Source: Acidobacteriota bacterium | Lineage (GTDB): Bacteria; Acidobacteriota; Terriglobia; Acidiferrales; UBA7541 | Direction of reading: 5' to 3' | Length of the DNA stretch: 64,000 nucleotides | NCBI GenBank assembly: GCA_003223245.1 | Contig: QHYI01000110.1 | Span: 66,352 to 130,351, forward strand | In this document: one piece after another, positions 1 to 64,000 of the stretch | Numbering within the stretch: position 1 is the stretch's first letter | Layout: each line of letters opens with the position of its first letter | The notes under the pieces: generated by a model | Told to the model about the DNA's origin: nothing | Databases searched by the model: none | What the model saw: the letters and a program-made list of their open reading frames with translations, nothing else | Position numbers and translations under genes: made by a program

Positions 1-727
1 TCGTGGAGCGCAGGCGCTCATAACTCCGCTCCCAGGCTTCCGGAACCTTCAGGAATTCTTCGCTGCCACCGATGCGGTCGCCCTCGACCGTTGCTTGCAA
101 ACGGTACGGGGCATCCTTCGCGCGGAAGCCAAGCTTTTCCCAAGTGAAGGTCCAATCCGTGCGATTCGGTTTTTTCTTGGAATTCGCCTCCTCCGGAAGG
201 GCGTCCCAAACACGGAGATCAATTCCTAATTTTGTGGTGAGAAAATTTTGCGCGATGGACAGCGCGGTGTCGCGCTCGAGGGAGGCTCCGGCGCGGGCTT
301 CCTCGATTTTGTGGTTGTAACCGACGATTTGCCCGGACGGGCTGACGCGCACTGCGAATTCTTCCTCCTGGAGCGGTTTGAAAAAACGCACGTCCCAGTA
401 CCAAATATTCAGATCCTGAGACATCAGCCGGTTCGCTTCGCGCAAACCGACTTGGCGCTCCAAATACACTTTGGCGTCTTCATCCACATCAAAAATGACC
501 GAAGATTTGTAGCTGCTGATGTTCTCGCCGAGGCTGGTAGCAAATTTCCGTGCCCGCTCCAGTGCTTCGGTTCGCGAAATCTGGAAATTGACCGAGGCTT
601 CGGGAAAGGCTAGGAAAAAATATTGGTAGGCGAAAATGAGGCCGAGGATTCCCGCGGCCACCCACACCAGCAGAGCGCGTTTTTCCGACCCGCTCAGACG
701 CTCACCCGCCAATCGACCCTCCGTCAC
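1..727 (-). CDS. Membrane-anchored protein, N-terminal part (possibly a CPBP-type intramembrane protease)
   Basis: This reading frame is open from a GTG at 725-727 to the left edge, giving about 242 residues; an in-frame TAA at 734-736 lies just upstream, so the GTG (or a later TTG) must be the start. The protein has a basic N-terminus, one membrane segment at about residues 19-39, then a soluble region with two stretches resembling PepSY/YcdB-type folds (residues 50-145 and 150-240). Large acidobacterial proteins with this layout often end in a CPBP (Abi) intramembrane protease domain, but that part would lie outside the window, so the family name is a guess from the N-terminal style. The coding strand and frame are secure; the function is not. 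Confidence 0.55.
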   Translation of the reverse strand, partial: MTEGRLAGERLSGSEKRALLVWVAAGILGLIFAYQYFFLAFPEASVNFQISRTEALERARKFATSLGENISSYKSSVIFDVDEDAKVYLERQVGLREANRLMSQDLNIWYWDVRFFKPLQEEEFAVRVSPSGQIVGYNHKIEEARAGASLERDTALSIAQNFLTTKLGIDLRVWDALPEEANSKKKPNRTDWTFTWEKLGFRAKDAPYRLQATVEGDRIGGSEEFLKVPEAWERSYERLRST

Positions 728-792
728 CTTCGGTTAGACGCACGCTTGTCGAGAACAAGAATCCCTCACTGTATCGGTACGTAGGGCTGCGG

Positions 793-811
793 GGCAAGCT
801 TCGCGCTTGCC
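793..811. repeat. Short hairpin (7-bp stem, 5-nt loop)
   Basis: GGCAAGC and GCTTGCC pair around the loop TTCGC in the gap between the divergent genes starting at 727 and 1000. There is no T-run on either side, so it does not look like an intrinsic terminator. It could be a REP-like element or part of a regulatory site. The rest of this 270-base gap shows nothing else I recognise. Confidence 0.4.
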
Positions 812-999
812 TGGCCTCACCGCTCTCGGCCTGTCAGGGCGCACGTTGCAGGTCTTTGGATTTAAGGCCTTTAGCGGTTGAACAACGCACTGCTCTTTGA
901 AGGTTTGCAATTCTTGCCGAGCGTTACATTCGTCAGCGGGAAAATTTTGCACTTCACATTCGGGAAGGAAAACGTAGACTATCTGCCGTGGGGTCCTCG

Positions 1000-2535
1000 A
1001 TGAATCGCCAGAAAACCTTCTCCTTCACGTTTTTGCTCGCCGCTCTCGCGCTGGCCTCCTGCAGCGGCCCCTTCAAGGGCGGCAGCGCAAGTGGCGGTGG
1101 CGGCGGCAACGCCACGCTGAGTTTTACGCTTATTGCTGACACGCCTCCCGCGAGTCCGTCCCTGCTTGCCTTCAAGGTTTCCATCAATGGCGTTCAAATT
1201 AAGCCGGCTTCAGGTTCTGCTCTAACTCTCACTCCTGCCACCCCCGTCATCGACTTGATGCGTCTCGAGTCCGACAGTGCCTTTCTTGGGAGTCTCAGCA
1301 AAGTTCCTGCAGGGATCTATACCGTTCAGGTTTCGCTTTCCAATCCTGCTGTCAGTTTTCTTAACAACTCAAGCTCTACGATCACAGCGGGCTCAACCAC
1401 CTGTACCGCCGGTTCCGTTTGTACTGCCACCCTGACCGCCACCGGCAATCCCACAGTCAGTTCCTTCAACTTGACGGTCGCCGCTTCTGCCAATCAAGGA
1501 GTTGAGCTGGACTTTAATTTGAATAGCGCCATCTCGCTTTCGGGGGGAACCTTGTCTGTGAATTTCAATCCATCCGCGTCAAGTCCGGGGGTTTTCAGCG
1601 CGTTCAACCTTCCCCGGCAGAACGCCAACCTCGGCTCCAATCAACTCGAACTCCTTGAGGACTTCACCGGGGTCGTCAGCCTCGGCGGCAGTAATGTAAC
1701 GGTGACTTCACCCGTTCGCGGCGCCTTAACCGCCGTGGAAAGCTCCTCTTCCTTTTTTGATGCCAGCCCCGACGGCATGATGTGCCAAACGCCCGCATCT
1801 TTCAGCTGTGCGGTGAATGGCCAAGTGGCCAGCGTGGATGGGTTCCTCAATTCCGACGGCACTCTGGCATTAAAAGAATACGAGCCGCTCACCTCGACCG
1901 CGCAAGATCTCGTCGAGGGCATCGTTTACAACGTTACTCCGGGCAGCAGCACTCAATTCAGTATCGTCGTGACGGACAAGGTCCAGGCTGCCAGCGGCTC
2001 GCTCATCGGCGGACTTAGCACTGGCGATCTCTTGACCGTGAATCTCTCTTCTTCTCCGCCGGTCCATCCTTTCCTCGTGGATACCAAAGGGCTGCCGGTA
2101 GAGAACTCGTTCAGCGTCAGCTACAACCTGTTCGCTACCCAGACGACTACGGCGGCTATCCATCAAGGCCAAAGCGTGGCCCTCCACGTCTCGGCGTTCA
2201 CCGCGGCCAGCGGTCGAACCCTTGCTTCCGCAACCGTCGACACCGTCACGTTGCGATGGTCTCGTCTGATTGCGTCCGTAACGGGAGCCGCTTCAACCAC
2301 TCAAATCAACGTGAACACGGTTCCGAGCTATTTCGGCTTCACTTCTGCGTCCATTTTCCCAACGGAAGTTTTCACCGGCACTCTTGGGGCAGACGGAGTG
2401 ACCAACCTCGATGGCATTGGCTCGGCCAACAGCGTCAATCCAAGTTTGCCGGTGGGACTGCGCGTTCTCTATCTCGAGAACTCCACGAACAGTTCGCAAT
2501 TCCCCTTTATGGCCGCGAAGATTCGGCAACAGTGA
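1000..2535 (+). CDS. Secreted lipoprotein, DUF4382/DUF5666-like
   Basis: A 511-residue protein with a type II signal peptide: basic start, hydrophobic core and lipobox LASC with Cys at residue 21, then a Gly/Ser-rich linker. The mature part is rich in Ser, Thr, Val and Gly with short beta-strand-like stretches. Its first half (about 40-190) resembles DUF4382, a predicted beta-sandwich domain of secreted bacterial proteins, and the middle (about 210-300) resembles DUF5666. It is probably an outer-surface or periplasmic lipoprotein of unknown function. ATG at 1000 is preferred because GTGGGG sits 6 bases upstream; an in-frame GTG at 988 is possible. It is monocistronic and is followed by a strong hairpin terminator. 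Family names come from sequence feel, not from a search. Confidence 0.75.
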   Translation: MNRQKTFSFTFLLAALALASCSGPFKGGSASGGGGGNATLSFTLIADTPPASPSLLAFKVSINGVQIKPASGSALTLTPATPVIDLMRLESDSAFLGSLSKVPAGIYTVQVSLSNPAVSFLNNSSSTITAGSTTCTAGSVCTATLTATGNPTVSSFNLTVAASANQGVELDFNLNSAISLSGGTLSVNFNPSASSPGVFSAFNLPRQNANLGSNQLELLEDFTGVVSLGGSNVTVTSPVRGALTAVESSSSFFDASPDGMMCQTPASFSCAVNGQVASVDGFLNSDGTLALKEYEPLTSTAQDLVEGIVYNVTPGSSTQFSIVVTDKVQAASGSLIGGLSTGDLLTVNLSSSPPVHPFLVDTKGLPVENSFSVSYNLFATQTTTAAIHQGQSVALHVSAFTAASGRTLASATVDTVTLRWSRLIASVTGAASTTQINVNTVPSYFGFTSASIFPTEVFTGTLGADGVTNLDGIGSANSVNPSLPVGLRVLYLENSTNSSQFPFMAAKIRQQ

Positions 2536-2584
2536 GTTTCGCCGCAGAGAATTTTCTTGTTTCTTCCGCCTCCGCAAAAGGCAA

Positions 2585-2635
2585 GGGCTCTCCAGCATTT
2601 CCTGGAGAGCCCACCCTTTCTTTATCAAGTTTTTC
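2585..2635 (+). terminator. Rho-independent terminator after the lipoprotein gene
   Basis: A perfect 11-bp stem (2585-2595 with 2602-2612) closes a 6-base loop and is followed by a T-rich stretch ending in TTTTT near 2635. It lies 50 bases past the lipoprotein stop codon. The rest of the gap to 2763 holds nothing evident. Confidence 0.85.
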
Positions 2636-2763
2636 CCTTGGGGCTTTCGTTGCGCCAGCCTCTACCTCCAACAACTACTGACAAGAGCACCCCAGCTACT
2701 TCAAGGCTTCTTTCTTTTTTTGACTAAGAACGAACTTAGAACCAAAAAAGGGAAACCTTTGTC

Positions 2764-4449
2764 TCACGCCGGCAACGGCCCGCCGATGGTGGTATTCGGC
2801 GGAAGCGGCTGTGCCGACGGCGGCATCTGCGCCGTGGCCGCCGCAGGCTGGAACCGCCGGAAAATCGCCAGCGAAATGGCTCCGATGCCCCACAGAATCA
2901 CGACAAACTTTACCCAACCTCCCACATGCGGAATTGTGGTGCACAAGCGCACGATGATCACGCCCACCGCCATCCGTCCGATGAACGGCCAGAACTCACT
3001 GGTGCGGCCCATCAGCCATTGGCCAACCACAGTTCCAATAATGACCTGCGCGAAATACAACGAGGCATACCACACGAACAGTGTGGAGATGCCGATAAAC
3101 AATCCGACCACGGTGATGCATGCAATGCACGCCGCGATGGGCACTCCGAACAGCACCAGCACGCCAAGCCCGGCGGCCGCGCCGTACTGCTCGGCGTAAT
3201 GCACCGCCTCTTGCGCGAACTTCGGCATCAGCGAGAACAGCACCAAACCATAAAGGATGAACGCCGCCAGCCAGATGACCTGCCAAATGTAGTAATGCAA
3301 GTTCGAGTAATCGGGGCCGTGTTTCACTTTCTCAAAGCGAACCGGCGAGGCCAGCTTCGCCTGTTCCGAGACTTGCGGCGGTTTGTTGCCTTGGTAGTTC
3401 ACGGGGCCGGCAATTTGCGCGGACGAATCGATATTCAGTTCGTCGGCCCTGATTTTCGCGGAGCCGCCGATATTCCCGCCGATATTTACCTGGCCGCCCA
3501 TCGCCAAAACATCGCGTTGTACGTGTCCGTCAAAGCTGGCTCTTCCGGAAAACGAAGTGATGCTTCCGCCGATGGTCGCATCCCTGTCGATGTTGACGTC
3601 TCCGCCGAAGGTCATGACGTTGCGGCCGACCTGGCCTTTGATGGTGATGTTGCCCGCGTAGCCGCGAATACTTCCGTCCACTTGGCCGGGGACGCGCACG
3701 GAGCCCGATGCCGAGAGCATGTCACCCAGAACATGACCCGCGACTTCCACGTCGCCGCCGGCCACCACCAGGTCGCCCTCCACCGTACCGTCCACGCGGA
3801 TGCGCCCGCCCGCAACGTACAAGTCGCTGTGAATCACTTCATCCTTTGCAATGGTGACGCGGTCGCCCTTGCGAAGCTCGGTAGCCGATGCCTGCGCGGG
3901 AATCAGCATCGCCGCGCACAGTCCCGCAAACACCAGCGCCAGCGCCGAGCCGCGACGCAGCCGGCGCCGCAAGAACATGAAACCCAAGCCGCCGAGTGTG
4001 GCGAGCGCCAGAATCTCAAGAAGTGTGACCATGGATTGCCATCCTTTCCAGAACGGACTCTGGAAAATCAGCAGACCCAGCAGGTTCGTTCCGCTGAATC
4101 CCGCCTGCTCCAATTGTTGCTGCCAAGGTTGAATGTATCCGGTATAGAGCGCGTACACGCCCGTTGCCGCCATGCCAAAAGCCAAACCCCAAATCCATTG
4201 CATCGAGCGCCGCGCTGCCTCGTGAAACTGCGCCAGCCGCGACGGCAGCGGTTCGGTGTCTTCGAGCATCGCTCGCGTCAGCAGCCGCGTTTCGCGCTCT
4301 AGCGCGCGCAGCAGCGTGCGGCAGCTCTCACACTCTTGCGTGTGCGCGGAAATTTCCAGCCCGCGAGCGTGGTCCAACTGCCGCTCGAGATACAGCAGGC
4401 AGGTCATCTCGTCGAGATGCTTCACCTTGTCATCCCCAGGTTCGCTCAT
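2764..4449 (-). CDS. Zinc-finger anti-sigma factor fused to a polymer-forming (bactofilin-like) repeat domain
   Basis: A 561-residue membrane protein. Residues 5-60 form a zf-HC2-type anti-sigma module with the zinc motif H36-x3-C40-x2-C43. Membrane segments follow at about 83-106 and 141-161, then a signal-peptide-like helix near 169-187. Residues about 195-340 are a run of short repeats alternating Gly, Val, Asp and Ile, as in polymer-forming (bactofilin-like) beta-helices. The C-terminal 180 residues hold several more membrane helices, and the tail is Pro/Ala-rich. Its start codon overlaps the stop of the upstream ECF sigma gene in ATGA, so the two are translationally coupled and this is very likely the cognate anti-sigma. 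By inference the beta-helix may sense or scaffold an envelope structure. The fusion is unusual, since the two domains normally occur in separate proteins. Confidence 0.85.
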   Translation of the reverse strand: MSEPGDDKVKHLDEMTCLLYLERQLDHARGLEISAHTQECESCRTLLRALERETRLLTRAMLEDTEPLPSRLAQFHEAARRSMQWIWGLAFGMAATGVYALYTGYIQPWQQQLEQAGFSGTNLLGLLIFQSPFWKGWQSMVTLLEILALATLGGLGFMFLRRRLRRGSALALVFAGLCAAMLIPAQASATELRKGDRVTIAKDEVIHSDLYVAGGRIRVDGTVEGDLVVAGGDVEVAGHVLGDMLSASGSVRVPGQVDGSIRGYAGNITIKGQVGRNVMTFGGDVNIDRDATIGGSITSFSGRASFDGHVQRDVLAMGGQVNIGGNIGGSAKIRADELNIDSSAQIAGPVNYQGNKPPQVSEQAKLASPVRFEKVKHGPDYSNLHYYIWQVIWLAAFILYGLVLFSLMPKFAQEAVHYAEQYGAAAGLGVLVLFGVPIAACIACITVVGLFIGISTLFVWYASLYFAQVIIGTVVGQWLMGRTSEFWPFIGRMAVGVIIVRLCTTIPHVGGWVKFVVILWGIGAISLAIFRRFQPAAATAQMPPSAQPLPPNTTIGGPLPA

Positions 4450-5054
4450 GAAGCCCCTCCCGCCGCGATCGCTGCGTTGCCTTCCAGCGCTTGCCGCAGT
4501 TCATGCCGGGCGCGCAGCAGCACCACCCCCACGAAGGCGCGGCGTACGCCCAGCGCATCGGCAATTTCGTCGTAAGTCATATCCGAGTAATAACGCATCA
4601 CCAGGGCCATGCGCGCGCGCGCGCCCATTTTCTCGAGGGCTCTGCGCACCTCCTCGCCGGAGCGTTGCTCGATCAGTTTTTCCAATTGGGTTGGCTCAGG
4701 GTGCTCCAGCGGGAGGTTTTCTACGTCTTCCGTTTCTTTATCTTGGCGGATCCTCCTGCGACGCAAAATGTCCCAGCAATGATTCGCCGCTACTTTGTAC
4801 AGCCAGGCGGAGAACGACCGCGTTGTGTCGTACTGACTGAGCTTGCCCTTTAATTTCATGAAAATTTCCATCGTGGCGTCTTCCGCATCTTCCCGCGTGG
4901 GCATAGCCCGCCGGCAAAAGCGAAAGATCGCAGGAGCATATTCCCGGTAAAGCTCGCCCCAAGCCTCGGCGTCGCCCGCCCTGGCACGGGCAATCGCCCC
5001 AGTCGGCTCCGTTGTTCCCGGCGCGCTCATCCGGCGTGGCTTTTCGGTTTCCAT
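4446..5054 (-). CDS. ECF-family RNA polymerase sigma factor
   Basis: A 202-residue RpoE-like sigma-70 factor. Region 2 covers about residues 33-100, with the YREYAPAIFRFCRR segment and the DAEDATMEIFMKL helix that binds core RNA polymerase and the -10 element. Region 4 covers about 130-190, including the helix-turn-helix YDEIADALGV for the -35 element. It overlaps the following anti-sigma gene by four bases, the usual arrangement for a sigma factor held inactive at the membrane until a signal releases it. The target promoters and signal cannot be read from the sequence. An internal ATG at codon 9 is an alternative start. Confidence 0.93.
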   Translation of the reverse strand: METEKPRRMSAPGTTEPTGAIARARAGDAEAWGELYREYAPAIFRFCRRAMPTREDAEDATMEIFMKLKGKLSQYDTTRSFSAWLYKVAANHCWDILRRRRIRQDKETEDVENLPLEHPEPTQLEKLIEQRSGEEVRRALEKMGARARMALVMRYYSDMTYDEIADALGVRRAFVGVVLLRARHELRQALEGNAAIAAGGAS

Positions 5055-5406
5055 CGACTAGTACGCATCGGCGGCTGCAAATATTACATCTTGCAAACCG
5101 GATGCAATTCTTATCCTTGATTCTAACCCGCTCATTCGCAGGCACTTGCAGCGACATCCCGGCTCTTCAAGTCCTTCGGAGCAATATTGCTAAAAGCTTG
5201 GCGAGAAAGCTGAGAACGCTAGATCGGTAGCGAACTCGACTGTTGGGCCTCTGGCCTTCTGCCCTCTACTCTCTGCTCTCCGCATGCTGATTTCTGTTTC
5301 CCCAGCGCGCATCCCTCTATCAGAGATTTCCGGCACTGCTATCCGCCGCCGGTCGGGGAATTTATAGAGCAGAGTTCCCTGCCGACGGAGACAAGTAGGC
5401 TAGGCC
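5055..5406. other. Intergenic region upstream of the ECF sigma operon
   Basis: 352 bases between the end of the DUF4380-like gene and the start of the sigma gene, both on the minus strand. It should contain the sigma-operon promoter. I see no convincing -35/-10 pair, hairpin terminator, RNA gene or coding potential. Confidence 0.5.
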
Positions 5407-6438
5407 TCACTGATCGGTTGGGACGGTTTTCAACAAGGGAACGAGGACGCGGTCCAAGTCTTCCTCCGTCAGCGAATTGGCTTTCACGTCGCGAAACAGC
5501 GCCCAATGCTCGATGTGCTCGACGGTTTGCCCAGGCTGCACCTCGGTCATCGGTCCGAGGGTTTCAATTTCCAGAAACTCATTGTTCGTAAAGGTCTCAA
5601 ACGAGCACCCGAAATCGGAATAGGTCTTTGCGGGGTCCGCCTTCGTGCGCTTCACAAAGGCTTCACCGTTCAGCAGATAAGCTGCCCACGTGTCCGGGTT
5701 GAACATGCCGAGTTTCTGCGCATCCGCGTTATGGGGATCCTGGCGAAGCATCAAATATTTTTTGGTGAATTTCCAACGAGGGTCGGCCAAGTTGGTGTAT
5801 GCCCACATGACCAGGGGATTGGTAGCCTCCAGGTTGATGGGGTGCTTGCCGCGCGGCGGGAATCCGCTGACGGCCACGCCTCCAGGCGCCATCATCGTCA
5901 GCGCCCAGGCAGAAAACCGCAAAGGAAACAGCCCGCGATTGCTGATGCGGTTGATCACCGTCATCCGCGCGCCCGATTCCGCCATGCGAACTTCCATCTC
6001 CTTCTCTAGCTTGGTCAGCGGCTCGACGGGTTCGCGAGCGATGACGCCGGTCGGGGTAATCTGAATCTCCACCGCCACGTTATCGGGCGCCCACGACGCC
6101 ACGGGATCTTCGGGGGCCTTCCAAACCCGGTGGCCGCCGCGCAACTGAAATTTTTCCTCTCCGCTCTTTCCCAGCTGGTCCGCAAATTCCTTGAACAAAT
6201 TCTGCCCGCCCACGAACGCGAAACGAATAACCCTGGGTCCCACGTCGCCGGTCACAATGGCTTCGATTTCTCCATTGGTGATGCGATAACAGTTCTTCCA
6301 ACCTTTATACTCGGTCTTCTCCACGCGAACCCCGGCATGGTTCGGCGTTCGACAGGAAAGAGCCAACGCCAAAGTCATGAGGTTTCGCAACAGGCGAGCT
6401 GCCAGAGGCTTCTGCAAAAACCAGGAAGCTGCTTTCAT
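5407..6438 (-). CDS. Secreted DUF4380-like protein (aldose-epimerase-like beta-sandwich)
   Basis: A 343-residue protein. The start at 6438 is chosen because it opens a classic signal peptide (basic MKAASWFLQK, then a hydrophobic stretch LMTLALAL); the frame runs 14 codons further upstream but those codons do not fit an export signal. The mature part begins with a strand-rich block (YRITNGEIEAIVTGDVGPR) typical of DUF4380/galactose-mutarotase-like proteins, which often handle or bind carbohydrates. Catalytic activity is unknown for the family. The gene is monocistronic, and the next gene downstream is the ECF sigma gene after a 352-base gap. Confidence 0.7.
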   Translation of the reverse strand: MKAASWFLQKPLAARLLRNLMTLALALSCRTPNHAGVRVEKTEYKGWKNCYRITNGEIEAIVTGDVGPRVIRFAFVGGQNLFKEFADQLGKSGEEKFQLRGGHRVWKAPEDPVASWAPDNVAVEIQITPTGVIAREPVEPLTKLEKEMEVRMAESGARMTVINRISNRGLFPLRFSAWALTMMAPGGVAVSGFPPRGKHPINLEATNPLVMWAYTNLADPRWKFTKKYLMLRQDPHNADAQKLGMFNPDTWAAYLLNGEAFVKRTKADPAKTYSDFGCSFETFTNNEFLEIETLGPMTEVQPGQTVEHIEHWALFRDVKANSLTEEDLDRVLVPLLKTVPTDQ

Positions 6439-6850
6439 AAAGTTGCGCACCTCCGCGGGTTCGGCCACTCCCGGCCCCAAAACGGCGATGAACCAAAGGT
6501 TAGCCCAGAACTTTCAGGTGAATTCTACCCGTTTAGCAACAAGAACGAACCCGCTAAAATGGTTGAGGAATTGAGTCAGACCGATGTCGAGCAAACCCGG
6601 GTCATTTTGCCTGTGAAACCTGTGTTCTTCGATTTCACTCCCAGCCCCTATCTGCGCCCCCTCGACGCACTCAGCGAAGATTGACAGTCGATCCCGACTG
6701 TCGCGCGTAATTCTCCGGGCCTTAGCCGCGCGATCTTTATTTGCAGTGTGCCGTGGCCGGTTTTCAGGCTTCCAGCACGCTTGCCGAGCGGCTGCTAATT
6801 TCCGATCCTGATTTTTGGGAATGATTCGACGGGGTGTGAAAGTCCCCGCT
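6439..6850. other. Intergenic region with an 8-bp inverted repeat
   Basis: 412 bases between two minus-strand genes. It contains a perfect hairpin (GACAGTCG at 6683-6690, loop ATCC, CGACTGTC at 6695-6702) without a T-run, which could be a factor-dependent terminator or operator. The frame open on the plus strand across 6130-6684 is the complement of the neighbouring gene plus spacer and is not taken as coding. Confidence 0.45.
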
Positions 6851-8176
6851 CTACTCGATCAGCAAATTCATAACCCGGACGATATCCGCCTGCTCGCGGT
6901 CTTTTTGCGTACTACGCTCGGTGCCTTGCGCCAGGGCCGCCAGTCTTTCCGCCAGCACGCGCATAGCTGCCTCTCGCGGCACATACGCGATCTCTTGCCC
7001 CTCGACCATCACCCAGCCCTTTTTCGTGTGCCACAGTTCCAGTTGATGGTCTTCCCAACCGAGTTGCAGCTTGATGCGCTCCGCCGTGAGTGCCGCCAAG
7101 GTCTCGATTTGGATCTGCGCCATGCCCCGTTTTCCTTTCAGCTCGACGCCGCTCACTTGTAACTGGCGGTAAACCACCACCGGCCGCTCGAGTTGCTCCA
7201 GGTTCCCTGCGCGGAGAATCTCGCCGCCCTCGACATTCGCCGTTTCTAATGCGGAGGTTACCTCAGAGGCGCTAGGCTGTTTTCCGTGCGTCCGCAGCGG
7301 GATTTCGTGAGTTTGTAGTTGTGAAACATTTTCGGCACGCGTCGCGCTCGTAGTGGTCATTCCTCCAAGCCTCATGCCGGGCGCACCGTCACCGCTCGCA
7401 TTAACTGTCGACGCAGCGGGTGAGGCCTTCACTCCCTGATAGCTTGGCCGATTCTCTGCGCTACCGAGTACGGCTTGTTCCGTAGGCCCCAGCCCGGATG
7501 ACCGGCGCGTTGTTTCGGTTGTCTCTCCGGATTTCAGGGGGCTCTTCGTCAAATATCGGTAGAAATGCGGATAGCCTCTGGCCCTCCAGTACGGCGCACT
7601 ATAATCCTCGATCCTTGTTCCCGAGGTGACGGAGCTAAAAAACGAATGCTCCCTGGGATTCACCACAATCCCCACGTGCCCGAGCCATACGATCAGGTCA
7701 CCCGGCTGGGGGTAGCGCACGCGCAAGAACTGCCCCGTACCACGGTAAAGATCCAGAGACCTGGCGTAGGGATACGGGTATCCCGCTTGTTGATACAACC
7801 TGTGGACCAGGTGCGAGCAATCTGGCGCGAGTCCTTCTTCGTCATCCGCCCAGGCCATTCTCTCGACAATCCCCCGCCCCTCTTTCAGGCTGAGCGGGCG
7901 CATTCCCGGCGGAATTGCGGGCGGCTTGGCGCCGTTTCCTGTCGCCTGCGGCCCGCTTTGTTGCGTGTGGGGCAGCGCCGTCTGTACCTTCTGCCCCGCC
8001 GGTAGACTCTGCCGCCCGGTAGTTTCTTGCCCGGCTGCCTGACCCTGCCCCGCGAATGCGTCAGGCTCGAGTCTTGAGGCGAACGCGCACCAAAGCGCCG
8101 CGCATAGGATCCGCTTCCCCATCCCCCAAGTTTCGCAGACTCTTTTCCCGCCGCGCCGTCCCTGTGACCTAGCCAT
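6851..8176 (-). CDS. Exported NlpC/P60-like cysteine peptidase or amidase
   Basis: About 441 residues. An export signal starts near residue 20 (MGKRILCAALWCAFA, likely cleaved after AFA), so an ATG at 8122 is an alternative start. A low-complexity Gln/Pro/Ala linker follows. Residues about 95-210 form an NlpC/P60 domain: the catalytic Cys is in APDCSHLV and the His in LGHVGIVV, with the PGDLIVW turn between them as in that family. Such enzymes cleave peptide bonds in cell-wall stems. The C-terminal 230 residues look like a separate SAF/FlgA-like or pilus-assembly domain (strand-rich, ending in basic, Gln-rich helices), which I cannot name. The gene stands alone, 158 bases from the amidase gene. 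Confidence 0.75.
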   Translation of the reverse strand: MARSQGRRGGKRVCETWGMGKRILCAALWCAFASRLEPDAFAGQGQAAGQETTGRQSLPAGQKVQTALPHTQQSGPQATGNGAKPPAIPPGMRPLSLKEGRGIVERMAWADDEEGLAPDCSHLVHRLYQQAGYPYPYARSLDLYRGTGQFLRVRYPQPGDLIVWLGHVGIVVNPREHSFFSSVTSGTRIEDYSAPYWRARGYPHFYRYLTKSPLKSGETTETTRRSSGLGPTEQAVLGSAENRPSYQGVKASPAASTVNASGDGAPGMRLGGMTTTSATRAENVSQLQTHEIPLRTHGKQPSASEVTSALETANVEGGEILRAGNLEQLERPVVVYRQLQVSGVELKGKRGMAQIQIETLAALTAERIKLQLGWEDHQLELWHTKKGWVMVEGQEIAYVPREAAMRVLAERLAALAQGTERSTQKDREQADIVRVMNLLIE

Positions 8177-8337
8177 CAACCGTCCTTAGGTACAGGCGTG
8201 CAAAGACACCCGGTACTCTGTTATGAACGGTAAGTTTAAGAAAACACGTATATTAGGGTCTCGAGTCCCGACCTTCATCATGGGGTTTGGCGTGGTGTGG
8301 CTGTACGCCCCCCGCGGCTCGCGGCCGACAAGCTAAA

Positions 8338-10134
8338 TTAGAAGCCGGGGGGATGATAGGAGGCCACGTTGAAGGCGCGTTCGAGCGCCATGCCAGCGCG
8401 GCAAACCGTGCCTTCCTCGAAGAGGCGACCGATAAGCGTCACGCCATGGGGAGCGCGGCGCGGCGGGGAAAATTTAGGCAGAGGATGCTGTGGATCGGGC
8501 GCCCAGTCCGAACGCGCCTGAGAAACTTCGACGAAGCCGGCGCGCAGGGTAAGCGATGGATGGCCGGTGTTGTTGCTGATGGTGAGCATTTCGTCGCGCA
8601 GTGAAGGCACCAGAAGCAAGTCCACGTCGGAGAAGATGCGGGCCATCTCCTGGCACACTTTGCGGCGGAACCGGTCGTTCTGCACGAAATCCACGGCGGA
8701 GAGAAAGCGCGCCTGGCGGAAAAGGTTAGGCCAAGCATCGTTGGTCTGCATTTTGAGCTGGTCGACGCCGTGGGTAAGCGTAAGCTCCTCGAAAGAGGCG
8801 GCCGCTTCGGAGAACAGATTGATGTTAAGCGTGCCGTAGGGCCAATCCGGAAGAAAGACTTCGACAGGATGCATGCCTAGCTGCCGGATGGTTTCCAGGG
8901 CTGAGCGGTCAACGTCGGTGGCCGGCGGCTGTTTCATCCAATTGGGGAAGTAGCCGACGCGAAGGCCCTTGAGGGGCGCGTCAGAATCAAAGTCGAGATG
9001 GCTCGCGACGCTGGAAACGTCGCCGGCATCGGGGCCACTAATTGCTTGGAGCACGAGAATGGCGTCTTCGACGTAACGCGTCATGGGGCCGAGCTTGTCG
9101 AGCGACCAGCAGAGCGTCATAGCGCCCGTGCGCGCGACGCGGCCGTAGGTGGGGCGAAGTCCCGTAATGCCGCAGCGCATGCTGGGGCTGACAATGCTGC
9201 CCCCGGTTTCGCTGCCGATGGAGAAACCGACGAGTCCTGCCGCGGTAGCGGCGCCGGGACCGGCGCTTGAGCCAGAAGCGCCTTCTTCCGGCAGCCAGGG
9301 GTTCATAGTTTGACCGCCGAACCAGACATCGTTGAGGGCGAGTGCGCCAAGACTGAGCTTGGCGATGAGCACGGCACCAGCGTCGTGAAGGCGCTGGACC
9401 ACGACGGCGTCCTGCGTTGGGACGCGGTTCCGGAAAGGCTCTGCGCCGTAGGTGGTGGGAATTCCCGCAGTGTCCAGCAAATCTTTGGCGCCCCAGGGGA
9501 TGCCGTGAAGCGGGCCCCGGTATTGGCCAGCGGCGATTTCGGCGTCGGCCTTTTTCGCCAGCGCGAGCGCGAGATCACGCGTAAGGGTGATGACCGAGCG
9601 AAGTTCGGAATCGAATTGTTCGATCCGATTGAGATAGATATGCGTAAGGCGCTCGGAAGTAAGTTTGCGCTGCTCGATCCATCGGGAGAGTTTGGTGACG
9701 GGGGCAAACGCAATGTCCGCGTCATTCGTGGGGAGCGGGCCAGGGTCGGAGATCGTGCGGATGAAGCGATCGCGCTGCGCGGCGGGATGCTGTCCGGGAA
9801 GAACAGATTCATAACGCGAAAAGGGAGCGAGCGCGGGTTCCAGGGCGACGTTGCGCGGACCAGTACGACGCTCCATTAGCGGAGCCATGTTGACGCGCCA
9901 AGAAGCGGCGGCCTGCGCGCGTGCGGCAGGAGTGAGTTGCACGCGGGCTAGCTTTTCGGCTTCGGCGAACGTGGCGGAAGAAACTTCGGGACCGACGGCA
10001 GGGCCGGTGCCAAAAGCAGGAGGCGCGCCCGGCGGGAGTTGCGATGGCTCTTGCGCCTCGCCGTTCAGAGAAACCGCCGCACCGAGAAGACCCAGCGATG
10101 TTTTTGCGAGAAACTGCCTGCGAGAATCTGGCAT
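8338..10134 (-). CDS. Amidase-signature family hydrolase, Tat-exported
   Basis: 598 residues. The start at 10134 has GGAGG 4 bases upstream and opens a twin-arginine signal (DSRRQFLAKTSLGLLGAAV), so the enzyme is probably folded in the cytoplasm and then exported. The catalytic triad of the amidase-signature family is visible: Lys217 (WGAKDLL), the cis-Ser of the GASGSSAG loop (about 289), and the nucleophile Ser313 (GSETGGSI), with family-typical spacing. It hydrolyses an amide bond; the substrate (amino-acid amide, peptide amide or aryl amide) cannot be told. The segment of about 120 residues before the core is longer than in gatA-type proteins, which argues against a role in tRNA amidation. 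Confidence 0.9.
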   Translation of the reverse strand: MPDSRRQFLAKTSLGLLGAAVSLNGEAQEPSQLPPGAPPAFGTGPAVGPEVSSATFAEAEKLARVQLTPAARAQAAASWRVNMAPLMERRTGPRNVALEPALAPFSRYESVLPGQHPAAQRDRFIRTISDPGPLPTNDADIAFAPVTKLSRWIEQRKLTSERLTHIYLNRIEQFDSELRSVITLTRDLALALAKKADAEIAAGQYRGPLHGIPWGAKDLLDTAGIPTTYGAEPFRNRVPTQDAVVVQRLHDAGAVLIAKLSLGALALNDVWFGGQTMNPWLPEEGASGSSAGPGAATAAGLVGFSIGSETGGSIVSPSMRCGITGLRPTYGRVARTGAMTLCWSLDKLGPMTRYVEDAILVLQAISGPDAGDVSSVASHLDFDSDAPLKGLRVGYFPNWMKQPPATDVDRSALETIRQLGMHPVEVFLPDWPYGTLNINLFSEAAASFEELTLTHGVDQLKMQTNDAWPNLFRQARFLSAVDFVQNDRFRRKVCQEMARIFSDVDLLLVPSLRDEMLTISNNTGHPSLTLRAGFVEVSQARSDWAPDPQHPLPKFSPPRRAPHGVTLIGRLFEEGTVCRAGMALERAFNVASYHPPGF

Positions 10135-10251
10135 GCGCCCTCCGAGGGGAAGCATTGTATCTGAGTCTCAAGGACTGCGCAGGCGCAAGCAAAATTCCCG
10201 TCAGGCCCAAAGGACATGGGCTACCAAGTTTCTTACAACTGTGCCTTTAAA

Positions 10252-11457
10252 TTAGGAGCGGAAAAGGACGGACTCGCGCTGGAACATCTTCACGGCCATG
10301 AAAAGCGCCGCTGCGGCATACACGCTGCTTGAAATCAAGATGAGCAGGATGTAGTTCCAGTGGAACGTGCCGGCCACTATTTCCTTACAGACCAGGCTCG
10401 TGCTGAGAATGGGAACCAGTGCGAGCTTGGGGTTCAAATCGAAGCCGGGCAGAAGAGAAGCAACGGCAGGGATGACCACGATGAAAGTCATCGGCGTGAG
10501 ATAGCTCTGCGCTTCTTTATAGCTTTTCGCGAACAAGGCGATCGTCAGCAGGGCTGCGGCGAAAAGCACCGCCAGCGGAAGGGCCATCAGAAAAACGGAC
10601 AAAATCGTAAGAAAGCCGATATGCAACTGAAATGCGGCCGCTTCCTTCTTTGCCATCGCGCCGGAATTGCCTACCAGATAGAAAGACGTGCCCATGGAGA
10701 TGATGGAGAGGATGGCTGTAGAGAGTGAAGCGGAGAGGACGAGGAAGAATTTGCCAAGCACAAGATCGACGCGCGAAAGGGGGCTGGAGAGGATGGTTTC
10801 CATCGTGCCGCGCTCTTTTTCACCGGCGGTAAGGTCAATGGCGGGATAAATGGCGCCGGTCATGGAAAGAAGGATGACCATATAGCCGAGGAGACCGCCG
10901 AGAGCTGCGCCGCTGACTTTTTCCGGGGGAGCGACATTTTCCTGCTTGACCTCAAAGGGCTTGATGATGTCGGTGGGAAGGTTGCGAGCAGCAAGGCGGC
11001 TGGAAATAATCGCGTCACGGTAATCGTCGAAGAATTTCTCAACATGATTTGCGCCGAAGGAAGACTTGATTTCTCCCTGATAGAAATAGATCTTGACGGT
11101 TTGTTCTTTCCCCTGCGTCAGGGCAGACGCAAAGCCCTCAGGGATGTCCACAGCGGCGCGAATCTCTTTTTCGGAAATGCCTTTCTTCCAATCGTCCGCG
11201 TAGGGGACGATTTCCAGGTCTTTCACATGCCGAAGCTTTTCGACGACCTGAGGTGAATCTTCGCCGCCGATAATCATGACTTTCGCGGTTTCTTTTTCCG
11301 CCTTGCCAATCATCACGGCCATGAGCGAGGTCATGCCAACCATCAGGACAGGGAAAGCCAGCAGGGGCACGAGGACGGTCGAGATAAGCGTACGGCGGTC
11401 GCGGAGCCACTCGGTCAATTCTTTGCGATAGACGATCCCGACGTTACGGAAGTTCAT
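10252..11457 (-). CDS. ABC-2 type transporter permease (NatB-like)
   Basis: 401 residues. The start at 11457 lies 4 bases after the ATPase stop codon, with GGAGG inside the end of the ATPase gene; a longer frame overlapping the ATPase is rejected. One N-terminal membrane helix (about 20-45) is followed by a large extracytoplasmic domain (about 50-200) and five helices in the C-terminal half, as in NatB/YhgE-type exporters. The motif EKERGTMETILSSPLS just before the helical bundle is the ABC-2 permease signature region. With the preceding ATPase it forms an exporter; NatAB of Bacillus moves sodium, but the substrate here is open. Confidence 0.9.
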   Translation of the reverse strand: MNFRNVGIVYRKELTEWLRDRRTLISTVLVPLLAFPVLMVGMTSLMAVMIGKAEKETAKVMIIGGEDSPQVVEKLRHVKDLEIVPYADDWKKGISEKEIRAAVDIPEGFASALTQGKEQTVKIYFYQGEIKSSFGANHVEKFFDDYRDAIISSRLAARNLPTDIIKPFEVKQENVAPPEKVSGAALGGLLGYMVILLSMTGAIYPAIDLTAGEKERGTMETILSSPLSRVDLVLGKFFLVLSASLSTAILSIISMGTSFYLVGNSGAMAKKEAAAFQLHIGFLTILSVFLMALPLAVLFAAALLTIALFAKSYKEAQSYLTPMTFIVVIPAVASLLPGFDLNPKLALVPILSTSLVCKEIVAGTFHWNYILLILISSSVYAAAALFMAVKMFQRESVLFRS

Positions 11458-11461
11458 GACT

Positions 11462-12214
11462 TCAGGCCTCCGAATTCTTGAGAAACGGGCCGACAACCTT
11501 GACGATGATTTCCTCAAGGTTGTGTTCCGCGTATTTTGAACGGAGTTCAGAAACCGCGCCGTGCGCCAGGAGCTTACCGTCGTGGATGATGCCGATGTGG
11601 TCGCAGAGGCGCTCCACTTCGCTCATGATGTGTGTCGAAAAGATGATGGCCTTGCCGCGGTCGCGGCAATCGCTGATGAAGGTGATGATGGTGCGAGCAG
11701 TCATGACGTCGAGGCCGGTGGTCGGCTCATCGAAAATCATGACCGGGGGATCGTGGACCAGCGTGCGCGCGATGGAGGTTTTCTGCTTCATGCCGGTGGA
11801 GAGCTTATCGCAGCGGCGGTCGCGGAAACTGTTCATGTCGAGACGGTCAAAAATGTCGTCGACGCGCTTTTTGAGCGTGGGCTCATCGAGGCCGTTGAGG
11901 CGGCCGAAGTATTCGACAAGTTCCTGGGCAGTCAGGCGCGGGTAAAGAGCGGTAGCTGTAGAAAGGAAGCCGACGCTGGCGCGAACCTTTTCCGGCTGCT
12001 CGACGACATCATAGCCGCAGACAATCGCGGTGCCGTCGGTCGGTTCGAGGATCGTAGCAAGCATGCGCAGCGTGGTGGTTTTTCCGGCTCCGTTGGCGCC
12101 GAGCAGACCATAGATCTTGCCTGGCTGGCAGGTGAAACTAACCTTCTCGACAGCGCGGATTTCGCCACGCTTCTTGTCTTGGAATCGCTTGGACAGGCCA
12201 CGAGCTTCAATCAT
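11462..12214 (-). CDS. ABC transporter ATP-binding protein (NatA-like)
   Basis: 250 residues with all nucleotide-binding motifs: Walker A GANGAGKTT (about residues 39-47), the signature LSTGMKQK, Walker B MIFDEPTTGLD and the switch His in FSTHIMSE. It is the first gene of a two-gene unit with the ABC-2 permease immediately downstream, four bases apart. It belongs to the drug/sodium-export branch rather than to the MacB or importer branches. It could in principle also serve other permeases, but the tight coupling says its partner is the next gene. Confidence 0.93.
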   Translation of the reverse strand: MIEARGLSKRFQDKKRGEIRAVEKVSFTCQPGKIYGLLGANGAGKTTTLRMLATILEPTDGTAIVCGYDVVEQPEKVRASVGFLSTATALYPRLTAQELVEYFGRLNGLDEPTLKKRVDDIFDRLDMNSFRDRRCDKLSTGMKQKTSIARTLVHDPPVMIFDEPTTGLDVMTARTIITFISDCRDRGKAIIFSTHIMSEVERLCDHIGIIHDGKLLAHGAVSELRSKYAEHNLEEIIVKVVGPFLKNSEA

Positions 12215-12326
12215 CCGAAATCCTTGTTAGGAAATTCTTGATGCGGGACACAAAGCCTTCAGAGTGTACTACGTATGAGACAAGGAACTGTTACGGGACG
12301 TAATCAGTAGGGCCTGGACACAAAAG

Positions 12327-12503
12327 TTAGCCTTTGTGACAGGCGGGGCACTGCTTGGCATCAAACTTATCGGGGCTAACCCGAAACATGTTATTGCACT
12401 GGATGCAGACGCGATGAAGAACCGTGCTCGAAACGGGCGCAAGCTTGGGTGCGCGTTTTGCGGCGGGTGAATGAGTGGCGGTGTTGTTGGTTTCGGGGGC
12501 CAT
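12327..12503 (-). CDS. Small zinc-ribbon protein (58 aa)
   Basis: An ATG at 12503 opens a 58-residue frame ending at TAA 12327-12329. The first 30 residues are Ala/Pro/Thr-rich and basic. The second half holds two CxxC knuckles, CIQC at about 34-37 and CPAC at about 52-55, 14 residues apart, a typical zinc ribbon. The protein ends three residues after the second knuckle, in HKG. No ribosome site stands out, so the evidence is the intact frame and the paired knuckles. It could be a small nucleic-acid-binding or adaptor protein. It is transcribed away from the efflux operon at 12869. Confidence 0.6.
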   Translation of the reverse strand: MAPETNNTATHSPAAKRAPKLAPVSSTVLHRVCIQCNNMFRVSPDKFDAKQCPACHKG

Positions 12504-12868
12504 GAGCTGATACTAGCACGTAGAGGCTGGCCGACCAAGGACCGGCATCCCAACGCTCGACGGGGGCATCTTTCATTAGGAGGGATTAACATTATTGGCT
12601 CGTACAACTTGATGAAGGGCGCCGCGTGCAGAAAGGATCAGCACTGGCGGTTTCGGCCGTCCGCCATTTCCAGGTGCAACTCCTGAGGTGTGTCTACCTA
12701 AGACATGGAGCAGGCAGAAAGCCGCGCGGGCCTTGCTAGAATGAAGTATCTTGGAACCTTCCAAGCAAGAGCAGGGCTAGCCACGAACAAGTTGGCGGGA
12801 ATTGCGCTCGAGGAAAGGAATTTTTCCGCCCGGGAGCGGGAAAAGCGGGAACGCGCCGAATAGAAGTT
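12504..12868. other. Divergent intergenic region between the zinc-ribbon gene and the efflux operon
   Basis: 365 bases that must hold promoters for both directions. I see no clear operator palindrome, terminator or RNA gene; short frames here have no ribosome sites or protein-like composition. Confidence 0.45.
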
Positions 12869-14158
12869 ATGGATCGAAAGCTGCGAAACCGGATTTTGCT
12901 CTACCTGTTCCTGGCAGGGGTGCTGGCGTACGTTCTCATCGAGTTGAGCGGGCGGAAGCCGGCGCCGAAAATTTCCGCGGTGACGCCGGTGCGGGAGAAC
13001 CTGATTTCGTCCATTAGCAGCAATGGAAAAGTCGAGCCCGTTTCTCCCTACGTCATGCGCGCGGAACTGGATACCTTCGTTGACAAGGTTTATGTCAGAG
13101 AAGGACAGCAGGTCAAAAAAGGCCAGTTGCTGATGGAATTGGATGTGAAGGACGCCGCGGCACAGCTTGCGGCAACGCGCGCAAAGCTCCTTGCAGCCCA
13201 GGATGATTTGCGGACTGCCATGGCTGGAGGGAAACCGGATGAAGCAGCGAAAGTCTTGGGTGACCTGGCAAAGGCGCAGGCCAAGCGCGACCAGCTACAG
13301 AAAGATCATGACGCGCTGATGCATTTGATCGCGCAGCAAGCGGCGACGCGCGAGGAATTGGCAGCCAACGACTTGTCTTTGACCGAGGCCCAAGCGGAAG
13401 TGACGCGACTCACCGCGGTGAAGCAGCAATTCGACCGCAGCGTAAAGCTGGCGGCCGACCAGGCGGCTTTGCAAGTCGATCAACTGAAAAACCAAATTGC
13501 GGCTCTAGAAGAGAAAGTGCGGCAAGCCAGAATCATCGCGCCCGCCGACGGAACCGTTTATTCGCTAGGCCGCAATGAAGGCTCGGAACCGCTCAAGCCC
13601 GGGGACTATGTGAAAGTGGGAGATTTGCTGGCAGAGATGGCGGACCTGCACAAGGTGCGCGTGCGGGCATTCATTGATGAGCCCGACCTGGGCGGGCTGG
13701 AAGTGAACGAACCAGTGAAAATCACCTGGGACGCCCTGCCGAACAAAAGCTGGTCCGGCAGAACGGAAACCCTTCCGAAACAGGTGGTGCAGCGAAATAC
13801 GCGAAGTGTGGGCGATGTTCTTTGCTCGGTGAACAATGACAACCTGGAGTTGTTGCCGAATACCAACGTAAACGTGCGCATCAATTCGCGAGAACACTTT
13901 GGCGTGTTGTCTGTGCCGCGCGGAGCGGTGGAAGTCGATGGCGGGCACCGTTATGTGTACGTGGTGAAGCCCAACCAGCTAGGCGTAGGCAAATCGACAC
14001 TGGAAAAACGGGAGATTCATGTGGGCATCGCCGACGCCACAAATTACGAGGTGGTGAGCGGGTTGCAAGAGGGTGAATTGGTGGCGTTGCCGGGCGACGT
14101 AGACTTGCACGACGGCATGAACGTAATCGTAGTAAATACATCGGCGGCGAATTCTTAA
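12869..14158 (+). CDS. Periplasmic adaptor protein of a tripartite efflux pump (MacA/HlyD-like)
   Basis: 429 residues. A short cytoplasmic N-terminus and one membrane anchor (about 8-26) lead to a split lipoyl/biotinyl-like domain (about 45-95 and 225-255, containing VYVREGQQVKKGQLLMELD), a long alpha-helical hairpin (about 95-225, rich in Ala, Lys, Gln and Glu) and beta-barrel plus membrane-proximal domains to the end. This is the MacA-type adaptor that bridges an inner-membrane transporter and a TolC channel. It is first in a four-gene plus-strand operon followed at 9, 60 and 56 bases by the TPR, permease and TolC genes. Substrates could be drugs, lipids or secreted peptides. Confidence 0.92.
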   Translation: MDRKLRNRILLYLFLAGVLAYVLIELSGRKPAPKISAVTPVRENLISSISSNGKVEPVSPYVMRAELDTFVDKVYVREGQQVKKGQLLMELDVKDAAAQLAATRAKLLAAQDDLRTAMAGGKPDEAAKVLGDLAKAQAKRDQLQKDHDALMHLIAQQAATREELAANDLSLTEAQAEVTRLTAVKQQFDRSVKLAADQAALQVDQLKNQIAALEEKVRQARIIAPADGTVYSLGRNEGSEPLKPGDYVKVGDLLAEMADLHKVRVRAFIDEPDLGGLEVNEPVKITWDALPNKSWSGRTETLPKQVVQRNTRSVGDVLCSVNNDNLELLPNTNVNVRINSREHFGVLSVPRGAVEVDGGHRYVYVVKPNQLGVGKSTLEKREIHVGIADATNYEVVSGLQEGELVALPGDVDLHDGMNVIVVNTSAANS

Positions 14159-14167
14159 TAGTAACGA

Positions 14168-15166
14168 ATGGCCTCCAGGAGCAAACTAGGCATTGCGGTG
14201 ACGCTCCTGGCGGGCGCTGCGGTAGCAGCTGCCCAGGCGACCGTCCGGCATGACGAAAGCCTGGAAGAAGCGCGGCGGGCTTACGAAGCCAGCAATTACG
14301 CGAAAGCTGTCCAGGTGCTCCAGGAGGCCGCGGCCAAACAGCCGAAAAACGGTGACATTCAATTGCTGCTGGCGAAAAATTACTTTGAGCTGCAAGAACA
14401 TGATGCGGCCATCCGCAGCGCAGAGAAGGCCGTAGCGCTGGATCCGCAGAATTCCGTTTTTCACGAATGGCTGGGCAGGGCATACGGAGACAAGGCGGAC
14501 CATACAGGGTGGTTTTCCGCGATGTCTCTTGCCAAAAAAGCGCGAAAGGAGTTCCAACAGGCGGTGGAGCTGGACGAGGGGAATTTCTCTGCCCGCCAGG
14601 CGCTGGTCGAATTTGATTGCAGCGCCCCGGGGATCGTAGGTGGAGGGGAAGAGAAAGCGCAGCCGCAAATCCAAAAAATGATGGAACTGGATGCCGCGGA
14701 AGGCCACTACGCCGCGGGGAACTGCCGCCGACAGAAAAAAAACTTCGTCGCCGCGGACGAAGAGTTCACAAAGTCGCTGGAAAGCCATCCGAAATCGGCC
14801 GAACTCATTTACGACATTGGCGATTATGCGATGAAGCGCGGTCAGCCGGAGCGGTTGTTCGCGGTGGCCGAAGCCGGAGAGCGCGTAGCGCCAAACGATC
14901 CACGGGGGAAGTTTTACCGGGGAGTGGGGCTGGTTCTAGAAAGGGAGAAACTCGAGGAAGCCAAGCGGTTGTTGCAGGAATATGCGACCAGGGCTCCGAA
15001 GAGAAACGGTTACCCTTCCCCAGCCTGGGTGCACGCCTGGCTGGGGCGGCTGTATGAAAGCAAGAACGAACCGGCAAATGCGAGAGAGGAATTTAAGAGC
15101 GCGCTCCAGCTGGACCCGAAAAACAAAATGGCGCAGGAAGAGTTGAAGAAACTGAAGAAGAACTAA
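14168..15166 (+). CDS. Exported TPR-repeat protein in the efflux operon
   Basis: 332 residues with a cleavable signal peptide (about 1-23, ending in AAAQA) and tetratricopeptide repeats along the rest: YAKAVQVLQEAAAKQPKN near 41-58, another pair about 65-130, and repeats about 190-330 closing with an ALQLDPKNK unit. TPR folds bind other proteins, so it is probably a periplasmic partner of the pump. It starts 9 bases after the adaptor stop, so the two are surely co-transcribed. A TPR protein is not a standard part of MacAB-TolC systems, although acidobacterial efflux operons sometimes carry one. Confidence 0.82.
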   Translation: MASRSKLGIAVTLLAGAAVAAAQATVRHDESLEEARRAYEASNYAKAVQVLQEAAAKQPKNGDIQLLLAKNYFELQEHDAAIRSAEKAVALDPQNSVFHEWLGRAYGDKADHTGWFSAMSLAKKARKEFQQAVELDEGNFSARQALVEFDCSAPGIVGGGEEKAQPQIQKMMELDAAEGHYAAGNCRRQKKNFVAADEEFTKSLESHPKSAELIYDIGDYAMKRGQPERLFAVAEAGERVAPNDPRGKFYRGVGLVLEREKLEEAKRLLQEYATRAPKRNGYPSPAWVHAWLGRLYESKNEPANAREEFKSALQLDPKNKMAQEELKKLKKN

Positions 15167-15226
15167 GCGTCTTCTCCCACCGCGCCCAGCCGGATTTCGA
15201 AGCGTTCTCGCTGCTACAGAAGACCA

Positions 15227-16429
15227 ATGCACATTCGAGAAATCATCTCGGTGGCCATCGACGCGCTGCGCGCGAACAAGTTGCGCGCGGGTCTGACGTC
15301 GCTCGGGGTGATTATTGGAAGCGCATCGATCGTGCTGGTCGTCACCGTGGCGCTGACCAGCCGCAAATATGTTCTGTCCCAAATCGAGGCTGTAGGTTCA
15401 AACATCATGTGGGTGGAGTTGGTCAGAAGCTCAGACAGAGCCGAGCCGCTGAGCTACGAGATTACCCTTGCGGACATGAACGCAGTAAAGTCCGATATCC
15501 GTGGAGTGGTGGAAACAGCGGGGATCCGAGAGTTGCCGATGGAAGTGGTAGTCGGTGGCGCTGCAGTACCGGTGAATCTGATTGGTGTGACGGAGGGTTA
15601 CCAAGCCATTCGTCGACTCGTCATCCTTCGCGGCCGGTACTTCGATTCGGTAGACATGGAAATGCGCAGTAAATTCTGTCTCATTTCCGAGCATCTGGCA
15701 CAGCGCGTGTATGGAGTGGAAAACCCGGTAGGCAGAGACCTTCGGCTGGGAGAATTGACGTTTACCGTGATCGGCGTCTTCCGAGAACGAGTATCAACCT
15801 TCGGGCAATCGGAAATTCACGATGATTCCGTAATCATTCCATTTACATTGATGAAGTATTACACGGGCACGGATGTGGTGCGGACACTATACGTGCAAAC
15901 GGTTACTCACGAAGATGTAGACCGGGTGCAGCGAGAGTTAGCGCAATTTCTGCATGCCCGTCATCCTGCCAACGCCGTGTATGACGTGCAGACATTGTCG
16001 GCGATCGTGGATGTCGCGAGAAAGATTTCACTGGCGCTAACCATTCTGCTGATCGTTATCGCCGCCATCGCCCTGCTCATTAGCGGCATCGGCATCATGA
16101 ACATCATGCTGGTGACGGTAACAGAGCGAACCCACGAGATCGGAATCCGCAAGGCGATTGGGGCGGCACGGCGGGAGATTTTGTACCAATTCTTGGTGGA
16201 ATCCTTCTTTATCAGTGGCGGGGGCGCGGTAATTGGAATTTTGGTGGGCATTGCTGTGCCCGTGGTAGTCCAATATTTTTGGCTGCCGCCGAATTTGCGC
16301 GTGCCGATCTCTAACCTGAGCGTTGTGATCGCCTTTGTGGTGTCCTGCTCAACGGGGCTGCTGTTTGGCTATTTGCCAGCAAGCCGGGCAGCAAACCTGC
16401 AGCCGGTGGAGTCTTTGCGGTATGAGTGA
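15227..16429 (+). CDS. MacB-type ABC transporter permease without ATPase domain
   Basis: 400 residues with the MacB/LolE layout: one N-terminal helix (about 18-42), a large periplasmic domain (about 45-265, MacB_PCD), and three helices at the C-terminus forming the FtsX domain (about 270-395, with [14 protein letters not shown] just after the second helix and [15 protein letters not shown] at the end). The E. coli MacB fuses an ATPase at the N-terminus; here that domain is absent and no ATPase gene lies in the operon. Such mechanotransmission permeases drive adaptor and TolC channel movements. Its ATPase must come from elsewhere. Confidence 0.92.
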
Positions 16430-16485
16430 CAGGGATTTGGGAACACCAGTTCGAGGCAAGTGAACTGCTACCAAGGAGCCTGAAC

Positions 16486-17826
16486 ATGCGATTCATTCGG
16501 GGTGTCGCGGGAGTCGCCGGATTGCTGTTGATCTGCGCTGGGGTGTTGGAAGGGCAAGAGGTGCAAGCGCCAAAGGCTGCGGAGCCGTCAGCCGAAGCTG
16601 CCGCACCAGTCGCGCTGACCTTGAAACGCACGGTTGAACTCGCGCTGCAGAACAGCAAGGAAATTCAAGTGGCGAAGATTCAGGCGAGCGTGGCAGATCA
16701 CGCTGCGCAAATCACCAAGGCGCAATTCATGCCCAATCTCTATGCCGGCTCCGGCGCGGGCTACACAAATGGCATACCGGAAACGCCGGGAGGCCGTGCG
16801 CCTGCGGTGTTCAATGTGACTTATACGGAGGAGGTTTTTAACGAACCGCTACGAGGACATGCGAAAGAGAGGCAAGAGCAAGCCAAGGCGCAGAAAATCG
16901 CGCTGGAGGAAGCCAGGAACAACGTCATTAGCCGGACGGCCATGGCATACCTGGAGCTCGCAAAAGTGCGGCATTCGCTCGAGCTGTTGCGGGCGGAACA
17001 GGAAAGCGCCGAAAAAATTCTCCAGGTGACCCAGGACCGGGAGAGCCAGGGATTCGAATTGCCCGTGGAAGTGACCAAGGCGCAACTGACCAAGGCTCGG
17101 GTGGTGCAGCGTAATCTGCAACTGGAAGAGCGCGAAGACGAACTGCAAGTTTTTCTCAGATACCAGCTGGGACTGCCGGAAACACAGGCGATCGAAGTCA
17201 CTCCGGAAGACTTGCCGGGAGCAGCCGAGCAGGCAGGCGACAACCTGATCGCCGCGGCGCTCGGGAACAATACGGAGTTGCGGCTCGCCGAATCCGACGT
17301 GCGCGCCAAAGAGTTCCGCCTGAAAGGGGAAAAGCGCGGGTATTTCCCGACGCTGGAACTGGTGAGCATTTACAGCGTGCTAGCAAGATTCAACAATTAC
17401 ACGGAGTTTTTCAATCATTTTCAGCGGAACAATTACAATGCCGGAATCAACGTGGAGATGCCGATTTTCAGCGCGCAATTGAAAGCCAATGTCGGTCTGG
17501 CGCAGGTGAATCTGGATGCCGCCAAGGCCTCCTTGGCCAGCAAGCGCAGCGAATTGAGCGCGGAGGTAAGGCAGAAAACGCGGCGCGTGCGAGAGATAGA
17601 TGCGGCAAAAGAAGTGGCCCGGCTGGAATTGCAACTCGCCCAGCAAAACGTCGCTGTGCTGCAAGCGCAGTTTGGCGAAGGGAAACTGAACCTGCGCGAC
17701 ATGGAAAAAGCGAGGTTGGACGAAAATGACAAATGGATGGCCTACCTGGACGCCAATTTTCAAAAGCAGCAGGCGCAGTTGGATTTGCTCAAAGCCGCTG
17801 GCCAGTTGGACAAAGTGTGGCAATGA
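16486..17826 (+). CDS. TolC-family outer-membrane channel protein
   Basis: 446 residues, counted from ATG 16486, which has AAGGAG 7 bases upstream and opens a signal peptide (MRFIRGVAGVAGLLLICAG, cleaved near LEGQE). A further-upstream ATG overlapping the permease stop is less likely. The body has the two internal repeats of TolC proteins: long coiled-coil helices rich in Ala, Glu, Lys and Gln (about 60-240 and 265-440) with the ITKAQFMPNLYAGSGAGY strand between. It would form the outer-membrane exit duct of the pump and closes the operon. Confidence 0.92.
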   Translation: MRFIRGVAGVAGLLLICAGVLEGQEVQAPKAAEPSAEAAAPVALTLKRTVELALQNSKEIQVAKIQASVADHAAQITKAQFMPNLYAGSGAGYTNGIPETPGGRAPAVFNVTYTEEVFNEPLRGHAKERQEQAKAQKIALEEARNNVISRTAMAYLELAKVRHSLELLRAEQESAEKILQVTQDRESQGFELPVEVTKAQLTKARVVQRNLQLEEREDELQVFLRYQLGLPETQAIEVTPEDLPGAAEQAGDNLIAAALGNNTELRLAESDVRAKEFRLKGEKRGYFPTLELVSIYSVLARFNNYTEFFNHFQRNNYNAGINVEMPIFSAQLKANVGLAQVNLDAAKASLASKRSELSAEVRQKTRRVREIDAAKEVARLELQLAQQNVAVLQAQFGEGKLNLRDMEKARLDENDKWMAYLDANFQKQQAQLDLLKAAGQLDKVWQ

Positions 17827-17889
17827 GCAAGGAGCCGTTGAAGAGTGACTTGTGAGCCCGCGAATCTTGGGGCGGTCTGGTGACGGAGA

Positions 17890-19275
17890 ATGCTCGACCA
17901 AAAGGAGTTTGCCGCGCTTCTGCAAGCCGCAAAGCGGCTGGAATGCGGCTTCGCCGGGCTGCCAAAACTCGACAGCGGTGAAGTTCCTGGAATGGAGCGA
18001 CTTGAAGAGGTCCTGAACGCGACGGCCGAACGCCTGAAAGACAACTACCCTTATTTTCATCCGCTGTATGCAGGGCAGATGCTGAAGCCTCCGCACCCCG
18101 TGGCGCGGCTGGCCTACGCGCTGGCCATGTGGCTCAATCCCAACAATCACGCGCTGGATGGCGGACGCGCCACCTCCGCGATGGAAAAAGAAGCCGTCGG
18201 GGAGATTGCCGGCATGTTCGGTTGGACAAGTTTTCTGGGGCACCTTTGCGGCAGTGGAACGATGGCGAACCTGGAGGCCTTGTGGGTTTCTGGACAACTC
18301 CATCCCGGAAAGAAAATTCTGGCGAGCGAACAGGCACATTATACGCACAGCAGAATCAGCGCGGTGCTGCAACTGCCCTTCGAACCGATTGCTACAGACA
18401 AGTTTGGGCGCATGGACACCGATGCGCTCGCGAAACGGCTGGAGCGCGGAGACCTAGGCACCGTTGTCGTAACCATGGGCACAACGGCGACTGGTTCCGT
18501 CGACCCGCTGCGTGAGATTCTGGAGTTGCGAGCCAAGCACGGATTTCGAATTCATGCGGATGCCGCGTACGGAGGATATTTCGTTCTGGCGGAGAATCTC
18601 GAGAGAGATGCGAGGCTGGCTTTAGAGCAAATCGGGAAAGTCGACTCCATCGTGATTGACCCGCATAAGCACGGCTTACAGCCATACGGCTGTGGATGCG
18701 TCTTGTTTCGCGACCCGGGTGTGGGGCGGCTGTACAAACACGACTCGCCGTATACGTACTTCAGCTCGAAGGAACTGCATTTGGGAGAGATCAGCTTGGA
18801 GTGTTCGAGGCCCGGTGCGTCGGCAGCAGCTCTTTGGGCGACGCAGAAGCTCCTGCCGCTTAGGAAGGGGGGAGAATTCGCACGCGGGCTGGAGCAGGGG
18901 AGGAAGGCCGCGCTGGCGCTTTTCGAGAAGCTGAGAGCGGATTCACGGTTTGTCACGGCGTTTCCGCCTGAGCTGGACATCCTGTTTTTTGCGCCGCGCG
19001 CTGATCGTGTCAGCGAGTCTTCGGCACTGAGCAGGAAGCTTTTTGAAGCCGCCGCTAAGCGCAATCTGCATCTTGCAGTGGCCGAATTGCCTATTCATTT
19101 CTGGGAGGAGAACCTTAGCGGGATGAAACGCGACCGCGACAAGATCACCTGCCTGCGTTCCGTGCTGATGAAGCCGGAACATCTGGAATACGTAGAACGC
19201 ATCTGGGAATTGCTTTCGATGGCCGCGCTAGAAGTCTTCCGGGGAACAGATGTAAAGACGAAAATAGAAAATTGA
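17890..19275 (+). CDS. Pyridoxal-phosphate-dependent amino-acid decarboxylase (group II type)
   Basis: 461 residues of the glutamate/aromatic-amino-acid decarboxylase fold. The PLP-binding Lys260 sits in IDPHKHGLQPYG; the cofactor-contacting Asp is in HADAAYGG; the GSGTMANLEAL segment carries the phosphate-binding loop. The C-terminal domain (about 370-450) looks intact. Substrate choice (glutamate, tyrosine, tryptophan, aspartate or another acid) cannot be read from these motifs. It lies 63 bases after tolC on the same strand, so read-through is possible, and about 250 bases before hpnJ. A link to hopanoid head-group chemistry is not supported by anything visible. Confidence 0.88.
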   Translation: MLDQKEFAALLQAAKRLECGFAGLPKLDSGEVPGMERLEEVLNATAERLKDNYPYFHPLYAGQMLKPPHPVARLAYALAMWLNPNNHALDGGRATSAMEKEAVGEIAGMFGWTSFLGHLCGSGTMANLEALWVSGQLHPGKKILASEQAHYTHSRISAVLQLPFEPIATDKFGRMDTDALAKRLERGDLGTVVVTMGTTATGSVDPLREILELRAKHGFRIHADAAYGGYFVLAENLERDARLALEQIGKVDSIVIDPHKHGLQPYGCGCVLFRDPGVGRLYKHDSPYTYFSSKELHLGEISLECSRPGASAAALWATQKLLPLRKGGEFARGLEQGRKAALALFEKLRADSRFVTAFPPELDILFFAPRADRVSESSALSRKLFEAAAKRNLHLAVAELPIHFWEENLSGMKRDRDKITCLRSVLMKPEHLEYVERIWELLSMAALEVFRGTDVKTKIEN

Positions 19276-19525
19276 AATTGCGGATGCGCTAAAGCTATGG
19301 CGCCGCAAAGCGGTCTATGAGCCCGTTTCATGCAGGATATTGCGATTCACGCCTCGATAACACCGATTCGGAGAAAGAATTTGAGGCCATGCAACAAAGT
19401 CAGGTACACTGGTGTCCAAGCATCGGGCTTTGTGTCGTGTGTCATCGAAGCTGTGCTGCCTGGATGCTCAGCCCAGTAGCACTACACAGACAAACCTAAT
19501 TCCTGCGGAACACTGAGGGTGATGA

Positions 19526-21031
19526 ATGCCGGAAGTGATGAAAACCTTATTGCTGAACCCGCCAAGTTTCGAGAACTTTGACGGCGGTGCCAGTTCGCGG
19601 TGGCCCGCGACGCGCGAAATTGAGTCTTACTGGTATCCCGTTTGGCTGACCTACCCCGCCGGAATGATTCCTGGAAGCCGTTTGCTGGATGCCTCTCCTC
19701 ACAAAGTAAACTGGCGGCAGACGGTGGAAATTTGCAAGGACTATGAGTTCCTGGTCTTGTTCACCTCAACAGTGGGACTACAGAGCGATATCAAGCTCAT
19801 TCGCAAGATCAAAGAAACCAATCCGCACATGAAAATCGCCTTTGCGGGCCCGCACGGGCATATCAAGCCGGACGAAACGCTGCAAGCCAGCGAAGACATC
19901 GATTTTGTGACACGCGGAGAATTCGACTTCTCGGTGAGCGAGTACGCGCACGGGAAACCCCTCAGCGAAATCCAGGGCGTGAGCTACCGCAAAGACGGCA
20001 AGATTGTGCACAACCCCGAGCGGCCGCAGCTGCATACCGAGGAACTCGACTCATTGCCATTCGCCTCCGACATCTATAAGCGCGACCTGGAAATCGAGCG
20101 GTACAACGTGCCCTTCCTGTTGCATCCCTTCATTTCGTTCTATACGACACGCGGCTGTCCCGCGCTTTGCACCTTTTGCATGTGGCCGCAGACGATTTCC
20201 GGACACGCCTGGCGGACGCGCTCGACCGATAACGTGGCACGAGAAGTCAAACAGGCGCTCGGCTACTTCCCGCAAATGAAGGAAATTTTCTTTGACGATG
20301 ACACCTTCAACATCCGCAAGGACCGCGTGTTGGAGCTCTGCGCCAAGTTCAAACCGCTGAAGTTTCGATGGTCGTCCACGGCGCGTGTGCACAGCGATGA
20401 AGAAACCGTCAGAGCGATGGCCGAGTCCGGAGCGCGTTTGTTCATCGTGGGTTTCGAATCCGGTGACGCGCAAATCCTGAAAAACATCAAAAAAGGCGCG
20501 ACCCTCGAGATGGCGCGCAATTTCCGCAAGCATAGCCGCAAGTATGGAATCAAAGTGCATGGCGATTTCATCATTGGCTTGCCCGGCGAGACGAAGGAAA
20601 CTATCCAGAAGACGATTGACTTTGCCAAAGAGCTGGACTGCGAGACGATTCAGGTTTCATTGGCACATGCCATGCCCGGAACAGAGCTTCATGACTCCAT
20701 GGCGGCACAGGGATTCCTGAAGGTGGAGGCCCTGGCGGATTCCGGAGGGCACCAGCTTCCGCACATCGAGTACCCGCACCTTTCGAAGGCCGAAATGATG
20801 GCGGGAGTCAACCGCTTCTATGATGAATACTACTTCCGGCCGCGCGTGGTCTGGCGCATCGTGAAAGACGCTTTGTGGGATAGCCACGAGCGCAAGCGGC
20901 TCTACTCCGAAGCGACGGAGTTTTTGAAGCTGCGCGCCGAGCGCTTGAAATGGGCGCGCAAGGGCGGTGAAGAATATCATAAGCCCATGGTTTCCGTCCC
21001 CGGAACGAGTTCGCCTTCCGGAAACGATTAG
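19526..21031 (+). CDS. hpnJ: Hopanoid-associated radical SAM protein HpnJ
   Basis: 501 residues. An N-terminal B12-binding-like domain (about 5-170) precedes a radical SAM core whose iron-sulfur motif is C211-x3-C215-x2-C218 (RGCPALCTFC); the W-P-Q that follows is typical of HpnJ. The core also has EIFFDDDTFN and FIIGLPGET. HpnJ acts on bacteriohopanetetrol carrying a sugar and is known to be needed for the cyclitol-ether head group, using 5'-deoxyadenosyl radical chemistry. The gene starts the plus-strand unit hpnJ - two small membrane proteins - hpnI. GAGGGTG upstream supports the 19526 start; ATG 19538 is also possible. Confidence 0.88.
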   Translation: MPEVMKTLLLNPPSFENFDGGASSRWPATREIESYWYPVWLTYPAGMIPGSRLLDASPHKVNWRQTVEICKDYEFLVLFTSTVGLQSDIKLIRKIKETNPHMKIAFAGPHGHIKPDETLQASEDIDFVTRGEFDFSVSEYAHGKPLSEIQGVSYRKDGKIVHNPERPQLHTEELDSLPFASDIYKRDLEIERYNVPFLLHPFISFYTTRGCPALCTFCMWPQTISGHAWRTRSTDNVAREVKQALGYFPQMKEIFFDDDTFNIRKDRVLELCAKFKPLKFRWSSTARVHSDEETVRAMAESGARLFIVGFESGDAQILKNIKKGATLEMARNFRKHSRKYGIKVHGDFIIGLPGETKETIQKTIDFAKELDCETIQVSLAHAMPGTELHDSMAAQGFLKVEALADSGGHQLPHIEYPHLSKAEMMAGVNRFYDEYYFRPRVVWRIVKDALWDSHERKRLYSEATEFLKLRAERLKWARKGGEEYHKPMVSVPGTSSPSGND

Positions 21032-21043
21032 CTTCCCCCAAAA

Positions 21044-21472
21044 ATGGCAAGCGAAAAAAGGCTGCGAATCAAGACGCTGATCATGGTCTTGGCCATGGTC
21101 GTGTGCGCGAATGCAGGAGACTTGCTGTTGAAGTACGGTATGGCGCAGATCGGCGCGGTGGAGCTAACCCCGCATGGACTTTCGCAAGCTTTCTGGCAAA
21201 CCGTCAAGAGCCCGATCATCTGGCTGGCCATCCTTTTTCTCATCGGCTTCATGGTCAGTTACATGACGGTGCTGAGTTGGGCGGATTACAGTTACGTTAT
21301 GCCCGCAGGAGCGGCTGGATATGCGCTACTTACGTTTCTGGCGGTCATTTTGCTGCACGAGTCCGTCTCGCTGCGGCGCTGGGTCGGCGTCGTGCTGATT
21401 TGCTTGGGCGTCCTCCTGGTGGGGCAAACGAAACCGCGAACGACCGAGGTACCTAGCGAGGTGGCCGCGTGA
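21044..21472 (+). CDS. Small four-helix DMT/EamA-like membrane protein (ArnE/F-like half), first of pair
   Basis: 142 residues with four predicted membrane helices (about 9-29, 55-75, 80-100, 108-125) and short polar ends; the size and layout match SMR/EamA half-transporters, which work as dimers. The segment GDLLLKYGM in the first helix is the DMT-type start seen in ArnE/ArnF, the flippase for undecaprenyl-phosphate aminoarabinose. It begins 12 bases after hpnJ and its stop overlaps the next start (GTGA), so it pairs with that gene. By inference it is one half of a heterodimeric flippase for a hopanoid glycolipid; a general drug-exporter role is the alternative. Confidence 0.8.
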   Translation: MASEKRLRIKTLIMVLAMVVCANAGDLLLKYGMAQIGAVELTPHGLSQAFWQTVKSPIIWLAILFLIGFMVSYMTVLSWADYSYVMPAGAAGYALLTFLAVILLHESVSLRRWVGVVLICLGVLLVGQTKPRTTEVPSEVAA

Positions 21473-21840
21473 TTCGCCTCATCACTGGACTTGCGCTTTT
21501 GATTTTGGGCAGCACCTGCGGGGAAATCGCCATCACGCACGGGATGAAGTCGGTGGGCGAGCCGGCGCGGTTACGGCCAGGTGCGGTGATAAAGTTCCTG
21601 GGACGCGCCGTGCGCAACGGCTGGTTTTGGACTGGCGTTCCGCTGATGGCACTCTCTTTTTATGCCCTGCTTCTTTTGCTGTCCTGGGAGCCAATCAGTA
21701 TGGTGATCCCCGCATCCGCGCTGAGCTATGTCGCGGGGACGCTAGGGGCAAAATTCATCCTGGGCGAAGAGGTGAGTACGGCGAGGTGGGCTGGAGTGAT
21801 TCTCGTCTGCGTGGGCGTTGCGCTGGTTGCGGCAGGTTAA
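21469..21840 (+). CDS. Small four-helix DMT/EamA-like membrane protein, second of pair
   Basis: 123 residues, start GTG overlapping the stop of the previous gene by four bases, hence translational coupling. Four membrane helices (about 2-20, 48-70, 75-92, 101-121). GEIAITHGM near the first helix matches the ligand-facing helix of SMR-type proteins, with a membrane-embedded Glu at about residue 19. Two non-identical SMR-like subunits encoded together usually form an antiparallel heterodimer. hpnI follows 44 bases downstream. Confidence 0.8.
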   Translation: MIRLITGLALLILGSTCGEIAITHGMKSVGEPARLRPGAVIKFLGRAVRNGWFWTGVPLMALSFYALLLLLSWEPISMVIPASALSYVAGTLGAKFILGEEVSTARWAGVILVCVGVALVAAG

Positions 21841-21884
21841 GGAAATTCCGGGAAAATCTTGATGATGATGGCGGGCCAGCCTTC

Positions 21885-23057
21885 ATGATCTGGCACTATG
21901 CGTTCTGGCGCGATGCCGTGCTGCTGGTGGCCGCGGTGCCATTCGTTTATTACGCTCTGGCGATTTTTGCCGCCTTGCGCTTCTTCGGGCAGCGGGAACA
22001 AACACATGTGGAGTATTCGCCTCCCGCGAGCCTGCTCAAGCCCGTGCGTGGCGTGGACTTTGGTTCTAGCGAAAATCTCGCGAGTTTCTGTAAACAAGAT
22101 TATCCAGAGTACGAAATTCTATTCGCGGTGAATGACGAAAGCGACCCGGCCTTGCCATTGATCCGGCAGATCATGGCGGAATTTCCTCAACGCCGAATTC
22201 GACTGTTTACCAGCGCGAAAGAGCTGGGAGCCAATCGCAAGGTGAACAAACTAGCGATGCTGACCCGCGAGGCGCAGCATGACGTGCTCGTGCTGACGGA
22301 CGGAGATGTGCGAGTGGGGCCAAGTTATCTTCGCGAAGTGGTTGCGCCCTTGCGGGAAAAGAAAGTCGGCGCCGTGACGTGCTTCTACCGCGCGATCGCT
22401 CAAGACCACTTTGGCGCAAAGCTGGAGGCCGTGGGTGCGGCCAGCGATTTCTTCGCGGGCGTGCTGATGGCGCGCTGGAAGGAAGGAGTTCGCTTCGCGC
22501 TGGGCGCCTCCATTGCTACGACAAAACAGTGGGTCCGGAAGATGGGAGGCTTCGAGAGTCTGGTGGACACGCTGGGCGATGATTACGAGCTGGGCCTGGG
22601 AATCGCCAAAGCTGGCGGAGAAATCGTTCTGTCGCGCGAACCTGTCTGGACGACCTATCCGGCGCAACCCGTGCGCGGATTCTGGGAGCATCAGTTGCGT
22701 TGGGCGCGCACGGTGAAGTCCTGCAGGCCCCTTTCTTACATGGGGTTGCTCTTCACGCAAGGACTCCCTTGGACCGTGCTCGCCGCTCTGCTTGCTCCGC
22801 CAGCTTGGATCGGGGGCGCGTATTTGGCCGCCTACGTTGTTCTGCGGCTGGCCATGGCGTGGACGGTGGGTGTGTGGGGCGTCGGAGACGAAGTCCTGCG
22901 GCGGAATCTCTGGCTCGTGCCGGTTCGCGACGCCATTTACTTTGTTGTTTGGCTAGCGAGCTTTGCTTCAAACCGCATTCGCTGGGGCTCTGCGGAATTC
23001 GCGATTCAAAAAGGGCGAATGGTGCCGGTCGCCGCACGAGGGGACCGACAAAGATAA
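21885..23057 (+). CDS. hpnI: Hopanoid glycosyltransferase HpnI (ceramide-glucosyltransferase-like)
   Basis: 390 residues, taken from ATG 21885; the frame is open further upstream but that part is antisense-like sequence of the preceding genes. One N-terminal helix, then a GT-A domain with the processive-type motifs LTDGDVRVG (the DxD region), the catalytic DDYELG, and HQLRWARTVKS, the (Q/R)xxRW signature of the GT21 ceramide glucosyltransferase clan. C-terminal membrane helices (about 285-355) anchor it. HpnI adds N-acetylglucosamine to bacteriohopanetetrol. HpnK, the deacetylase normally acting next, is not in the window. Confidence 0.87.
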   Translation: MIWHYAFWRDAVLLVAAVPFVYYALAIFAALRFFGQREQTHVEYSPPASLLKPVRGVDFGSSENLASFCKQDYPEYEILFAVNDESDPALPLIRQIMAEFPQRRIRLFTSAKELGANRKVNKLAMLTREAQHDVLVLTDGDVRVGPSYLREVVAPLREKKVGAVTCFYRAIAQDHFGAKLEAVGAASDFFAGVLMARWKEGVRFALGASIATTKQWVRKMGGFESLVDTLGDDYELGLGIAKAGGEIVLSREPVWTTYPAQPVRGFWEHQLRWARTVKSCRPLSYMGLLFTQGLPWTVLAALLAPPAWIGGAYLAAYVVLRLAMAWTVGVWGVGDEVLRRNLWLVPVRDAIYFVVWLASFASNRIRWGSAEFAIQKGRMVPVAARGDRQR

Positions 23058-23207
23058 TGATAGTCACTTACAGATGAGAGTGACTCCCGGCGCCGCATTT
23101 GGATATAATCACGCCAAAATGACAGGCTAAAGCAACGCCGAGATGCCAGACGGCGTAAAACCGTAGAACCTCGGGCCATTGCGCCTGACAGACCGAAAGC
23201 ACACGCA

Positions 23208-24434
23208 ATGAACTTCGAATTCACCGCGAAGACCAAGGAATTGCAAAGCCGGCTGCTCGCGTTCATGGACGAGCACATCTATCCGAACGAGAAGCGTTAT
23301 TACGAAGAAATCGCGCGGAACCGGTGGCAGCCGACGCGGATTATTGAAGAACTGAAACCGAAAGCGCGCGCGGCAGGACTGTGGAATCTTTTCTTGCCGC
23401 ACGACGAAAATGGCGCAGGATTGACCAATCTGGAGTACGCCCCGTTATGCGAAACCATGGGTCGCAGCCCGATGGCGCCGGAAGTTTTCAATTGCTCGGC
23501 GCCGGATACGGGAAACATGGAAGTGCTGGCCCGTTACGGCACGCCGGAGCAGAAAGAGCACTGGCTGAAGCCGCTGCTGGCAGGAGAGATGCGCTCGTGT
23601 TTTGCCATGACCGAGCCGAGCGTGGCGTCTTCCGATGCGACAAATATCAGCGCCAGGATCGTGCGCGAGGGGAACGCATACATCATCAACGGACGAAAGT
23701 GGTGGGCTTCGGGCGGGGGCGATCCGCGCTGCAAAATTGCCATTTTCATGGGCAAGACCGATCCGAACGCATCCGTGTACAAACAACAGTCGATGATCCT
23801 GGTACCCATGGATTCGCCCGGCGTAAAGATTATTCGCATGCTAACGGTGTTCGGGTACGATCACGCGCCGCACGGACACGCGGAGATTTCGTTTGAGAAC
23901 GTGCGCGTGCCGCAGTCGAATTTGTTGCTTGGAGAAGGGCGCGGATTTGAAATCGCACAGGGGCGGTTGGGGCCTGGGCGGATTCATCACTGTATGCGCT
24001 GCATCGGCGTGGCGGAACGGGCGCTCGAACTGATGTGCAAACGCGTGCTGTCGCGCGTGGCGTTTGGCAAGACGCTGGCGGAACAGGGAACGATTCGCGC
24101 GGACATCGCGAAGTCGCGCCTGGAGATTGACCAGGCGCGGCTGCTGACACTAAAGGCTGCGCAGCTGATGGATACTGTTGGAAACAAAGCAGCGCGCACG
24201 GAAATTGCCATGATCAAAGTGGTTGCGCCCAATGTTACGCTGAGCGTGCTGGACCGCGCGATCCAGGCGCACGGCGGCGCGGGCGTTTCCGAGGATACGT
24301 TTCTCGCCAGCGCGTGGGCCAACGTGCGCACGCTGCGGCTGGCGGACGGACCGGATGAAGTGCACAGGGAGTCGATCGCGAAATGGGAGCTTGGGAAATG
24401 GAGCAAGCCCAAGGCGCAATCCACCTCTCATTGA
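23208..24434 (+). CDS. Acyl-CoA dehydrogenase, ACAD10/ACAD11-like
   Basis: 408 residues with the full acyl-CoA dehydrogenase fold: N-terminal helices, [15 protein letters not shown] flavin-contacting segment, beta domain, and the C-terminal helical domain. The end [16 protein letters not shown] is the variant typical of ACAD10/ACAD11 and bacterial relatives rather than the usual IYEGTSEIQR. Relatives of this branch are involved in beta-oxidation of 4-hydroxy acids, where a kinase phosphorylates the 4-hydroxyacyl-CoA first. A kinase-like phosphotransferase of exactly that type is encoded at 25011-26117, and a MaoC hydratase follows 54 bases downstream. FAD-dependent, cytoplasmic. Confidence 0.9.
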
Positions 24435-24488
24435 TCTCCGGACTTTCTTGGCCGTGCTGGCGGTGACTTTCGGAAAAGGAAATATCGG

Positions 24489-24953
24489 ATGCCCGGGCTA
24501 ACGGTTGAAACGCCGGATGCGTTGAAGGCGTTGGTAGGGAAAGAAATTGGAGCGAGCGGTTGGCTGGTTGTAACGCAAGAAAGAATCAGGGCATTTGCGG
24601 AGGCAACCGAAGACCGGCAATGGATTCACGTCGATCACGAGCGCGCCAAGCGCGAATCGCCGTTTAAGAAAACGATCGCCCATGGATTCCTGACGCTTTC
24701 CCTCATCAGCCACCTGATCAAAGACGTGGTCCGAATTGGCAGCGGCACGCGGCTGGCCGTCAATTATGGATTGAACCGCGTGCGCTTTCCTGCCCCCGTG
24801 CGCGAAGGCTCAAAAATCCGGGGGCACTTCAATTTGCTGGGCTTCAAGGATCTTGGAGATGCGCTAGAAACTGTTTTTGCTTGCTCCGTGGAATGCGAGG
24901 GGAGCAGCAAGCCTTGCTGCGTGGCGGAGTGGATTGTGCGCTACTACAAATGA
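24489..24953 (+). CDS. MaoC-like (R)-specific enoyl-CoA hydratase
   Basis: 154 residues with one hot-dog domain. The catalytic Asp/His signature is visible around WIHVDHERAKR, and the family turn PFKKTIAHGFLTLSL follows. AAGGA lies 8 bases before the ATG. It hydrates trans-2-enoyl-CoA to (R)-3-hydroxyacyl-CoA, feeding either beta-oxidation or polyhydroxyalkanoate supply. It is co-directional with and 54 bases downstream of the acyl-CoA dehydrogenase gene, so it likely takes that enzyme's enoyl-CoA product. The next gene is convergent. Confidence 0.9.
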   Translation: MPGLTVETPDALKALVGKEIGASGWLVVTQERIRAFAEATEDRQWIHVDHERAKRESPFKKTIAHGFLTLSLISHLIKDVVRIGSGTRLAVNYGLNRVRFPAPVREGSKIRGHFNLLGFKDLGDALETVFACSVECEGSSKPCCVAEWIVRYYK

Positions 24954-25010
24954 CCAGCGGCACCGTAATTTGCGTTTTGCAGAATTCTTGCAGCGAAGAA
25001 TCGAGTGGCA

Positions 25011-26117
25011 TTAGATCTTCCCTGATTCCGCGCATTGTAAAGAATGGCGCAGCAGAGTAGAAACCACTTCCGGCATGACCGCAAAGCGCGGGTCCTTCGT
25101 TAGTCCGACGTGGTAGCGGTAATAAATCTGCTGCACGATAACCGCAACTTTGAAACGCGCAAAGACCACATAGAAAACCATACGCGAGACGTCGCGGCCG
25201 CTCTTCAGAGCGTAGCGCTGCACAATCTCATTCCGCCTCATGCTGCCGGGATAGCTGGTCGGCCCCCAGCGCAGTTTCTGCAAATCCTCCGAGTCGTCCG
25301 CTTCCACCCAATAGGCTAGCGCAGTGCCCAGGTCGCTAAGCGGGTCGCCAAGCGTGCACATTTCCCAATCCAGAACGCCTATGATTTTGGTCAGATCGTC
25401 TGAATCGAGAATGACATTATCGAATTTGTAGTCGTTGTGAATGAGCGTGGCGTCACCCGAAGACGGCAGGTGCAGCTGCATCCAAGACGAGATTTGCTCG
25501 ACTTCGGAAAGATCGTGAGTCTTGGCGCCATGATAGCGTTCAATCCAACCGCGGACTTGACGCTCGAGATAGCCCTGAGGTTTTCCGAGATCGGCCAAAC
25601 CGATCGTTGTGTAATCGATGCTGTGGAGATGGGCGAGATTGTCGATGAAGGATTCGCAAAGCTCGCGGGCGGTGTCTCGAGTGAATGGAAGACCCGGCGC
25701 GGGATCCCGCCGAAGGATGACTCCGCTAATCGGCTCCATCAGATAGAAAGGAGCGCCAAGGATGGAGGAGTCCTCGCAGTAAAGGAGGGCCTCGGGCGCA
25801 GGGGGATAAGCTCGATGAAGTTTGCACAGGACGTGAAATTCGCGCCCCATATCATGGGCCGATCTGACCTTGCTGCCGAAAGGAGGGCGGCGCAGAACCA
25901 TTTTTCGATGACCAAGCTCTACGCAATAGGTGAGATTCGAATGGCCGCTCGGAAATTGTGTGACCCTGAAAAGGTCTGCCTCGCCTGGAAAATGAGAGCG
26001 CAGAAAAGGCTCGAGTTTGCCGAGTTCGAGTTCCTCGCCGGGGCGAATGGCAGTGGGTTTGTCCTCGAAGTCGGTCACGTTCGCGGGCTGCTGCTTGGCT
26101 AGCGGGCCAGGTAACAT
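25011..26117 (-). CDS. Aminoglycoside-phosphotransferase-fold kinase (ACAD10/11- and LvaA-like)
   Basis: 368 residues from ATG 26117, which avoids overlap with the FadJ-like gene ending at 26161. The APH fold shows the catalytic loop HNDYKFDNVI and the metal-binding DWEMCTLGDP, with a nucleotide loop near the N-terminus (GHSNLTYCV). It does not resemble true antibiotic kinases closely; in fatty-acid clusters this branch phosphorylates 4-hydroxyacyl-CoA, as in LvaA of levulinate degradation and the N-terminal half of ACAD11. It is the last gene of a six-gene minus-strand unit starting at 33108. LvaB-like small partner not seen. Confidence 0.82.
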   Translation of the reverse strand: MLPGPLAKQQPANVTDFEDKPTAIRPGEELELGKLEPFLRSHFPGEADLFRVTQFPSGHSNLTYCVELGHRKMVLRRPPFGSKVRSAHDMGREFHVLCKLHRAYPPAPEALLYCEDSSILGAPFYLMEPISGVILRRDPAPGLPFTRDTARELCESFIDNLAHLHSIDYTTIGLADLGKPQGYLERQVRGWIERYHGAKTHDLSEVEQISSWMQLHLPSSGDATLIHNDYKFDNVILDSDDLTKIIGVLDWEMCTLGDPLSDLGTALAYWVEADDSEDLQKLRWGPTSYPGSMRRNEIVQRYALKSGRDVSRMVFYVVFARFKVAVIVQQIYYRYHVGLTKDPRFAVMPEVVSTLLRHSLQCAESGKI

Positions 26118-26160
26118 TCGCAATCCAGTCTCAAAACGAAATCTCCGAGAGGCGGGGGTC

Positions 26161-28284
26161 TCAGGCGGTTGCACGCTTCTCCATGCTGTAATCTGCAAAC
26201 GTCTTTCCTTGTGCGGCCAGTTGCTTCAACAACGGCGCGGGCTCCCAGAGCTCGCCGTGCTGTTTGTGAAATTCCAGAATGCGGTGGTAAACGTTTTTCA
26301 AGCCGACGGTATCGGCATACCACATCGGCCCGCCGCGATGAGCCGGGAAGCCGTAGCCGTTGATGTAGATGATGTCGATGTCGCCAGGCCGCAGCGCATA
26401 GCCTTCTTCCAGGATGCGCGCGCCTTCGTTTACCAAAGCGTAGAGGCAGCGGTCCAGAATTTCCTCGCGCGTAATCTGCCGCTGGGGGATTTTCGCTTCC
26501 GCGGCCCATTTTCTTACCAGAGCGGTTACTTCCGGATCGGGGATTGCGCGCCGGTTTTCGTCGTATTTGTACCACCCTCGGCCGGTCTTTTGGCCGAATC
26601 TTCCCATTTCGCAAAGGCGGTCGCCCGCGAACGGCTGACGGATGCCGCGTTTCTCGAGATGGCGATATTCTTTGCGGATGCGCCAGCCAACGTCGAGTCC
26701 CGCGAGGTCTCCCACAGCCAGCGGGCCCATGGCCATTCCGAAATCGTAGAGCACGCTGTCGACTTCCTGGACGCTAGCTCCTTCTTCCAGCAGAAATACC
26801 GACTCCCGCACGTAGGGATGAAACATGCGGTTGCCGACGAAGCCGCGGCAATTGCCAACAAGCACGCCGACTTTGCCGAGTTTTTTCGCAAGCTGCATGG
26901 AGGTGGCGATCACCTCTTTGCTGGTGGCTTTGCCGCGAACGATTTCCAGCAAGCGCATGACGTTGGCGGGGCTGAAGAAATGGGTCCCGACGACAAACTG
27001 TGGCCGATGCGTCGCGGAAGCAATCTCGTCGATATCCAGCGTGGACGTGTTGCTGGCGAGAATCGCTCCAGGTTTGCAGACTTTGTCGAGTTGCGCGAAG
27101 ACTTCTTTTTTTAGCGCCATGCCTTCGAAGACCGCTTCGATCACCAGATCCACATCCGCAAATCCATCCAGGCTGAGCGTCGGCTGAATTAGCTTGAGTC
27201 GTTCGTCCACAAATTGCTGGGTGAAGCGGCCACGCTTGACGGAGTTTGCGTAATTTTTCTGGATGTTGCTCGTACCGCGATCGAGCGCGGCCTGGTCCGC
27301 CTCTTTGACCAGCACGGGAATTCCGGCGTTGGCGAGCACCATGGAAATTCCGCCTCCCATCGTGCCCGCACCGACCACGCCGGCTGTTTTGACGGGAATC
27401 AGCGGGGTGTCTTTCGGGATGTCGGGAATTTTGGCTACTTCGCGCTCGGCGAAGAAAACATGCATGAGCGCTTTGGCTTGCGGCGAGGTGAGGCACTCGA
27501 CGAAAAGTGTTTGTTCGACCTGGCAACCCTCCCCGAACGGCATTTTCGTCGCGGCTTCCACCGCATCAATGGCAGCAAGCGGCGCCAGCAGGCCGCGCTG
27601 CTTCTTGCGCGCATTCTCGCGAGCAGCGGCGAAGACGGGGGCATTCTGCTCGGGCGTGCCAAGTTTGTCGTGGCGTTCGCGCGTCTTCGGAATTGGCTTA
27701 GCCGCGAGCTCCTGAGCAAAAGCGATTGCGCCTGCCAGCAAATCTCCGTTGATGAGCTTGTCGATGAGGCCGAGTCGCAGCGCCCCTTCAGCGGCGACGG
27801 GATTGCCTTCGCTGCACATCTCGACCGCCTTGGCCACGCCTGCGAGCCGCGGCAGCCGTTGTGTCCCCGCAGCGCCAGGGATGATGCCGAGCTTCACTTC
27901 GGGCTGACCAACCTTCGCGCTTCGAACGGCAACGCGATAGTGGCAAGCCATGGCAGTTTCCATCCCGCCGCCCAATGCCGTCCCGTGAATAGCGGCGACG
28001 ACGGGCTTGCGGCAATCTTCGATTTTCAGGAGCAGCGGAAGCAGACCGGCTCCGCGCGGCTTTCCCGCGGCCATCTTTTCCAGCTCCTTGATGTCCGCAC
28101 CGGCAATGAAAGTGCTGCCGCCTCCGATCAGCACGGCGGCTTTCAGTCCGTCGTCCTTCTGCAATTGGTCGATGGCATCGGAAATTCCCTCGGGCACGCC
28201 GGGACTCAGAGCGTTGACCGGAGGGTTGTTGATGGTGATGACGCCGACGTTGCCGGACTTTGTGAATTGAACAAGATCGCCCAT
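26161..28284 (-). CDS. Bifunctional enoyl-CoA hydratase / 3-hydroxyacyl-CoA dehydrogenase (FadJ-like)
   Basis: 707 residues. Residues about 1-190 are a crotonase domain with the oxyanion-hole segment IAGADIKELE and both catalytic Glu (GGGMETAM and VGQPEVKLG). From about 295 an NAD-binding domain follows with GAGTMGGGI, then the C-terminal 3-hydroxyacyl-CoA dehydrogenase domains to 700 (FFSPANVMRLLEIV, with the catalytic His just before: THFFSP). It carries out the hydration and the NAD-dependent oxidation of beta-oxidation. Length and order match the multifunctional FadJ/peroxisomal type without a thiolase. No thiolase gene is in the window, so the cycle needs one elsewhere. Confidence 0.92.
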   Translation of the reverse strand: MGDLVQFTKSGNVGVITINNPPVNALSPGVPEGISDAIDQLQKDDGLKAAVLIGGGSTFIAGADIKELEKMAAGKPRGAGLLPLLLKIEDCRKPVVAAIHGTALGGGMETAMACHYRVAVRSAKVGQPEVKLGIIPGAAGTQRLPRLAGVAKAVEMCSEGNPVAAEGALRLGLIDKLINGDLLAGAIAFAQELAAKPIPKTRERHDKLGTPEQNAPVFAAARENARKKQRGLLAPLAAIDAVEAATKMPFGEGCQVEQTLFVECLTSPQAKALMHVFFAEREVAKIPDIPKDTPLIPVKTAGVVGAGTMGGGISMVLANAGIPVLVKEADQAALDRGTSNIQKNYANSVKRGRFTQQFVDERLKLIQPTLSLDGFADVDLVIEAVFEGMALKKEVFAQLDKVCKPGAILASNTSTLDIDEIASATHRPQFVVGTHFFSPANVMRLLEIVRGKATSKEVIATSMQLAKKLGKVGVLVGNCRGFVGNRMFHPYVRESVFLLEEGASVQEVDSVLYDFGMAMGPLAVGDLAGLDVGWRIRKEYRHLEKRGIRQPFAGDRLCEMGRFGQKTGRGWYKYDENRRAIPDPEVTALVRKWAAEAKIPQRQITREEILDRCLYALVNEGARILEEGYALRPGDIDIIYINGYGFPAHRGGPMWYADTVGLKNVYHRILEFHKQHGELWEPAPLLKQLAAQGKTFADYSMEKRATA

Positions 28285-28371
28285 GACCGCCTCTGAACTG
28301 GTCTTGATTTAACTACTTCCAAACAAAATCAGGGCTGACTTGTCTGATTAGCATCGTCAGCACTGACTAGT

Positions 28372-29475
28372 TTAAGCCTTCTCGGCGGAGACCGCTCTCG
28401 CATCGATGGTCAGGCGGGCGAGCCGCTCGCGATGAAACGTGGCGTCGCCCAGAGCGGTCTCCGAAGCCTTCGCGCGCCGGTAATACAGGTGAAGGTCGCT
28501 TTCCCAGGTGAAGCCCATGCCGCCGTGAACCTGGATTCCGCGGTTGCCCACACTACGGCTGGCATCGCTTAGGTAAAGCTTGGCGATGGAAACCGCCGCG
28601 GCGGCATCAGGAGCGTTATGCTGCAGGGCCCAGGCCGCGTAGTAAACGGCGGAGCGAGCGCTCTCGGTTTCAAGGTACATGTCGGCGCACTGGTGCTGCA
28701 CGGCCTGGAACATTCCGATGGGCTTGCCGAACTGTTTCCGGGTTTTCGCGTATTCGACGGTGATATCGAGCGTCCGCTGCATTCCGCCAACCATTTCGGC
28801 GGCGAGAGCGACTGTGGCAATGGCCCGCGGCCTTGCCAGGCCGGCAATTTCGCCGAGCTTTTCTGCTGGTGTACCCTCGAATTGCACGGAATAAAGGCGG
28901 CGAGTGAGATCCATGCCGTGCATGCGCTCGATGCCAATTCCCGGCGCTTTCGAATCGACGAGGAAAACGCCGTTGCGCGCGGCAACGAGAATCCAGTCGG
29001 CCACTGCCGCGTCCGGAACAAAAAGTTTTTCCCCGTTTAACTTTCCGTTGGTTGCGGTCAAGTGCACATCGGCAAGGTCCCAGCTCCCCTGGGGCTCGCA
29101 GAATGCCACTGTGGAGCGCGCCTCTCCCCGGCAAATGGGTGCCAGGTATTTTCTTCTTTGCTCTTTCGTGGCAAGGGAGTCCAAAAGGCTTCCCGCGAAA
29201 ACGACGGTCGAGAAGAAGGGGCCTGGAAGCAGAGCGCGCCCGGCTTCTTCCATCAGCAAAACGAGCTCGACAATGCCGAGGCCGACCCCGCCAAATTCTT
29301 CGGGGAAAATGATGCCGGTGTAACCCTGTTCGGAAAGTTTGCTCCACAAGTCCGCGTCGAACGCGGTATCCGTTTCCATCAAGCGGCGGACTTCCGCGAT
29401 GGGACACTCGGCGGCGAAGAATTTGCGGGCGCTGTCGCGAAGGAATTCCTGGCTTTCGTTCAGTCCAAATTGCAT
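28372..29475 (-). CDS. Acyl-CoA dehydrogenase, probable Glu-bearing subunit of a heteromeric enzyme
   Basis: 367 residues counted from ATG 29475; the frame is open further upstream only as the shadow of the neighbouring gene. The acyl-CoA dehydrogenase fold is clear. The catalytic Glu is kept in GGMGFTWESDLHLYYRRA, but the usual (I/Y)xGTSEIQR segment, which contacts FAD across the dimer, is missing and the protein ends differently. Its neighbour (29486-30673), 10 bases upstream, has the reverse pattern. This is the hallmark of alpha2-beta2 acyl-CoA dehydrogenases known from actinobacterial steroid side-chain degradation, where each subunit contributes half of the site. Confidence 0.85.
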   Translation of the reverse strand: MQFGLNESQEFLRDSARKFFAAECPIAEVRRLMETDTAFDADLWSKLSEQGYTGIIFPEEFGGVGLGIVELVLLMEEAGRALLPGPFFSTVVFAGSLLDSLATKEQRRKYLAPICRGEARSTVAFCEPQGSWDLADVHLTATNGKLNGEKLFVPDAAVADWILVAARNGVFLVDSKAPGIGIERMHGMDLTRRLYSVQFEGTPAEKLGEIAGLARPRAIATVALAAEMVGGMQRTLDITVEYAKTRKQFGKPIGMFQAVQHQCADMYLETESARSAVYYAAWALQHNAPDAAAAVSIAKLYLSDASRSVGNRGIQVHGGMGFTWESDLHLYYRRAKASETALGDATFHRERLARLTIDARAVSAEKA

Positions 29476-29485
29476 GACATGGTCC

Positions 29486-30673
29486 TTAGTAGCTTCGGGG
29501 GAGCCCGAGAACAAAATGTCCAATGATGTTGCGCTGAATTTCCGAGGTGCCCGCTTCGATGGTGTTGCCGCGCGAACGGAGGTAACCGTAGGACCAGAGG
29601 CCTTGGTCAACGGCGCGAGGGTCACTCGCGAGAAGCTGACCATAAGGGCCAAGCATTTCTTGCGCGAGCTGTTGCAAGCGCTGATTGAGTTCGCTCCAAA
29701 AGAGTTTCTGAATGGAACCTTCAGGACCGGGAGCGCCGGTGGCCGTGATTCGGCTGAACGCACGCAACTGGTTCAAGCGCATGATCTCCACTTCCGCGTA
29801 ACATTGCGCGAGCTTCTGGCGCAGGACGGGATCCTGAGCCGCAGGCTGGCCATGGCGTTGAATCTTGCGCGAAAGTTCGATCAAGCGATTGATATTGCGC
29901 TTAAAAATAGGAATCAGGCGCGCGCCATAAGCCCCGCGCTCGTGCATGAGGGTGCTAACCGCGACGTTCCAGCCGTCATTCACTTTGCCCAGCACGTTTT
30001 CCACGGCAACACGCACGTCGCGGAAAAAGATCTCGTTGAACTCACTCTCGCCGGTCATCTGGCGCAAAGGGCGAACCTCAACGCCGGGCGACTTCATATC
30101 GACAAGGAGAACGGTGAGGCCTTTGTGCTTGGGAACGGTTGGGTCCGTTCGAACCACGAGCTCGCACCAATCTCCGACCCAACCGTAGCTGGTCCAAACC
30201 TTCTGACCGTTGACAACATAATATCCATTGTCGCGTCGCGCTTCCGTTTGCAACGCGGCGAGGTCGGAACCGGCGTTGGGCTCGGAAAATCCCTGGCACC
30301 AAATTTCTTGCGCGCTGAGAATCTTGGGAATGAAGCGCTTTTTCTGGGCGTCCGTGCCATAAGCAATGATGGTGGGTCCAATGAGGCCCAAACCAAGAGC
30401 ATTGGCCATAGGCGGCGCTTCAAGCCGTGCCATCTCTTCCCAGAAAATGGCCTGTTGCATCAACGTGGCGCCGCGGCCGCCGTATTCCTTTGGCCATGAG
30501 ACGGCGGCCCAGCCCCCTTCCTGAAGCTTGCGTTGCCAGGCTCTCAAATACGGGAAGGACTCTTCCAACGGCTTCTCCCGCCATTCTGCCCAATCCTTTG
30601 GAACATTGGCTTCGAGCCAGGCGCGAAATTCGTCGCGAAAGGCAACCTCACCTGGGGTGAGATTCAAATCCAC
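29486..30673 (-). CDS. Acyl-CoA dehydrogenase, probable FAD-binding subunit of a heteromeric enzyme
   Basis: 395 residues. The start is GTG 30673, preceded by AAAGGAG about 13 bases away; a longer frame runs into the upstream gene. It has the C-terminal IEAGTSEIQRNIIG segment used to bind FAD of the partner, and GFSEPNAGSDLAAL in the middle. At the position of the catalytic Glu there is Gln (about 16 residues before the AGT), so on its own it would probably be inactive. Taken with the 367-residue protein downstream it likely makes a heterotetramer. The substrate might be a bulky or branched acyl-CoA. Confidence 0.86.
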   Translation of the reverse strand: MDLNLTPGEVAFRDEFRAWLEANVPKDWAEWREKPLEESFPYLRAWQRKLQEGGWAAVSWPKEYGGRGATLMQQAIFWEEMARLEAPPMANALGLGLIGPTIIAYGTDAQKKRFIPKILSAQEIWCQGFSEPNAGSDLAALQTEARRDNGYYVVNGQKVWTSYGWVGDWCELVVRTDPTVPKHKGLTVLLVDMKSPGVEVRPLRQMTGESEFNEIFFRDVRVAVENVLGKVNDGWNVAVSTLMHERGAYGARLIPIFKRNINRLIELSRKIQRHGQPAAQDPVLRQKLAQCYAEVEIMRLNQLRAFSRITATGAPGPEGSIQKLFWSELNQRLQQLAQEMLGPYGQLLASDPRAVDQGLWSYGYLRSRGNTIEAGTSEIQRNIIGHFVLGLPRSY

Positions 30674-30710
30674 TTTTCTTCTCTTGCTCCTTTGTAACCG
30701 AAACGGCTGA

Positions 30711-32317
30711 TCAATGGTTTGGCGCAGCGCGCTTGGCAGCTGGACCGGCGTCCTTCTGGGTCCCAGAGGTATTACCCTGACCTTTACGGTCATCAAATTC
30801 CGGGCGAATCGTTTCGCGGCCTTGCCAGTATTTCTTGCGCAAATCCCTTTTCAGCACTTTGCCCGTCCCTGTTCTGGGCAAGCTCTCCAGAAATTCGACC
30901 GAGCGCGGGCATTTGTAATGCGCAAGTCGCGAGCGGCAGTGTTCGATGAGTTCGATTTCGCCCGCTTGTGCGTTGGGTTTTAACACGACGAGAGCCTTCG
31001 GCACTTCTCCCCAGGTCGCATCGGGCACAGGCAAAACAGCGACCTCCAGGACCGCAGGGTGAGTGAGAAGAACCTTTTCTACTTCAAGCGAAGAAACGTT
31101 TTCGGCGCCGCTCACGATAATGTCCTTCTTGCGATCGACGATCAGGATGTAGCCGTCTTCGTTCCGTAACCCTCGAAGACGCCGTCGGTGCGGGTAATAA
31201 TCTCGCCCATCGACCTTCCGTCGCGCGGCACGTTCTGGTCGTTTGCGTCAACAACGCGGAGCTCGACGCCGGGAATGGCATAACCGGTCATCGCTTGTCC
31301 TGCAAATCGCTGCTCGCCTTCCCAACTTATGCCCGGTTTCATGCGAGAGATGGACAACACGGGCGCGGTTTCGGTAAGGCCATATCCCGAAAAACAGGTG
31401 CAGCCTAACTTTTCTTCTACTTCGCGGATTAAGGTGGGCGACGAAGCAGCGCCGCCAATGGTAGCTCGCTTCAGGCTGCTCAAGTCATACTTCGAACGCT
31501 CCGGACAATTCACGAGCGCGGTGGCCATGGCGGGAACGAGGCTGCAATAGTTGACGCGCTCGGCTTCGATGAGCCGAAAGACTTCTTGCGGGTCAAACTT
31601 CTGAATCATGACGTGTTTGCCGCCAAGCAATGTCAAAAAGTGAGCCACGCCCCAACCGTTGGCGTGAAACAGCGGAATCGTGTGCAGCTCTACCGCTTCG
31701 TTGTCGGTGTTCAAAGCTAGCCCGGCATTGAGAGCGTGCAAGTAGATGTTCCGGTGGGTTAGCATCACCCCTTTGGGTTCCGCGCTGGTGCCGCTGGTGT
31801 AAAAAAGCTCAGCGAGTGAGTCTTCGTTGACCTGCATGATGTCGGCGCGATGCGACGGTGCATCAGAGAGAAGCGCTTCGTAATCTTGCTTGGAGAGCCA
31901 GTCCACTTCCGGAGCGGCATCGAGAGAATAAAAGGTCTTGACGGTGGTGAGCTGGGGGCGAAAGGACTCGACTAACTCGAGGAAGTGACTCTGGAAAAAC
32001 AGCACGCGGGTGCCCGCATCGTTCAGGATGTAGGCGAGCTCTTGCGGAGCGAGGCGAATGTTCAGCGGCAAAAGGACCGCGCCGCCTTCGATGACGCCAT
32101 AGTAGGCTTCCAGCAAGCGGTGACAATTGGCGCTCAGAAAGGCCACGCGATCGCCAGGCTGAACTCCGGCCTTTCGCAAAGCGCCAGCAAGCCGCGCAAC
32201 ACGCTCGGCAAACTGAGCATAGGTAAACCTCTCTTTTCCACAGACGACGGCGGTCCGCTTTGGATACTGCTGCGCGGCGTAGCGAAGAAAGCGAATTGCT
32301 GTCAGGGGAATGTTCAT
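30711..32317 (-). pseudogene. Acyl-CoA synthetase (AMP-forming), interrupted by a one-base frameshift
   Basis: The N-terminal part (31142-32317) has the AMP-binding loop YTSGTSAEPKG, the VVDANDQ and FEGY blocks, and then slips out of frame. The C-terminal part resumes in another frame at about 31155 with DRKKDIIVSGAENVSSLE and PRTGTGKVLKRDLRKK, the standard end of this family. A single T missing between 31165 and 31166 (expected tyr-trp, seen tyr then gg) explains it, since restoring one base joins both parts into about 535 residues. It may be a recent mutation or a sequencing/assembly error. The gene lies between the SDR and the acyl-CoA dehydrogenase pair, 17 bases after the SDR stop, and would activate the pathway's acid substrate. 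Confidence 0.88.
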
Positions 32318-32334
32318 CGTTCAATGCCCTCGTG

Positions 32335-33108
32335 TTAGGCGGTCTGCCCTCCATCCACGACGAGCACGTGCCCGGTAACAAAATCGGAAGCGTCCGAGGC
32401 CAGAAACACCGCGGCACCCTTGAGGTCCTGATCGCCGCCGAAACGGCCGAGAGGAATCTTCTTCAGAAAGATCTCGCGGTTCCTCTCAATCACCACCTTG
32501 GACATATGCGTGGGGAACCATCCGGGAGCGATGGCATTCACCTGGATATTGTGAACTCCCCACTTGCAGGCAAGATCCTTGGTGAAAGAAATCACGCCGC
32601 CCTTGCTGGCGTGATACCCGATGGCCTGGAACTCCGGCGGGGCGCCGCGTAGGCCCGCCACCGAGGAGATGTTAATGATTTTTCCGCGCCGCAGCGGGAC
32701 CATGAACTTTCCAACGGCCTGAGAAAAAAGAAATGTGCCGGTCAAATTCGTCTCGATAACTTTATTCCAATGCTCCAACTGCATATCCTCGACCGGAGCG
32801 CCCCAGGCGGTGCCGGCATTGTTGATCAGGATGTCGATGCGGCCGAACCGCGAAGCGGTCTGCTGTACAACATCGCGAATCTCGTCTGGATTCTTGACGT
32901 CACAGGCAAACGCCAGCGTTTTGACGCCAAGTTGTTTTAGTTCTTCCGCGGCTTGCTCGCAGCGCTCCTTCTTGCGCGCGCACAGCACCAGGTTCGCTCC
33001 CATCTCCGCCAGGCCTTCCGCCATTTGGCGTCCGAGGCCCATGGAGCCGCCGGTGATAATGGCCACGCGCCCGGAAAGATCGAAAAGCTTCTTGGTATTC
33101 ACCGCCAC
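32335..33108 (-). CDS. Short-chain dehydrogenase/reductase (FabG-like)
   Basis: 257 residues. Rossmann fold with the nucleotide loop GGSMGLGRQ (TGxxxGxG type), NNAG at about 95, and the catalytic S...YxxxK: Ser in NISSV, then YHASK. The C-terminal GHVLVVDGGQTA is the classical SDR end. It is first gene of the minus-strand fatty-acid unit, 17 bases before the acyl-CoA synthetase. It could oxidise a 3-hydroxyacyl-CoA or a hydroxylated side chain of the same substrate. NAD or NADP use is not clear, since the position after the second beta strand reads CARKKER, which with its basic residues leans to NADP. Confidence 0.9.
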   Translation of the reverse strand: MAVNTKKLFDLSGRVAIITGGSMGLGRQMAEGLAEMGANLVLCARKKERCEQAAEELKQLGVKTLAFACDVKNPDEIRDVVQQTASRFGRIDILINNAGTAWGAPVEDMQLEHWNKVIETNLTGTFLFSQAVGKFMVPLRRGKIINISSVAGLRGAPPEFQAIGYHASKGGVISFTKDLACKWGVHNIQVNAIAPGWFPTHMSKVVIERNREIFLKKIPLGRFGGDQDLKGAAVFLASDASDFVTGHVLVVDGGQTA

Positions 33109-33225
33109 GCCATAAAATCACGTGCTCTTTTTCGCCCTACAATTTTCATGCCTTGCGCCGGTTCGCGGCAACGCGGAATTCTTGTCCGCGCTAGAGATTC
33201 TGCCGCGCGACGTGTCGGTTGTAGC

Positions 33226-36200
33226 TCAGAACGTCAGCCGCAGGCCTAGCTGAATCTCGCGCTTGGGGAACGCCGAGGTAAAGCCCAGCGGCTGGCTGGG
33301 CGACAAGAACCTGCTTCCATGAACATTGAAAGTGGCGAAACCGGGCGCAAGGCCAAAAAGCGGGCCTACTTCATTATTCACGCTGGCAAAATTCGTGTGG
33401 TTCGCAATGTTGAATCCTTCCGCAGTCAACAGCAACGTTGCCTTCTCCTGGACCTTGTGGTGCCAGCTCAGGCGCATGTCGAAGTTGGTGTAGCTCGGGC
33501 CGAGGCCGCTGTCGCGGCCGGCGCCAATGGGGCGCTCGTTGGTGGTGTGATTGTCCCCATTGACTTCACCGCCCGCGAGCAGATTGAAGGGGTGCCCACT
33601 GTTGTAAGAGAAGATCGGGGCGAGCTGGAAGCCCGAGATGATCGCGCTCTTCCACGGGCTATCGAACACGCCGGCGATGACCACCTTATGGCGTTCATCG
33701 AACTCCGAGAGGCCGCGGTCCAGTCCCAGATTTGTGGGGTCCTGCGGTCCATAGTCACTGTTGAAATCCGTGGAGGCGTCGAAGCCTTTGCTGTAGGTGT
33801 AATTCCCCAGCAGCGTGAAGGAATTGCTGAAGCGCTTCTTAACTTCCAGGATTCCTCCCTCGTAAAGCGCCGACGCCGCCGAAGTGTATTGGTTGTTCTG
33901 CACGATCAAAGGATTCACAAAACAAGCAAAAGGATTCGCGCAAGGAGAAAGGCCGCCGGGAAACTCCGTGCCTCCCAGCGGGTCGGCGGGTGCGGGATTA
34001 CCCGGGGTGCCGCCATTCCAGTTCCGATAGGAAACCTTGCTTCCATTGGCCAAGGTGACCGTGCTCATGGGCGCGTTCAGCAAATTGGTGTCAATGGCGA
34101 CCGGGAGCCGGAGCGTGTGCGAATAAATGCCGCTCAGAGAAATGGAGAAACCGGGCGCGAATTCACGTTCAACGCCGATGGAAGCTTGCTGCGAGTAAGG
34201 CGGCTTATAGTTCGGCGGGTTGCTAAACAGAACGGTCAACGGCGACAGCGGGCCCTTATTCGCGACAAAGATGCCAAACTGCGCGACGTCGGCGGGAGTG
34301 ATGCAAGCAGCGTTGCCAGCGGTAGGAGTTGTGCATTGAATCAGGCCTTGAGCAAACAGCCCCTGGAACACTTGCGGGGCGGTTTGTAGCGTCGGAGCGA
34401 AGGGCGTCGGAGTAATCGGGTCCACATAAATGGTGATAAAACGCAGGCAAGGGCTCGCGCCCGTTCCGGGAGCGACCGTCACCGGCCCAAAGCTTATTCC
34501 GCAGGTTCCCACGACGTTATTCACTTGGTCGGGGACTTGGGACTGGTTGTTCCGATTCTCCACCGTGCTGTAGTTTTTGTTCAGAACGCCCAGGCTCAGG
34601 TCCACCTGTGGAATCTGCGTGTCAATCGACCCGAAGAACATCCCGTAACCGCCCCGGATTACAGTCTTGTGGTTTTTGAAGGGGTCCCAGGCAAACGAGA
34701 TGCGCGGCCCAATATCTTTGTAGTACGTGTTTAGCGGCAGATACTCGGAGTCGATTTCATAACGAGCGCCGTAGATGAGCGTAAAGTTTGATGCCATACG
34801 CCATGAATCCTGCAGATAGGCGGCAGTGTACGGCCGGGTATAGGCGGGGTAGTCCGCATTGCCAAAACCTTGCTGGAAGACCTGCGGTACGCCGAAATTG
34901 GCGGACTGCAGGGAATTGAGCAGCGCCGAATTCACCGAAGGAAGCTGACAAGCAATAGGCGTAGTGAGGCAAGGGCTCAGCAAGTTTCCAGGCAATGACC
35001 CAAACACGAAGCGGCCCGGAAAGTAGGTGTGAGACTCGCTGTGATTTCCCCGGAGCAACTCGGAGCCGCCGAATCTCAAGGTGTGCAGGCCGCGGGTCAA
35101 GGTAAAGTTGTCGGCAATCTCGGTGCGCCGTGTGATGGTGAAGTTCGGCAAGAAGATGTTGGTTCCCAGATTGTTGATGAATCCGAAGATTTGCAGCCCT
35201 ACTTCTCCCGGCTCATTGGGGATGACGTTAAAGCTGTTGTAATCCCACTGCAGCCGGAACTCGTTCTGGGCCTTCGCACCGAACGCGTGGTACCAGCCGA
35301 GCTGAATGTTGTCGTCATAATTATGAGTCGAGCTGCCTGCCGAAAAGCCTGTCAGAGATTGCACGTCCGGGTTTTCCTCGAGGTCATGCCCGTAGCGGTA
35401 GCTCAGATAGAGTTGGTTGTTGTCGCTGAAGCGATGGTCCAGCCGTCCGGAAGCAAGATACTCGCGCGTGTTGTAGTTAAACACGCCGCCGTTGCTTTCA
35501 AACTGGTTCACCAGGAAAGCGCTCAGGGGAGAAGCGGCGGGATTGAGGGTCAGCGTTCCGCCAAGAATCGCCGCGCAGGTTCCCGCGGGCACATTGGTGG
35601 TCGGATTCGGCGCCGGGAGGCCCAGTTTCGCTGCGACGGCTGCTCCGATCGGGCCGCTCAAACAGGGGACATTGGGGTTCCCCGACTGGGTCGCTAGGGC
35701 AACCAAGCCGCCGATAATGGGTTGCTGCGTTGCGTCGGGACGAAGAGTGCTGGTGCTCGTCAGCAGGGGCACCGCATTTTGCGAGTTTTGCAGCAGGCCC
35801 TCCAGAGCTCCGAATAAGAAGGTCTTGTCTTTCCTGACCGGAAACCCGAGTGTGCCGCCGTATTGATACCGGACCAGCGAATTTTTGATTGGGCTGCCGG
35901 TCGTGTCACTGGCTAACGGGTTGAATGCCTGGCCGGGTTGCAGCGCCTGGCTGAAGGCAAAGGGATCGCGTGCGTCCATGGCGTCGTTACGGAAATAGCT
36001 GTAGAGACCTCCATGCACATCATTGGTTCCTGACTTGGTGACAATGTTGATCGACGCACCGCTCGCGCCGCCCAAGTCCGCGCCGTAGTTGCTGCGATTA
36101 ACCTGAAACTCCTGGACGTCATCCTGGCTGACGGTGAGACGAACGCCACCCGAATCACCATTCGCCTCACCTCCGTCAACCGTGACGCTGTTGCCGCGGC

Positions 36201-36786
36201 CGTTACTGCCATAAAAAGAGAGGCCGCTTTGCGGCGTTTGTTTGACGCGAAAATCCTGGTCGTCGGCCAGCCGCGTGGAATTAGACACGCCCGGCATCAG
36301 CATCGTAAATGTAAGGTAGTCGCGGCGGTCGATCGGCAGGTCCGCGATATAGTTCTGTGTGAGAGTATCCGCTTGGCTTCCTCTCTCGGTCTCAACGACG
36401 GGAGGCTCCGCACTTACTTCCACCTGGGATGACATCCCCGACAATTTGAGACGAAAGTCGAAAACCAGGGTTTGCCCAACGGTCAAGACCACCCCGTTGG
36501 CCGTCTCCGTTTGAAAACCTGCGCGCTCGACAGTGACTTTGTAAGTTGAGGGCGCGAGGCCGGATGATCGGTAGAAACCATGCTCGTCGGTCATTACGCT
36601 GCGCTCGACGCCCTTTTCAGGGTCGGTCACAGTGACTTTTGCGTTTGGCACGCCCGCGCCGGTCGGATCGGTGACCGTTCCCGTCAGGTCCGCGGAAGCT
36701 CCCACACCCTGTGCTTTCGTTGTAAGGCTTGCAGGAAAGAAAGACGCGGCCAAAAGAATTCCCACTGTTAGCAGGGTCGACTTCAT
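33226..36786 (-). CDS. TonB-dependent receptor with N-terminal carboxypeptidase-regulatory-like domain (Oar-like)
   Basis: 1186 residues. Signal peptide about 1-26, then a carboxypeptidase-D regulatory-like beta-sandwich (about 33-115, LTGTVTDPTGAGVPNAKVTV), the plug domain (about 120-240, with NRSNYGADLGGASGASINIV) and a large 22-strand beta-barrel to the end, closing with the aromatic-terminated GLRLTF. This is the acidobacterial Oar-type family, far longer than siderophore receptors. Substrates are unknown; in this phylum they are often assumed to be polysaccharides or peptides. It sits 118 bases from the SDR gene but on the same strand and is preceded by an intergenic region with an inverted repeat, so it is probably transcribed alone. 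Confidence 0.93.
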   Translation of the reverse strand: MKSTLLTVGILLAASFFPASLTTKAQGVGASADLTGTVTDPTGAGVPNAKVTVTDPEKGVERSVMTDEHGFYRSSGLAPSTYKVTVERAGFQTETANGVVLTVGQTLVFDFRLKLSGMSSQVEVSAEPPVVETERGSQADTLTQNYIADLPIDRRDYLTFTMLMPGVSNSTRLADDQDFRVKQTPQSGLSFYGSNGRGNSVTVDGGEANGDSGGVRLTVSQDDVQEFQVNRSNYGADLGGASGASINIVTKSGTNDVHGGLYSYFRNDAMDARDPFAFSQALQPGQAFNPLASDTTGSPIKNSLVRYQYGGTLGFPVRKDKTFLFGALEGLLQNSQNAVPLLTSTSTLRPDATQQPIIGGLVALATQSGNPNVPCLSGPIGAAVAAKLGLPAPNPTTNVPAGTCAAILGGTLTLNPAASPLSAFLVNQFESNGGVFNYNTREYLASGRLDHRFSDNNQLYLSYRYGHDLEENPDVQSLTGFSAGSSTHNYDDNIQLGWYHAFGAKAQNEFRLQWDYNSFNVIPNEPGEVGLQIFGFINNLGTNIFLPNFTITRRTEIADNFTLTRGLHTLRFGGSELLRGNHSESHTYFPGRFVFGSLPGNLLSPCLTTPIACQLPSVNSALLNSLQSANFGVPQVFQQGFGNADYPAYTRPYTAAYLQDSWRMASNFTLIYGARYEIDSEYLPLNTYYKDIGPRISFAWDPFKNHKTVIRGGYGMFFGSIDTQIPQVDLSLGVLNKNYSTVENRNNQSQVPDQVNNVVGTCGISFGPVTVAPGTGASPCLRFITIYVDPITPTPFAPTLQTAPQVFQGLFAQGLIQCTTPTAGNAACITPADVAQFGIFVANKGPLSPLTVLFSNPPNYKPPYSQQASIGVEREFAPGFSISLSGIYSHTLRLPVAIDTNLLNAPMSTVTLANGSKVSYRNWNGGTPGNPAPADPLGGTEFPGGLSPCANPFACFVNPLIVQNNQYTSAASALYEGGILEVKKRFSNSFTLLGNYTYSKGFDASTDFNSDYGPQDPTNLGLDRGLSEFDERHKVVIAGVFDSPWKSAIISGFQLAPIFSYNSGHPFNLLAGGEVNGDNHTTNERPIGAGRDSGLGPSYTNFDMRLSWHHKVQEKATLLLTAEGFNIANHTNFASVNNEVGPLFGLAPGFATFNVHGSRFLSPSQPLGFTSAFPKREIQLGLRLTF

Positions 36787-37151
36787 AGCTCCTCCTGGTT
36801 TATCTGAGGAACCGAAAACCGGTTTTCAGACACGCTCGAACCTCACAACCATGGCCCTGTGCCTGTGGCAGCCTCGATCACCGCCGTGGTCGTCCTCGAC
36901 TGGAATAAGAAAGCCCTCTAAAGAGCATTAGACCGGAAGCCTGCCTTACTTTCCTCCCACGCGCCCGGTAGGAGCAGCGAGATTGTGATAGTCGGTATCA
37001 CATTTTACGAACTAACGTCAATACGAAATTTAATGCACGCGCGGATTACGGGATTCCGTGCACCGGGAAATCGACCCCCGATGGAACGGAGTCAGCGGGC
37101 TGACTGGCAGGTTTTGGGTGTTACGCGCACGGAATCCCACGGAAGAAAACC
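36787..37151. other. Intergenic region upstream of the TonB receptor gene
   Basis: 365 bases between the alcohol dehydrogenase stop and the receptor start, both on the minus strand. GGAGGAG right before the receptor start is a clear ribosome site. The region holds the 12-bp inverted repeat described separately. No promoter hexamers convince me. Confidence 0.5.
37050..37138. repeat. 12-bp perfect inverted repeat, 65-bp spacer
   Basis: GGGATTCCGTGC at 37050-37061 is repeated inverted at 37127-37138. No flanking target duplication was seen, and the loop is long for a terminator. It could be a remnant of a miniature element or a looping operator for the receptor gene. Confidence 0.5.
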
Positions 37152-38171
37152 CTACGCAAAACAGAGCACCACCCGGCCCGAGACTTGCCCTTGGCGCAGA
37201 CGATCGATGACCAAGTTCACATCGGATAAAGGATGTGCGGTGACGTGACAGCGAATTCTTCCCTCGCCGGCTAGCGCCAGTACTTCGCGCAGGTCCGCGC
37301 GTGTTCCGACGGCGCTCGCTTGGATGCGCACTTCCTTGGCCGCCATCAGAATGGGTGGAAAGCAAACGTTTTCAGCGGGCAAGCCGACGGCCAGGAGGGT
37401 CCCTGTTGCCCGAACACACGCAAACGCCGTGTCATACGCGGCCCTTGCCGCGGAGCTCACCAGGGCGACGTGGACACCACCTTTCGCGCGCAAGGCTTTC
37501 GCGACGTTCGTTGAAGCGGCATTTAGGCAGTTTGCTGCACCCAGCCTTTCTGCGAGGCGCAGTTTTTCGTCTGCCACGTCAATGGCAGCAATTTCCGCTC
37601 CGAGTTCTCTCCCTATTTGCACGGCGAGATGGCCTAGGCCACCAATTCCGAAGATTGCCAGCCGTTGTCCGGCGGAAATTCGCGCCTGCTTCAAGGCTCG
37701 ATAGACCGTTACGCCGGCGCAAAACAGCGGCGCCGCTTCCACCGCTGAGAGCGCATCCGGGATTTTCACAGCATGGCTCGCGGGAGCTTTTACAAATTCG
37801 GCGAAGCCACCATCCACCATCACTCCCGTGATTTTCTGGCGTGCGCAGAGATTTTCGTTTCCTTCATGGCAGAATTCGCATTCGCCGCACGTCCAGTAAA
37901 TCCATGGAACGCCTACTCGGTCACCGACCTGGAGCTCTCGAACATCGGAGCCTTTTTCAACGATGCGGCCCGCGATTTCATGTCCAGGGATCAGTGGCAT
38001 TTTCGTGATCGAAAGGAACTGAGGCCAGTCTCCATCGACTACATGCAGATCCGAATGGCAGAGGCCGCAAGCCTCAACTTGAATGAGCACCTCGTTCGCT
38101 TCCAACAGCGGACGAGGGACATCCTCGAGCACCAAAGCTTTTTTGAATTCGTGCAAAACAGCGGCCTTCAT
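37152..38171 (-). CDS. Zinc-dependent alcohol dehydrogenase (AdhP-like, medium-chain)
   Basis: 339 residues. Catalytic zinc ligands are visible in CGLCHSDLH and GHE; the structural zinc lobe CxxCxxCx7C (CGECEFCHEGNENLC) is complete. The Rossmann dinucleotide loop is GIGGLGHLAVQ. It oxidises a primary or secondary alcohol with NAD(P). It lies upstream of the TonB receptor and downstream of a TetR gene on the same strand; the TetR gene is 124 bases away, which is compatible with a shared operon in which the regulator comes first. Confidence 0.92.
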   Translation of the reverse strand: MKAAVLHEFKKALVLEDVPRPLLEANEVLIQVEACGLCHSDLHVVDGDWPQFLSITKMPLIPGHEIAGRIVEKGSDVRELQVGDRVGVPWIYWTCGECEFCHEGNENLCARQKITGVMVDGGFAEFVKAPASHAVKIPDALSAVEAAPLFCAGVTVYRALKQARISAGQRLAIFGIGGLGHLAVQIGRELGAEIAAIDVADEKLRLAERLGAANCLNAASTNVAKALRAKGGVHVALVSSAARAAYDTAFACVRATGTLLAVGLPAENVCFPPILMAAKEVRIQASAVGTRADLREVLALAGEGRIRCHVTAHPLSDVNLVIDRLRQGQVSGRVVLCFA

Positions 38172-38295
38172 TGCCTCTGCCTCGAGGACAAGAACAGGCT
38201 AATACTTTCCTGAGATTTTGGAGTCAGACGATACTTTTCTGGGACAAATCTGAAGCTGGGCAAGAAACCAAGCAAGCGGCTCTCCGCTCAGGGGC

Positions 38296-39015
38296 TTACG
38301 GCTGTGCGCCCTTCAGAAAAAACCCCACCGCGCTGCGGACGCGTTCGCTCAGATTGTGCGGCCCGGAAAGGTCCACAGCCCAGCGTCGAACTACCGTGGT
38401 GTAGAGTCCCTCCATGAACTCCGCCAAGTGCGTTACGGGAAATGCTTTGGTAATTTCTCCGCGCTTTTGCCCTTCGGCGAGGATTTCCCTTAAAAGGCTC
38501 ACCGCCATCTCTTCCGGCCGGCGCATTTCGGGCGACCGCACGGGATCCATCGCTCCGGAAAGCACGACCGCTCTCCAAAGGGGCCGGTCGGATTCCACCT
38601 CGCGGGCCATGCCTTCGTACATTCGCCGCAATCGTTCCGCGGTCGAGACGTCACTGGAAAGTTCCGTCTCGAGATGGTCCTTGATGCAACTGAAGCCGCG
38701 GCGGCCAACTTCGCGCAAGACCGCATCCTTGCTCGGGAAGTAGCGGAAAAACGTGGGTTGGCTGATTTCCAGGATCTGAACGATATCTTCGATTCTGGTA
38801 TTCTCGTATCCGCGTTTGCGGAACAAGCGAATCGAAGTGTCAATGATTTGTTGCCGCAGCCGCGCTTTTTTGCGCTCGCGAAGGCCCAATGTTTCTTTAC
38901 TACTCGTCTTATCGACCCGGGAAAGCCTTCTCTGCGGCGCTAAGTTTGCGTGACCTCGGGCCGCTCGGCCCCCTGGAGCAAGCGGCTCATTTCGGGCGAC
39001 TCTCATTCGCCGCAT
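38296..39015 (-). CDS. TetR-family transcriptional regulator
   Basis: 239 residues. A typical N-terminal helix-turn-helix of about 47 residues starts near residue 48 (RLRQQIIDTSIRLFRKRG ... LEISQPTFFRYFPSK), followed by the helical ligand-binding domain. The first 45 residues are basic and not family-like, so the true start may lie further in. It precedes the alcohol dehydrogenase gene on the same strand, which is the most plausible target. Ligand unknown. Confidence 0.87.
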   Translation of the reverse strand: MRRMRVARNEPLAPGGRAARGHANLAPQRRLSRVDKTSSKETLGLRERKKARLRQQIIDTSIRLFRKRGYENTRIEDIVQILEISQPTFFRYFPSKDAVLREVGRRGFSCIKDHLETELSSDVSTAERLRRMYEGMAREVESDRPLWRAVVLSGAMDPVRSPEMRRPEEMAVSLLREILAEGQKRGEITKAFPVTHLAEFMEGLYTTVVRRWAVDLSGPHNLSERVRSAVGFFLKGAQP

Positions 39016-39155
39016 TTTGGGTTGTTCTCCTCGACCGCGGGAAGCTCGAAATGGCCTTCACCGGCAAAATTGCAAGAGTTACTCTAACATGATAGAAACC
39101 CACGTCAAGTTGCTCTTCTCACTCGAGACGCGATTGGTAGCTGATTTGATTTGCT

Positions 39156-40616
39156 TTATCGCTGATATTTGAGCGCGAGCCTATCGGAGGTAAGAACCGC
39201 AAGCTGGCGGAAAAACGCCTCCGAACGGGCTTCTTTTTCATCGGCCGGCAGTTTCAAGAGCTGGTCGAATTCCGATTCCATCTCCTGCAGTTCTTTAGCT
39301 GGCACGATGTCACCCAAGTGTTGAAAAAGCATTTTGTGCGCCTGCTTGCGTTCCATCACTTCCAGGCCATCCAGAATCTGGCGGTGCGCGGTTCCCTCCC
39401 AAATCGCAAGAATCATGGCTTCGCGAAACCAGCGCTCCACGCCATACTCCGCCAGCACCCCAAGACCGCCGTGCACCTCCATGGCCCATTTCGCCGTGTC
39501 AGCAGCAAATTCCGCTGTCCAATACTTCGCCAAGTGGGCCATCAGCCGGAACAAATGATAGCGTTCGGAATAAGGCGGCCGTTCCATCCAGACCTCATTC
39601 AGGAGCTGGAGCGCTTCCCACGCCAAAGCAAACGAGGATTGAAGTCCCTTCAGACGGACTTCAAACTGACGTCGAAGCAAAGGATGATCAAGGATTCGTT
39701 TTCCGAAGGCCGCGCGGCACTCTGCATAAGCCAGAGAATCCGCCATAGCCCGTTGAGCGAGCGCAACGCTCACCATGCTGTTCGCCACACGCGAGAGGTT
39801 CAAAACTTCCAAAATCAAATAGATTCCCAAGTCAGCGGAACCCAGCAAGTATCCTTCGCTATCTCGCAATTCCACTTCTCCGGTGGGAACCGAGCGAGTG
39901 GCGATCTTGTCTTTCAATCTCCGGATGAAGTAATTGAGACCGCCGTTTTTGCGAAAGCGCGGCACCAGGAAAAGTGCAAGGCCGCGCACGCCCGGCGCCG
40001 CTCGTTCCGGCCTCGCAGCCACAACCGCCAACTCAGCTCCTGCGTTGCTCGCAAAGTATTTGTCGCCAGTGAGCGACCACCCGTCGGTGTTAGCGGGCCG
40101 AGCCACCGTCTTTACGCCGGCACCCAGGTCGGAGCCTCCTTCAACCTCCGTCATCCAGGTAGCTCCTTGCCACGCCGAATCGTCCTTGCGCAAGAGCTGA
40201 GGTAGGAAACGTGCTTGTAATTCGGCGGCCCCGTATTTCGCAAGTGGGAGCGCCGTTCCGAGTGTCACCGTGTACGGACAACACACTCCGGGATCGTAAA
40301 ACGAGATCGCGTAGATCAATTGGTACGCGGGGACCAGGGAATTTTCTTCCATTGCGCGCCAGACCACTCCGCATCGATAGCCCCTTCGCAAAATCGTCTG
40401 GTATTCGCGAGGATAGAGAATTTCATCGGTTCGTTTTCCCGATTTGTCGAACGCACGCAACCAGGGCGTTCCAGCGCGATCGATTGCGCCAGAGATCGAA
40501 ACGCCCTCAGTTTTCCACCACTGCTGCTCCGTTTCGAGTACATCGAGATGGAGAATTTGGGGAAGTCTGCTTTGAAGAAAGCTTACTGGCGAGCGAAGAA
40601 GATCGAAAGAGGCCAT
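39156..40616 (-). CDS. AidB-like acyl-CoA dehydrogenase
   Basis: 486 residues, longer than short-chain acyl-CoA dehydrogenases. It has the AidB-type N-terminal extension, the flavin segment WMTEVEGGSDLG, and the end VHGGLGVLAEYGVERWFREAMILAIWEGT with Glu and the GTxxRQ turn, as in AidB and its relatives. AidB protects E. coli DNA against alkylation, and relatives act on acyl-CoAs; which holds here cannot be told. It lies 140 bases from the TetR gene on the same strand. Confidence 0.85.
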   Translation of the reverse strand: MASFDLLRSPVSFLQSRLPQILHLDVLETEQQWWKTEGVSISGAIDRAGTPWLRAFDKSGKRTDEILYPREYQTILRRGYRCGVVWRAMEENSLVPAYQLIYAISFYDPGVCCPYTVTLGTALPLAKYGAAELQARFLPQLLRKDDSAWQGATWMTEVEGGSDLGAGVKTVARPANTDGWSLTGDKYFASNAGAELAVVAARPERAAPGVRGLALFLVPRFRKNGGLNYFIRRLKDKIATRSVPTGEVELRDSEGYLLGSADLGIYLILEVLNLSRVANSMVSVALAQRAMADSLAYAECRAAFGKRILDHPLLRRQFEVRLKGLQSSFALAWEALQLLNEVWMERPPYSERYHLFRLMAHLAKYWTAEFAADTAKWAMEVHGGLGVLAEYGVERWFREAMILAIWEGTAHRQILDGLEVMERKQAHKMLFQHLGDIVPAKELQEMESEFDQLLKLPADEKEARSEAFFRQLAVLTSDRLALKYQR

Positions 40617-40703
40617 TTGCGCGCATGTTAGGGCGCTAACGGCCTTGCGTCAAGCACGCCAGCTAGGGCGCGAGCAAGGACTTGCTGTGATGAAAGGGAG
40701 CCT

Positions 40704-40775
40704 ATGTTTGATCCCCTGCGCCCCCGTTTTCAGGAGCTGCTGCGCCGGATGAATCTTCCTGTCGTATCTAATTGA
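40704..40775 (+). CDS. Possible 23-residue reading frame before the tRNA gene
   Basis: A short frame with AAAGGGAG 5 bases before its ATG and a protein-like composition (basic-hydrophobic helix, RPRFQELLRR). It stops 7 bases before the tRNA-Gln end on the other strand. It could be the start of a gene cut by an old rearrangement or pure chance. Confidence 0.25.
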   Translation: MFDPLRPRFQELLRRMNLPVVSN

Positions 40776-40781
40776 AAAGGT

Positions 40782-40856
40782 TGGCTGGGAGGCCTGGACT
40801 CGAACCAGGATAGCCAGATCCAGAGTCTGGAGTCCTACCAATTGGACGACCTCCCA
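40782..40856 (-). tRNA. trnQ: tRNA-Gln (anticodon CTG)
   Basis: 75 bases including an encoded CCA. Acceptor stem TGGGAGG with CCTCCCA, D-arm GTCC-AATTGGTA-GGAC, anticodon stem CCAGA/TCTGG around the loop CTCTGGA with anticodon CTG (reads CAG, glutamine), 4-base variable loop, T-arm CCTGG-TTCGAGT-CCAGG, discriminator G. All stems pair without mismatch. Confidence 0.96.
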
Positions 40857-40931
40857 GCAGTTGAAAACAGGGCACTTAGATTACAGCATGGCCTGCATTC
40901 GTCGGTCAAATGGGTCCATCGGAACGAAATT

Positions 40932-41132
40932 TCAGACGCGGTCGCGTTCATTGTGAATGAACTCGTGACGAAGATACGTGTAACGCTTTATCATCTCTTC
41001 GGAGCCGTGTCCAATCCGGTTCTTGATGACATCATTTGACACCCCAGCCATCACAAGGGTACTAACTCTGTGATGTCTGAATCCGTGCATACCGCCGCTC
41101 CGCAGTTTGCATGAGAACGGGGACCAGTAATG
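40932..41132 (-). pseudogene. C-terminal remnant of a tyrosine recombinase (integrase)
   Basis: In the frame ending at TGA 40932-40934 a TAG at 41133-41135 truncates the upstream part, leaving about 66 residues. They hold the recombinase box: HGFRHHR (the HxxR motif), IGHGSEEMIKRYTYL with the second His and the catalytic Tyr. Everything before, including the catalytic Arg of box I, is missing. This is the decayed end of an integrase next to a tRNA gene, a common attachment site of genomic islands. It lies at the 5' side of the tRNA rather than the usual 3' side. Confidence 0.8.
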
Positions 41133-41164
41133 CTACTCTTTTCCACAGACAATTCCTGACCATC

Positions 41165-41295
41165 CCGATCACCCTTCCGGCAAGTGCCAATCACTGATCG
41201 GCTTGGCCCAGGAATGGTGATCGCTTTCGCCCAGGAATGCTGATCGTGATCGGAATCACCCCGGAATGGCGATCGGTTTCAGCCGGAATCCGCAG
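41165..41295. mobile_element. Tandem imperfect repeats resembling an IS21-family terminus
   Basis: Several copies of a GGAATGgtGATCG-like unit follow one another (at about 41211-41222, 41234-41245, 41262-41274), and the stretch ends in GCCGGAATcCGCA. IS21-family elements carry multiple repeats of this kind at their ends. No istA or istB frame remains nearby, so this would be an orphan end. Recognition is from memory of such ends, not from a search. Confidence 0.55.
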
Positions 41296-41312
41296 TCAAG
41301 AAAATTGGGGCG

Positions 41313-41777
41313 CTACTTTCCCGTTGCAGAGTTCAACTGTCCAAGATTCCAGAGAAACAGAACAACAGACAACGAGACTCCGCTGCAGAAACACCATGTA
41401 CAATACCTAACAACCATCGGATACCTGGTCAATCCATCCCACCAATTCTGTTTGTTGCTGTTCGGTATCTCGATGTTCTCATCTTCGAAGATAACTTCCT
41501 CCTGCTCGGATATAGCGAGTAAGCGAGTACCCCAAACAGCTGATATTAAGCTACTCAAAAACACAAGCAACGTGCCGGAATACAACACCTGGGCTGGTAT
41601 CGAATGCAGAATAATAAGATGCTCTTGGGCGTAGAAGAATCCGCCGATTGCTGCGGTGTCCAAGCTTATTAAGAGCTTCAAGAAGCCTCGTTCGGCTTTG
41701 AATACTCTGTCTCGCTTCTCAGTAAGCAGGACTAGCGTTTTTTCCAGAGTCTCGGTGTCCATATTTCGCAAATCCAT
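41313..41777 (-). CDS. Small membrane protein of unknown function in the mobile region
   Basis: 154 residues. An N-terminal charged helix is followed by two to three membrane segments (about 36-55, 60-82 and 122-145) around a hydrophilic loop rich in Glu, Asp and Asn. Composition and AT-rich codon use differ from the flanking chromosome, in keeping with transfer. No family is recognised, and no clear ribosome site is seen before 41777. Possibly a phage- or island-borne envelope protein. Confidence 0.55.
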   Translation of the reverse strand: MDLRNMDTETLEKTLVLLTEKRDRVFKAERGFLKLLISLDTAAIGGFFYAQEHLIILHSIPAQVLYSGTLLVFLSSLISAVWGTRLLAISEQEEVIFEDENIEIPNSNKQNWWDGLTRYPMVVRYCTWCFCSGVSLSVVLFLWNLGQLNSATGK

Positions 41778-41959
41778 TGGTTTCCCCTACGAGGACTATA
41801 CGCCCCTACCGTTCCTCGGCTCTCTGTTTCGAAGAAATGTTGCCGCAGCCAACACCTGCCTGAATGGCTCGTCAGTGGCCCTCCCCATCACAGCTTCGTC
41901 AGGAAAGACGAGCTTTTCTTTTGTGGATCGCTTAGGGTAACTTGGGTTGGAGGATTCGA

Positions 41960-42205
41960 ATGAGACTACTAGCAGCATTGCAAAAAGAAGCACGAAAACT
42001 TACAAAGGCGAAAGCTGACCTGGAACGGCAGTTGAATGCCATCAGTGCGGCTGTGAAGGCTTTTGGCAGTACTCTAGCTATCGATTCTACTAATGGCCGA
42101 AAGAAGAGAAAGGGCCGTCATTTATCAGCCGCTGCAAAAGCACGGATCGCCAGAGCGCAACGCAAAAGATGGCGTCTCTTAAAAGCGACGAAAAAAGCCG
42201 CGTAG
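41960..42205 (+). CDS. Small basic protein with a helical N-terminus and Lys/Arg-rich tail
   Basis: 81 residues from ATG 41960, which has GGAGG 6 bases upstream; a TTG further up is in frame but has no such site. The first 45 residues form a charged heptad-like helix (LTKAKADLERQLNAIS), and the tail has the pattern SAAAKARIARAQRKRW found in many short, basic proteins of soil bacteria. It probably binds nucleic acid; function unknown. Inside the decayed mobile region. Confidence 0.7.
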   Translation: MRLLAALQKEARKLTKAKADLERQLNAISAAVKAFGSTLAIDSTNGRKKRKGRHLSAAAKARIARAQRKRWRLLKATKKAA

Positions 42206-42663
42206 TTTGTGCCTCCCTCGGCATTCCAACCTGGTGTTAACTGGAAGGTGCCAAAAAATGTAAGAGGCGATCCGTTCGGGGGATTCCAACGGGATACACT
42301 CTCGCAATGCGGCTGAAGCTGATCTTCGCAGGGGCAATTTATTTTACTGTGGTGTAGTCCGGGTGTGGCAACAAAATCGAAAACAACGGCAGGCGAGCCA
42401 ACCCTTCAATAAACGCACAGTTTCGCCGCTGACCGAGGGGCTGGCGCGGTAACCTGGTTGGAAACCGACGGCAGCTTATATTATATCTTCAGTTTTTCCT
42501 TAAAAGACAAGGTGGCGGTCTACAATCACCACACCCAACAGAACCAGCGTGATAGAGGGAATAGCATTTCTTACTGGCGAGGATGCTGACCGTTACACAA
42601 AGGCTCTCCTTCACGCCATTGCGCTTTTGCGGTGGGAAGCCCTCACCATTCTAATCCGGACGG
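42206..42663. other. Gene-poor stretch of the mobile region
   Basis: 458 bases between a small basic gene and a secreted-protein gene. One frame, GTG 42549 to TAA 42716, gives 55 helix-like residues (LTGEDADRYTKALLHAI...), but it has no ribosome site and runs antisense into the next gene, so it is only a weak candidate. No RNA gene or repeat is evident. Confidence 0.45.
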
Positions 42664-43092
42664 TCACTCTGTTACCGGACGGCCATGAATTGAAGCAACT
42701 AAATTGTTCTCGATAATGACATGCCAAAGCGCGGTCTCAATCGCAAGATCAAACTGCTCAACCCAATAGTCGAACTCTTTCCTCTGAGCGACATTCGTTT
42801 TCAGATGACATGCTCTTGCTTGAGCCTGTAGGCGTAGGACCTCAAGCACAGTCAAGTGCAAATACCAGCTATCGCGTTTCTCCTTACTGTCCTGCTTCTC
42901 CTTGCCATCCCAAAGTCTGAGAGTATCAGAGCACTCAGCTTCGCTCACTTTGGGAAGTTTCATCGCGCTTTCATGCATGGCGAGAGCCTGAACGTCTGTC
43001 GTGCGCTCTGCGATGCGTTTCTCGTTCTCCTGAGCCATAGACGGGAGGCTCGTTATAAGACCGACGAATGCGAGAAACAGTGTCCGTTTCAT
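42664..43092 (-). CDS. Exported protein of unknown function
   Basis: 142 residues with a clean signal peptide (MKRTLFLAFVGLITSLPSMAQ, cleavage after MAQ) and GGAGGGAG right before the ATG, so expression is well supported. The mature part is hydrophilic and helical (ALAMHESAMKLPKV, LQAQARACHLKT) with three Cys that could pair or bind a ligand. No family is recognised. It lies in the AT-richer, probably acquired region. Confidence 0.7.
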   Translation of the reverse strand: MKRTLFLAFVGLITSLPSMAQENEKRIAERTTDVQALAMHESAMKLPKVSEAECSDTLRLWDGKEKQDSKEKRDSWYLHLTVLEVLRLQAQARACHLKTNVAQRKEFDYWVEQFDLAIETALWHVIIENNLVASIHGRPVTE

Positions 43093-43552
43093 TCTCCCTC
43101 CGTTTCAAGCTTACAGTGATTCGCCTTTCGCTCTCGACACAATTGCGTTCTGTGCCGATATTTCACAAGGTAGACAATGCATTGCGATTGAGGGAATCAG
43201 CAGCAACATGAAGAGATTGTAGGACCGAACGCCGCTCCAGCGCTTGATGATCGCGCTCCCAGGTCGCTAAGTCGGTACTGGAGCGAACTTTACCGATTAG
43301 CGATTTGTCAGGACCGATGGGCCTCGAGCCTCTCTGCCGGATACAGCTTTACGTCTGGGAACCTCGGTTTCCCCCGCGGCACCCTTCCAGGCTCGCGCCA
43401 GCAGCTACATACACCTTGCAAGTTGTGGCGACGGAGGGTAGTACCAGCCACCACAGCCAAGCCATCACCCTGGTGGTACAGTAAAAGTTGTGCGGTACGC
43501 CAAAGCGCAGACGCCCAGCGATTAGCGAGCAGTCCCATGAAGGCCAGACGAA
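43093..43552. other. Right end of the mobile region, no supported gene
   Basis: 460 bases. A minus-strand frame at 43308-43538 codes for 76 residues of odd composition (Arg, Pro, Cys) without a ribosome site. There is an 8-bp inverted repeat (CGCTCCAG/CTGGAGCG near 43230-43285). I could not find a copy of the tRNA end here that would mark an attachment site. Confidence 0.45.
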
Positions 43553-44584
43553 TTAAAGGCTGGAGGAGTGACGCGTCAGGAGCAACCGCTCGCCGCGCAT
43601 GTCCTCTCCGCGGAGCTCGCGCAGCGCATAGGTCACGAATTCAGCGGTCACGCGCTTCCTCCAAGTCATGTCGAAGTCCGTGTTGTCCAGCGGCTTTGCG
43701 ATGCGCGCGGCCAGCGCTGCCGCTTCCGCGATCGTTCCCTGATTCAACGGCCGGCCCACCAGGAGTTCGGACGCTTCCCTAGCAACGAGCGGGAGGCACG
43801 CTACAGAGCCCACCACGATTCGCGCGGCTTCGACGACGCCAGTCCCGGACAACTTCGCGGCCGCAGCAACCGACAAGACCGGAAAATCGAAAGACCCACG
43901 GCGGCGCAACTTCCAGTACGCGCTCTTCCAGCCGCGCAAGGAATCCAGGAGCACTTCCGTGAGCAGTTCATTCGGCCGGCGCTTGATGTAGTGGATGCCA
44001 TCGTTTTGGTAAAGTTCGGTGAGGGGAACTTCGCGTTCACCTAAGCGCGAAACTAATCGAACCCGCGCGCCGAGCGCCATCAACGCCGGAGCGGTGTCTG
44101 TGGAAGAGACGGCCATGCACTTCGAGCTACTCGGCGCGACCCAACAAGTGTCACCATCCTTCTTCAAGCAGAAGCCGATGGCTTTTCGCCATTCGTAATT
44201 CTGGTCGTAATAATTGCAGCGCGTATCCAGGCAAAGATTTCCGCCGAGCGTGGCCATGTTTCGGATCTGCGGAGTTGCAACGAACGATGCAGCTTGCGCG
44301 AGTGCCGTCATGCCATTGCGGAAGCCCGCGTCGGCGGCGATTTCAGAAAGCGTGAGGCATGCACCGAGGCGGGACCCCGAATCGCTGAGTGTTTTTTGAT
44401 GCAGCTCCGGAATATGGTTCAGGCTCATCAAGGCTTTCGGGACCTGTTGCCGCCGCTTCATGTTCGGCAACAAGTCCGTGCCGCCCGCCAGTGGCATGGC
44501 CTTGGGCCCTTCGCCGTCGAGAATGCGCACGGCTTCCAGCACCGTCTGTGGCGCGCGGAATTCGAAGAGCGGCAGGCGCATCAT
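43553..44584 (-). CDS. hcrB: 4-hydroxybenzoyl-CoA reductase-like FAD subunit (beta), with [4Fe-4S] loop
   Basis: 343 residues from ATG 44584, whose first bases overlap the stop of the molybdenum-subunit gene. The FAD-binding domain opens with LPLFEFRAPQTVLEAV and PLAGGTDLLPNM. An insertion at about 118-160 carries four Cys (123, 139, 147, 156) spaced 16, 8 and 9 apart, the pattern of the extra [4Fe-4S] cluster known in Thauera HcrB and absent from xanthine dehydrogenase and CO dehydrogenase flavin subunits. It feeds electrons from a donor to the molybdenum site. This insertion is the strongest reason to call the complex Hcr rather than generic xanthine dehydrogenase. Confidence 0.85.
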   Translation of the reverse strand: MMRLPLFEFRAPQTVLEAVRILDGEGPKAMPLAGGTDLLPNMKRRQQVPKALMSLNHIPELHQKTLSDSGSRLGACLTLSEIAADAGFRNGMTALAQAASFVATPQIRNMATLGGNLCLDTRCNYYDQNYEWRKAIGFCLKKDGDTCWVAPSSSKCMAVSSTDTAPALMALGARVRLVSRLGEREVPLTELYQNDGIHYIKRRPNELLTEVLLDSLRGWKSAYWKLRRRGSFDFPVLSVAAAAKLSGTGVVEAARIVVGSVACLPLVAREASELLVGRPLNQGTIAEAAALAARIAKPLDNTDFDMTWRKRVTAEFVTYALRELRGEDMRGERLLLTRHSSSL

Positions 44585-47097
44585 GGCGCGAGTACCTTCT
44601 CTTTGACGGCACGCGGCTTCTCGCGATGAACGTCGTTCACGGCGTTGCCGTCGCCGCCTTCCCACGGTGGAGGAACGCGCAGCGCTTCCGGCCAATTGAT
44701 ATGCGGGAAATGATCCGGGCCAAACCGTGGCTCGCGGCCGGCTTTCTTGTCAGCCAGCGCCTTCATGACCTTTTCCGGTGTGATGGGGACTTCGTCAATT
44801 CGCACGCCCACAGCATCGTAAACCGCGTTCGCCACCGCGGGCATAATCGGCAGCAGCGGACCTTGGCCGACTTCTTTTGCGCCAAATGGGCCGCGAGGGT
44901 CGGGATCTTCGACCAGTTCCGTGACCACCTCGGGCATATCCAGCGAGGTTGGGCTCTTGTATTCGAGCAGCGACGGGAATTTGTGTACCAGTGCATGCGA
45001 GAGCCGCTGGGGCAGGCGGCGAAACTCCTGCTCCTCCATCAGCGCTTCGCCAAGGCCCATGTAAACGCTGCCTTCCACCTGGCCGCGCGCCAGCGTTGGG
45101 TTAAGCGCGCGCCCGATGTCGTGCGCAATGCACACTTTGGGTACATGCACCCAGCCCGTTACGGGATGCACTTGCACTTCGACGACGGCAGCCGTATACG
45201 AATAGGTCGGCGAAGGTCCTACGCCGCCGCCTTTGTACCGCGCGGGCGATTCCGGCGGAGTGTATGAGCCGACCGTGCCGATCGTTCCGAAACGCGCTTC
45301 CGCAAGACAAACAGCTTCTGGGAAACTGACGCCTTTGTCGGGTGCTGCGGAATCGAATACGCGCTTGTCGGCGAAACGTAATCGCTCCTTCGGCACTTCA
45401 CATTTCAGCGCGACGGCTTCCGCGAGAAGCGCTTTGCCGCGTTCCGCCGCTTGCAACGCCGCATTCCCCGCCATCAACGTCACCCGGCTCGAATACGAGC
45501 CCAAATCCACGGGGCCCAGATCCGTGTCACCGGTGAACAGGCGCACATCAAAGGGATCAATGCCAAGAACTTCGGCAACGATGCTCGCGAGAACGTCGTC
45601 CGAGCCCTGCCCGATTTCCGTCGCGCCGCAGAAAATGCTCACGCCGCCACCGCGATCGAATTTCAGCTGTACGCCCGAATGCGGCATCTTGTTCCAGTAA
45701 ATGGGCAAGCCCGCTCCGGTCAGATAAGCCGAGCAAGCGATTCCTACGCCGTGCCCCTCGGGGAGCTTCCGGAATTTGTTTTTCCAGTCGGAAACTCTAA
45801 CGACTCGCCGGATACATTCGGTGAGATTCACAGTGCCCAGCCGCAGAAAATTGGCCGTTACCGCGTTCGGAGATTCCAAAATGCGCAAGCGCAAATCTGC
45901 CGGGTCCATTTTGAGTTTTTCGGCGATTTTGTCGAGCTGCACTTCCTGGCCAAAGCGCGGCTGCGGCGTGCCGTGACCGCGTTTGGGTCCGCACGGCGGC
46001 TTGTTGGTGAACGTGCGGCAGCCTTCATAGCGGTAGCGCGGAATATGATAGGTGGTCGTCTGAAGAGCGCCCGCGTAGTAAGTGCTGGCAACTCCATACG
46101 AACCATACGCGCCGCCGTCGATCAACGTCCGCAGATGCATGCCGGTGATCGTGCCGTCTTTCTTCACGCCGGTCCTGAATTTCATCAGCACCGGATGGCG
46201 CCCGCGGTGGCAATAGAAAACTTCTTCGCGCGTCAGGCAGATTTTTACCGGACGGTCGAGCAGCAGCGCAGCCTTCGCCACGACGATTTCGTGGTTGAAG
46301 GGATCGCTCTTGCCGCCAAACCCGCCGCCGTTCGGCGTGGCAATCACGCGAATGTGCGCTGGCGGCATCTCCAGCACTTTTGCCAAAGCGCGATGCAGAT
46401 AATGCGGCGTTTGCGTGCTGGACCAGATGGTCAGTTTTCCGTCAGGATCCTTGATGGCCACCGAAGCGTGCTGCTCGATGGGAAGATGCGTGCTTCCCTG
46501 GTAGAAGAACGTGTCCTCAAAGATTTCGTCCGCTTCCGCAACTCCTTGTTCCACGTTGCCGAATTCCAGCGCCACAAACTTGTGAATGTTTCCTTCTTCG
46601 CCGTATTCGTGGATGCGCGGCTCGGGAGTCGCCAGCGCTTGTTCGGGATCAGAAATCGTCGTCAGAATCTCGTAATCCACATCGATCAAGTCCAGGGCTT
46701 CAAATGCCGTCAATTCCTCGCGGGCTATAACTGCAGCGACCGGATCACCCACGTGCCGCACATGATTGACACATAGCGCTTGCTCGTCCTGGCTCACCGG
46801 CAGGATGCCGTACTGCATAGGAAGATCTTTCCCGGTGAGCACCAAATAGACGCCTGGATGTGCCAGCGCGCGCGATGTGTCGATCTTTCGGATGCGCGCA
46901 TGGGGATGCGGAGAGCGGAGTAGCTTGCAGTGTGCCGTGCGCGGCAAGAAAATGTCGTCAGCGAAGCGGGTCTGCCCGGTTACTTTCGCGCGACCGTCCA
47001 CGCGGCGCCGCGGCACACCAATCACCCGCAGGTCTTCACCCTGCGAACGGGAATCTGCGACCTGCGACACCTTAGTTGATTCCTTTCGCTCTGGCAT
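44581..47097 (-). CDS. hcrA: 4-hydroxybenzoyl-CoA reductase-like molybdenum-binding subunit (alpha)
   Basis: 838 residues of the xanthine dehydrogenase molybdenum family. Cofactor-binding stretches are seen in GGGFGGKSD, CGPKRGHGTPQPRF and TEIGQGSDDV. The family active-site block reads GAKEVGQGPL at about 739-748: where the catalytic Glu is expected (VGE), Gln745 is found (codon CAA). GGAGAGG lies 5 bases before the ATG. The enzyme would remove the para-hydroxyl of 4-hydroxybenzoyl-CoA reductively, giving benzoyl-CoA, which the box genes next door use. The substrate is inferred from the cluster and the HcrB iron-sulfur loop; another aryl-CoA is possible. It is the middle gene of the hcrC-hcrA-hcrB unit. 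Confidence 0.85.
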   Translation of the reverse strand: MPERKESTKVSQVADSRSQGEDLRVIGVPRRRVDGRAKVTGQTRFADDIFLPRTAHCKLLRSPHPHARIRKIDTSRALAHPGVYLVLTGKDLPMQYGILPVSQDEQALCVNHVRHVGDPVAAVIAREELTAFEALDLIDVDYEILTTISDPEQALATPEPRIHEYGEEGNIHKFVALEFGNVEQGVAEADEIFEDTFFYQGSTHLPIEQHASVAIKDPDGKLTIWSSTQTPHYLHRALAKVLEMPPAHIRVIATPNGGGFGGKSDPFNHEIVVAKAALLLDRPVKICLTREEVFYCHRGRHPVLMKFRTGVKKDGTITGMHLRTLIDGGAYGSYGVASTYYAGALQTTTYHIPRYRYEGCRTFTNKPPCGPKRGHGTPQPRFGQEVQLDKIAEKLKMDPADLRLRILESPNAVTANFLRLGTVNLTECIRRVVRVSDWKNKFRKLPEGHGVGIACSAYLTGAGLPIYWNKMPHSGVQLKFDRGGGVSIFCGATEIGQGSDDVLASIVAEVLGIDPFDVRLFTGDTDLGPVDLGSYSSRVTLMAGNAALQAAERGKALLAEAVALKCEVPKERLRFADKRVFDSAAPDKGVSFPEAVCLAEARFGTIGTVGSYTPPESPARYKGGGVGPSPTYSYTAAVVEVQVHPVTGWVHVPKVCIAHDIGRALNPTLARGQVEGSVYMGLGEALMEEQEFRRLPQRLSHALVHKFPSLLEYKSPTSLDMPEVVTELVEDPDPRGPFGAKEVGQGPLLPIMPAVANAVYDAVGVRIDEVPITPEKVMKALADKKAGREPRFGPDHFPHINWPEALRVPPPWEGGDGNAVNDVHREKPRAVKEKVLAP

Positions 47098-47141
47098 CTA
47101 ACCTCTCCGTGCGGCTGATAACAGCGCACTGCTCAATCCCT

Positions 47142-47654
47142 TCAGGCTTCGGTCTTTTTTTCGGCAATCTTGATCATTGCCGCCTCCACGGCCTCGAAAA
47201 TCTGCAGATACCCGGTGCAGCGGCATAGATTTCCTGACAGCGCTTCGCGGATTTGATCACGCGTGGGATGCGGATTCGCGTCGAGTAGGGCCTTTGCCGT
47301 GACCAGAATCCCCGGCGTGCAGTAGCCGCACTGGGCTGCACCCAAGTCAGCGAAGGCATCTTGCAGCGGATGCAGTCGTCCATCAGCGGAAAGTCCCTCG
47401 ACGGTCAGCACTTCTCTTCCACTGCACTCGAGAGCGAGCACCAAGCAGGAGAGCACGGGTTTGCCATCCAATAGAACGGCGCAAGCGCCACATTCACCTA
47501 ATTCGCAGCCGTGCTTTGTTCCCGTATGGCCGAGGTCTTCGCGCAAAACCTCCAGCAGGGTCTTGTAGGGTGCGAAGAAAACGTCGACTTCCTCGCCATT
47601 CAGCGTAAATCGAATCTGCGCTGTCCTCTCGGCCTCCATGGGGATTGTCGCCAC
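47142..47654 (-). CDS. hcrC: 4-hydroxybenzoyl-CoA reductase-like [2Fe-2S] subunit (gamma)
   Basis: 170 residues from GTG 47654, or 165 from ATG 47639, which has GAAGGTGG about 11 bases upstream. Two [2Fe-2S] domains: a plant-ferredoxin-type one with GCELGECGAC...LSC (about 50-75) and an all-helical one with QCGYCTPG and NLCRCTGY (about 110-150), eight Cys in all. It passes electrons from the FAD subunit to molybdenum. It lies 45 bases before hcrA and 23 after the TetR gene. Confidence 0.9.
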   Translation of the reverse strand: MATIPMEAERTAQIRFTLNGEEVDVFFAPYKTLLEVLREDLGHTGTKHGCELGECGACAVLLDGKPVLSCLVLALECSGREVLTVEGLSADGRLHPLQDAFADLGAAQCGYCTPGILVTAKALLDANPHPTRDQIREALSGNLCRCTGYLQIFEAVEAAMIKIAEKKTEA

Positions 47655-47677
47655 CTTCGGTCCGCCTTTCGACTGGG

Positions 47678-48394
47678 CTATCCACCCACCACGCGTTTTT
47701 CCGCGTCCTCAGAAGCATCTTTGCCGAGGACTCGCGGTGCCACTCTCCGAGGAGAGAATTGCCTGACGGAGTCTGCCTTGGCCTGCAAACCGCGGATCAG
47801 ATAATCCGCCATTGCTTCCGCAATCTCTTCCGCAGTCATTTGGCCATCTGGCCGAAACCACTGCACGCTCCAATTCAGAGCGCCGAGTATCGCCCGTGCT
47901 GCGAGCGCAGCGTCGCCTGGACCAAATTCACCGCTCCGCATCCCGGCGGCAATCAGGTTGCGCAGGCCCAATTCATAGCGATCACGCTTGGCCACAAGAT
48001 ACCGCTGCTGCCTTGGCGGCAAAGCATTAGTCAGCAGATGCGCCGCGGAACCCTCCACTTCGTCAAGCAGACAACGTAAATGGGAAACGATCACAAGACG
48101 CAATCGGGCGGCCGCGCTCGTCTTCGCACGGCGCGCTTTTTCCAACGCCGCAATCATGCGATCGAGCGAACTGTCCTGACAAAAGAAAAGAATTTCGTGT
48201 TTGCCCTGGAAGTAGTTGTAGAGGTTGGCGGGGGAAAGTTCAGCTGCCTGCGCGATGTCCCGCATCCCAGTTTCCGAGAAACCTCGGGAGCGGAATTCCC
48301 GTCCCGCCGCGCGTAGAATCTCAAGGCGCCGCGTCCGATAGCGTCGCCGCTGGCGGCCATTGCGGGCATTCAAAGGCTGGTCCTCCGACGGCAT
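47678..48394 (-). CDS. TetR-family transcriptional regulator of the hcr operon
   Basis: 238 residues. N-terminal helix-turn-helix (about 22-68: RRLEILRAAGREFRSRGFSETG...LSPANLYNYFQGK), then a helical ligand domain. AAGGA lies 4 bases before the ATG. It is the first gene of the minus-strand run TetR-hcrC-hcrA-hcrB with 23 bases to hcrC, so it probably controls them, with an aryl-CoA as a plausible ligand. Confidence 0.88.
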   Translation of the reverse strand: MPSEDQPLNARNGRQRRRYRTRRLEILRAAGREFRSRGFSETGMRDIAQAAELSPANLYNYFQGKHEILFFCQDSSLDRMIAALEKARRAKTSAAARLRLVIVSHLRCLLDEVEGSAAHLLTNALPPRQQRYLVAKRDRYELGLRNLIAAGMRSGEFGPGDAALAARAILGALNWSVQWFRPDGQMTAEEIAEAMADYLIRGLQAKADSVRQFSPRRVAPRVLGKDASEDAEKRVVGG

Positions 48395-48556
48395 GGTTCC
48401 TTCTACAAGAGGAGGACTCTCATTCGAGAGGCTTCCTCACCTAAAGTGTCGGCCTTTTTCTTGCCGATGTCAATGGATTCTGAACAGCTGTTCGTAAAGC
48501 GAACGCCTGTTCAGCGGAAGCGAAATAAATGGCAGCGACGGCAAATGGGAGTTTCT

Positions 48557-49858
48557 CTAAGTCCGGTCGAGACGCTGGAATCTCCGAGCTTTCATTTCGA
48601 ATCGGGCAAGTGCCCCGGGTTCCGCCACCGTCACCGTAGGTCGTAGCGAAAGCACGCGGTAGATGGCCTGTTCAACGTGTGCGCGCACTTCCTCCGCGTC
48701 ACTGCCGGAGGTCACTTCGATTTGTACTTCGAGGACGCGCATTTCTCGCTGCGTCTTCACCGTAATGTGAAATTCGTCGACGGCGGCAAATTGGCGGATG
48801 ACATTTTCAATCGCTGCGGGATAGACATTCACGCCGCGGATGGTCACCATGTCATCGCTGCGCCCCAGCAGGCCTCCTTCGAATCGCGCCCAGGTACGTC
48901 CACAGCCACAGGGGCTCTGATTTAGCCGCACCAAATCTCCGGTGCAGTAGCGAATCACGGGGAATCCAGGGCGTCCCAAATTCGTGATGACCAGCTCTCC
49001 CATTTCGCCGGGGTACACTTCTTTCCGCGTTTTCGGGTCAATCACTTCAACGATGAACTCGCTCTCGATGATATGAATTCCATTGGGCTGAAGTTCGCAT
49101 TCGAAGCTGTGCGCGCCGACCTCCGAAGCACCGGCGTGATCGAAGCACTTCGCATTCCACGCGGATTGGATTCGCGCTTTGGTTTGCGAAACGCTCGCTC
49201 CCGGCTCTCCTGCATGGATCAACGCGCGGACAGGAATGCATCGCAGATCAAATCTGTTCTCGCGCGCGATTTCTGCTAGCCGAAGCGCATACGTCGGTGT
49301 GCAGCAAATGACCGTCGCACCAAGATCGCGCATCATGTGAAGCCGTTGCAAAGAATCCCATCCGCCTCCGGGAATCATCATCGCGCCGAGTTGCCGCACG
49401 CCTTCGACCGCCGCCCAGAATCCGATAAAGGGACCAAACGAGAACGGAAGGAACACGCGATCAGCCTCACTAACCCCGGCTCCGCGTAGGACGTGCCCCC
49501 AACATCGGCCCCACCACTGCCAACTCTCCGGCGTGTCCACCACGCGCAAGGGAGTTCCCGTCGTTCCCGAAGTCTGATGCACGCGCGTGTACGCTTCTGG
49601 CGGAAATGTGGCATTCGTTCCAAAGGGAGGCGCTTCCTCCTGCGCGCGCGCCAACTCGGATTTTTCTGTAAAAGGAAGTTTGTGTAGATCTGACAGAGAC
49701 CTTATGTCGCCGGGGGCAATACCTGCGTCGCGCCATTTTCTCGTGTAAAAACGGTTGCGGCCAAAGACGATTCGAAACACTTCTTGAAGCTTGTGCCACT
49801 GAACTTCGCGCCGTTGTTCACGCGGTGCATTCTCCAAGGGCAGGTCGGCGGGCGTCAT
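48557..49858 (-). CDS. Phenylacetate-CoA-ligase-like aryl-CoA ligase
   Basis: 433 residues, the length of PaaK. The ATP-binding loop reads HQTSGTTGTP, followed by the aryl-acid pocket region and GRSDDMVTIRGVNVYP, with the C-terminal lysine loop (FEMKARR) near the end. It makes acyl-adenylate and then the CoA thioester, cytoplasmic. In this setting (next to hcr and box genes) the likely acid is 4-hydroxybenzoate or benzoate rather than phenylacetate. The position of the gene, between hcr and box genes on one strand, supports it as the entry step for both. Confidence 0.85.
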   Translation of the reverse strand: MTPADLPLENAPREQRREVQWHKLQEVFRIVFGRNRFYTRKWRDAGIAPGDIRSLSDLHKLPFTEKSELARAQEEAPPFGTNATFPPEAYTRVHQTSGTTGTPLRVVDTPESWQWWGRCWGHVLRGAGVSEADRVFLPFSFGPFIGFWAAVEGVRQLGAMMIPGGGWDSLQRLHMMRDLGATVICCTPTYALRLAEIARENRFDLRCIPVRALIHAGEPGASVSQTKARIQSAWNAKCFDHAGASEVGAHSFECELQPNGIHIIESEFIVEVIDPKTRKEVYPGEMGELVITNLGRPGFPVIRYCTGDLVRLNQSPCGCGRTWARFEGGLLGRSDDMVTIRGVNVYPAAIENVIRQFAAVDEFHITVKTQREMRVLEVQIEVTSGSDAEEVRAHVEQAIYRVLSLRPTVTVAEPGALARFEMKARRFQRLDRT

Positions 49859-49967
49859 GGCGTGTTCAATTTTTCACGGTCGTCAGAGTCGTCCAAATCA
49901 GCCGTCCAATTTAGCCCGGCTCCCAGTTGCTTAAATTGGGCCAGCGAAATCCCTGGGAATATCTGCT

Positions 49968-50816
49968 TCACTTTGGAAACAACCGCGCCGCATTGTCATA
50001 AAGAATTTTCCGTTTGGCCACTTCTCCAATCGGCAAGGCGTTGAATTTTTCGATGTTCCCTTTGATTTCCGGAACGCCGGGCCCGGGCCAGTCCGTGCCC
50101 CACAAAACCTTGTCGGCAATGTCTTCGAGGCGCGGAAAATATTCCAGCAATTTTTGCGGCGGGATGCCGGAAACGTCCATGTACATATTTTTGTGCCGGC
50201 GCACAAGGAAAAACGCTTCGTTCATCCATAGAGGCCTTCCTCCGTGCGCGAGAATGACCACTAGATTTGGATAGTCGATACAAACGTCGTCGCACAGCAT
50301 CGGCTGCGCGTGCAAGTTGCGCGCACCGGGGAAAATGGAAGTTCCAGTGTGGATCATGACCGGCAAGCTGTTCGCTTGTGCCCGCTCGTAAACAGCGGCC
50401 AGCCCGCGGTTGTCGCCCATATAAGCGTTCGGCGAGAGCACTTGGTGCGACGGATGCATTTTGATGGCGCGAATGCCGAGGTTGGCAAGGCGGTCCACTT
50501 CCCGGCCGGGATCGGGAACGGTTCCCGGGAGGACGCCGCCAAATGCGATGAGGCGGTCCGGGGCCGCGCTGCAATACTTCGCGCTCCAATCATTCACCTC
50601 GGGCGTGAAACCGATGATTTTCGGTGCGACGTAATTGATGAGCCCCGCGCGCTCGATTCCCAGTCTGTCCAGAAACGCCAGGAAAGCTTTCGGATTTGCA
50701 CAATAGCGTTCGACATCCGCGTAGTCCTTGCGCCCCTTTTGCATCAACTCCATCGCCGCGGGCTTCATCATGTGATAGGGCATGATGTGGATGTGAATGT
50801 CGATGATGGGTTGCAC
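49968..50816 (-). CDS. Amidohydrolase-2 family metal-dependent hydrolase
   Basis: 282 residues, TIM-barrel. The metal-binding pair HxH is in DIHIHIMP, further His are in MIHTG and LAHGGRP, and the Asp is in GTDWPGPG. GTG start at 50816. Members hydrolyse or decarboxylate aromatic and heterocyclic acids (ACMSD, gamma-resorcylate decarboxylase types). It lies 43 bases after boxB on the same strand, so it is very likely part of the pathway, maybe acting on a ring-cleavage product. Not a standard box gene. Confidence 0.82.
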   Translation of the reverse strand: MQPIIDIHIHIMPYHMMKPAAMELMQKGRKDYADVERYCANPKAFLAFLDRLGIERAGLINYVAPKIIGFTPEVNDWSAKYCSAAPDRLIAFGGVLPGTVPDPGREVDRLANLGIRAIKMHPSHQVLSPNAYMGDNRGLAAVYERAQANSLPVMIHTGTSIFPGARNLHAQPMLCDDVCIDYPNLVVILAHGGRPLWMNEAFFLVRRHKNMYMDVSGIPPQKLLEYFPRLEDIADKVLWGTDWPGPGVPEIKGNIEKFNALPIGEVAKRKILYDNAARLFPK

Positions 50817-50859
50817 AGAACTCTACCCCGCGGTCAGGGAACACCGGTGTTTCCGCTTA

Positions 50860-52284
50860 TCAGTCGAAACGGACGTATTCAAAATCTAAGGGTTTATTGT
50901 TGATACCGCGCAGCGGTGGCGCAATCCAGTTCGCGAACTTCCCTGGCTCTGTCACGCGCCCGCTCATGAGCGATTGCACGAATTTATAGTCTTTCTCGCT
51001 CGGCAACCATTCGGACTCGCGGCTCTTCCATGCCTCTTCCGTCAGAACTTCACCGTTCGGGCTGACGAAGTGCCCGGCAAAGTTTCCGATCGCGCGATGA
51101 AAGCCCTTGTGGGGCAAGGTCAAGCGGAACGGAATGCCAGTTTGATCGATCACTCTTTGCCACCGGCCGACGCCGTCGGAAATCTCGTCGATGTAGTCGT
51201 CGCGCAAACGCTCGTTCAGAGCCGTTAGCGCCGGAACATTCTTGGTCACAATTTTGTCACCCACGACTTCGGAAACGGGATAACAGGCATCAGTGAGCAC
51301 ATGATCGTCATCGAGCTTGGTTTCGCGGAACCGCCCTTTCAGACCGCTGGTGAAGTAATTCGCGGCGTTGGAGGAAACATCGGAACCGTAAAGGTCCAGC
51401 GTCACGCTGTAGTGGAAGTTCAGGTATTTCTGGATCGTGGGCAGGTCGATCACACCGAGCGCGCGCACGTCCGAAGGATCTTCCACGTTATTTTCTCTCA
51501 TCACTTCGCAAGTCCGCTGAATAATGCGGCTCACACCCGTTTCGCCCACGAACATGTGATGTGCCTCTTCGGTCAGCATGAAGCGGCAAGTGCGCGCGAG
51601 GGGATCGAAGCCCGATTCTGCCAAAGCACAAAGCTGGAATTTTCCGTCGCGGTCGGTAAAGAAAGTGAACATGTAAAACGCCAGCCAGTCCGGCGTGGGC
51701 TCATTGAACGCGCCTAGAATTCGCGGATTGTCGGTATCCCCGGAGCGCCGCGCGAGCAAGGCTTCTGCTTCTTCGCGGCCGTCGCGACCGAAGTGGCGAT
51801 GCAGCAGATACACCATGGCCCAAAGATGGCGTCCTTCTTCGACGTTTACCTGAAAAATGTTCCGCAGGTCGTACAAGGACGGGCAGGAAAGCCCCAGCAT
51901 CTTCTGCTGCTCGACCGAGGCCGGCTCCGTATCGCCTTGCGTCACGATGATGCGCCGCAGTGTCGAGCGATATTCTCCCGGCACTTCCTGCCACGCCGGC
52001 TGGCCTTTGTGCGCCCCAAAATTTACCTGCCGGTTTTCATCGCGCGGCTGCAGGAAAATTCCCCAGCGGTACTCCGGCATTTTCACGTAATCGAATTGCG
52101 CCCAACCGTCCGGCTCCACACTGACAGCCGTGCGCAGGTAAACGTCGTAGTTGCGGCTCTCGGTGGGTCCCATGTCGTACCACCAGCCCAGAAACGCGGG
52201 CTGCCAGTGCTCCAGCGCGCGCTGCAAGACGCGGTCGCGCCCCAAGTCCACGTTATTGGGAATCTTTTCCGTGTAATTAATCAT
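50860..52284 (-). CDS. boxB: Benzoyl-CoA 2,3-epoxidase, oxygenase subunit BoxB
   Basis: 474 residues from ATG 52284, the start that matches known BoxB (MINYTEKIPNN); a longer frame overlaps boxC. All six di-iron ligands known from Azoarcus BoxB are found at the same residue numbers: Glu120, Glu150, His153, Asp211, Glu240, His243 (segments QGDTE, NVEEGRH, TDRD, TEEAHH). The enzyme epoxidises the ring of benzoyl-CoA with O2 and electrons from BoxA. The gene follows boxC by 32 bases. BoxA is not found in the window. Confidence 0.95.
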   Translation of the reverse strand: MINYTEKIPNNVDLGRDRVLQRALEHWQPAFLGWWYDMGPTESRNYDVYLRTAVSVEPDGWAQFDYVKMPEYRWGIFLQPRDENRQVNFGAHKGQPAWQEVPGEYRSTLRRIIVTQGDTEPASVEQQKMLGLSCPSLYDLRNIFQVNVEEGRHLWAMVYLLHRHFGRDGREEAEALLARRSGDTDNPRILGAFNEPTPDWLAFYMFTFFTDRDGKFQLCALAESGFDPLARTCRFMLTEEAHHMFVGETGVSRIIQRTCEVMRENNVEDPSDVRALGVIDLPTIQKYLNFHYSVTLDLYGSDVSSNAANYFTSGLKGRFRETKLDDDHVLTDACYPVSEVVGDKIVTKNVPALTALNERLRDDYIDEISDGVGRWQRVIDQTGIPFRLTLPHKGFHRAIGNFAGHFVSPNGEVLTEEAWKSRESEWLPSEKDYKFVQSLMSGRVTEPGKFANWIAPPLRGINNKPLDFEYVRFD

Positions 52285-52316
52285 GACTTCCCCGCAGTTC
52301 CCTTCCGAAATCTCTT

Positions 52317-53999
52317 TTAAACCTTTTCCCAATCGAATTTCACCGGAGCGCCTGTGCCATAGACTTTTAACGCGCCGCTCGGGCCAACCGCATTCGGCCG
52401 GATGAAGATCCAGTTTTGCCAGGCGGACAAGCGCCCGAAAATTCGAGTTTCCGGCGTTTCTCTAAGACCGAACCGCAAATTTGCCTCAAGACCAGTCAGC
52501 GCGTCGGGGGATTGTGCCGCGCGCGATTCCATGGCTTGGCGGATTTCGTCCTCCCAGTCGAGATCATCGGGCGCAGCGGTGACCAAGCCCGCTTCGAGCG
52601 CCTCGCGCGGGGAAAGCTTCTTGCCAACTTGTGGACGAAGCCGTTCGATTTGAGCTGCGTCTGCATAAAACCGTGCCGCCAGCCGGGAAAGGTGATTCAC
52701 CATCGGAAGCGGCCCGAAGTTCATCTCCGACAGCGTCATCGTGGCCACGCTGTCGCCTTCTTCGGTGTCTCGCATGTACACGCGGTCTGCAGCGAGGGCC
52801 AGTTCGAGCAGCGTCCCCGAGAAGCAGGAGCCGGGCTCGGCAATCGCATAAATGGAACGCGACGTCACTTCCAACCGCGCGAAGGTGCGCCTCATCATTC
52901 CCAGCACTTCGCGTACGAACCAGTGGTCTAGATGGCTCAAGAGAAATTTGTCCATGGCAAGAACGGCGTCCGGGTTCCCGGCCGTTTTCATTACCCAGAG
53001 GCCTAATTCGAGTTCGTTGGTGCGCAGGCTGAGGATGGCGTCATCGAGTTCCCGCACCATCTGCAGCGGCCACCAATTCGCTCCCGCTGCAAGGGCTCTT
53101 TCAACGGTCTGCTCGCTCGGCGATTCCGGCGCGCGCACGGTAATCGTCGCGGTGCGCCCTGATCGGTTGAACTGGACGTCCGCGTATTGGTAATGCAGGC
53201 CCGCTTCATCTGCGACTTTCTCGAGCGGTGTGAGGGACACCCCTTTTGCCCCTAGAGGCCGGTCGGACAATTCCGCCAACTTTCCCGCGCGCTGCTTGAC
53301 GTGCTCTGCGAACTGTTGGGGCTTGACGATTTCATCCACCAAACCCCAATCTTTCGCTCGCTGCCCGCGCACGCCGTCCTGGTTGGTGCAGAACATGTCG
53401 GCAAGATCTTTGCGAACTTTTCTCTTGTCCGTCAGCCGTGTTAGCCCTCCAGTTCCCGGAAGGACTCCCAGAAGGGGAAGCTCCGGCAAGCTCACGGCGG
53501 AGGAGCGGTCGTCAACGAGGATGATTTCGTCGCATGCCAGCGCCAGCTCGTACCCTCCTCCTGCCGTCGTTCCATTGCACGAGGCCAGAAACTTCAGTCC
53601 CGAATTTCGGCTCGCATCTTCGATGCCTATGCGCGTTTCATTTGTGAATTTGCAGAAATTCACTTTCCACGCGTGCGAGGAGAGCCCCAGCATGTAAATG
53701 TTGGCTCCAGAGCAAAAAATGCGGTTCTTCGCGCTGGTAAAAATCACCGAGCGAATCTCCGGATGCTCAAACCGGATTCTTTGCAAAGCGTCGTGGAGTT
53801 CAATGTCCACGCCCAAGTCATACGAATTCAGCTTCAGTTTGTAGCCGGGACGAATCCCGCCGTCTTCCGCCACGTCTATCGTGAGCGTGGCGACCGCGCC
53901 ATCGAAGGAAAGTTTCCAATGCTTGTAGCGCGAAGGCTCGGTCTGATAGTCCACCGGCGCCGGTTTCGTCTTCGCTTCATGCGTTACCGCTACGTCCAC
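52317..53999 (-). CDS. boxC: 2,3-epoxybenzoyl-CoA dihydrolase (ring-opening) BoxC
   Basis: 560 residues, starting at GTG 53999 with GGAGG 6 bases upstream. Two crotonase-like halves: the first holds IFCSGANIYML and TTAGGGYELALACDEI, the second lacks a full crotonase signature. BoxC takes the epoxide of benzoyl-CoA, opens the ring hydrolytically and releases formate, leaving 3,4-dehydroadipyl-CoA semialdehyde. Length and architecture agree with characterised BoxC. Lies 10 bases after the regulator gene, whose stop precedes it. Confidence 0.94.
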   Translation of the reverse strand: MDVAVTHEAKTKPAPVDYQTEPSRYKHWKLSFDGAVATLTIDVAEDGGIRPGYKLKLNSYDLGVDIELHDALQRIRFEHPEIRSVIFTSAKNRIFCSGANIYMLGLSSHAWKVNFCKFTNETRIGIEDASRNSGLKFLASCNGTTAGGGYELALACDEIILVDDRSSAVSLPELPLLGVLPGTGGLTRLTDKRKVRKDLADMFCTNQDGVRGQRAKDWGLVDEIVKPQQFAEHVKQRAGKLAELSDRPLGAKGVSLTPLEKVADEAGLHYQYADVQFNRSGRTATITVRAPESPSEQTVERALAAGANWWPLQMVRELDDAILSLRTNELELGLWVMKTAGNPDAVLAMDKFLLSHLDHWFVREVLGMMRRTFARLEVTSRSIYAIAEPGSCFSGTLLELALAADRVYMRDTEEGDSVATMTLSEMNFGPLPMVNHLSRLAARFYADAAQIERLRPQVGKKLSPREALEAGLVTAAPDDLDWEDEIRQAMESRAAQSPDALTGLEANLRFGLRETPETRIFGRLSAWQNWIFIRPNAVGPSGALKVYGTGAPVKFDWEKV

Positions 54000-54008
54000 G
54001 CCACCCTC

Positions 54009-54917
54009 CTACTGCAGATTCGCTTGCAGCGTCGCTCTCAGTTTCGCAAAGCTCTCGTCCACGGAACTTTCGGAAGTGTCAAGAACCAGGTCTGCTTTCC
54101 GGTAGAGCGGTTCGCGCGCTTCCAAGATGCGCCGCAAATCCTCCATCGCCTGATCGTTTGCCGCCATGGGGCGAAAATCACCTTGCGCCATCACGCGCGC
54201 CATGTGCTCTTCCGGCTGCGCTTTGATCCACACGGTGTAGCAGTGGGAGAGCAGGTAATCAAAAGTCTCCTTTTCAGAGACCACTCCGCCCCCCACGGAA
54301 ATCACCGCCCGCTCGTTCTCTTTCAGCACCTTCTCGAGCGTGCGCTTCTCAATCGCGCGAAACCCGGATTGTCCGTACAGCGAGAAAATCTCCCCCAACG
54401 GCATTCCCGTATCTTTTTCAATTTCACTATCCAGCTCCACGAAGCGGTTGTTCATTTCCGCGGCCAGTTTCGTTCCCAGCGTGGACTTGCCCGCGCCGCG
54501 CATCCCAATCAAGGCGATGCGCATCCGGCGCATCTTCTCTTCGTGGCCAAAGTCGCGCATCAATCGGAATACCACGTCCTCCAGTCGGTGCTGCGGCACA
54601 CGCTCCAGAAATCTTTGGATTAATCTCTTCTCCGTGGGTTCGTCGGTTTGTGGCGAAAACAGATTGGCGATGGGCACATCGAGCGCCTCGGCGATCCTCT
54701 GCAGCAACACGACCGAGATATTTCCTTCGCCGGCTTCCAATTGCGCGAGGTGCCGTTCCGACACGTCCGCTTCTTCTGACACTTTTTTGCGAGTCAGGCC
54801 GCGGCGGTTCCGCAATTCGCGCACGCGCCTGCCAAGGGAGGTAAGAAAATCACCGTTCTCAGACAGTCCCGGCGGATGTAAAGTAGGATTCTTCGGTGGC
54901 ATGGTAGCAGGTGCCAT
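54009..54917 (-). CDS. boxR: BoxR/BzdR-type regulator: XRE DNA-binding domain fused to a shikimate-kinase-like domain
   Basis: 302 residues from ATG 54917; a TTG at 54953 would lie within the promoter, and ATG 54902 remains possible. N-terminal XRE helix-turn-helix (about 25-85: RELRNRRGLTRKKVSEEADVS) and a C-terminal kinase-like domain with Walker A GMRGAGKST. In BzdR of Azoarcus this domain binds benzoyl-CoA, which releases the protein from DNA. It probably represses the box genes until benzoyl-CoA builds up. It is first gene of the minus-strand box unit and divergent to boxD. Confidence 0.93.
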   Translation of the reverse strand: MAPATMPPKNPTLHPPGLSENGDFLTSLGRRVRELRNRRGLTRKKVSEEADVSERHLAQLEAGEGNISVVLLQRIAEALDVPIANLFSPQTDEPTEKRLIQRFLERVPQHRLEDVVFRLMRDFGHEEKMRRMRIALIGMRGAGKSTLGTKLAAEMNNRFVELDSEIEKDTGMPLGEIFSLYGQSGFRAIEKRTLEKVLKENERAVISVGGGVVSEKETFDYLLSHCYTVWIKAQPEEHMARVMAQGDFRPMAANDQAMEDLRRILEAREPLYRKADLVLDTSESSVDESFAKLRATLQANLQ

Positions 54918-54941
54918 GGTTCGGCAGAATGGGCCACTTGC

Positions 54942-54972
54942 ATTATAATACAAGTTCGTAGGTGCACGTCAA
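54942..54972 (-). promoter_or_regulatory. Putative sigma-70 promoter of boxR-boxC-boxB with TGCA sites
   Basis: On the minus strand TTGACG (54967-54972) lies 16 bases from TATTAT (54945-54950), or 19 from TATAAT (54942-54947). Two TGCA tetramers overlap it, at 54963-54966 and 54939-54942; three more are in the same 200-base gap at 54993, 55079 and 55117. BzdR recognises TGCA-containing sites, so autoregulation is plausible. The spacing is not the classical one. Confidence 0.55.
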
Positions 54973-55164
54973 TGCTGGAATCGGAACTCCTGTGCAGATC
55001 GCCTCACGGGCTCGATCACATGGAAAAATACAGATAAGATACTTAGAATTCAATATGTTGATGCGATTGCTGGCATGCTGCAGAAGGAATTAAACTAGAA
55101 TTTGTTCAGCCAAACATGCATTATTCTGCTGACAAAAGATTCGCCTATATAGGAAGGTCGTCCG

Positions 55165-56742
55165 ATGAAACTCCCCAACTATCTCGCTGACAAATGGGTC
55201 GAGGGCGCAGGCCCCGGCACACCGCTGGTTGACCCCGTAACGGGCGACGAGCTGGCTCGCATCTCTTCGGAAGGCGCGGACCTCAAGACCGCGCTCGATT
55301 TTGCCAGGACACAAGGTGGACCCGCGCTCGGCCAGCTGACTTACGGGCAGCGCGCGGAAATGCTGGCGAAAATCGGCGAAGTGCTTACCGCAAACCGCGA
55401 GGAATATTTTCGCCTTTCGCTGCTGAATCTGGGCGCCACGCAGGCGGATGCCTCTTTCGACGTCGATGGTGCGCTCTACACCATGAAGTATTACGCGAAA
55501 ATTGGCCGCGCCCTGGCCGAAGGGAAAATGCTCAAAGAAGGCGCGCCCTTATCCCTTTCAAAGACCGGCGTGTTCGGCGCCCAGCACTTTCTCACGCCTG
55601 CCAAGGGCGTAGCCGTGTTCATCAATGCGTTTAATTTTCCCGCCTGGGGTTTCTGTGAAAAGGCTGCGCCAGCGCTGCTTTCGGGAGTTCCTGTGCTCGT
55701 GAAGCCCGCCTCTCCGACGGCGTGGCTCGCTCATCGGATGGTGGAGGACGTGGTGAAGTCCGGCATCCTGCCGCCGGGAGCGGTTTCTCTGGTTTGTGGC
55801 TCCGCCCGCGAACTGCTCGACCACGTTCGCGAAGAAGACATCATTTCCTTTACCGGTTCCGCAGACACCGCCGCGCGTGTGCGCTCTCACACCAGCGTGC
55901 TGCGACGTTCCGTGCGCGTGAATATCGAAGCCGACAGCATCAATTCGGCCATTCTCGGGCCAGACTGCGCGCCAGCTTCCGACCTCTTCGATCTGCTCGT
56001 CAAGGAAGTTCTGAAGGAAGTGTCGATAAAGGCAGGCCAGAAATGCACGACCATCCGGCGCATCTTCGCTCCGCGACAGACTGTCAAAGCCCTTGGCGAA
56101 GCAGTCTCTTCGCGCCTAAACACGACGAAAGTAGGAAACCCCCGCCATTCCGACGTCAAAGTTGGACCGGTGGTCAACAAGGCCCAGCAAGCCGCGTGTC
56201 TCGAGGGGCTCAAGAAACTGCAATCGGAATGCTCGGTCGTGTTTGGCGGCAATGACCACTTTGCGCCCGTGGACGCCGATCCGCAAAAATCTGCGTTTGT
56301 CCAGCCCACGCTACTCTCAAGCAATGACGGGCTTAGGTCGCAATACGTTCACGACGTCGAGGTATTTGGCCCAGTAATGACCTTGATTGCATACCTTAGC
56401 CCCAAAGACCTCATTCCTATGGTTCGGCGAGGACGTGGGTCGCTGGTGGCCTCTGTTTTTTCTAACGATCCCGCCTTCTTGCAGGAAGTCGCTCTGGGTA
56501 TCGGCGATTTGCATGGCAGAATCGTGGCCGTGGATTCTACGGTGGGAAGTCAGCACACCGGCCACGGCAACGTGGTTCCCAGTTGCCTCCACGGCGGTCC
56601 GGGACGAGCCGGCGGAGGCGAGGAGCTCGCCGGCCTGCGCGCGGTCCTGCTCTATCACCGGCGATTTGTCGTGCAGGGACCCGTCCATTACCTCAAGGAT
56701 TTATCGAACTCCTCTATCGACGCGAATCTTCTGTATTCGTAA
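55165..56742 (+). CDS. boxD: 3,4-dehydroadipyl-CoA semialdehyde dehydrogenase BoxD
   Basis: 525 residues of the aldehyde dehydrogenase superfamily. AGGAAGG lies 7 bases before the ATG. NFPAWGF is the cofactor-binding turn, FTGSADTAARVRSH the second, and the catalytic Cys294 is in KAGQKCTTIRR. The protein belongs to the long, PaaZ-like aldehyde dehydrogenase branch, matching BoxD, which oxidises the semialdehyde made by BoxC with NADP. It is transcribed divergently from boxR, sharing the 247-base gap. No clear promoter hexamers seen on its side. Confidence 0.92.
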   Translation: MKLPNYLADKWVEGAGPGTPLVDPVTGDELARISSEGADLKTALDFARTQGGPALGQLTYGQRAEMLAKIGEVLTANREEYFRLSLLNLGATQADASFDVDGALYTMKYYAKIGRALAEGKMLKEGAPLSLSKTGVFGAQHFLTPAKGVAVFINAFNFPAWGFCEKAAPALLSGVPVLVKPASPTAWLAHRMVEDVVKSGILPPGAVSLVCGSARELLDHVREEDIISFTGSADTAARVRSHTSVLRRSVRVNIEADSINSAILGPDCAPASDLFDLLVKEVLKEVSIKAGQKCTTIRRIFAPRQTVKALGEAVSSRLNTTKVGNPRHSDVKVGPVVNKAQQAACLEGLKKLQSECSVVFGGNDHFAPVDADPQKSAFVQPTLLSSNDGLRSQYVHDVEVFGPVMTLIAYLSPKDLIPMVRRGRGSLVASVFSNDPAFLQEVALGIGDLHGRIVAVDSTVGSQHTGHGNVVPSCLHGGPGRAGGGEELAGLRAVLLYHRRFVVQGPVHYLKDLSNSSIDANLLYS

Positions 56743-56813
56743 AAGACTTCGGTACCCTCAAGCCCGTTTTCGCCAGCCCGCCGTTCGTGCATATTCCGTC
56801 GCTTTCTTGCTTT

Positions 56814-58277
56814 TCAATCCATGGTAAAGGCGATAAAGAGAAGCTTTTGGTCGCGCTGAATTTGCAAAGCAACCGCCGCTCCCGGCGACAGAGCCTTCAA
56901 CGCGTTCCGCAGGCGATCCAACGTGGTCATTGGCTGCCCATTCAAAGTTCGAATCACATCGCCAGTGAGCAGGGGTAGTTCCACGCGCGCTCCCGTCGTG
57001 CGCGCCGCCACGACAATTCCGAAGGGATCGCGCAAATCCGGAACCATGGCGGCAATGCTCGGGTCGATTTCCACGCCAAGAATGCCAAGCGTCGCCACCC
57101 GGTTCTTTTCCGGATCAGCGAGCGCTGCAACTTGATCCGTATCGCGCGGTGGCTGCGCCACAGGCACGTCAAACGACAGCTGCTCCTTCCCGCGCAGAAC
57201 CTCCAGATGCACTTTTTGCCCGTATTCGAGAGCAAAGAAGTGAAATGCGACGAAAGGCAAATTTTCCGCAGGCCTTCCGTCCACATCCACCAGCACATCG
57301 GCGATCTGCAACCCGGAAGCCATCGCCGGGCTGTCCGGTAGAACATCGGAGATCAATACCCCATAGTTTCTCGGCAGGTTCAACGCCGCTGCCAGTGTGG
57401 GTGTGATGGTCTGCAATCCGACTCCAATCTGCGCGCGGTGCAAGTGTCCGAACTTGCGTAACTGCCGGCAGGCCACATTCACTACACCGCTCGGGATAGC
57501 GAACCCCAGTCCTTCATTACCCCCCGATTGCGATAGGATGAAGGTGTCCACGCCGACCACTTCTCCGTCCACGTTGACCAACGGACCGCCCGAGTTTCCC
57601 GGATTGATGGCCGCGTCGGTCTGGATGTATACCAGCGGCGAATCGGGATCGCTCTGCCGCGCGACGGCGGAGACCACGCCCATCGTCACCGAGTTTCGCA
57701 GCCCCTCTGGACTTCCAAAAGCAAACACCAATTCGCCTTGACCCAGTCTCCGGTAATCCGCCAAAACAAGCGCAGGCAGTTTTCCCGCGTCCACTTTGAT
57801 CACCGCGAGATCGAGTTCCTTGGTTACGCCCACGATACGCGCGGGAACGATTCTGGTGCGGGTCGAAAGCGCTGCTTGCAGCGAACTTTCCGTGCTGGGA
57901 TTGGGCAAAACCACCTCGACGCGCTGCGCCCCGTTTACCACGTGGGCGTTGGTTACAATGTAACCGCTCTCTTCGATCACGAAGCCGGAGCCGATCGCCC
58001 GTTGCGGGCCGACAATCGTGGTGGTATTGCCTCGGTCTCCTTCCTCGAGCGGCCCATAGCCGGTTACGAGGATTTGCACCACGCTCGGCGACACTTTCTT
58101 GACGAGCGCGTCCACGGACTGGTTTAACTTGCGCAAATCGTCCGGCGACCGATCCTGAGCTCGCGAGGTGCTAGCACCGGGGCTTAAGAAGGCAAGAATC
58201 ACCACCATGAACAGGGGGTAGAAGCGCCGCCCCGTTTTGGAACTCTTCGAGCTCAGACCGTTTTGGCATTGCAACAT
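56814..58277 (-). CDS. HtrA/DegP-like serine protease with two PDZ domains
   Basis: 487 residues from ATG 58277, preceded by GAGGAGG at 8 bases. Signal-anchor or signal peptide about 18-40. Trypsin-like domain with catalytic triad His112 (TNAHVV), Asp156 (LDLAVI) and Ser229 (NPGNSGGPL), then two PDZ domains (about 285-370 and 400-485). Periplasmic quality-control protease in the DegP/DegQ group. The active site is intact. It is convergent with boxD, 71 bases apart, and not connected to the aromatic genes. Confidence 0.93.
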   Translation of the reverse strand: MLQCQNGLSSKSSKTGRRFYPLFMVVILAFLSPGASTSRAQDRSPDDLRKLNQSVDALVKKVSPSVVQILVTGYGPLEEGDRGNTTTIVGPQRAIGSGFVIEESGYIVTNAHVVNGAQRVEVVLPNPSTESSLQAALSTRTRIVPARIVGVTKELDLAVIKVDAGKLPALVLADYRRLGQGELVFAFGSPEGLRNSVTMGVVSAVARQSDPDSPLVYIQTDAAINPGNSGGPLVNVDGEVVGVDTFILSQSGGNEGLGFAIPSGVVNVACRQLRKFGHLHRAQIGVGLQTITPTLAAALNLPRNYGVLISDVLPDSPAMASGLQIADVLVDVDGRPAENLPFVAFHFFALEYGQKVHLEVLRGKEQLSFDVPVAQPPRDTDQVAALADPEKNRVATLGILGVEIDPSIAAMVPDLRDPFGIVVAARTTGARVELPLLTGDVIRTLNGQPMTTLDRLRNALKALSPGAAVALQIQRDQKLLFIAFTMD

Positions 58278-58572
58278 GACCGTCGCCTCCTCAGGTGCGC
58301 ACTCGGATGGATGCCGTAGAGATTCATTAGAGTACAACGCCTCTGGTTCACTGGCGGTTTCCTTGCGAGAGCGCTAGCCGCAACCGCCATTTCTTGAGTT
58401 GCAAGCGCATCAAAAAGTCTGCGACTCTGGGGTGAAGTCAAATCGCTAGCAGAAACCGGGGCCTTAGCGGGCTTACCGGCGCCGGAACAGAGGCTCGCTT
58501 TGCACGCCCTGCGTTTTCCGCTCGAAAAAATGCGACCATAACAATCGCCTGTTCATCTAAGGCTCATCGTTC

Positions 58573-61308
58573 ATGCCACGAATCCCAGCTACAGAAGACC
58601 GCCGCCTCGAAGAAGCGCGCACGCGCAAGAAACACTGGAAGCGCTGGGGTCCCTACCTTTCCGAGCGCCAGTGGGGCACGGTCCGCGAAGATTACAGCGC
58701 GAACGGCACGGCTTGGGAATATTTCCCGCACGACCACGCGCGCTCGCGCGCTTATCGCTGGGGCGAAGACGGCATTGCAGGAATCAGCGACCGTCATCAG
58801 ATGATGTGCTTCGGGCTCGCGCTCTGGAACGGCCGCGACCCCATCCTCAAGGAACGCCTCTTCGGCCTCACCGGGAACCAGGGCAATCACGGCGAAGACG
58901 TGAAGGAATATTACTTTTATCTGGATTCCACTCCCACGCACAGCTATATGCGCATGCTTTACAAATATCCGCAGGCAGAATTTCCTTACGCACGGCTGCT
59001 CGAAGAAAACCGTCGCCGCAATCGCAGCCAGCCGGAATTCGAATTGCTCAACACCGGCGTCTTTTCCCAAAACCGCTATTTCGATGTTTTCGTCGAGTAT
59101 GCCAAAGCCGACGTCGAGGACATTCTCATTCGAATCACCGCTGTGAATCGCAGGTCCGAAGCCGCTGCGCTCGACATCCTCCCGCAATTCTGGTTTCGCA
59201 ACACCTGGTCCTGGGGCAAGGATCTGCGCCGCCCGATTGCGCGAGCGGCCGCCAGCTTTCCTGGCACTGCCAGCATTGAACTCGAGCACTGGCAGTACGG
59301 CAAGCGCTGGCTTCTTTGCGCGGGCCATCCCAATCTGCTCTTCACGGAGAACGAAACGAATTTCGCTCGTCTCTTCAACGTCCCAAATCGCTCCCCCTAC
59401 GTCAAAGATGCGTTTCACGACTACCTCATTCATGGCTACAAGGGCGCGGTCAATGCTGCGCTCGCGGGCACCAAAGTGGCCGCCCATTATCCGCTGCATC
59501 TGGAACCAGGCGCGTCCGCCACGCTCAAGCTCCGCTTGACCGACATCGAACCTCTCGCGGGCCTGGATACGGACTCTCCCAGAACCGGCATCATCACTTC
59601 ACCGGCTCATGCCGAGCGCGCCGAGGGTGTTCCCGGCACCAATGATTTTGCGGCTGGCTTTGACGCGCTCTTCGCTAGGCGTCAAAAAGAAGCGGAGGAG
59701 TTCTACGAATCGCGCATTCCAAAAACTCTTTCTGCCGATGCCAAGGCGGTCATGCGGCAATGCTTTGCCGGCCTGCTTTGGTCCAAGCAGTTTTATCACT
59801 ACGACGTTCGCACCTGGCTCGAGGGCGATCCCGCAGGGCCCACCCCTCCCGCCGAACGCCGGAAAGGCCGCAACAAAGATTGGACGCATTTGTACAATGA
59901 CGACGTCCTCTCCATGCCCGACAAATGGGAATATCCCTGGTACGCCGCCTGGGACCTCGCCTTCCACTGCATCCCCATCGCGCTCGTGGATCCCGATTAC
60001 GCCAAAGAACAGCTCGTTCTTCTGCTCCGCGAGTGGTACATGCATCCCAACGGGCAACTGCCCGCGTATGAATGGGCTTTGAGCGACGTAAATCCCCCCG
60101 TACATGCTTGGGCCGCGTGGCGAGTCTACAAAATCGAACGCCGCGTGCGTGGCCTCGCCGACCGCGCCTTCCTCGAAAAAATCTTTCACAAGCTGCTTCT
60201 GAACTTCACCTGGTGGGTCAATCGCAAAGATCCCGACGGCGCCAACATTTTCGAAGGCGGCTTCCTCGGACTCGACAACATCGGCGTCTTTGATCGCTCC
60301 TCCCCGCTTCCTACCGGCGGCCACCTCGAACAATCCGACGGCACCAGTTGGATGGGTATGTATTGCCTGAACATGCTGGCCATCGCCCTCGAACTCGCCA
60401 AGGATGATATGGCTTACGAAGATGTCGCCAGCAAATTTTTCGAGCATTTCGTTTACATTGCGCACGCCATGAATGACATCGGCATTGACGGCATGGCTTT
60501 ATGGGACAATGAAGATGGCTTCTACTACGATGTCCTTCGCTTGCCCAACGGCAGCCAGCACTATCTCAAGATCCGCTCCCTGGTGGGCCTCGTTCCGCTT
60601 TTCGCCGTGGAAACCCTCGAGCCGGAAATTGTCGATCGCCTGCCCGGCTTCAAGCGTCGCATGCAATGGTTCATTGACAATCATCCGGACATCCCCGAGC
60701 ACATTGAAATGACCGAACGCTCGGCGCATGGCGTTCGTCGCTTGCTTTCTCTTGTAAACCGCAAGCAATTAAAGCGCGTTCTCGCGCGAATGCTCGACGA
60801 AGAGGAATTCTTATCGCCCTACGGCGTGCGGGCTTTGTCTCGCTATCACCAGAACCACCCCTACGAAGCCCAAGTCGACGGACACGTCAGCCGCGTGCAA
60901 TATGAGCCCGCGGAAGCTGCCACGGGTCTTTTCGGCGGCAATTCCAACTGGCGCGGCCCCGTCTGGTTCCCAATGAATTATCTCCTTGTCGAGTCTCTCC
61001 AGAAGTTCCATCACTACTACGGTGAAGACTTCAAAGTCGAATTCCCGACGCACTCGAACCGCGAAACCGACCTCTGGCAGGTCGCGGCGGAAATTTCCCG
61101 CCGTTTGGTCCATATCTTTTTGCGCGATCAGAGCGGCCGCCGCCCCGTCGCCGGTGGAACGGAGATCTTCCAGAATGATCCCTATTGGCGCGATCTGATT
61201 CTGTTTTACGAATACTTCCACGGCGACAACGGCGCCGGTCTTGGCGCCAGCCATCAGACCGGCTGGACCAGCCTGGTCGCAAAGCTCCTCGAGCAAAGCG
61301 GAGAATGA
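58573..61308 (+). CDS. GH63-like glucosidase
   Basis: 911 residues without a signal peptide, so cytoplasmic. An N-terminal beta-sandwich region (about 20-330) is followed by an (alpha/alpha)6 barrel with the family landmarks [18 protein letters not shown] (about 451-468), [14 protein letters not shown] (about 582) and [11 protein letters not shown] (about 793-803). Bacterial proteins of this type are GH63-family glucosidases or MGH-like enzymes acting on short alpha-glucosides such as glucosylglycerate. The exact substrate is open. It lies 48 bases upstream of an SDR on the same strand, perhaps one unit. Confidence 0.88.
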
Positions 61309-61356
61309 CGTGCCCTCTCCGAATTTTCGCGAAGCCAATCCTGGCGAGGTGTGTTT

Positions 61357-62076
61357 ATGAGCGCAAGATTCGAAGGCCATGCCGTTCTCGTCGCGGGCGG
61401 AACCGGCGGCTTGGGTCGCGCCGTAGCTTCGGCGTTCCTCGCCGAAGGCGCGAACATGGTCGTCACCTATCGCCGCGAGCAGGAATGGGCAGCGTTGCAA
61501 GACGCGGAGTCCCGAAACGCCTCCCGCCTCGCAGGATTGGCCATCGACGTCACCGACGAAGTGGCCGTCGCTCAGATGATTGAAAAAGTCGTTCTCAAAC
61601 ATGGCCGCCTCGATGCCATGGTGAACACCGTCGGAGGATATGCCGGCGGTTTGAAAATGTGGGAAATGGAGACGAAGGTTTTCGAGCAGATGCTGAACTT
61701 GAACCTCCGCCCGGGCTACGCGCTGTCACGCGCCGCGGTTCGCGCGATGCTGAAACAGGGCCACGGGGCCATCGTGAATGTCGCTGCCAAAGCCGCTTTT
61801 GACCACGCTGCCGGTGCTTCCGCTTACGCGGCTTCCAAAGCTGCTGCTGTGGCGATGCTGGATTCTCTTGCCGCGGACCTGAAAGGTACCGGCATTCGCG
61901 TGAACACCATTCTTCCCAGCATCATCGACACGGACGCCAACCGCAAAGCCATGCCAAAAGCCGATTTTGCGAAGTGGCCGAAACCCCAGGACATCGCGCG
62001 CGTCATTTTGTTCTTATGCAGTGACGAAGCCAAAGTCATCCACGGCGCGGCCATCCCCGTTTACGGGCAGAGTTGA
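61357..62076 (+). CDS. Short-chain dehydrogenase/reductase
   Basis: 239 residues from ATG 61357 (GCGAGG 7 bases before it). The nucleotide loop is AGGTGGLGRAVA, with the SDR active-site segment SAYAASKAAAVAMLDSL holding the Tyr and Lys. It is a classical SDR, probably NADP-linked because a basic YRREQ follows the second strand. Substrate unknown; it may act on a sugar or lipid produced near the GH63 gene. Confidence 0.9.
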   Translation: MSARFEGHAVLVAGGTGGLGRAVASAFLAEGANMVVTYRREQEWAALQDAESRNASRLAGLAIDVTDEVAVAQMIEKVVLKHGRLDAMVNTVGGYAGGLKMWEMETKVFEQMLNLNLRPGYALSRAAVRAMLKQGHGAIVNVAAKAAFDHAAGASAYAASKAAAVAMLDSLAADLKGTGIRVNTILPSIIDTDANRKAMPKADFAKWPKPQDIARVILFLCSDEAKVIHGAAIPVYGQS

Positions 62077-62215
62077 CCTCGCGCTGTACCCTGTTCCCGG
62101 AAACCTCTGAATTTCGGAAAGGCACTGCCCCCGTTCTTGATTTCCTTCTCTCCACTCGATTCCCTTTCTGACCTGCTTTCATGAAAGCTCACCCTCAAGG
62201 AACGCAAGCGGTCGA

Positions 62216-62785
62216 TCAGTTCCCCTCGTACAGCTCAATAAGAACCTTGCCTCCATCCGGCGATGCCACCAGAAAGAAGTTGACCCGCGTACCGTCTGCT
62301 CCCGCCCGCGTCGCTGGATAGATTGGCGACATCTTAAATTTTTCCTTCAAAATTTCCGTGGCGCGGTCCACGTTGGTGCACAAAAGCTCCACCTGTTGTA
62401 CGCCCTCTCCAAACTTAGCCAAGTATTTGGCAATGGCCCCCTCGCCGCCCGGCTCTCTCGTCGTAAGAATGTCGAGAAAAGTCTCTGGAGGAAACTGAAG
62501 TTCGAATTCTTCGGCGTCCTGATCCGGCGGCACTTCCGCGAGCCGGGGCGTGCCGTTGGCAATGCGAATCCGGTTGAAGGTCTCCCGCTGCACCGCAAGT
62601 CCCACCGTGATTGTCGGTTTGGGACCATGCAACAGGGCCGAGAGTTCTTCGTTCGCCCACCAAGCGGAAACGGCAATTCCGGCGATGGCGTGACCCAGCC
62701 GATAAACTTCTTCGGCTGCGGCCTGCCTGGCGGACGGTTCGGAGGACGATAATCCGGCGATCACTGCAGCTAGGGGACTGGACAT
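62216..62785 (-). CDS. VOC-superfamily (glyoxalase-fold) protein
   Basis: 189 residues. The first 65 residues are a helical, Ala-rich extension with an internal HAIAGIAVSAWW. From about 65 the fold resembles the vicinal-oxygen-chelate group: a beta-rich half followed by AKFGEGVQQVELLCTNV and a strand/turn VRVNFFLVASPDGGKVLIELYEG with the closing Glu, typical of lyases and dioxygenases of that fold. Function cannot be given. It is convergent to the SDR. Confidence 0.65.
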   Translation of the reverse strand: MSSPLAAVIAGLSSSEPSARQAAAEEVYRLGHAIAGIAVSAWWANEELSALLHGPKPTITVGLAVQRETFNRIRIANGTPRLAEVPPDQDAEEFELQFPPETFLDILTTREPGGEGAIAKYLAKFGEGVQQVELLCTNVDRATEILKEKFKMSPIYPATRAGADGTRVNFFLVASPDGGKVLIELYEGN

Positions 62786-62874
62786 GGCAGCGTTAGAAAT
62801 TGTAGCGTGAGGGGGCCTCTAAAAGAAGGTGTTGGGGGACGCAACGAACTCTTGCTTTCGTTCATCTGAGGGGT

Positions 62875-64000
62875 ATGCCCAAACCAGTTTTGCTTACTGT
62901 GGACGACGACCCGGAAGTCTTGCGCGCCATTGAACGCGATTTGCGCAGCCGCTACGCGGATCGCTACCGCGTCATGCGCGCGAACTCCGGCGGCGCTGCC
63001 ATAACCACGCTGCGCGAACTCAAAGCTCGCAACAATCCCGTCGCCCTCCTTTTGGCTGACCAACGTATGCCCCAAATGGACGGCGTCGGCTTCCTTTCCG
63101 AAGCCATGGAGCTTCATCCGCTCGCCAAGCGTGCGTTGCTTACCGCCTATGCGGATACCAGCGCCGCCATTGATGCCATCAACGAAGCTCGCGTTCACTA
63201 TTATTTCATGAAGCCCTGGGATCCTCCGGAAGAAAAGCTCTATCCCGCCCTGGACGACCTGCTCCACGACTGGACTTGCACGTTTCGGCCTCCCTACGAA
63301 GGCATCCGCGTCCTCGGCACGCGCTGGTCCAATCGCTCTTACGAGTTGCGCGATTTTCTTGCTCGCAATCAGGTGCCCTATCAATGGATCGACGTGGAAC
63401 TCGCCGAAAGCGATCCCGAGGTGCGTGGCCTCGTGAATTCTCTCGGTCCGGAAGCGCAATCGCTTCCGCTGATTCTATTCCCCGATGGCGCGCGTCTTGC
63501 CGAGCCGCCTCTTCCCGCCGTCGCCGACAAAATCGGCCTTCGTACTCACGCGCAAACCAATTTCTACGACCTTGCCATTGTTGGTGGGGGGCCGGCCGGC
63601 CTTGCTGCTGCGGTCTACGGCGCCAGCGAAGGTTTGCGCACCGTGATCATCGAGCGCGAAGCCCCCGGTGGCCAGGCCGGCCTCAGCTCGCGCATCGAAA
63701 ATTATCTTGGCTTTCCATCCGGCCTTACCGGCAGCGATTTGGCACGGCGCGCCGTGGCTCAGGCGAAGCGCTTTGGCGTGGAGATTCTTTCCCCGCAGGA
63801 AGCTGTCGGTATCCGGACCGAAGGCCCCTACCGTTACTTGAAACTAGCCGACGGCTCGGAAATCTCCTGCCATGTGCTTCTTCTGGCCATGGGCGTTCAG
63901 TGGCGCACCCTGGACGTGCCCGGGATTGATGGCCTTCAAGGCGCTGGCGTTTACTACGGCGGCGGAACATCCGAAGCCATTTCCTGTAAAGGCGAAACGG
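62875..64000 (+). CDS. Response-regulator receiver fused to a thioredoxin-reductase-like flavoprotein, N-terminal part
   Basis: Open to the right edge, 375 residues visible. Residues 1-125 are a CheY-like receiver: acidic pocket Asp10-Asp12, phosphoacceptor Asp62 (LLADQRMPQMDG), Thr90 and Lys113. Residues about 142-220 look like a glutaredoxin-like domain without a CxxC (WSNRS at the motif site). From about 230 a thioredoxin-reductase-like FAD domain begins (FYDLAIVGGGPAGLAAAVYG). The redox CxxC of real thioredoxin reductases is replaced by YYGGGTSEAIS. This is a known but poorly studied fusion, linking phosphorelay to a flavin redox activity. It is divergent to the VOC gene. Confidence 0.85.
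   Translation, partial: MPKPVLLTVDDDPEVLRAIERDLRSRYADRYRVMRANSGGAAITTLRELKARNNPVALLLADQRMPQMDGVGFLSEAMELHPLAKRALLTAYADTSAAIDAINEARVHYYFMKPWDPPEEKLYPALDDLLHDWTCTFRPPYEGIRVLGTRWSNRSYELRDFLARNQVPYQWIDVELAESDPEVRGLVNSLGPEAQSLPLILFPDGARLAEPPLPAVADKIGLRTHAQTNFYDLAIVGGGPAGLAAAVYGASEGLRTVIIEREAPGGQAGLSSRIENYLGFPSGLTGSDLARRAVAQAKRFGVEILSPQEAVGIRTEGPYRYLKLADGSEISCHVLLLAMGVQWRTLDVPGIDGLQGAGVYYGGGTSEAISCKGET

Follow-up and report, generated by a model that had tools for sequence, protein, structure and literature searches.

In the part of a 2025 survey drawn on here, HpnN is credited with hopanoid transport as outer-membrane delivery, HpnM with a possible transport role and HpnL with no established function (PMC12583986). 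HpnN is an RND transporter. HpnL (TIGR03476; PF03706, LPG_synthase_TM, the MprF flippase domain) is a membrane protein of ~340–350 residues encoded inside hpnIJK clusters at proteobacterial and a few other loci. The exit of composite hopanoids from the cytoplasmic leaflet appears to be without an established carrier. For another lipid, undecaprenyl-phosphate-aminoarabinose, the flippase is ArnE/ArnF, encoded by an adjacent gene pair in a lipid-modification operon. The part of an SMR review cited here gives cations as the substrates of EmrE, Gdx and MdtIJ, and reports that the lipid SMRs it found in a set of GEBA genomes were all singletons (PMC9574504). No report of an SMR or EamA hopanoid flippase was recognised among the papers listed in the literature searched, subscription journals lying mostly outside its coverage.

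The window (the whole 64,000-nucleotide stretch of acidobacterial DNA that was analysed) carries an SMR-like gene pair inside a hopanoid cluster. All genes described lie on the forward strand. hpnJ (19526..21031, 501 aa; TIGR03471, 703 bits, cut-off 577.6), for the B12-binding radical SAM protein of the bacteriohopanetetrol cyclitol ether route, is followed after 12 nt by SMRA (21044..21472, 142 aa, ATG start), for SMR-like subunit 1. SMRB (21469..21840, 123 aa), for SMR-like subunit 2, starts at the GTG inside the GTGA that ends SMRA, an overlap of 4 nt. After a further 44 nt comes hpnI (21885..23057; TIGR03472, 338 bits, cut-off 310), for a family 21/2 glycosyltransferase; its start was placed by choice at the ATG at 21885, giving a protein of 390 aa; the open frame itself begins upstream of this ATG. 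HpnJ and HpnI are thus both above their NCBIfam cut-offs. The first-pass annotation had described two co-directional four-helix SMR-like proteins overlapping in GTGA between hpnJ and hpnI, and the ORF calls and structural models confirmed this. It had also noted that HpnK is absent from the window, which is correct: a whole-genome TIGR03473 search gave matches only on contigs C182 and C163 (the window's contig is C148) and none above the cut-off (best 192 versus 232.6 bits), so that the genome has only a divergent HpnK homologue, outside the window's contig.

The best NCBIfam matches of the pair were ArnF for SMRA (27.0 bits, E 4.9e-6) and ArnE for SMRB (27.9 bits, E 2.1e-6). The respective cut-offs are 99 and 92 bits, and by this measure the two proteins are not ArnF or ArnE equivalogs. 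In the Pfam scan the EamA gathering score (PF00892, 28.2) was not reached by SMRA (26.5 bits) or SMRB (20.9 bits), and PF00893 (SMR) had no match there or in the genome at E <= 1. The genome also had no match to HpnL TIGR03476 (cut-off 195.65 bits) at E <= 1e-15. Comparison of subunit profiles using hhalign gave E values of 3.5e-8 (A) and 2.4e-7 (B) against Escherichia coli ArnE, and of 4.5e-5 (A) and 1.8e-3 (B) against EmrE; ArnF was not recovered. A PDB sequence search returned nucleotide-sugar transporters as the top matches of SMRA and zero matches for SMRB.

AlphaFold2 models (mean pLDDT 88.9 for SMRA and 94.8 for SMRB) consist of four long helices and one short extra helix, the third helix being broken in SMRB. 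For both models the top PDB structural matches were EmrE and Gdx-Clo (Foldseek probability 1.00, with E only ~0.04). On realignment, which covered SMRB only, the model matched 8vxu_B with Z 11.8, a value that helical models can reach by chance (rmsd 2.7, 102 aligned), and the seven top rows were all SMR. As modelled, SMRA and SMRB share the SMR fold.

The acidic residue of helix 1 (D26 of SMRA, E19 of SMRB) is conserved (in A, Asp in 44 and Asn in 17 of 62 rows; in B, Asp or Glu in 60 of 61). It follows the helix 1 Gly, where ArnE, judged by eye, has Gln. Glu was found three residues before the conserved Gly, which we take to be the EmrE Glu14 site, in none of 62 A rows and none of 61 B rows, with Asp in two B rows; ArnE, again by eye, also has no Glu there. 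A TM3 proline is invariant in both subunits and is aligned with an ArnE proline. In the tree the family is separate from EmrE, Gdx and MdtIJ, and the second-position subunits form a single clade with support 100/99. The pair therefore does not group with EmrE; grouping with it would have counted against the original proposal. The branching of the tree, together with the residue at the Glu14 site, led to rejection of a drug-type SMR identity, and the pair does not belong with EmrE/Qac.

SMRA has a charge bias of +5 and SMRB of -5, from which SMRA is predicted to be N-in and SMRB N-out. Control values for E. coli proteins were 0 for EmrE and Gdx, -6 for ArnE, +6 for ArnF, -4 for MdtI and +7 for MdtJ, so MdtIJ is likewise a charge-biased pair. 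Over 90 pairs, including two odd rows (L040, with a misextended B, and L186, with a B value of +9), the mean bias was +3.0 for A and -5.5 for B; A exceeded B in 89 of them and A > 0 > B held in 78. Opposite biases of this kind are as in antiparallel heterodimers, and SMRA and SMRB would probably assemble in the same way. The signs correspond to those of the Arn subunits (ArnF and A positive, ArnE and B negative), whose genes likewise adjoin each other among genes of lipid modification. Unlike ArnE/ArnF, the ArnF-like subunit is encoded first, and the neighbours are hpnJ, hpnK and hpnI (hpnJ and hpnI in the window) rather than arnBCADT.

A neighbourhood survey bore out that the pair is conserved beside hpnJ, as well as beside hpnI in clusters that contain it. 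Among the best 80 of 552 HpnJ loci, two SMR genes lay within 6 kb downstream of hpnJ in 68 and three in one (at least two in 69/80). The hpnI neighbourhoods were those of the best 60 regions among the hpnI matches listed. In 297 Acidobacteriota genomes the pair was present in 43 of 47 with hpnJ and in four of 250 without it (Fisher p 2e-42, kinship being ignored); in 39 of the 47 it was within 2.5 kb of hpnJ on the same strand. The 47 exclude G030 (hpnJ-like, 347 bits) and include G208 and G103, with partial matches below the cut-off. Counted by family, the pair occurs in eight of 12 hpnJ-bearing Acidobacteriota families, and it is retained beside hpnJ through several families and gene orders. 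It was found in 42 of 46 genomes with both SHC and hpnJ and in 0/29 with SHC and no hpnJ, and therefore tracks hpnJ and not hopanoid synthesis. Four genomes carry the pair without hpnJ and SHC, and paralogue pairs lie near sulfoquinovose-type genes, one of them with an ArnT-like gene and a UDP-sulfoquinovose synthase-like gene; the family is therefore not confined to hopanoids.

Full clusters have the order hpnJ–hpnK–SMRA–SMRB–hpnI. Of the best 80 of 552 HpnJ loci, four have hpnK placed between hpnJ and the pair, as do six further regions (L037, L046–L049 and L110). The idea that the pair always accompanies hpnI proved wrong: in genomes of the same class (f2) the hpnI homologues are solitary within 6 kb and the pair stays with hpnJ. 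At many named Acidobacteriaceae loci hpnI is encoded elsewhere, and the pair has hpnJ on one side and hpnE-C-D on the other. hpnK was not found in either of these sets of clusters. The HpnJ product there is consequently uncertain. In the portion of the source cited, SD1 and SD3 also are without hpnK, and two additional genes are mentioned in strain KBS 83 (PMC5462960). Identification of these two genes with the SMR pair was dropped; locus L181 has two other genes between the pair and hpnE, and the KBS 83 genes may be these two.

TIGR03476 was run on four HpnL proteins, from three loci, and each scored above the cut-off; the remaining HpnL calls used a profile made of these four sequences (E <= 1e-4) or its one-round extension. 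Of 18 proteobacterial hpnJ loci, 13 carry an HpnL or HpnL-like gene (7/12 among genome loci, the remaining six of the 18 being plasmid or chromid loci) and none carries an SMR gene. The proteobacterial genome sample gave 28 HpnJ matches, 13 of them above the cut-off; 12 were examined, and the 13th lay on G297 C11, which is the contig of L122. The loci L230 and L231 (411 and 385 bits) were not counted, and 13 more matches below the cut-off were excluded. Six of 20 plasmid records were examined; three others were Lawsonia (31% identity). HpnL was above the cut-off in 0/297 Acidobacteriota genomes, the acidobacterial HpnL-like genes all scoring below it; of the four Acidobacteriota genomes with hpnJ but without the pair, two have such a gene beside hpnJ. 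No examined hpnJ locus carries both an SMR gene and an HpnL or HpnL-like gene. Neither was seen at the cyanobacterial loci L131 and L132, at five proteobacterial loci (two on short contigs) and at five others. Strict exclusion at the genome level fails: HpnL-family matches below the cut-off occur elsewhere in the pair-bearing genomes G265, G291, G307, G310 and G312.

In the Nitrospirota and Deltaproteobacteria/Myxococcota groups one SMR gene is often linked to hpnJ. The group labels rest on named centre records (Pseudomonadota L122, Nitrospirota L176, Deltaproteobacteria/Myxococcota L168), and for the Nitrospirota group 13 new loci and L176 were examined from 20 hpnJ genomes. Four single SMR genes linked to hpnI are near neutral (-2, +1, 0 and -2, taking the nearest start of each). 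Fifteen single SMR genes from the two groups range from -8 to 0, and a general reading of single genes as neutral dual-topology homodimers is unsupported; most of those in the Nitrospirota group are negatively biased and fit a simple homodimer poorly.

From these observations we consider it probable that SMRA and SMRB together make a heterodimeric flippase of the ArnEF type, which acts on HpnI/K/J-modified hopanoids and stands in HpnL's place in Acidobacteriota. The two subunits would assemble as an antiparallel heterodimer of SMR fold and work in the manner of ArnE/ArnF. The cargo would be a hopanoid that owes its polar head to HpnI, HpnK and HpnJ (glucosaminyl- or aminocyclitol-bacteriohopanetetrol), and it would be moved from the cytoplasmic leaflet of the inner membrane to the periplasmic one. 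The pair would thereby fill the role that HpnL, from an unrelated family, may have in proteobacterial hpnIJK clusters. The first-pass annotation had suggested glycosylated bacteriohopanetetrol as a plausible substrate. Its heterodimeric ArnEF-like reading agrees with the ArnE similarity, the opposite charge biases, the SMR fold and the presence of hpnK in the clusters of relatives; its cargo is to be amended, since the best correlate is HpnJ and not HpnI, which makes a later product of HpnI/K/J the likelier one.

Several other functions were weighed against this one. Flipping of a polyprenyl-phosphate-linked sugar in ArnEF style, with periplasmic addition of the sugar to a hopanoid or other lipid, is unlikely. 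ArnE and ArnF are the closest characterised relatives, and the paralogous cluster of G233 has a transferase resembling ArnT (108 bits against the NF009784 cut-off of 567); beside the hpnJ-linked pairs, however, neither the ORF listings nor the tracked-gene surveys showed a gene recognised as ArnT- or ArnC-like, which does not establish its absence. HpnI, moreover, uses a nucleotide sugar directly. It is described as the maker of bacteriohopanetetrol N-acetylglucosamine in the portion of the survey cited (PMC12583986). A flippase for unmodified bacteriohopanetetrol or for hopanoids generally would suit the many Acidobacteriaceae loci with hpnI elsewhere, but is made distinctly unlikely by the 29 SHC-bearing genomes that lack both hpnJ and the pair.

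The close tracking of hpnJ might be expected of a non-transporting membrane accessory that serves HpnJ or HpnI in presentation or anchoring. To this we would give little chance: the SMR fold and the opposite charge biases are transporter features, and HpnL, its replacement elsewhere, comes from a flippase-domain family. Export of small cations, amino sugars or drugs, by a pair that owes its cluster position to history, is most improbable. The separate tree branch, the lack of Glu at the presumed Glu14 position and the persistence beside hpnJ all oppose this, against a fold common to EmrE and Gdx and the conserved acidic residue of helix 1.

Under the hopanoid flippase interpretation the SMR pair offers a small and specific candidate for the exit of composite hopanoids from the cytoplasmic leaflet, and its association across genomes is clean. 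The alternation of HpnL and SMR genes gives a prediction that is testable in both directions by cross-complementation, and the pair adds a lipid-SMR group that occurs as conserved pairs, compared with the singletons of the review. More tentatively, an SMR subfamily (a heterodimer in Acidobacteriota, encoded by one gene in the sampled Nitrospirota and Deltaproteobacteria/Myxococcota groups) could flip HpnJ-pathway hopanoids across the inner membrane as a non-orthologous replacement for the unrelated HpnL of Proteobacteria, the products of the HlyD–TPR–MacB–TolC genes upstream of hpnJ then taking over in place of HpnN; if true, this would also give HpnL a function. HpnN was above the cut-off in 0/13 genomes tested, with weaker matches in five.

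Upstream of hpnJ the window encodes an HlyD-type adaptor, a TPR protein, a MacB-like permease and an outer-membrane efflux protein (12869..17826; Pfam and neighbourhoods), which may be tied to hopanoid export. Many relatives have such genes upstream of hpnJ as well. Between them and hpnJ lies a pyridoxal-dependent decarboxylase-like gene (17890..19275; PF00282), and relatives L114–L121 have one in the equivalent place.

In the window, hpnJ (19526-21031, +), two small SMR genes (SMRA, 21044-21472, +, 142 residues; SMRB, 21469-21840, +, 123 residues) and hpnI (21885-23057, +) were found from the ORFs and the sequence to be co-directional, with spacings of 12, -4 and 44 nt; this confirmed the arrangement given in the first-pass annotation, two small membrane proteins encoded on the same strand between the two hpn genes. 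Both flanking proteins, HpnJ and HpnI, passed the NCBI cut-offs. The top NCBI model match was ArnF for SMRA and ArnE for SMRB, each scoring far under the cut-off of its model; drug-type SMR models scored below the ArnF match for SMRA and were absent from the NCBI model matches of SMRB. The Pfam SMR model had no match in the window's genome, and both proteins fell short of the Pfam EamA model. AlphaFold2 models built from alignments of relatives (mean pLDDT 88.9 for SMRA and 94.8 for SMRB) predicted four long helices with a short extra helix behind helix 1. EmrE and Gdx-Clo were the top PDB matches of both models (Foldseek probability 1.00, yet E of about 0.04), and on realignment of the SMRB model to the PDB the first seven entries were all SMR proteins (Z 10.6-11.8).

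Linkage was surveyed by an hpnI search in 297 Acidobacteriota genomes (60 best regions read), an hpnJ search in the same genomes (20 further stretches read) and examination of the best 80 of 552 HpnJ loci in a named genome collection. Among these best 80, two SMR genes lay within 6 kb downstream of hpnJ in 68 loci and three in one; two loci had one SMR gene (one of them cut by the contig end) and nine had none downstream, two of these with fewer than 300 bases of contig remaining. The pair was followed by hpnI within 800 bases in 30 of the 69 loci with at least two SMR genes and by hpnE within 3 kb in 15 of the 69. It is conserved beside hpnJ, and beside hpnI where the cluster includes that gene, contrary to one refuting condition of the first-pass annotation. 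hpnK stood between hpnJ and the pair in four of the 80, and the complete order hpnJ-hpnK-SMR-SMR-hpnI was read in Acidobacteriota regions outside the 80 (L037, L046-L049); L110 has the order hpnJ-hpnK-SMR-SMR. The pair is directly bordered by hpnE in Granulicella aggregans (L171) and separated from it by two other genes in strain KBS 83 (L181).

hpnJ was present in 47 of the 297 Acidobacteriota genomes (45 over the cut-off and two partial, a count that leaves out one weak match). Of the 47, 43 carried the pair, in 39 cases no more than 2.5 kb from hpnJ and on its strand (median gap 188); it was also found in four of the 250 genomes without hpnJ (Fisher p 2e-42, kinship not accounted for); by family, it occurred in eight of 12 hpnJ-bearing families. 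Squalene-hopene cyclase was matched at E <= 1e-100 in 75 of the 297 genomes, and among these the pair was present in 42 of 46 with hpnJ versus none of 29 without. Its occurrence is therefore tied to the HpnJ step and not to hopanoid synthesis as such. The four pair-bearing genomes without hpnJ had no cyclase match at E <= 1e-100.

At three plasmid or chromid loci of Burkholderiales, the hpn genes adjoin LPG_synthase_TM proteins scoring above the HpnL threshold (TIGR03476, 226-340 bits versus 195.65), two of which also match TIGR00374 ('flippase-like'); the remaining HpnL and HpnL-like calls were made with a profile built from these proteins. Such a gene was found at all six plasmid or chromid loci and, in the phylum of locus L122, at seven of 12 genome loci; an SMR gene was found at none of the 18. 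Among the hpnJ-bearing Acidobacteriota that have no pair, an HpnL-like gene adjoins hpnJ in G029 and G278 (TIGR03476 112 and 152 bits, below the cut-off), G192 has a fragmentary TIGR03476 match at a contig end (72 bits) and G208 carries hpnJ on a contig of 3.3 kb. HpnL-like and SMR genes stood together in none of the hpnJ loci examined. There are exceptions to this alternation: neither gene was present at cyanobacterial hpnJ-hpnK loci or at several others, and some pair-bearing genomes contain HpnL-family matches under the cut-off elsewhere. No HpnL match at E <= 1e-15 was found in the genomes of the cyanobacterial loci L131 and L132, where hpnJ-hpnK is accompanied by a second, opposite hpnK with hpnI in a stretch without SMR or HpnL. 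hpnJ occurs on two contigs of L122 (G297), a record with the title Gammaproteobacteria; the HpnJ of one is 74% identical to that of the window, and this contig may have been mis-binned from an acidobacterium.

HpnI, HpnK and HpnJ use cytosolic substrates, and their product should therefore start in the inner leaflet; it would have to cross before pick-up by an outer-membrane transporter. From its position adjoining hpnJ, where another group has an MprF-flippase-like protein, the lipid-SMR pair is best read as a putative flippase for this product. PMC12583986 assigns N-acetylglucosamine addition to HpnI, acetyl removal to HpnK and cyclitol ether formation to HpnJ. Before hpnJ, the window encodes an HlyD adaptor, a TPR protein, a MacB_PCD/FtsX permease and a TolC-type OEP (12869-17826, +). 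At the loci with more than 2.5 kb upstream of hpnJ among the best 80 of 552, TolC-type genes were found in 42 of 66, HlyD in 37 and MacB-type in 16. HpnN, the RND hopanoid transporter to the outer membrane, was over its cut-off in none of 13 genomes tested, and the efflux genes may therefore represent an alternative path to the outer membrane. A pyridoxal-dependent decarboxylase-like gene (17890-19275, +) lies between them and hpnJ, likewise in the relatives L114-L121.

In a 195-row SMR tree, a single clade (100/99) holds every second-position subunit and the first-position subunits fall outside; the nearest reference branch is ArnE, and ArnF lies on a very long branch with EmrE and MdtI. A smaller tree including single genes and paralogues split all these proteins from the six references (99/85), with EmrE, Gdx, MdtI and MdtJ clustered (96/94) and ArnE and ArnF outside that cluster. 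The pair, annotated at first as ArnE/ArnF-like, thus does not group with EmrE, its deep placement being uncertain because of the few alignment columns. The placement of the two positions makes the pair look like the product of one old duplication, and SMRA and SMRB are homologous to one another (hhalign E 2e-38). Charge bias was taken as a plain Lys + Arg count of one side versus the other (E. coli references: EmrE 0, Gdx 0, ArnE -6, ArnF +6, MdtI -4, MdtJ +7). It was +5 for SMRA and -5 for SMRB, and averaged +3.0 and -5.5 for first- and second-position subunits over 90 pairs; the first exceeded the second in 89 of 90 and the signs were opposite in this sense (first positive, second negative) in 78. 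An SMR review gives opposite biases for >95% of the adjacent SMR pairs of its set (PMC9574504).

Glu was absent from the pair in helix 1 three residues before the conserved Gly (62 first- and 61 second-position rows), a position which we take to be that of EmrE Glu14. Just after this Gly, first-position subunits have Asp (44/62) or Asn (17/62) and second-position subunits Asp or Glu (60/61). We infer that this acidic residue could hold the head-group amine; it could equally serve proton coupling. By eye, and in contrast to the acidobacterial pair, the Glu14-like Glu is present in single SMRs near hpnJ-hpnI from the Nitrospirota group (L239, L240, L242-L248, L250, L251). In the phylum of L176 (a Nitrospirae record, itself with a pair), 13 loci were newly read; 12 of these had one SMR gene near hpnJ-hpnI, in three cases on the opposite strand. 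L168 (a Deltaproteobacteria record) has a pair, and three of seven new loci from its phylum have the order hpnJ, hpnK, single SMR. In three cyclase-bearing Acidobacteriota without hpnJ (L087, L088, L090), hpnI and hpnK are adjoined by one SMR gene with a charge bias near zero, followed in L087 by a DegT-type aminotransferase.

Further SMR pairs were found on contig C221 of the window's genome (L204) and contig C2 of G233 (L205). Each adjoins a gene for an HpnI-like glycosyltransferase (286 bits on C221 and 299 in G233; cut-off 310) together with one resembling UDP-sulfoquinovose synthase (487 and 508 bits, respectively; cut-off 575). In G233, where the further ORFs of the locus were scanned, they include an asparagine-synthase gene and one for a transferase resembling ArnT (108 bits; cut-off 567). 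In the smaller tree, both of these sulfoquinovose-type-linked pairs nest in the same subfamily as the hpnJ-linked pairs; 'glycolipid-linked' is therefore the better name for the subfamily, of which the hpnJ-linked members are the hopanoid branch. The first-pass proposal of a flippase for hopanoid glycolipids is supported in kind, as a hopanoid-linked variant of lipid-SMR flippases, and amended in detail: the tie to hpnJ is tighter than that to hpnI, and the pair alternates with HpnL.

A whole-genome search of the window's genome gave no HpnK over the cut-off. Its best homologue (L001, contig C182, about 193 bits), a divergent HpnK/YdjC protein whose gene by eye adjoins an ArnC/DPM-like glycosyltransferase, is a candidate for the missing deacetylase. 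The cluster HpnKs of L037, L046, L047, L156, L168 and L179 score 278-306 bits. The C182 homologue is 40% identical to a divergent HpnK-like protein from L125, a gp5 cluster (206 bits), and further, at 31% identity, from the canonical HpnK of L046 (295 bits).
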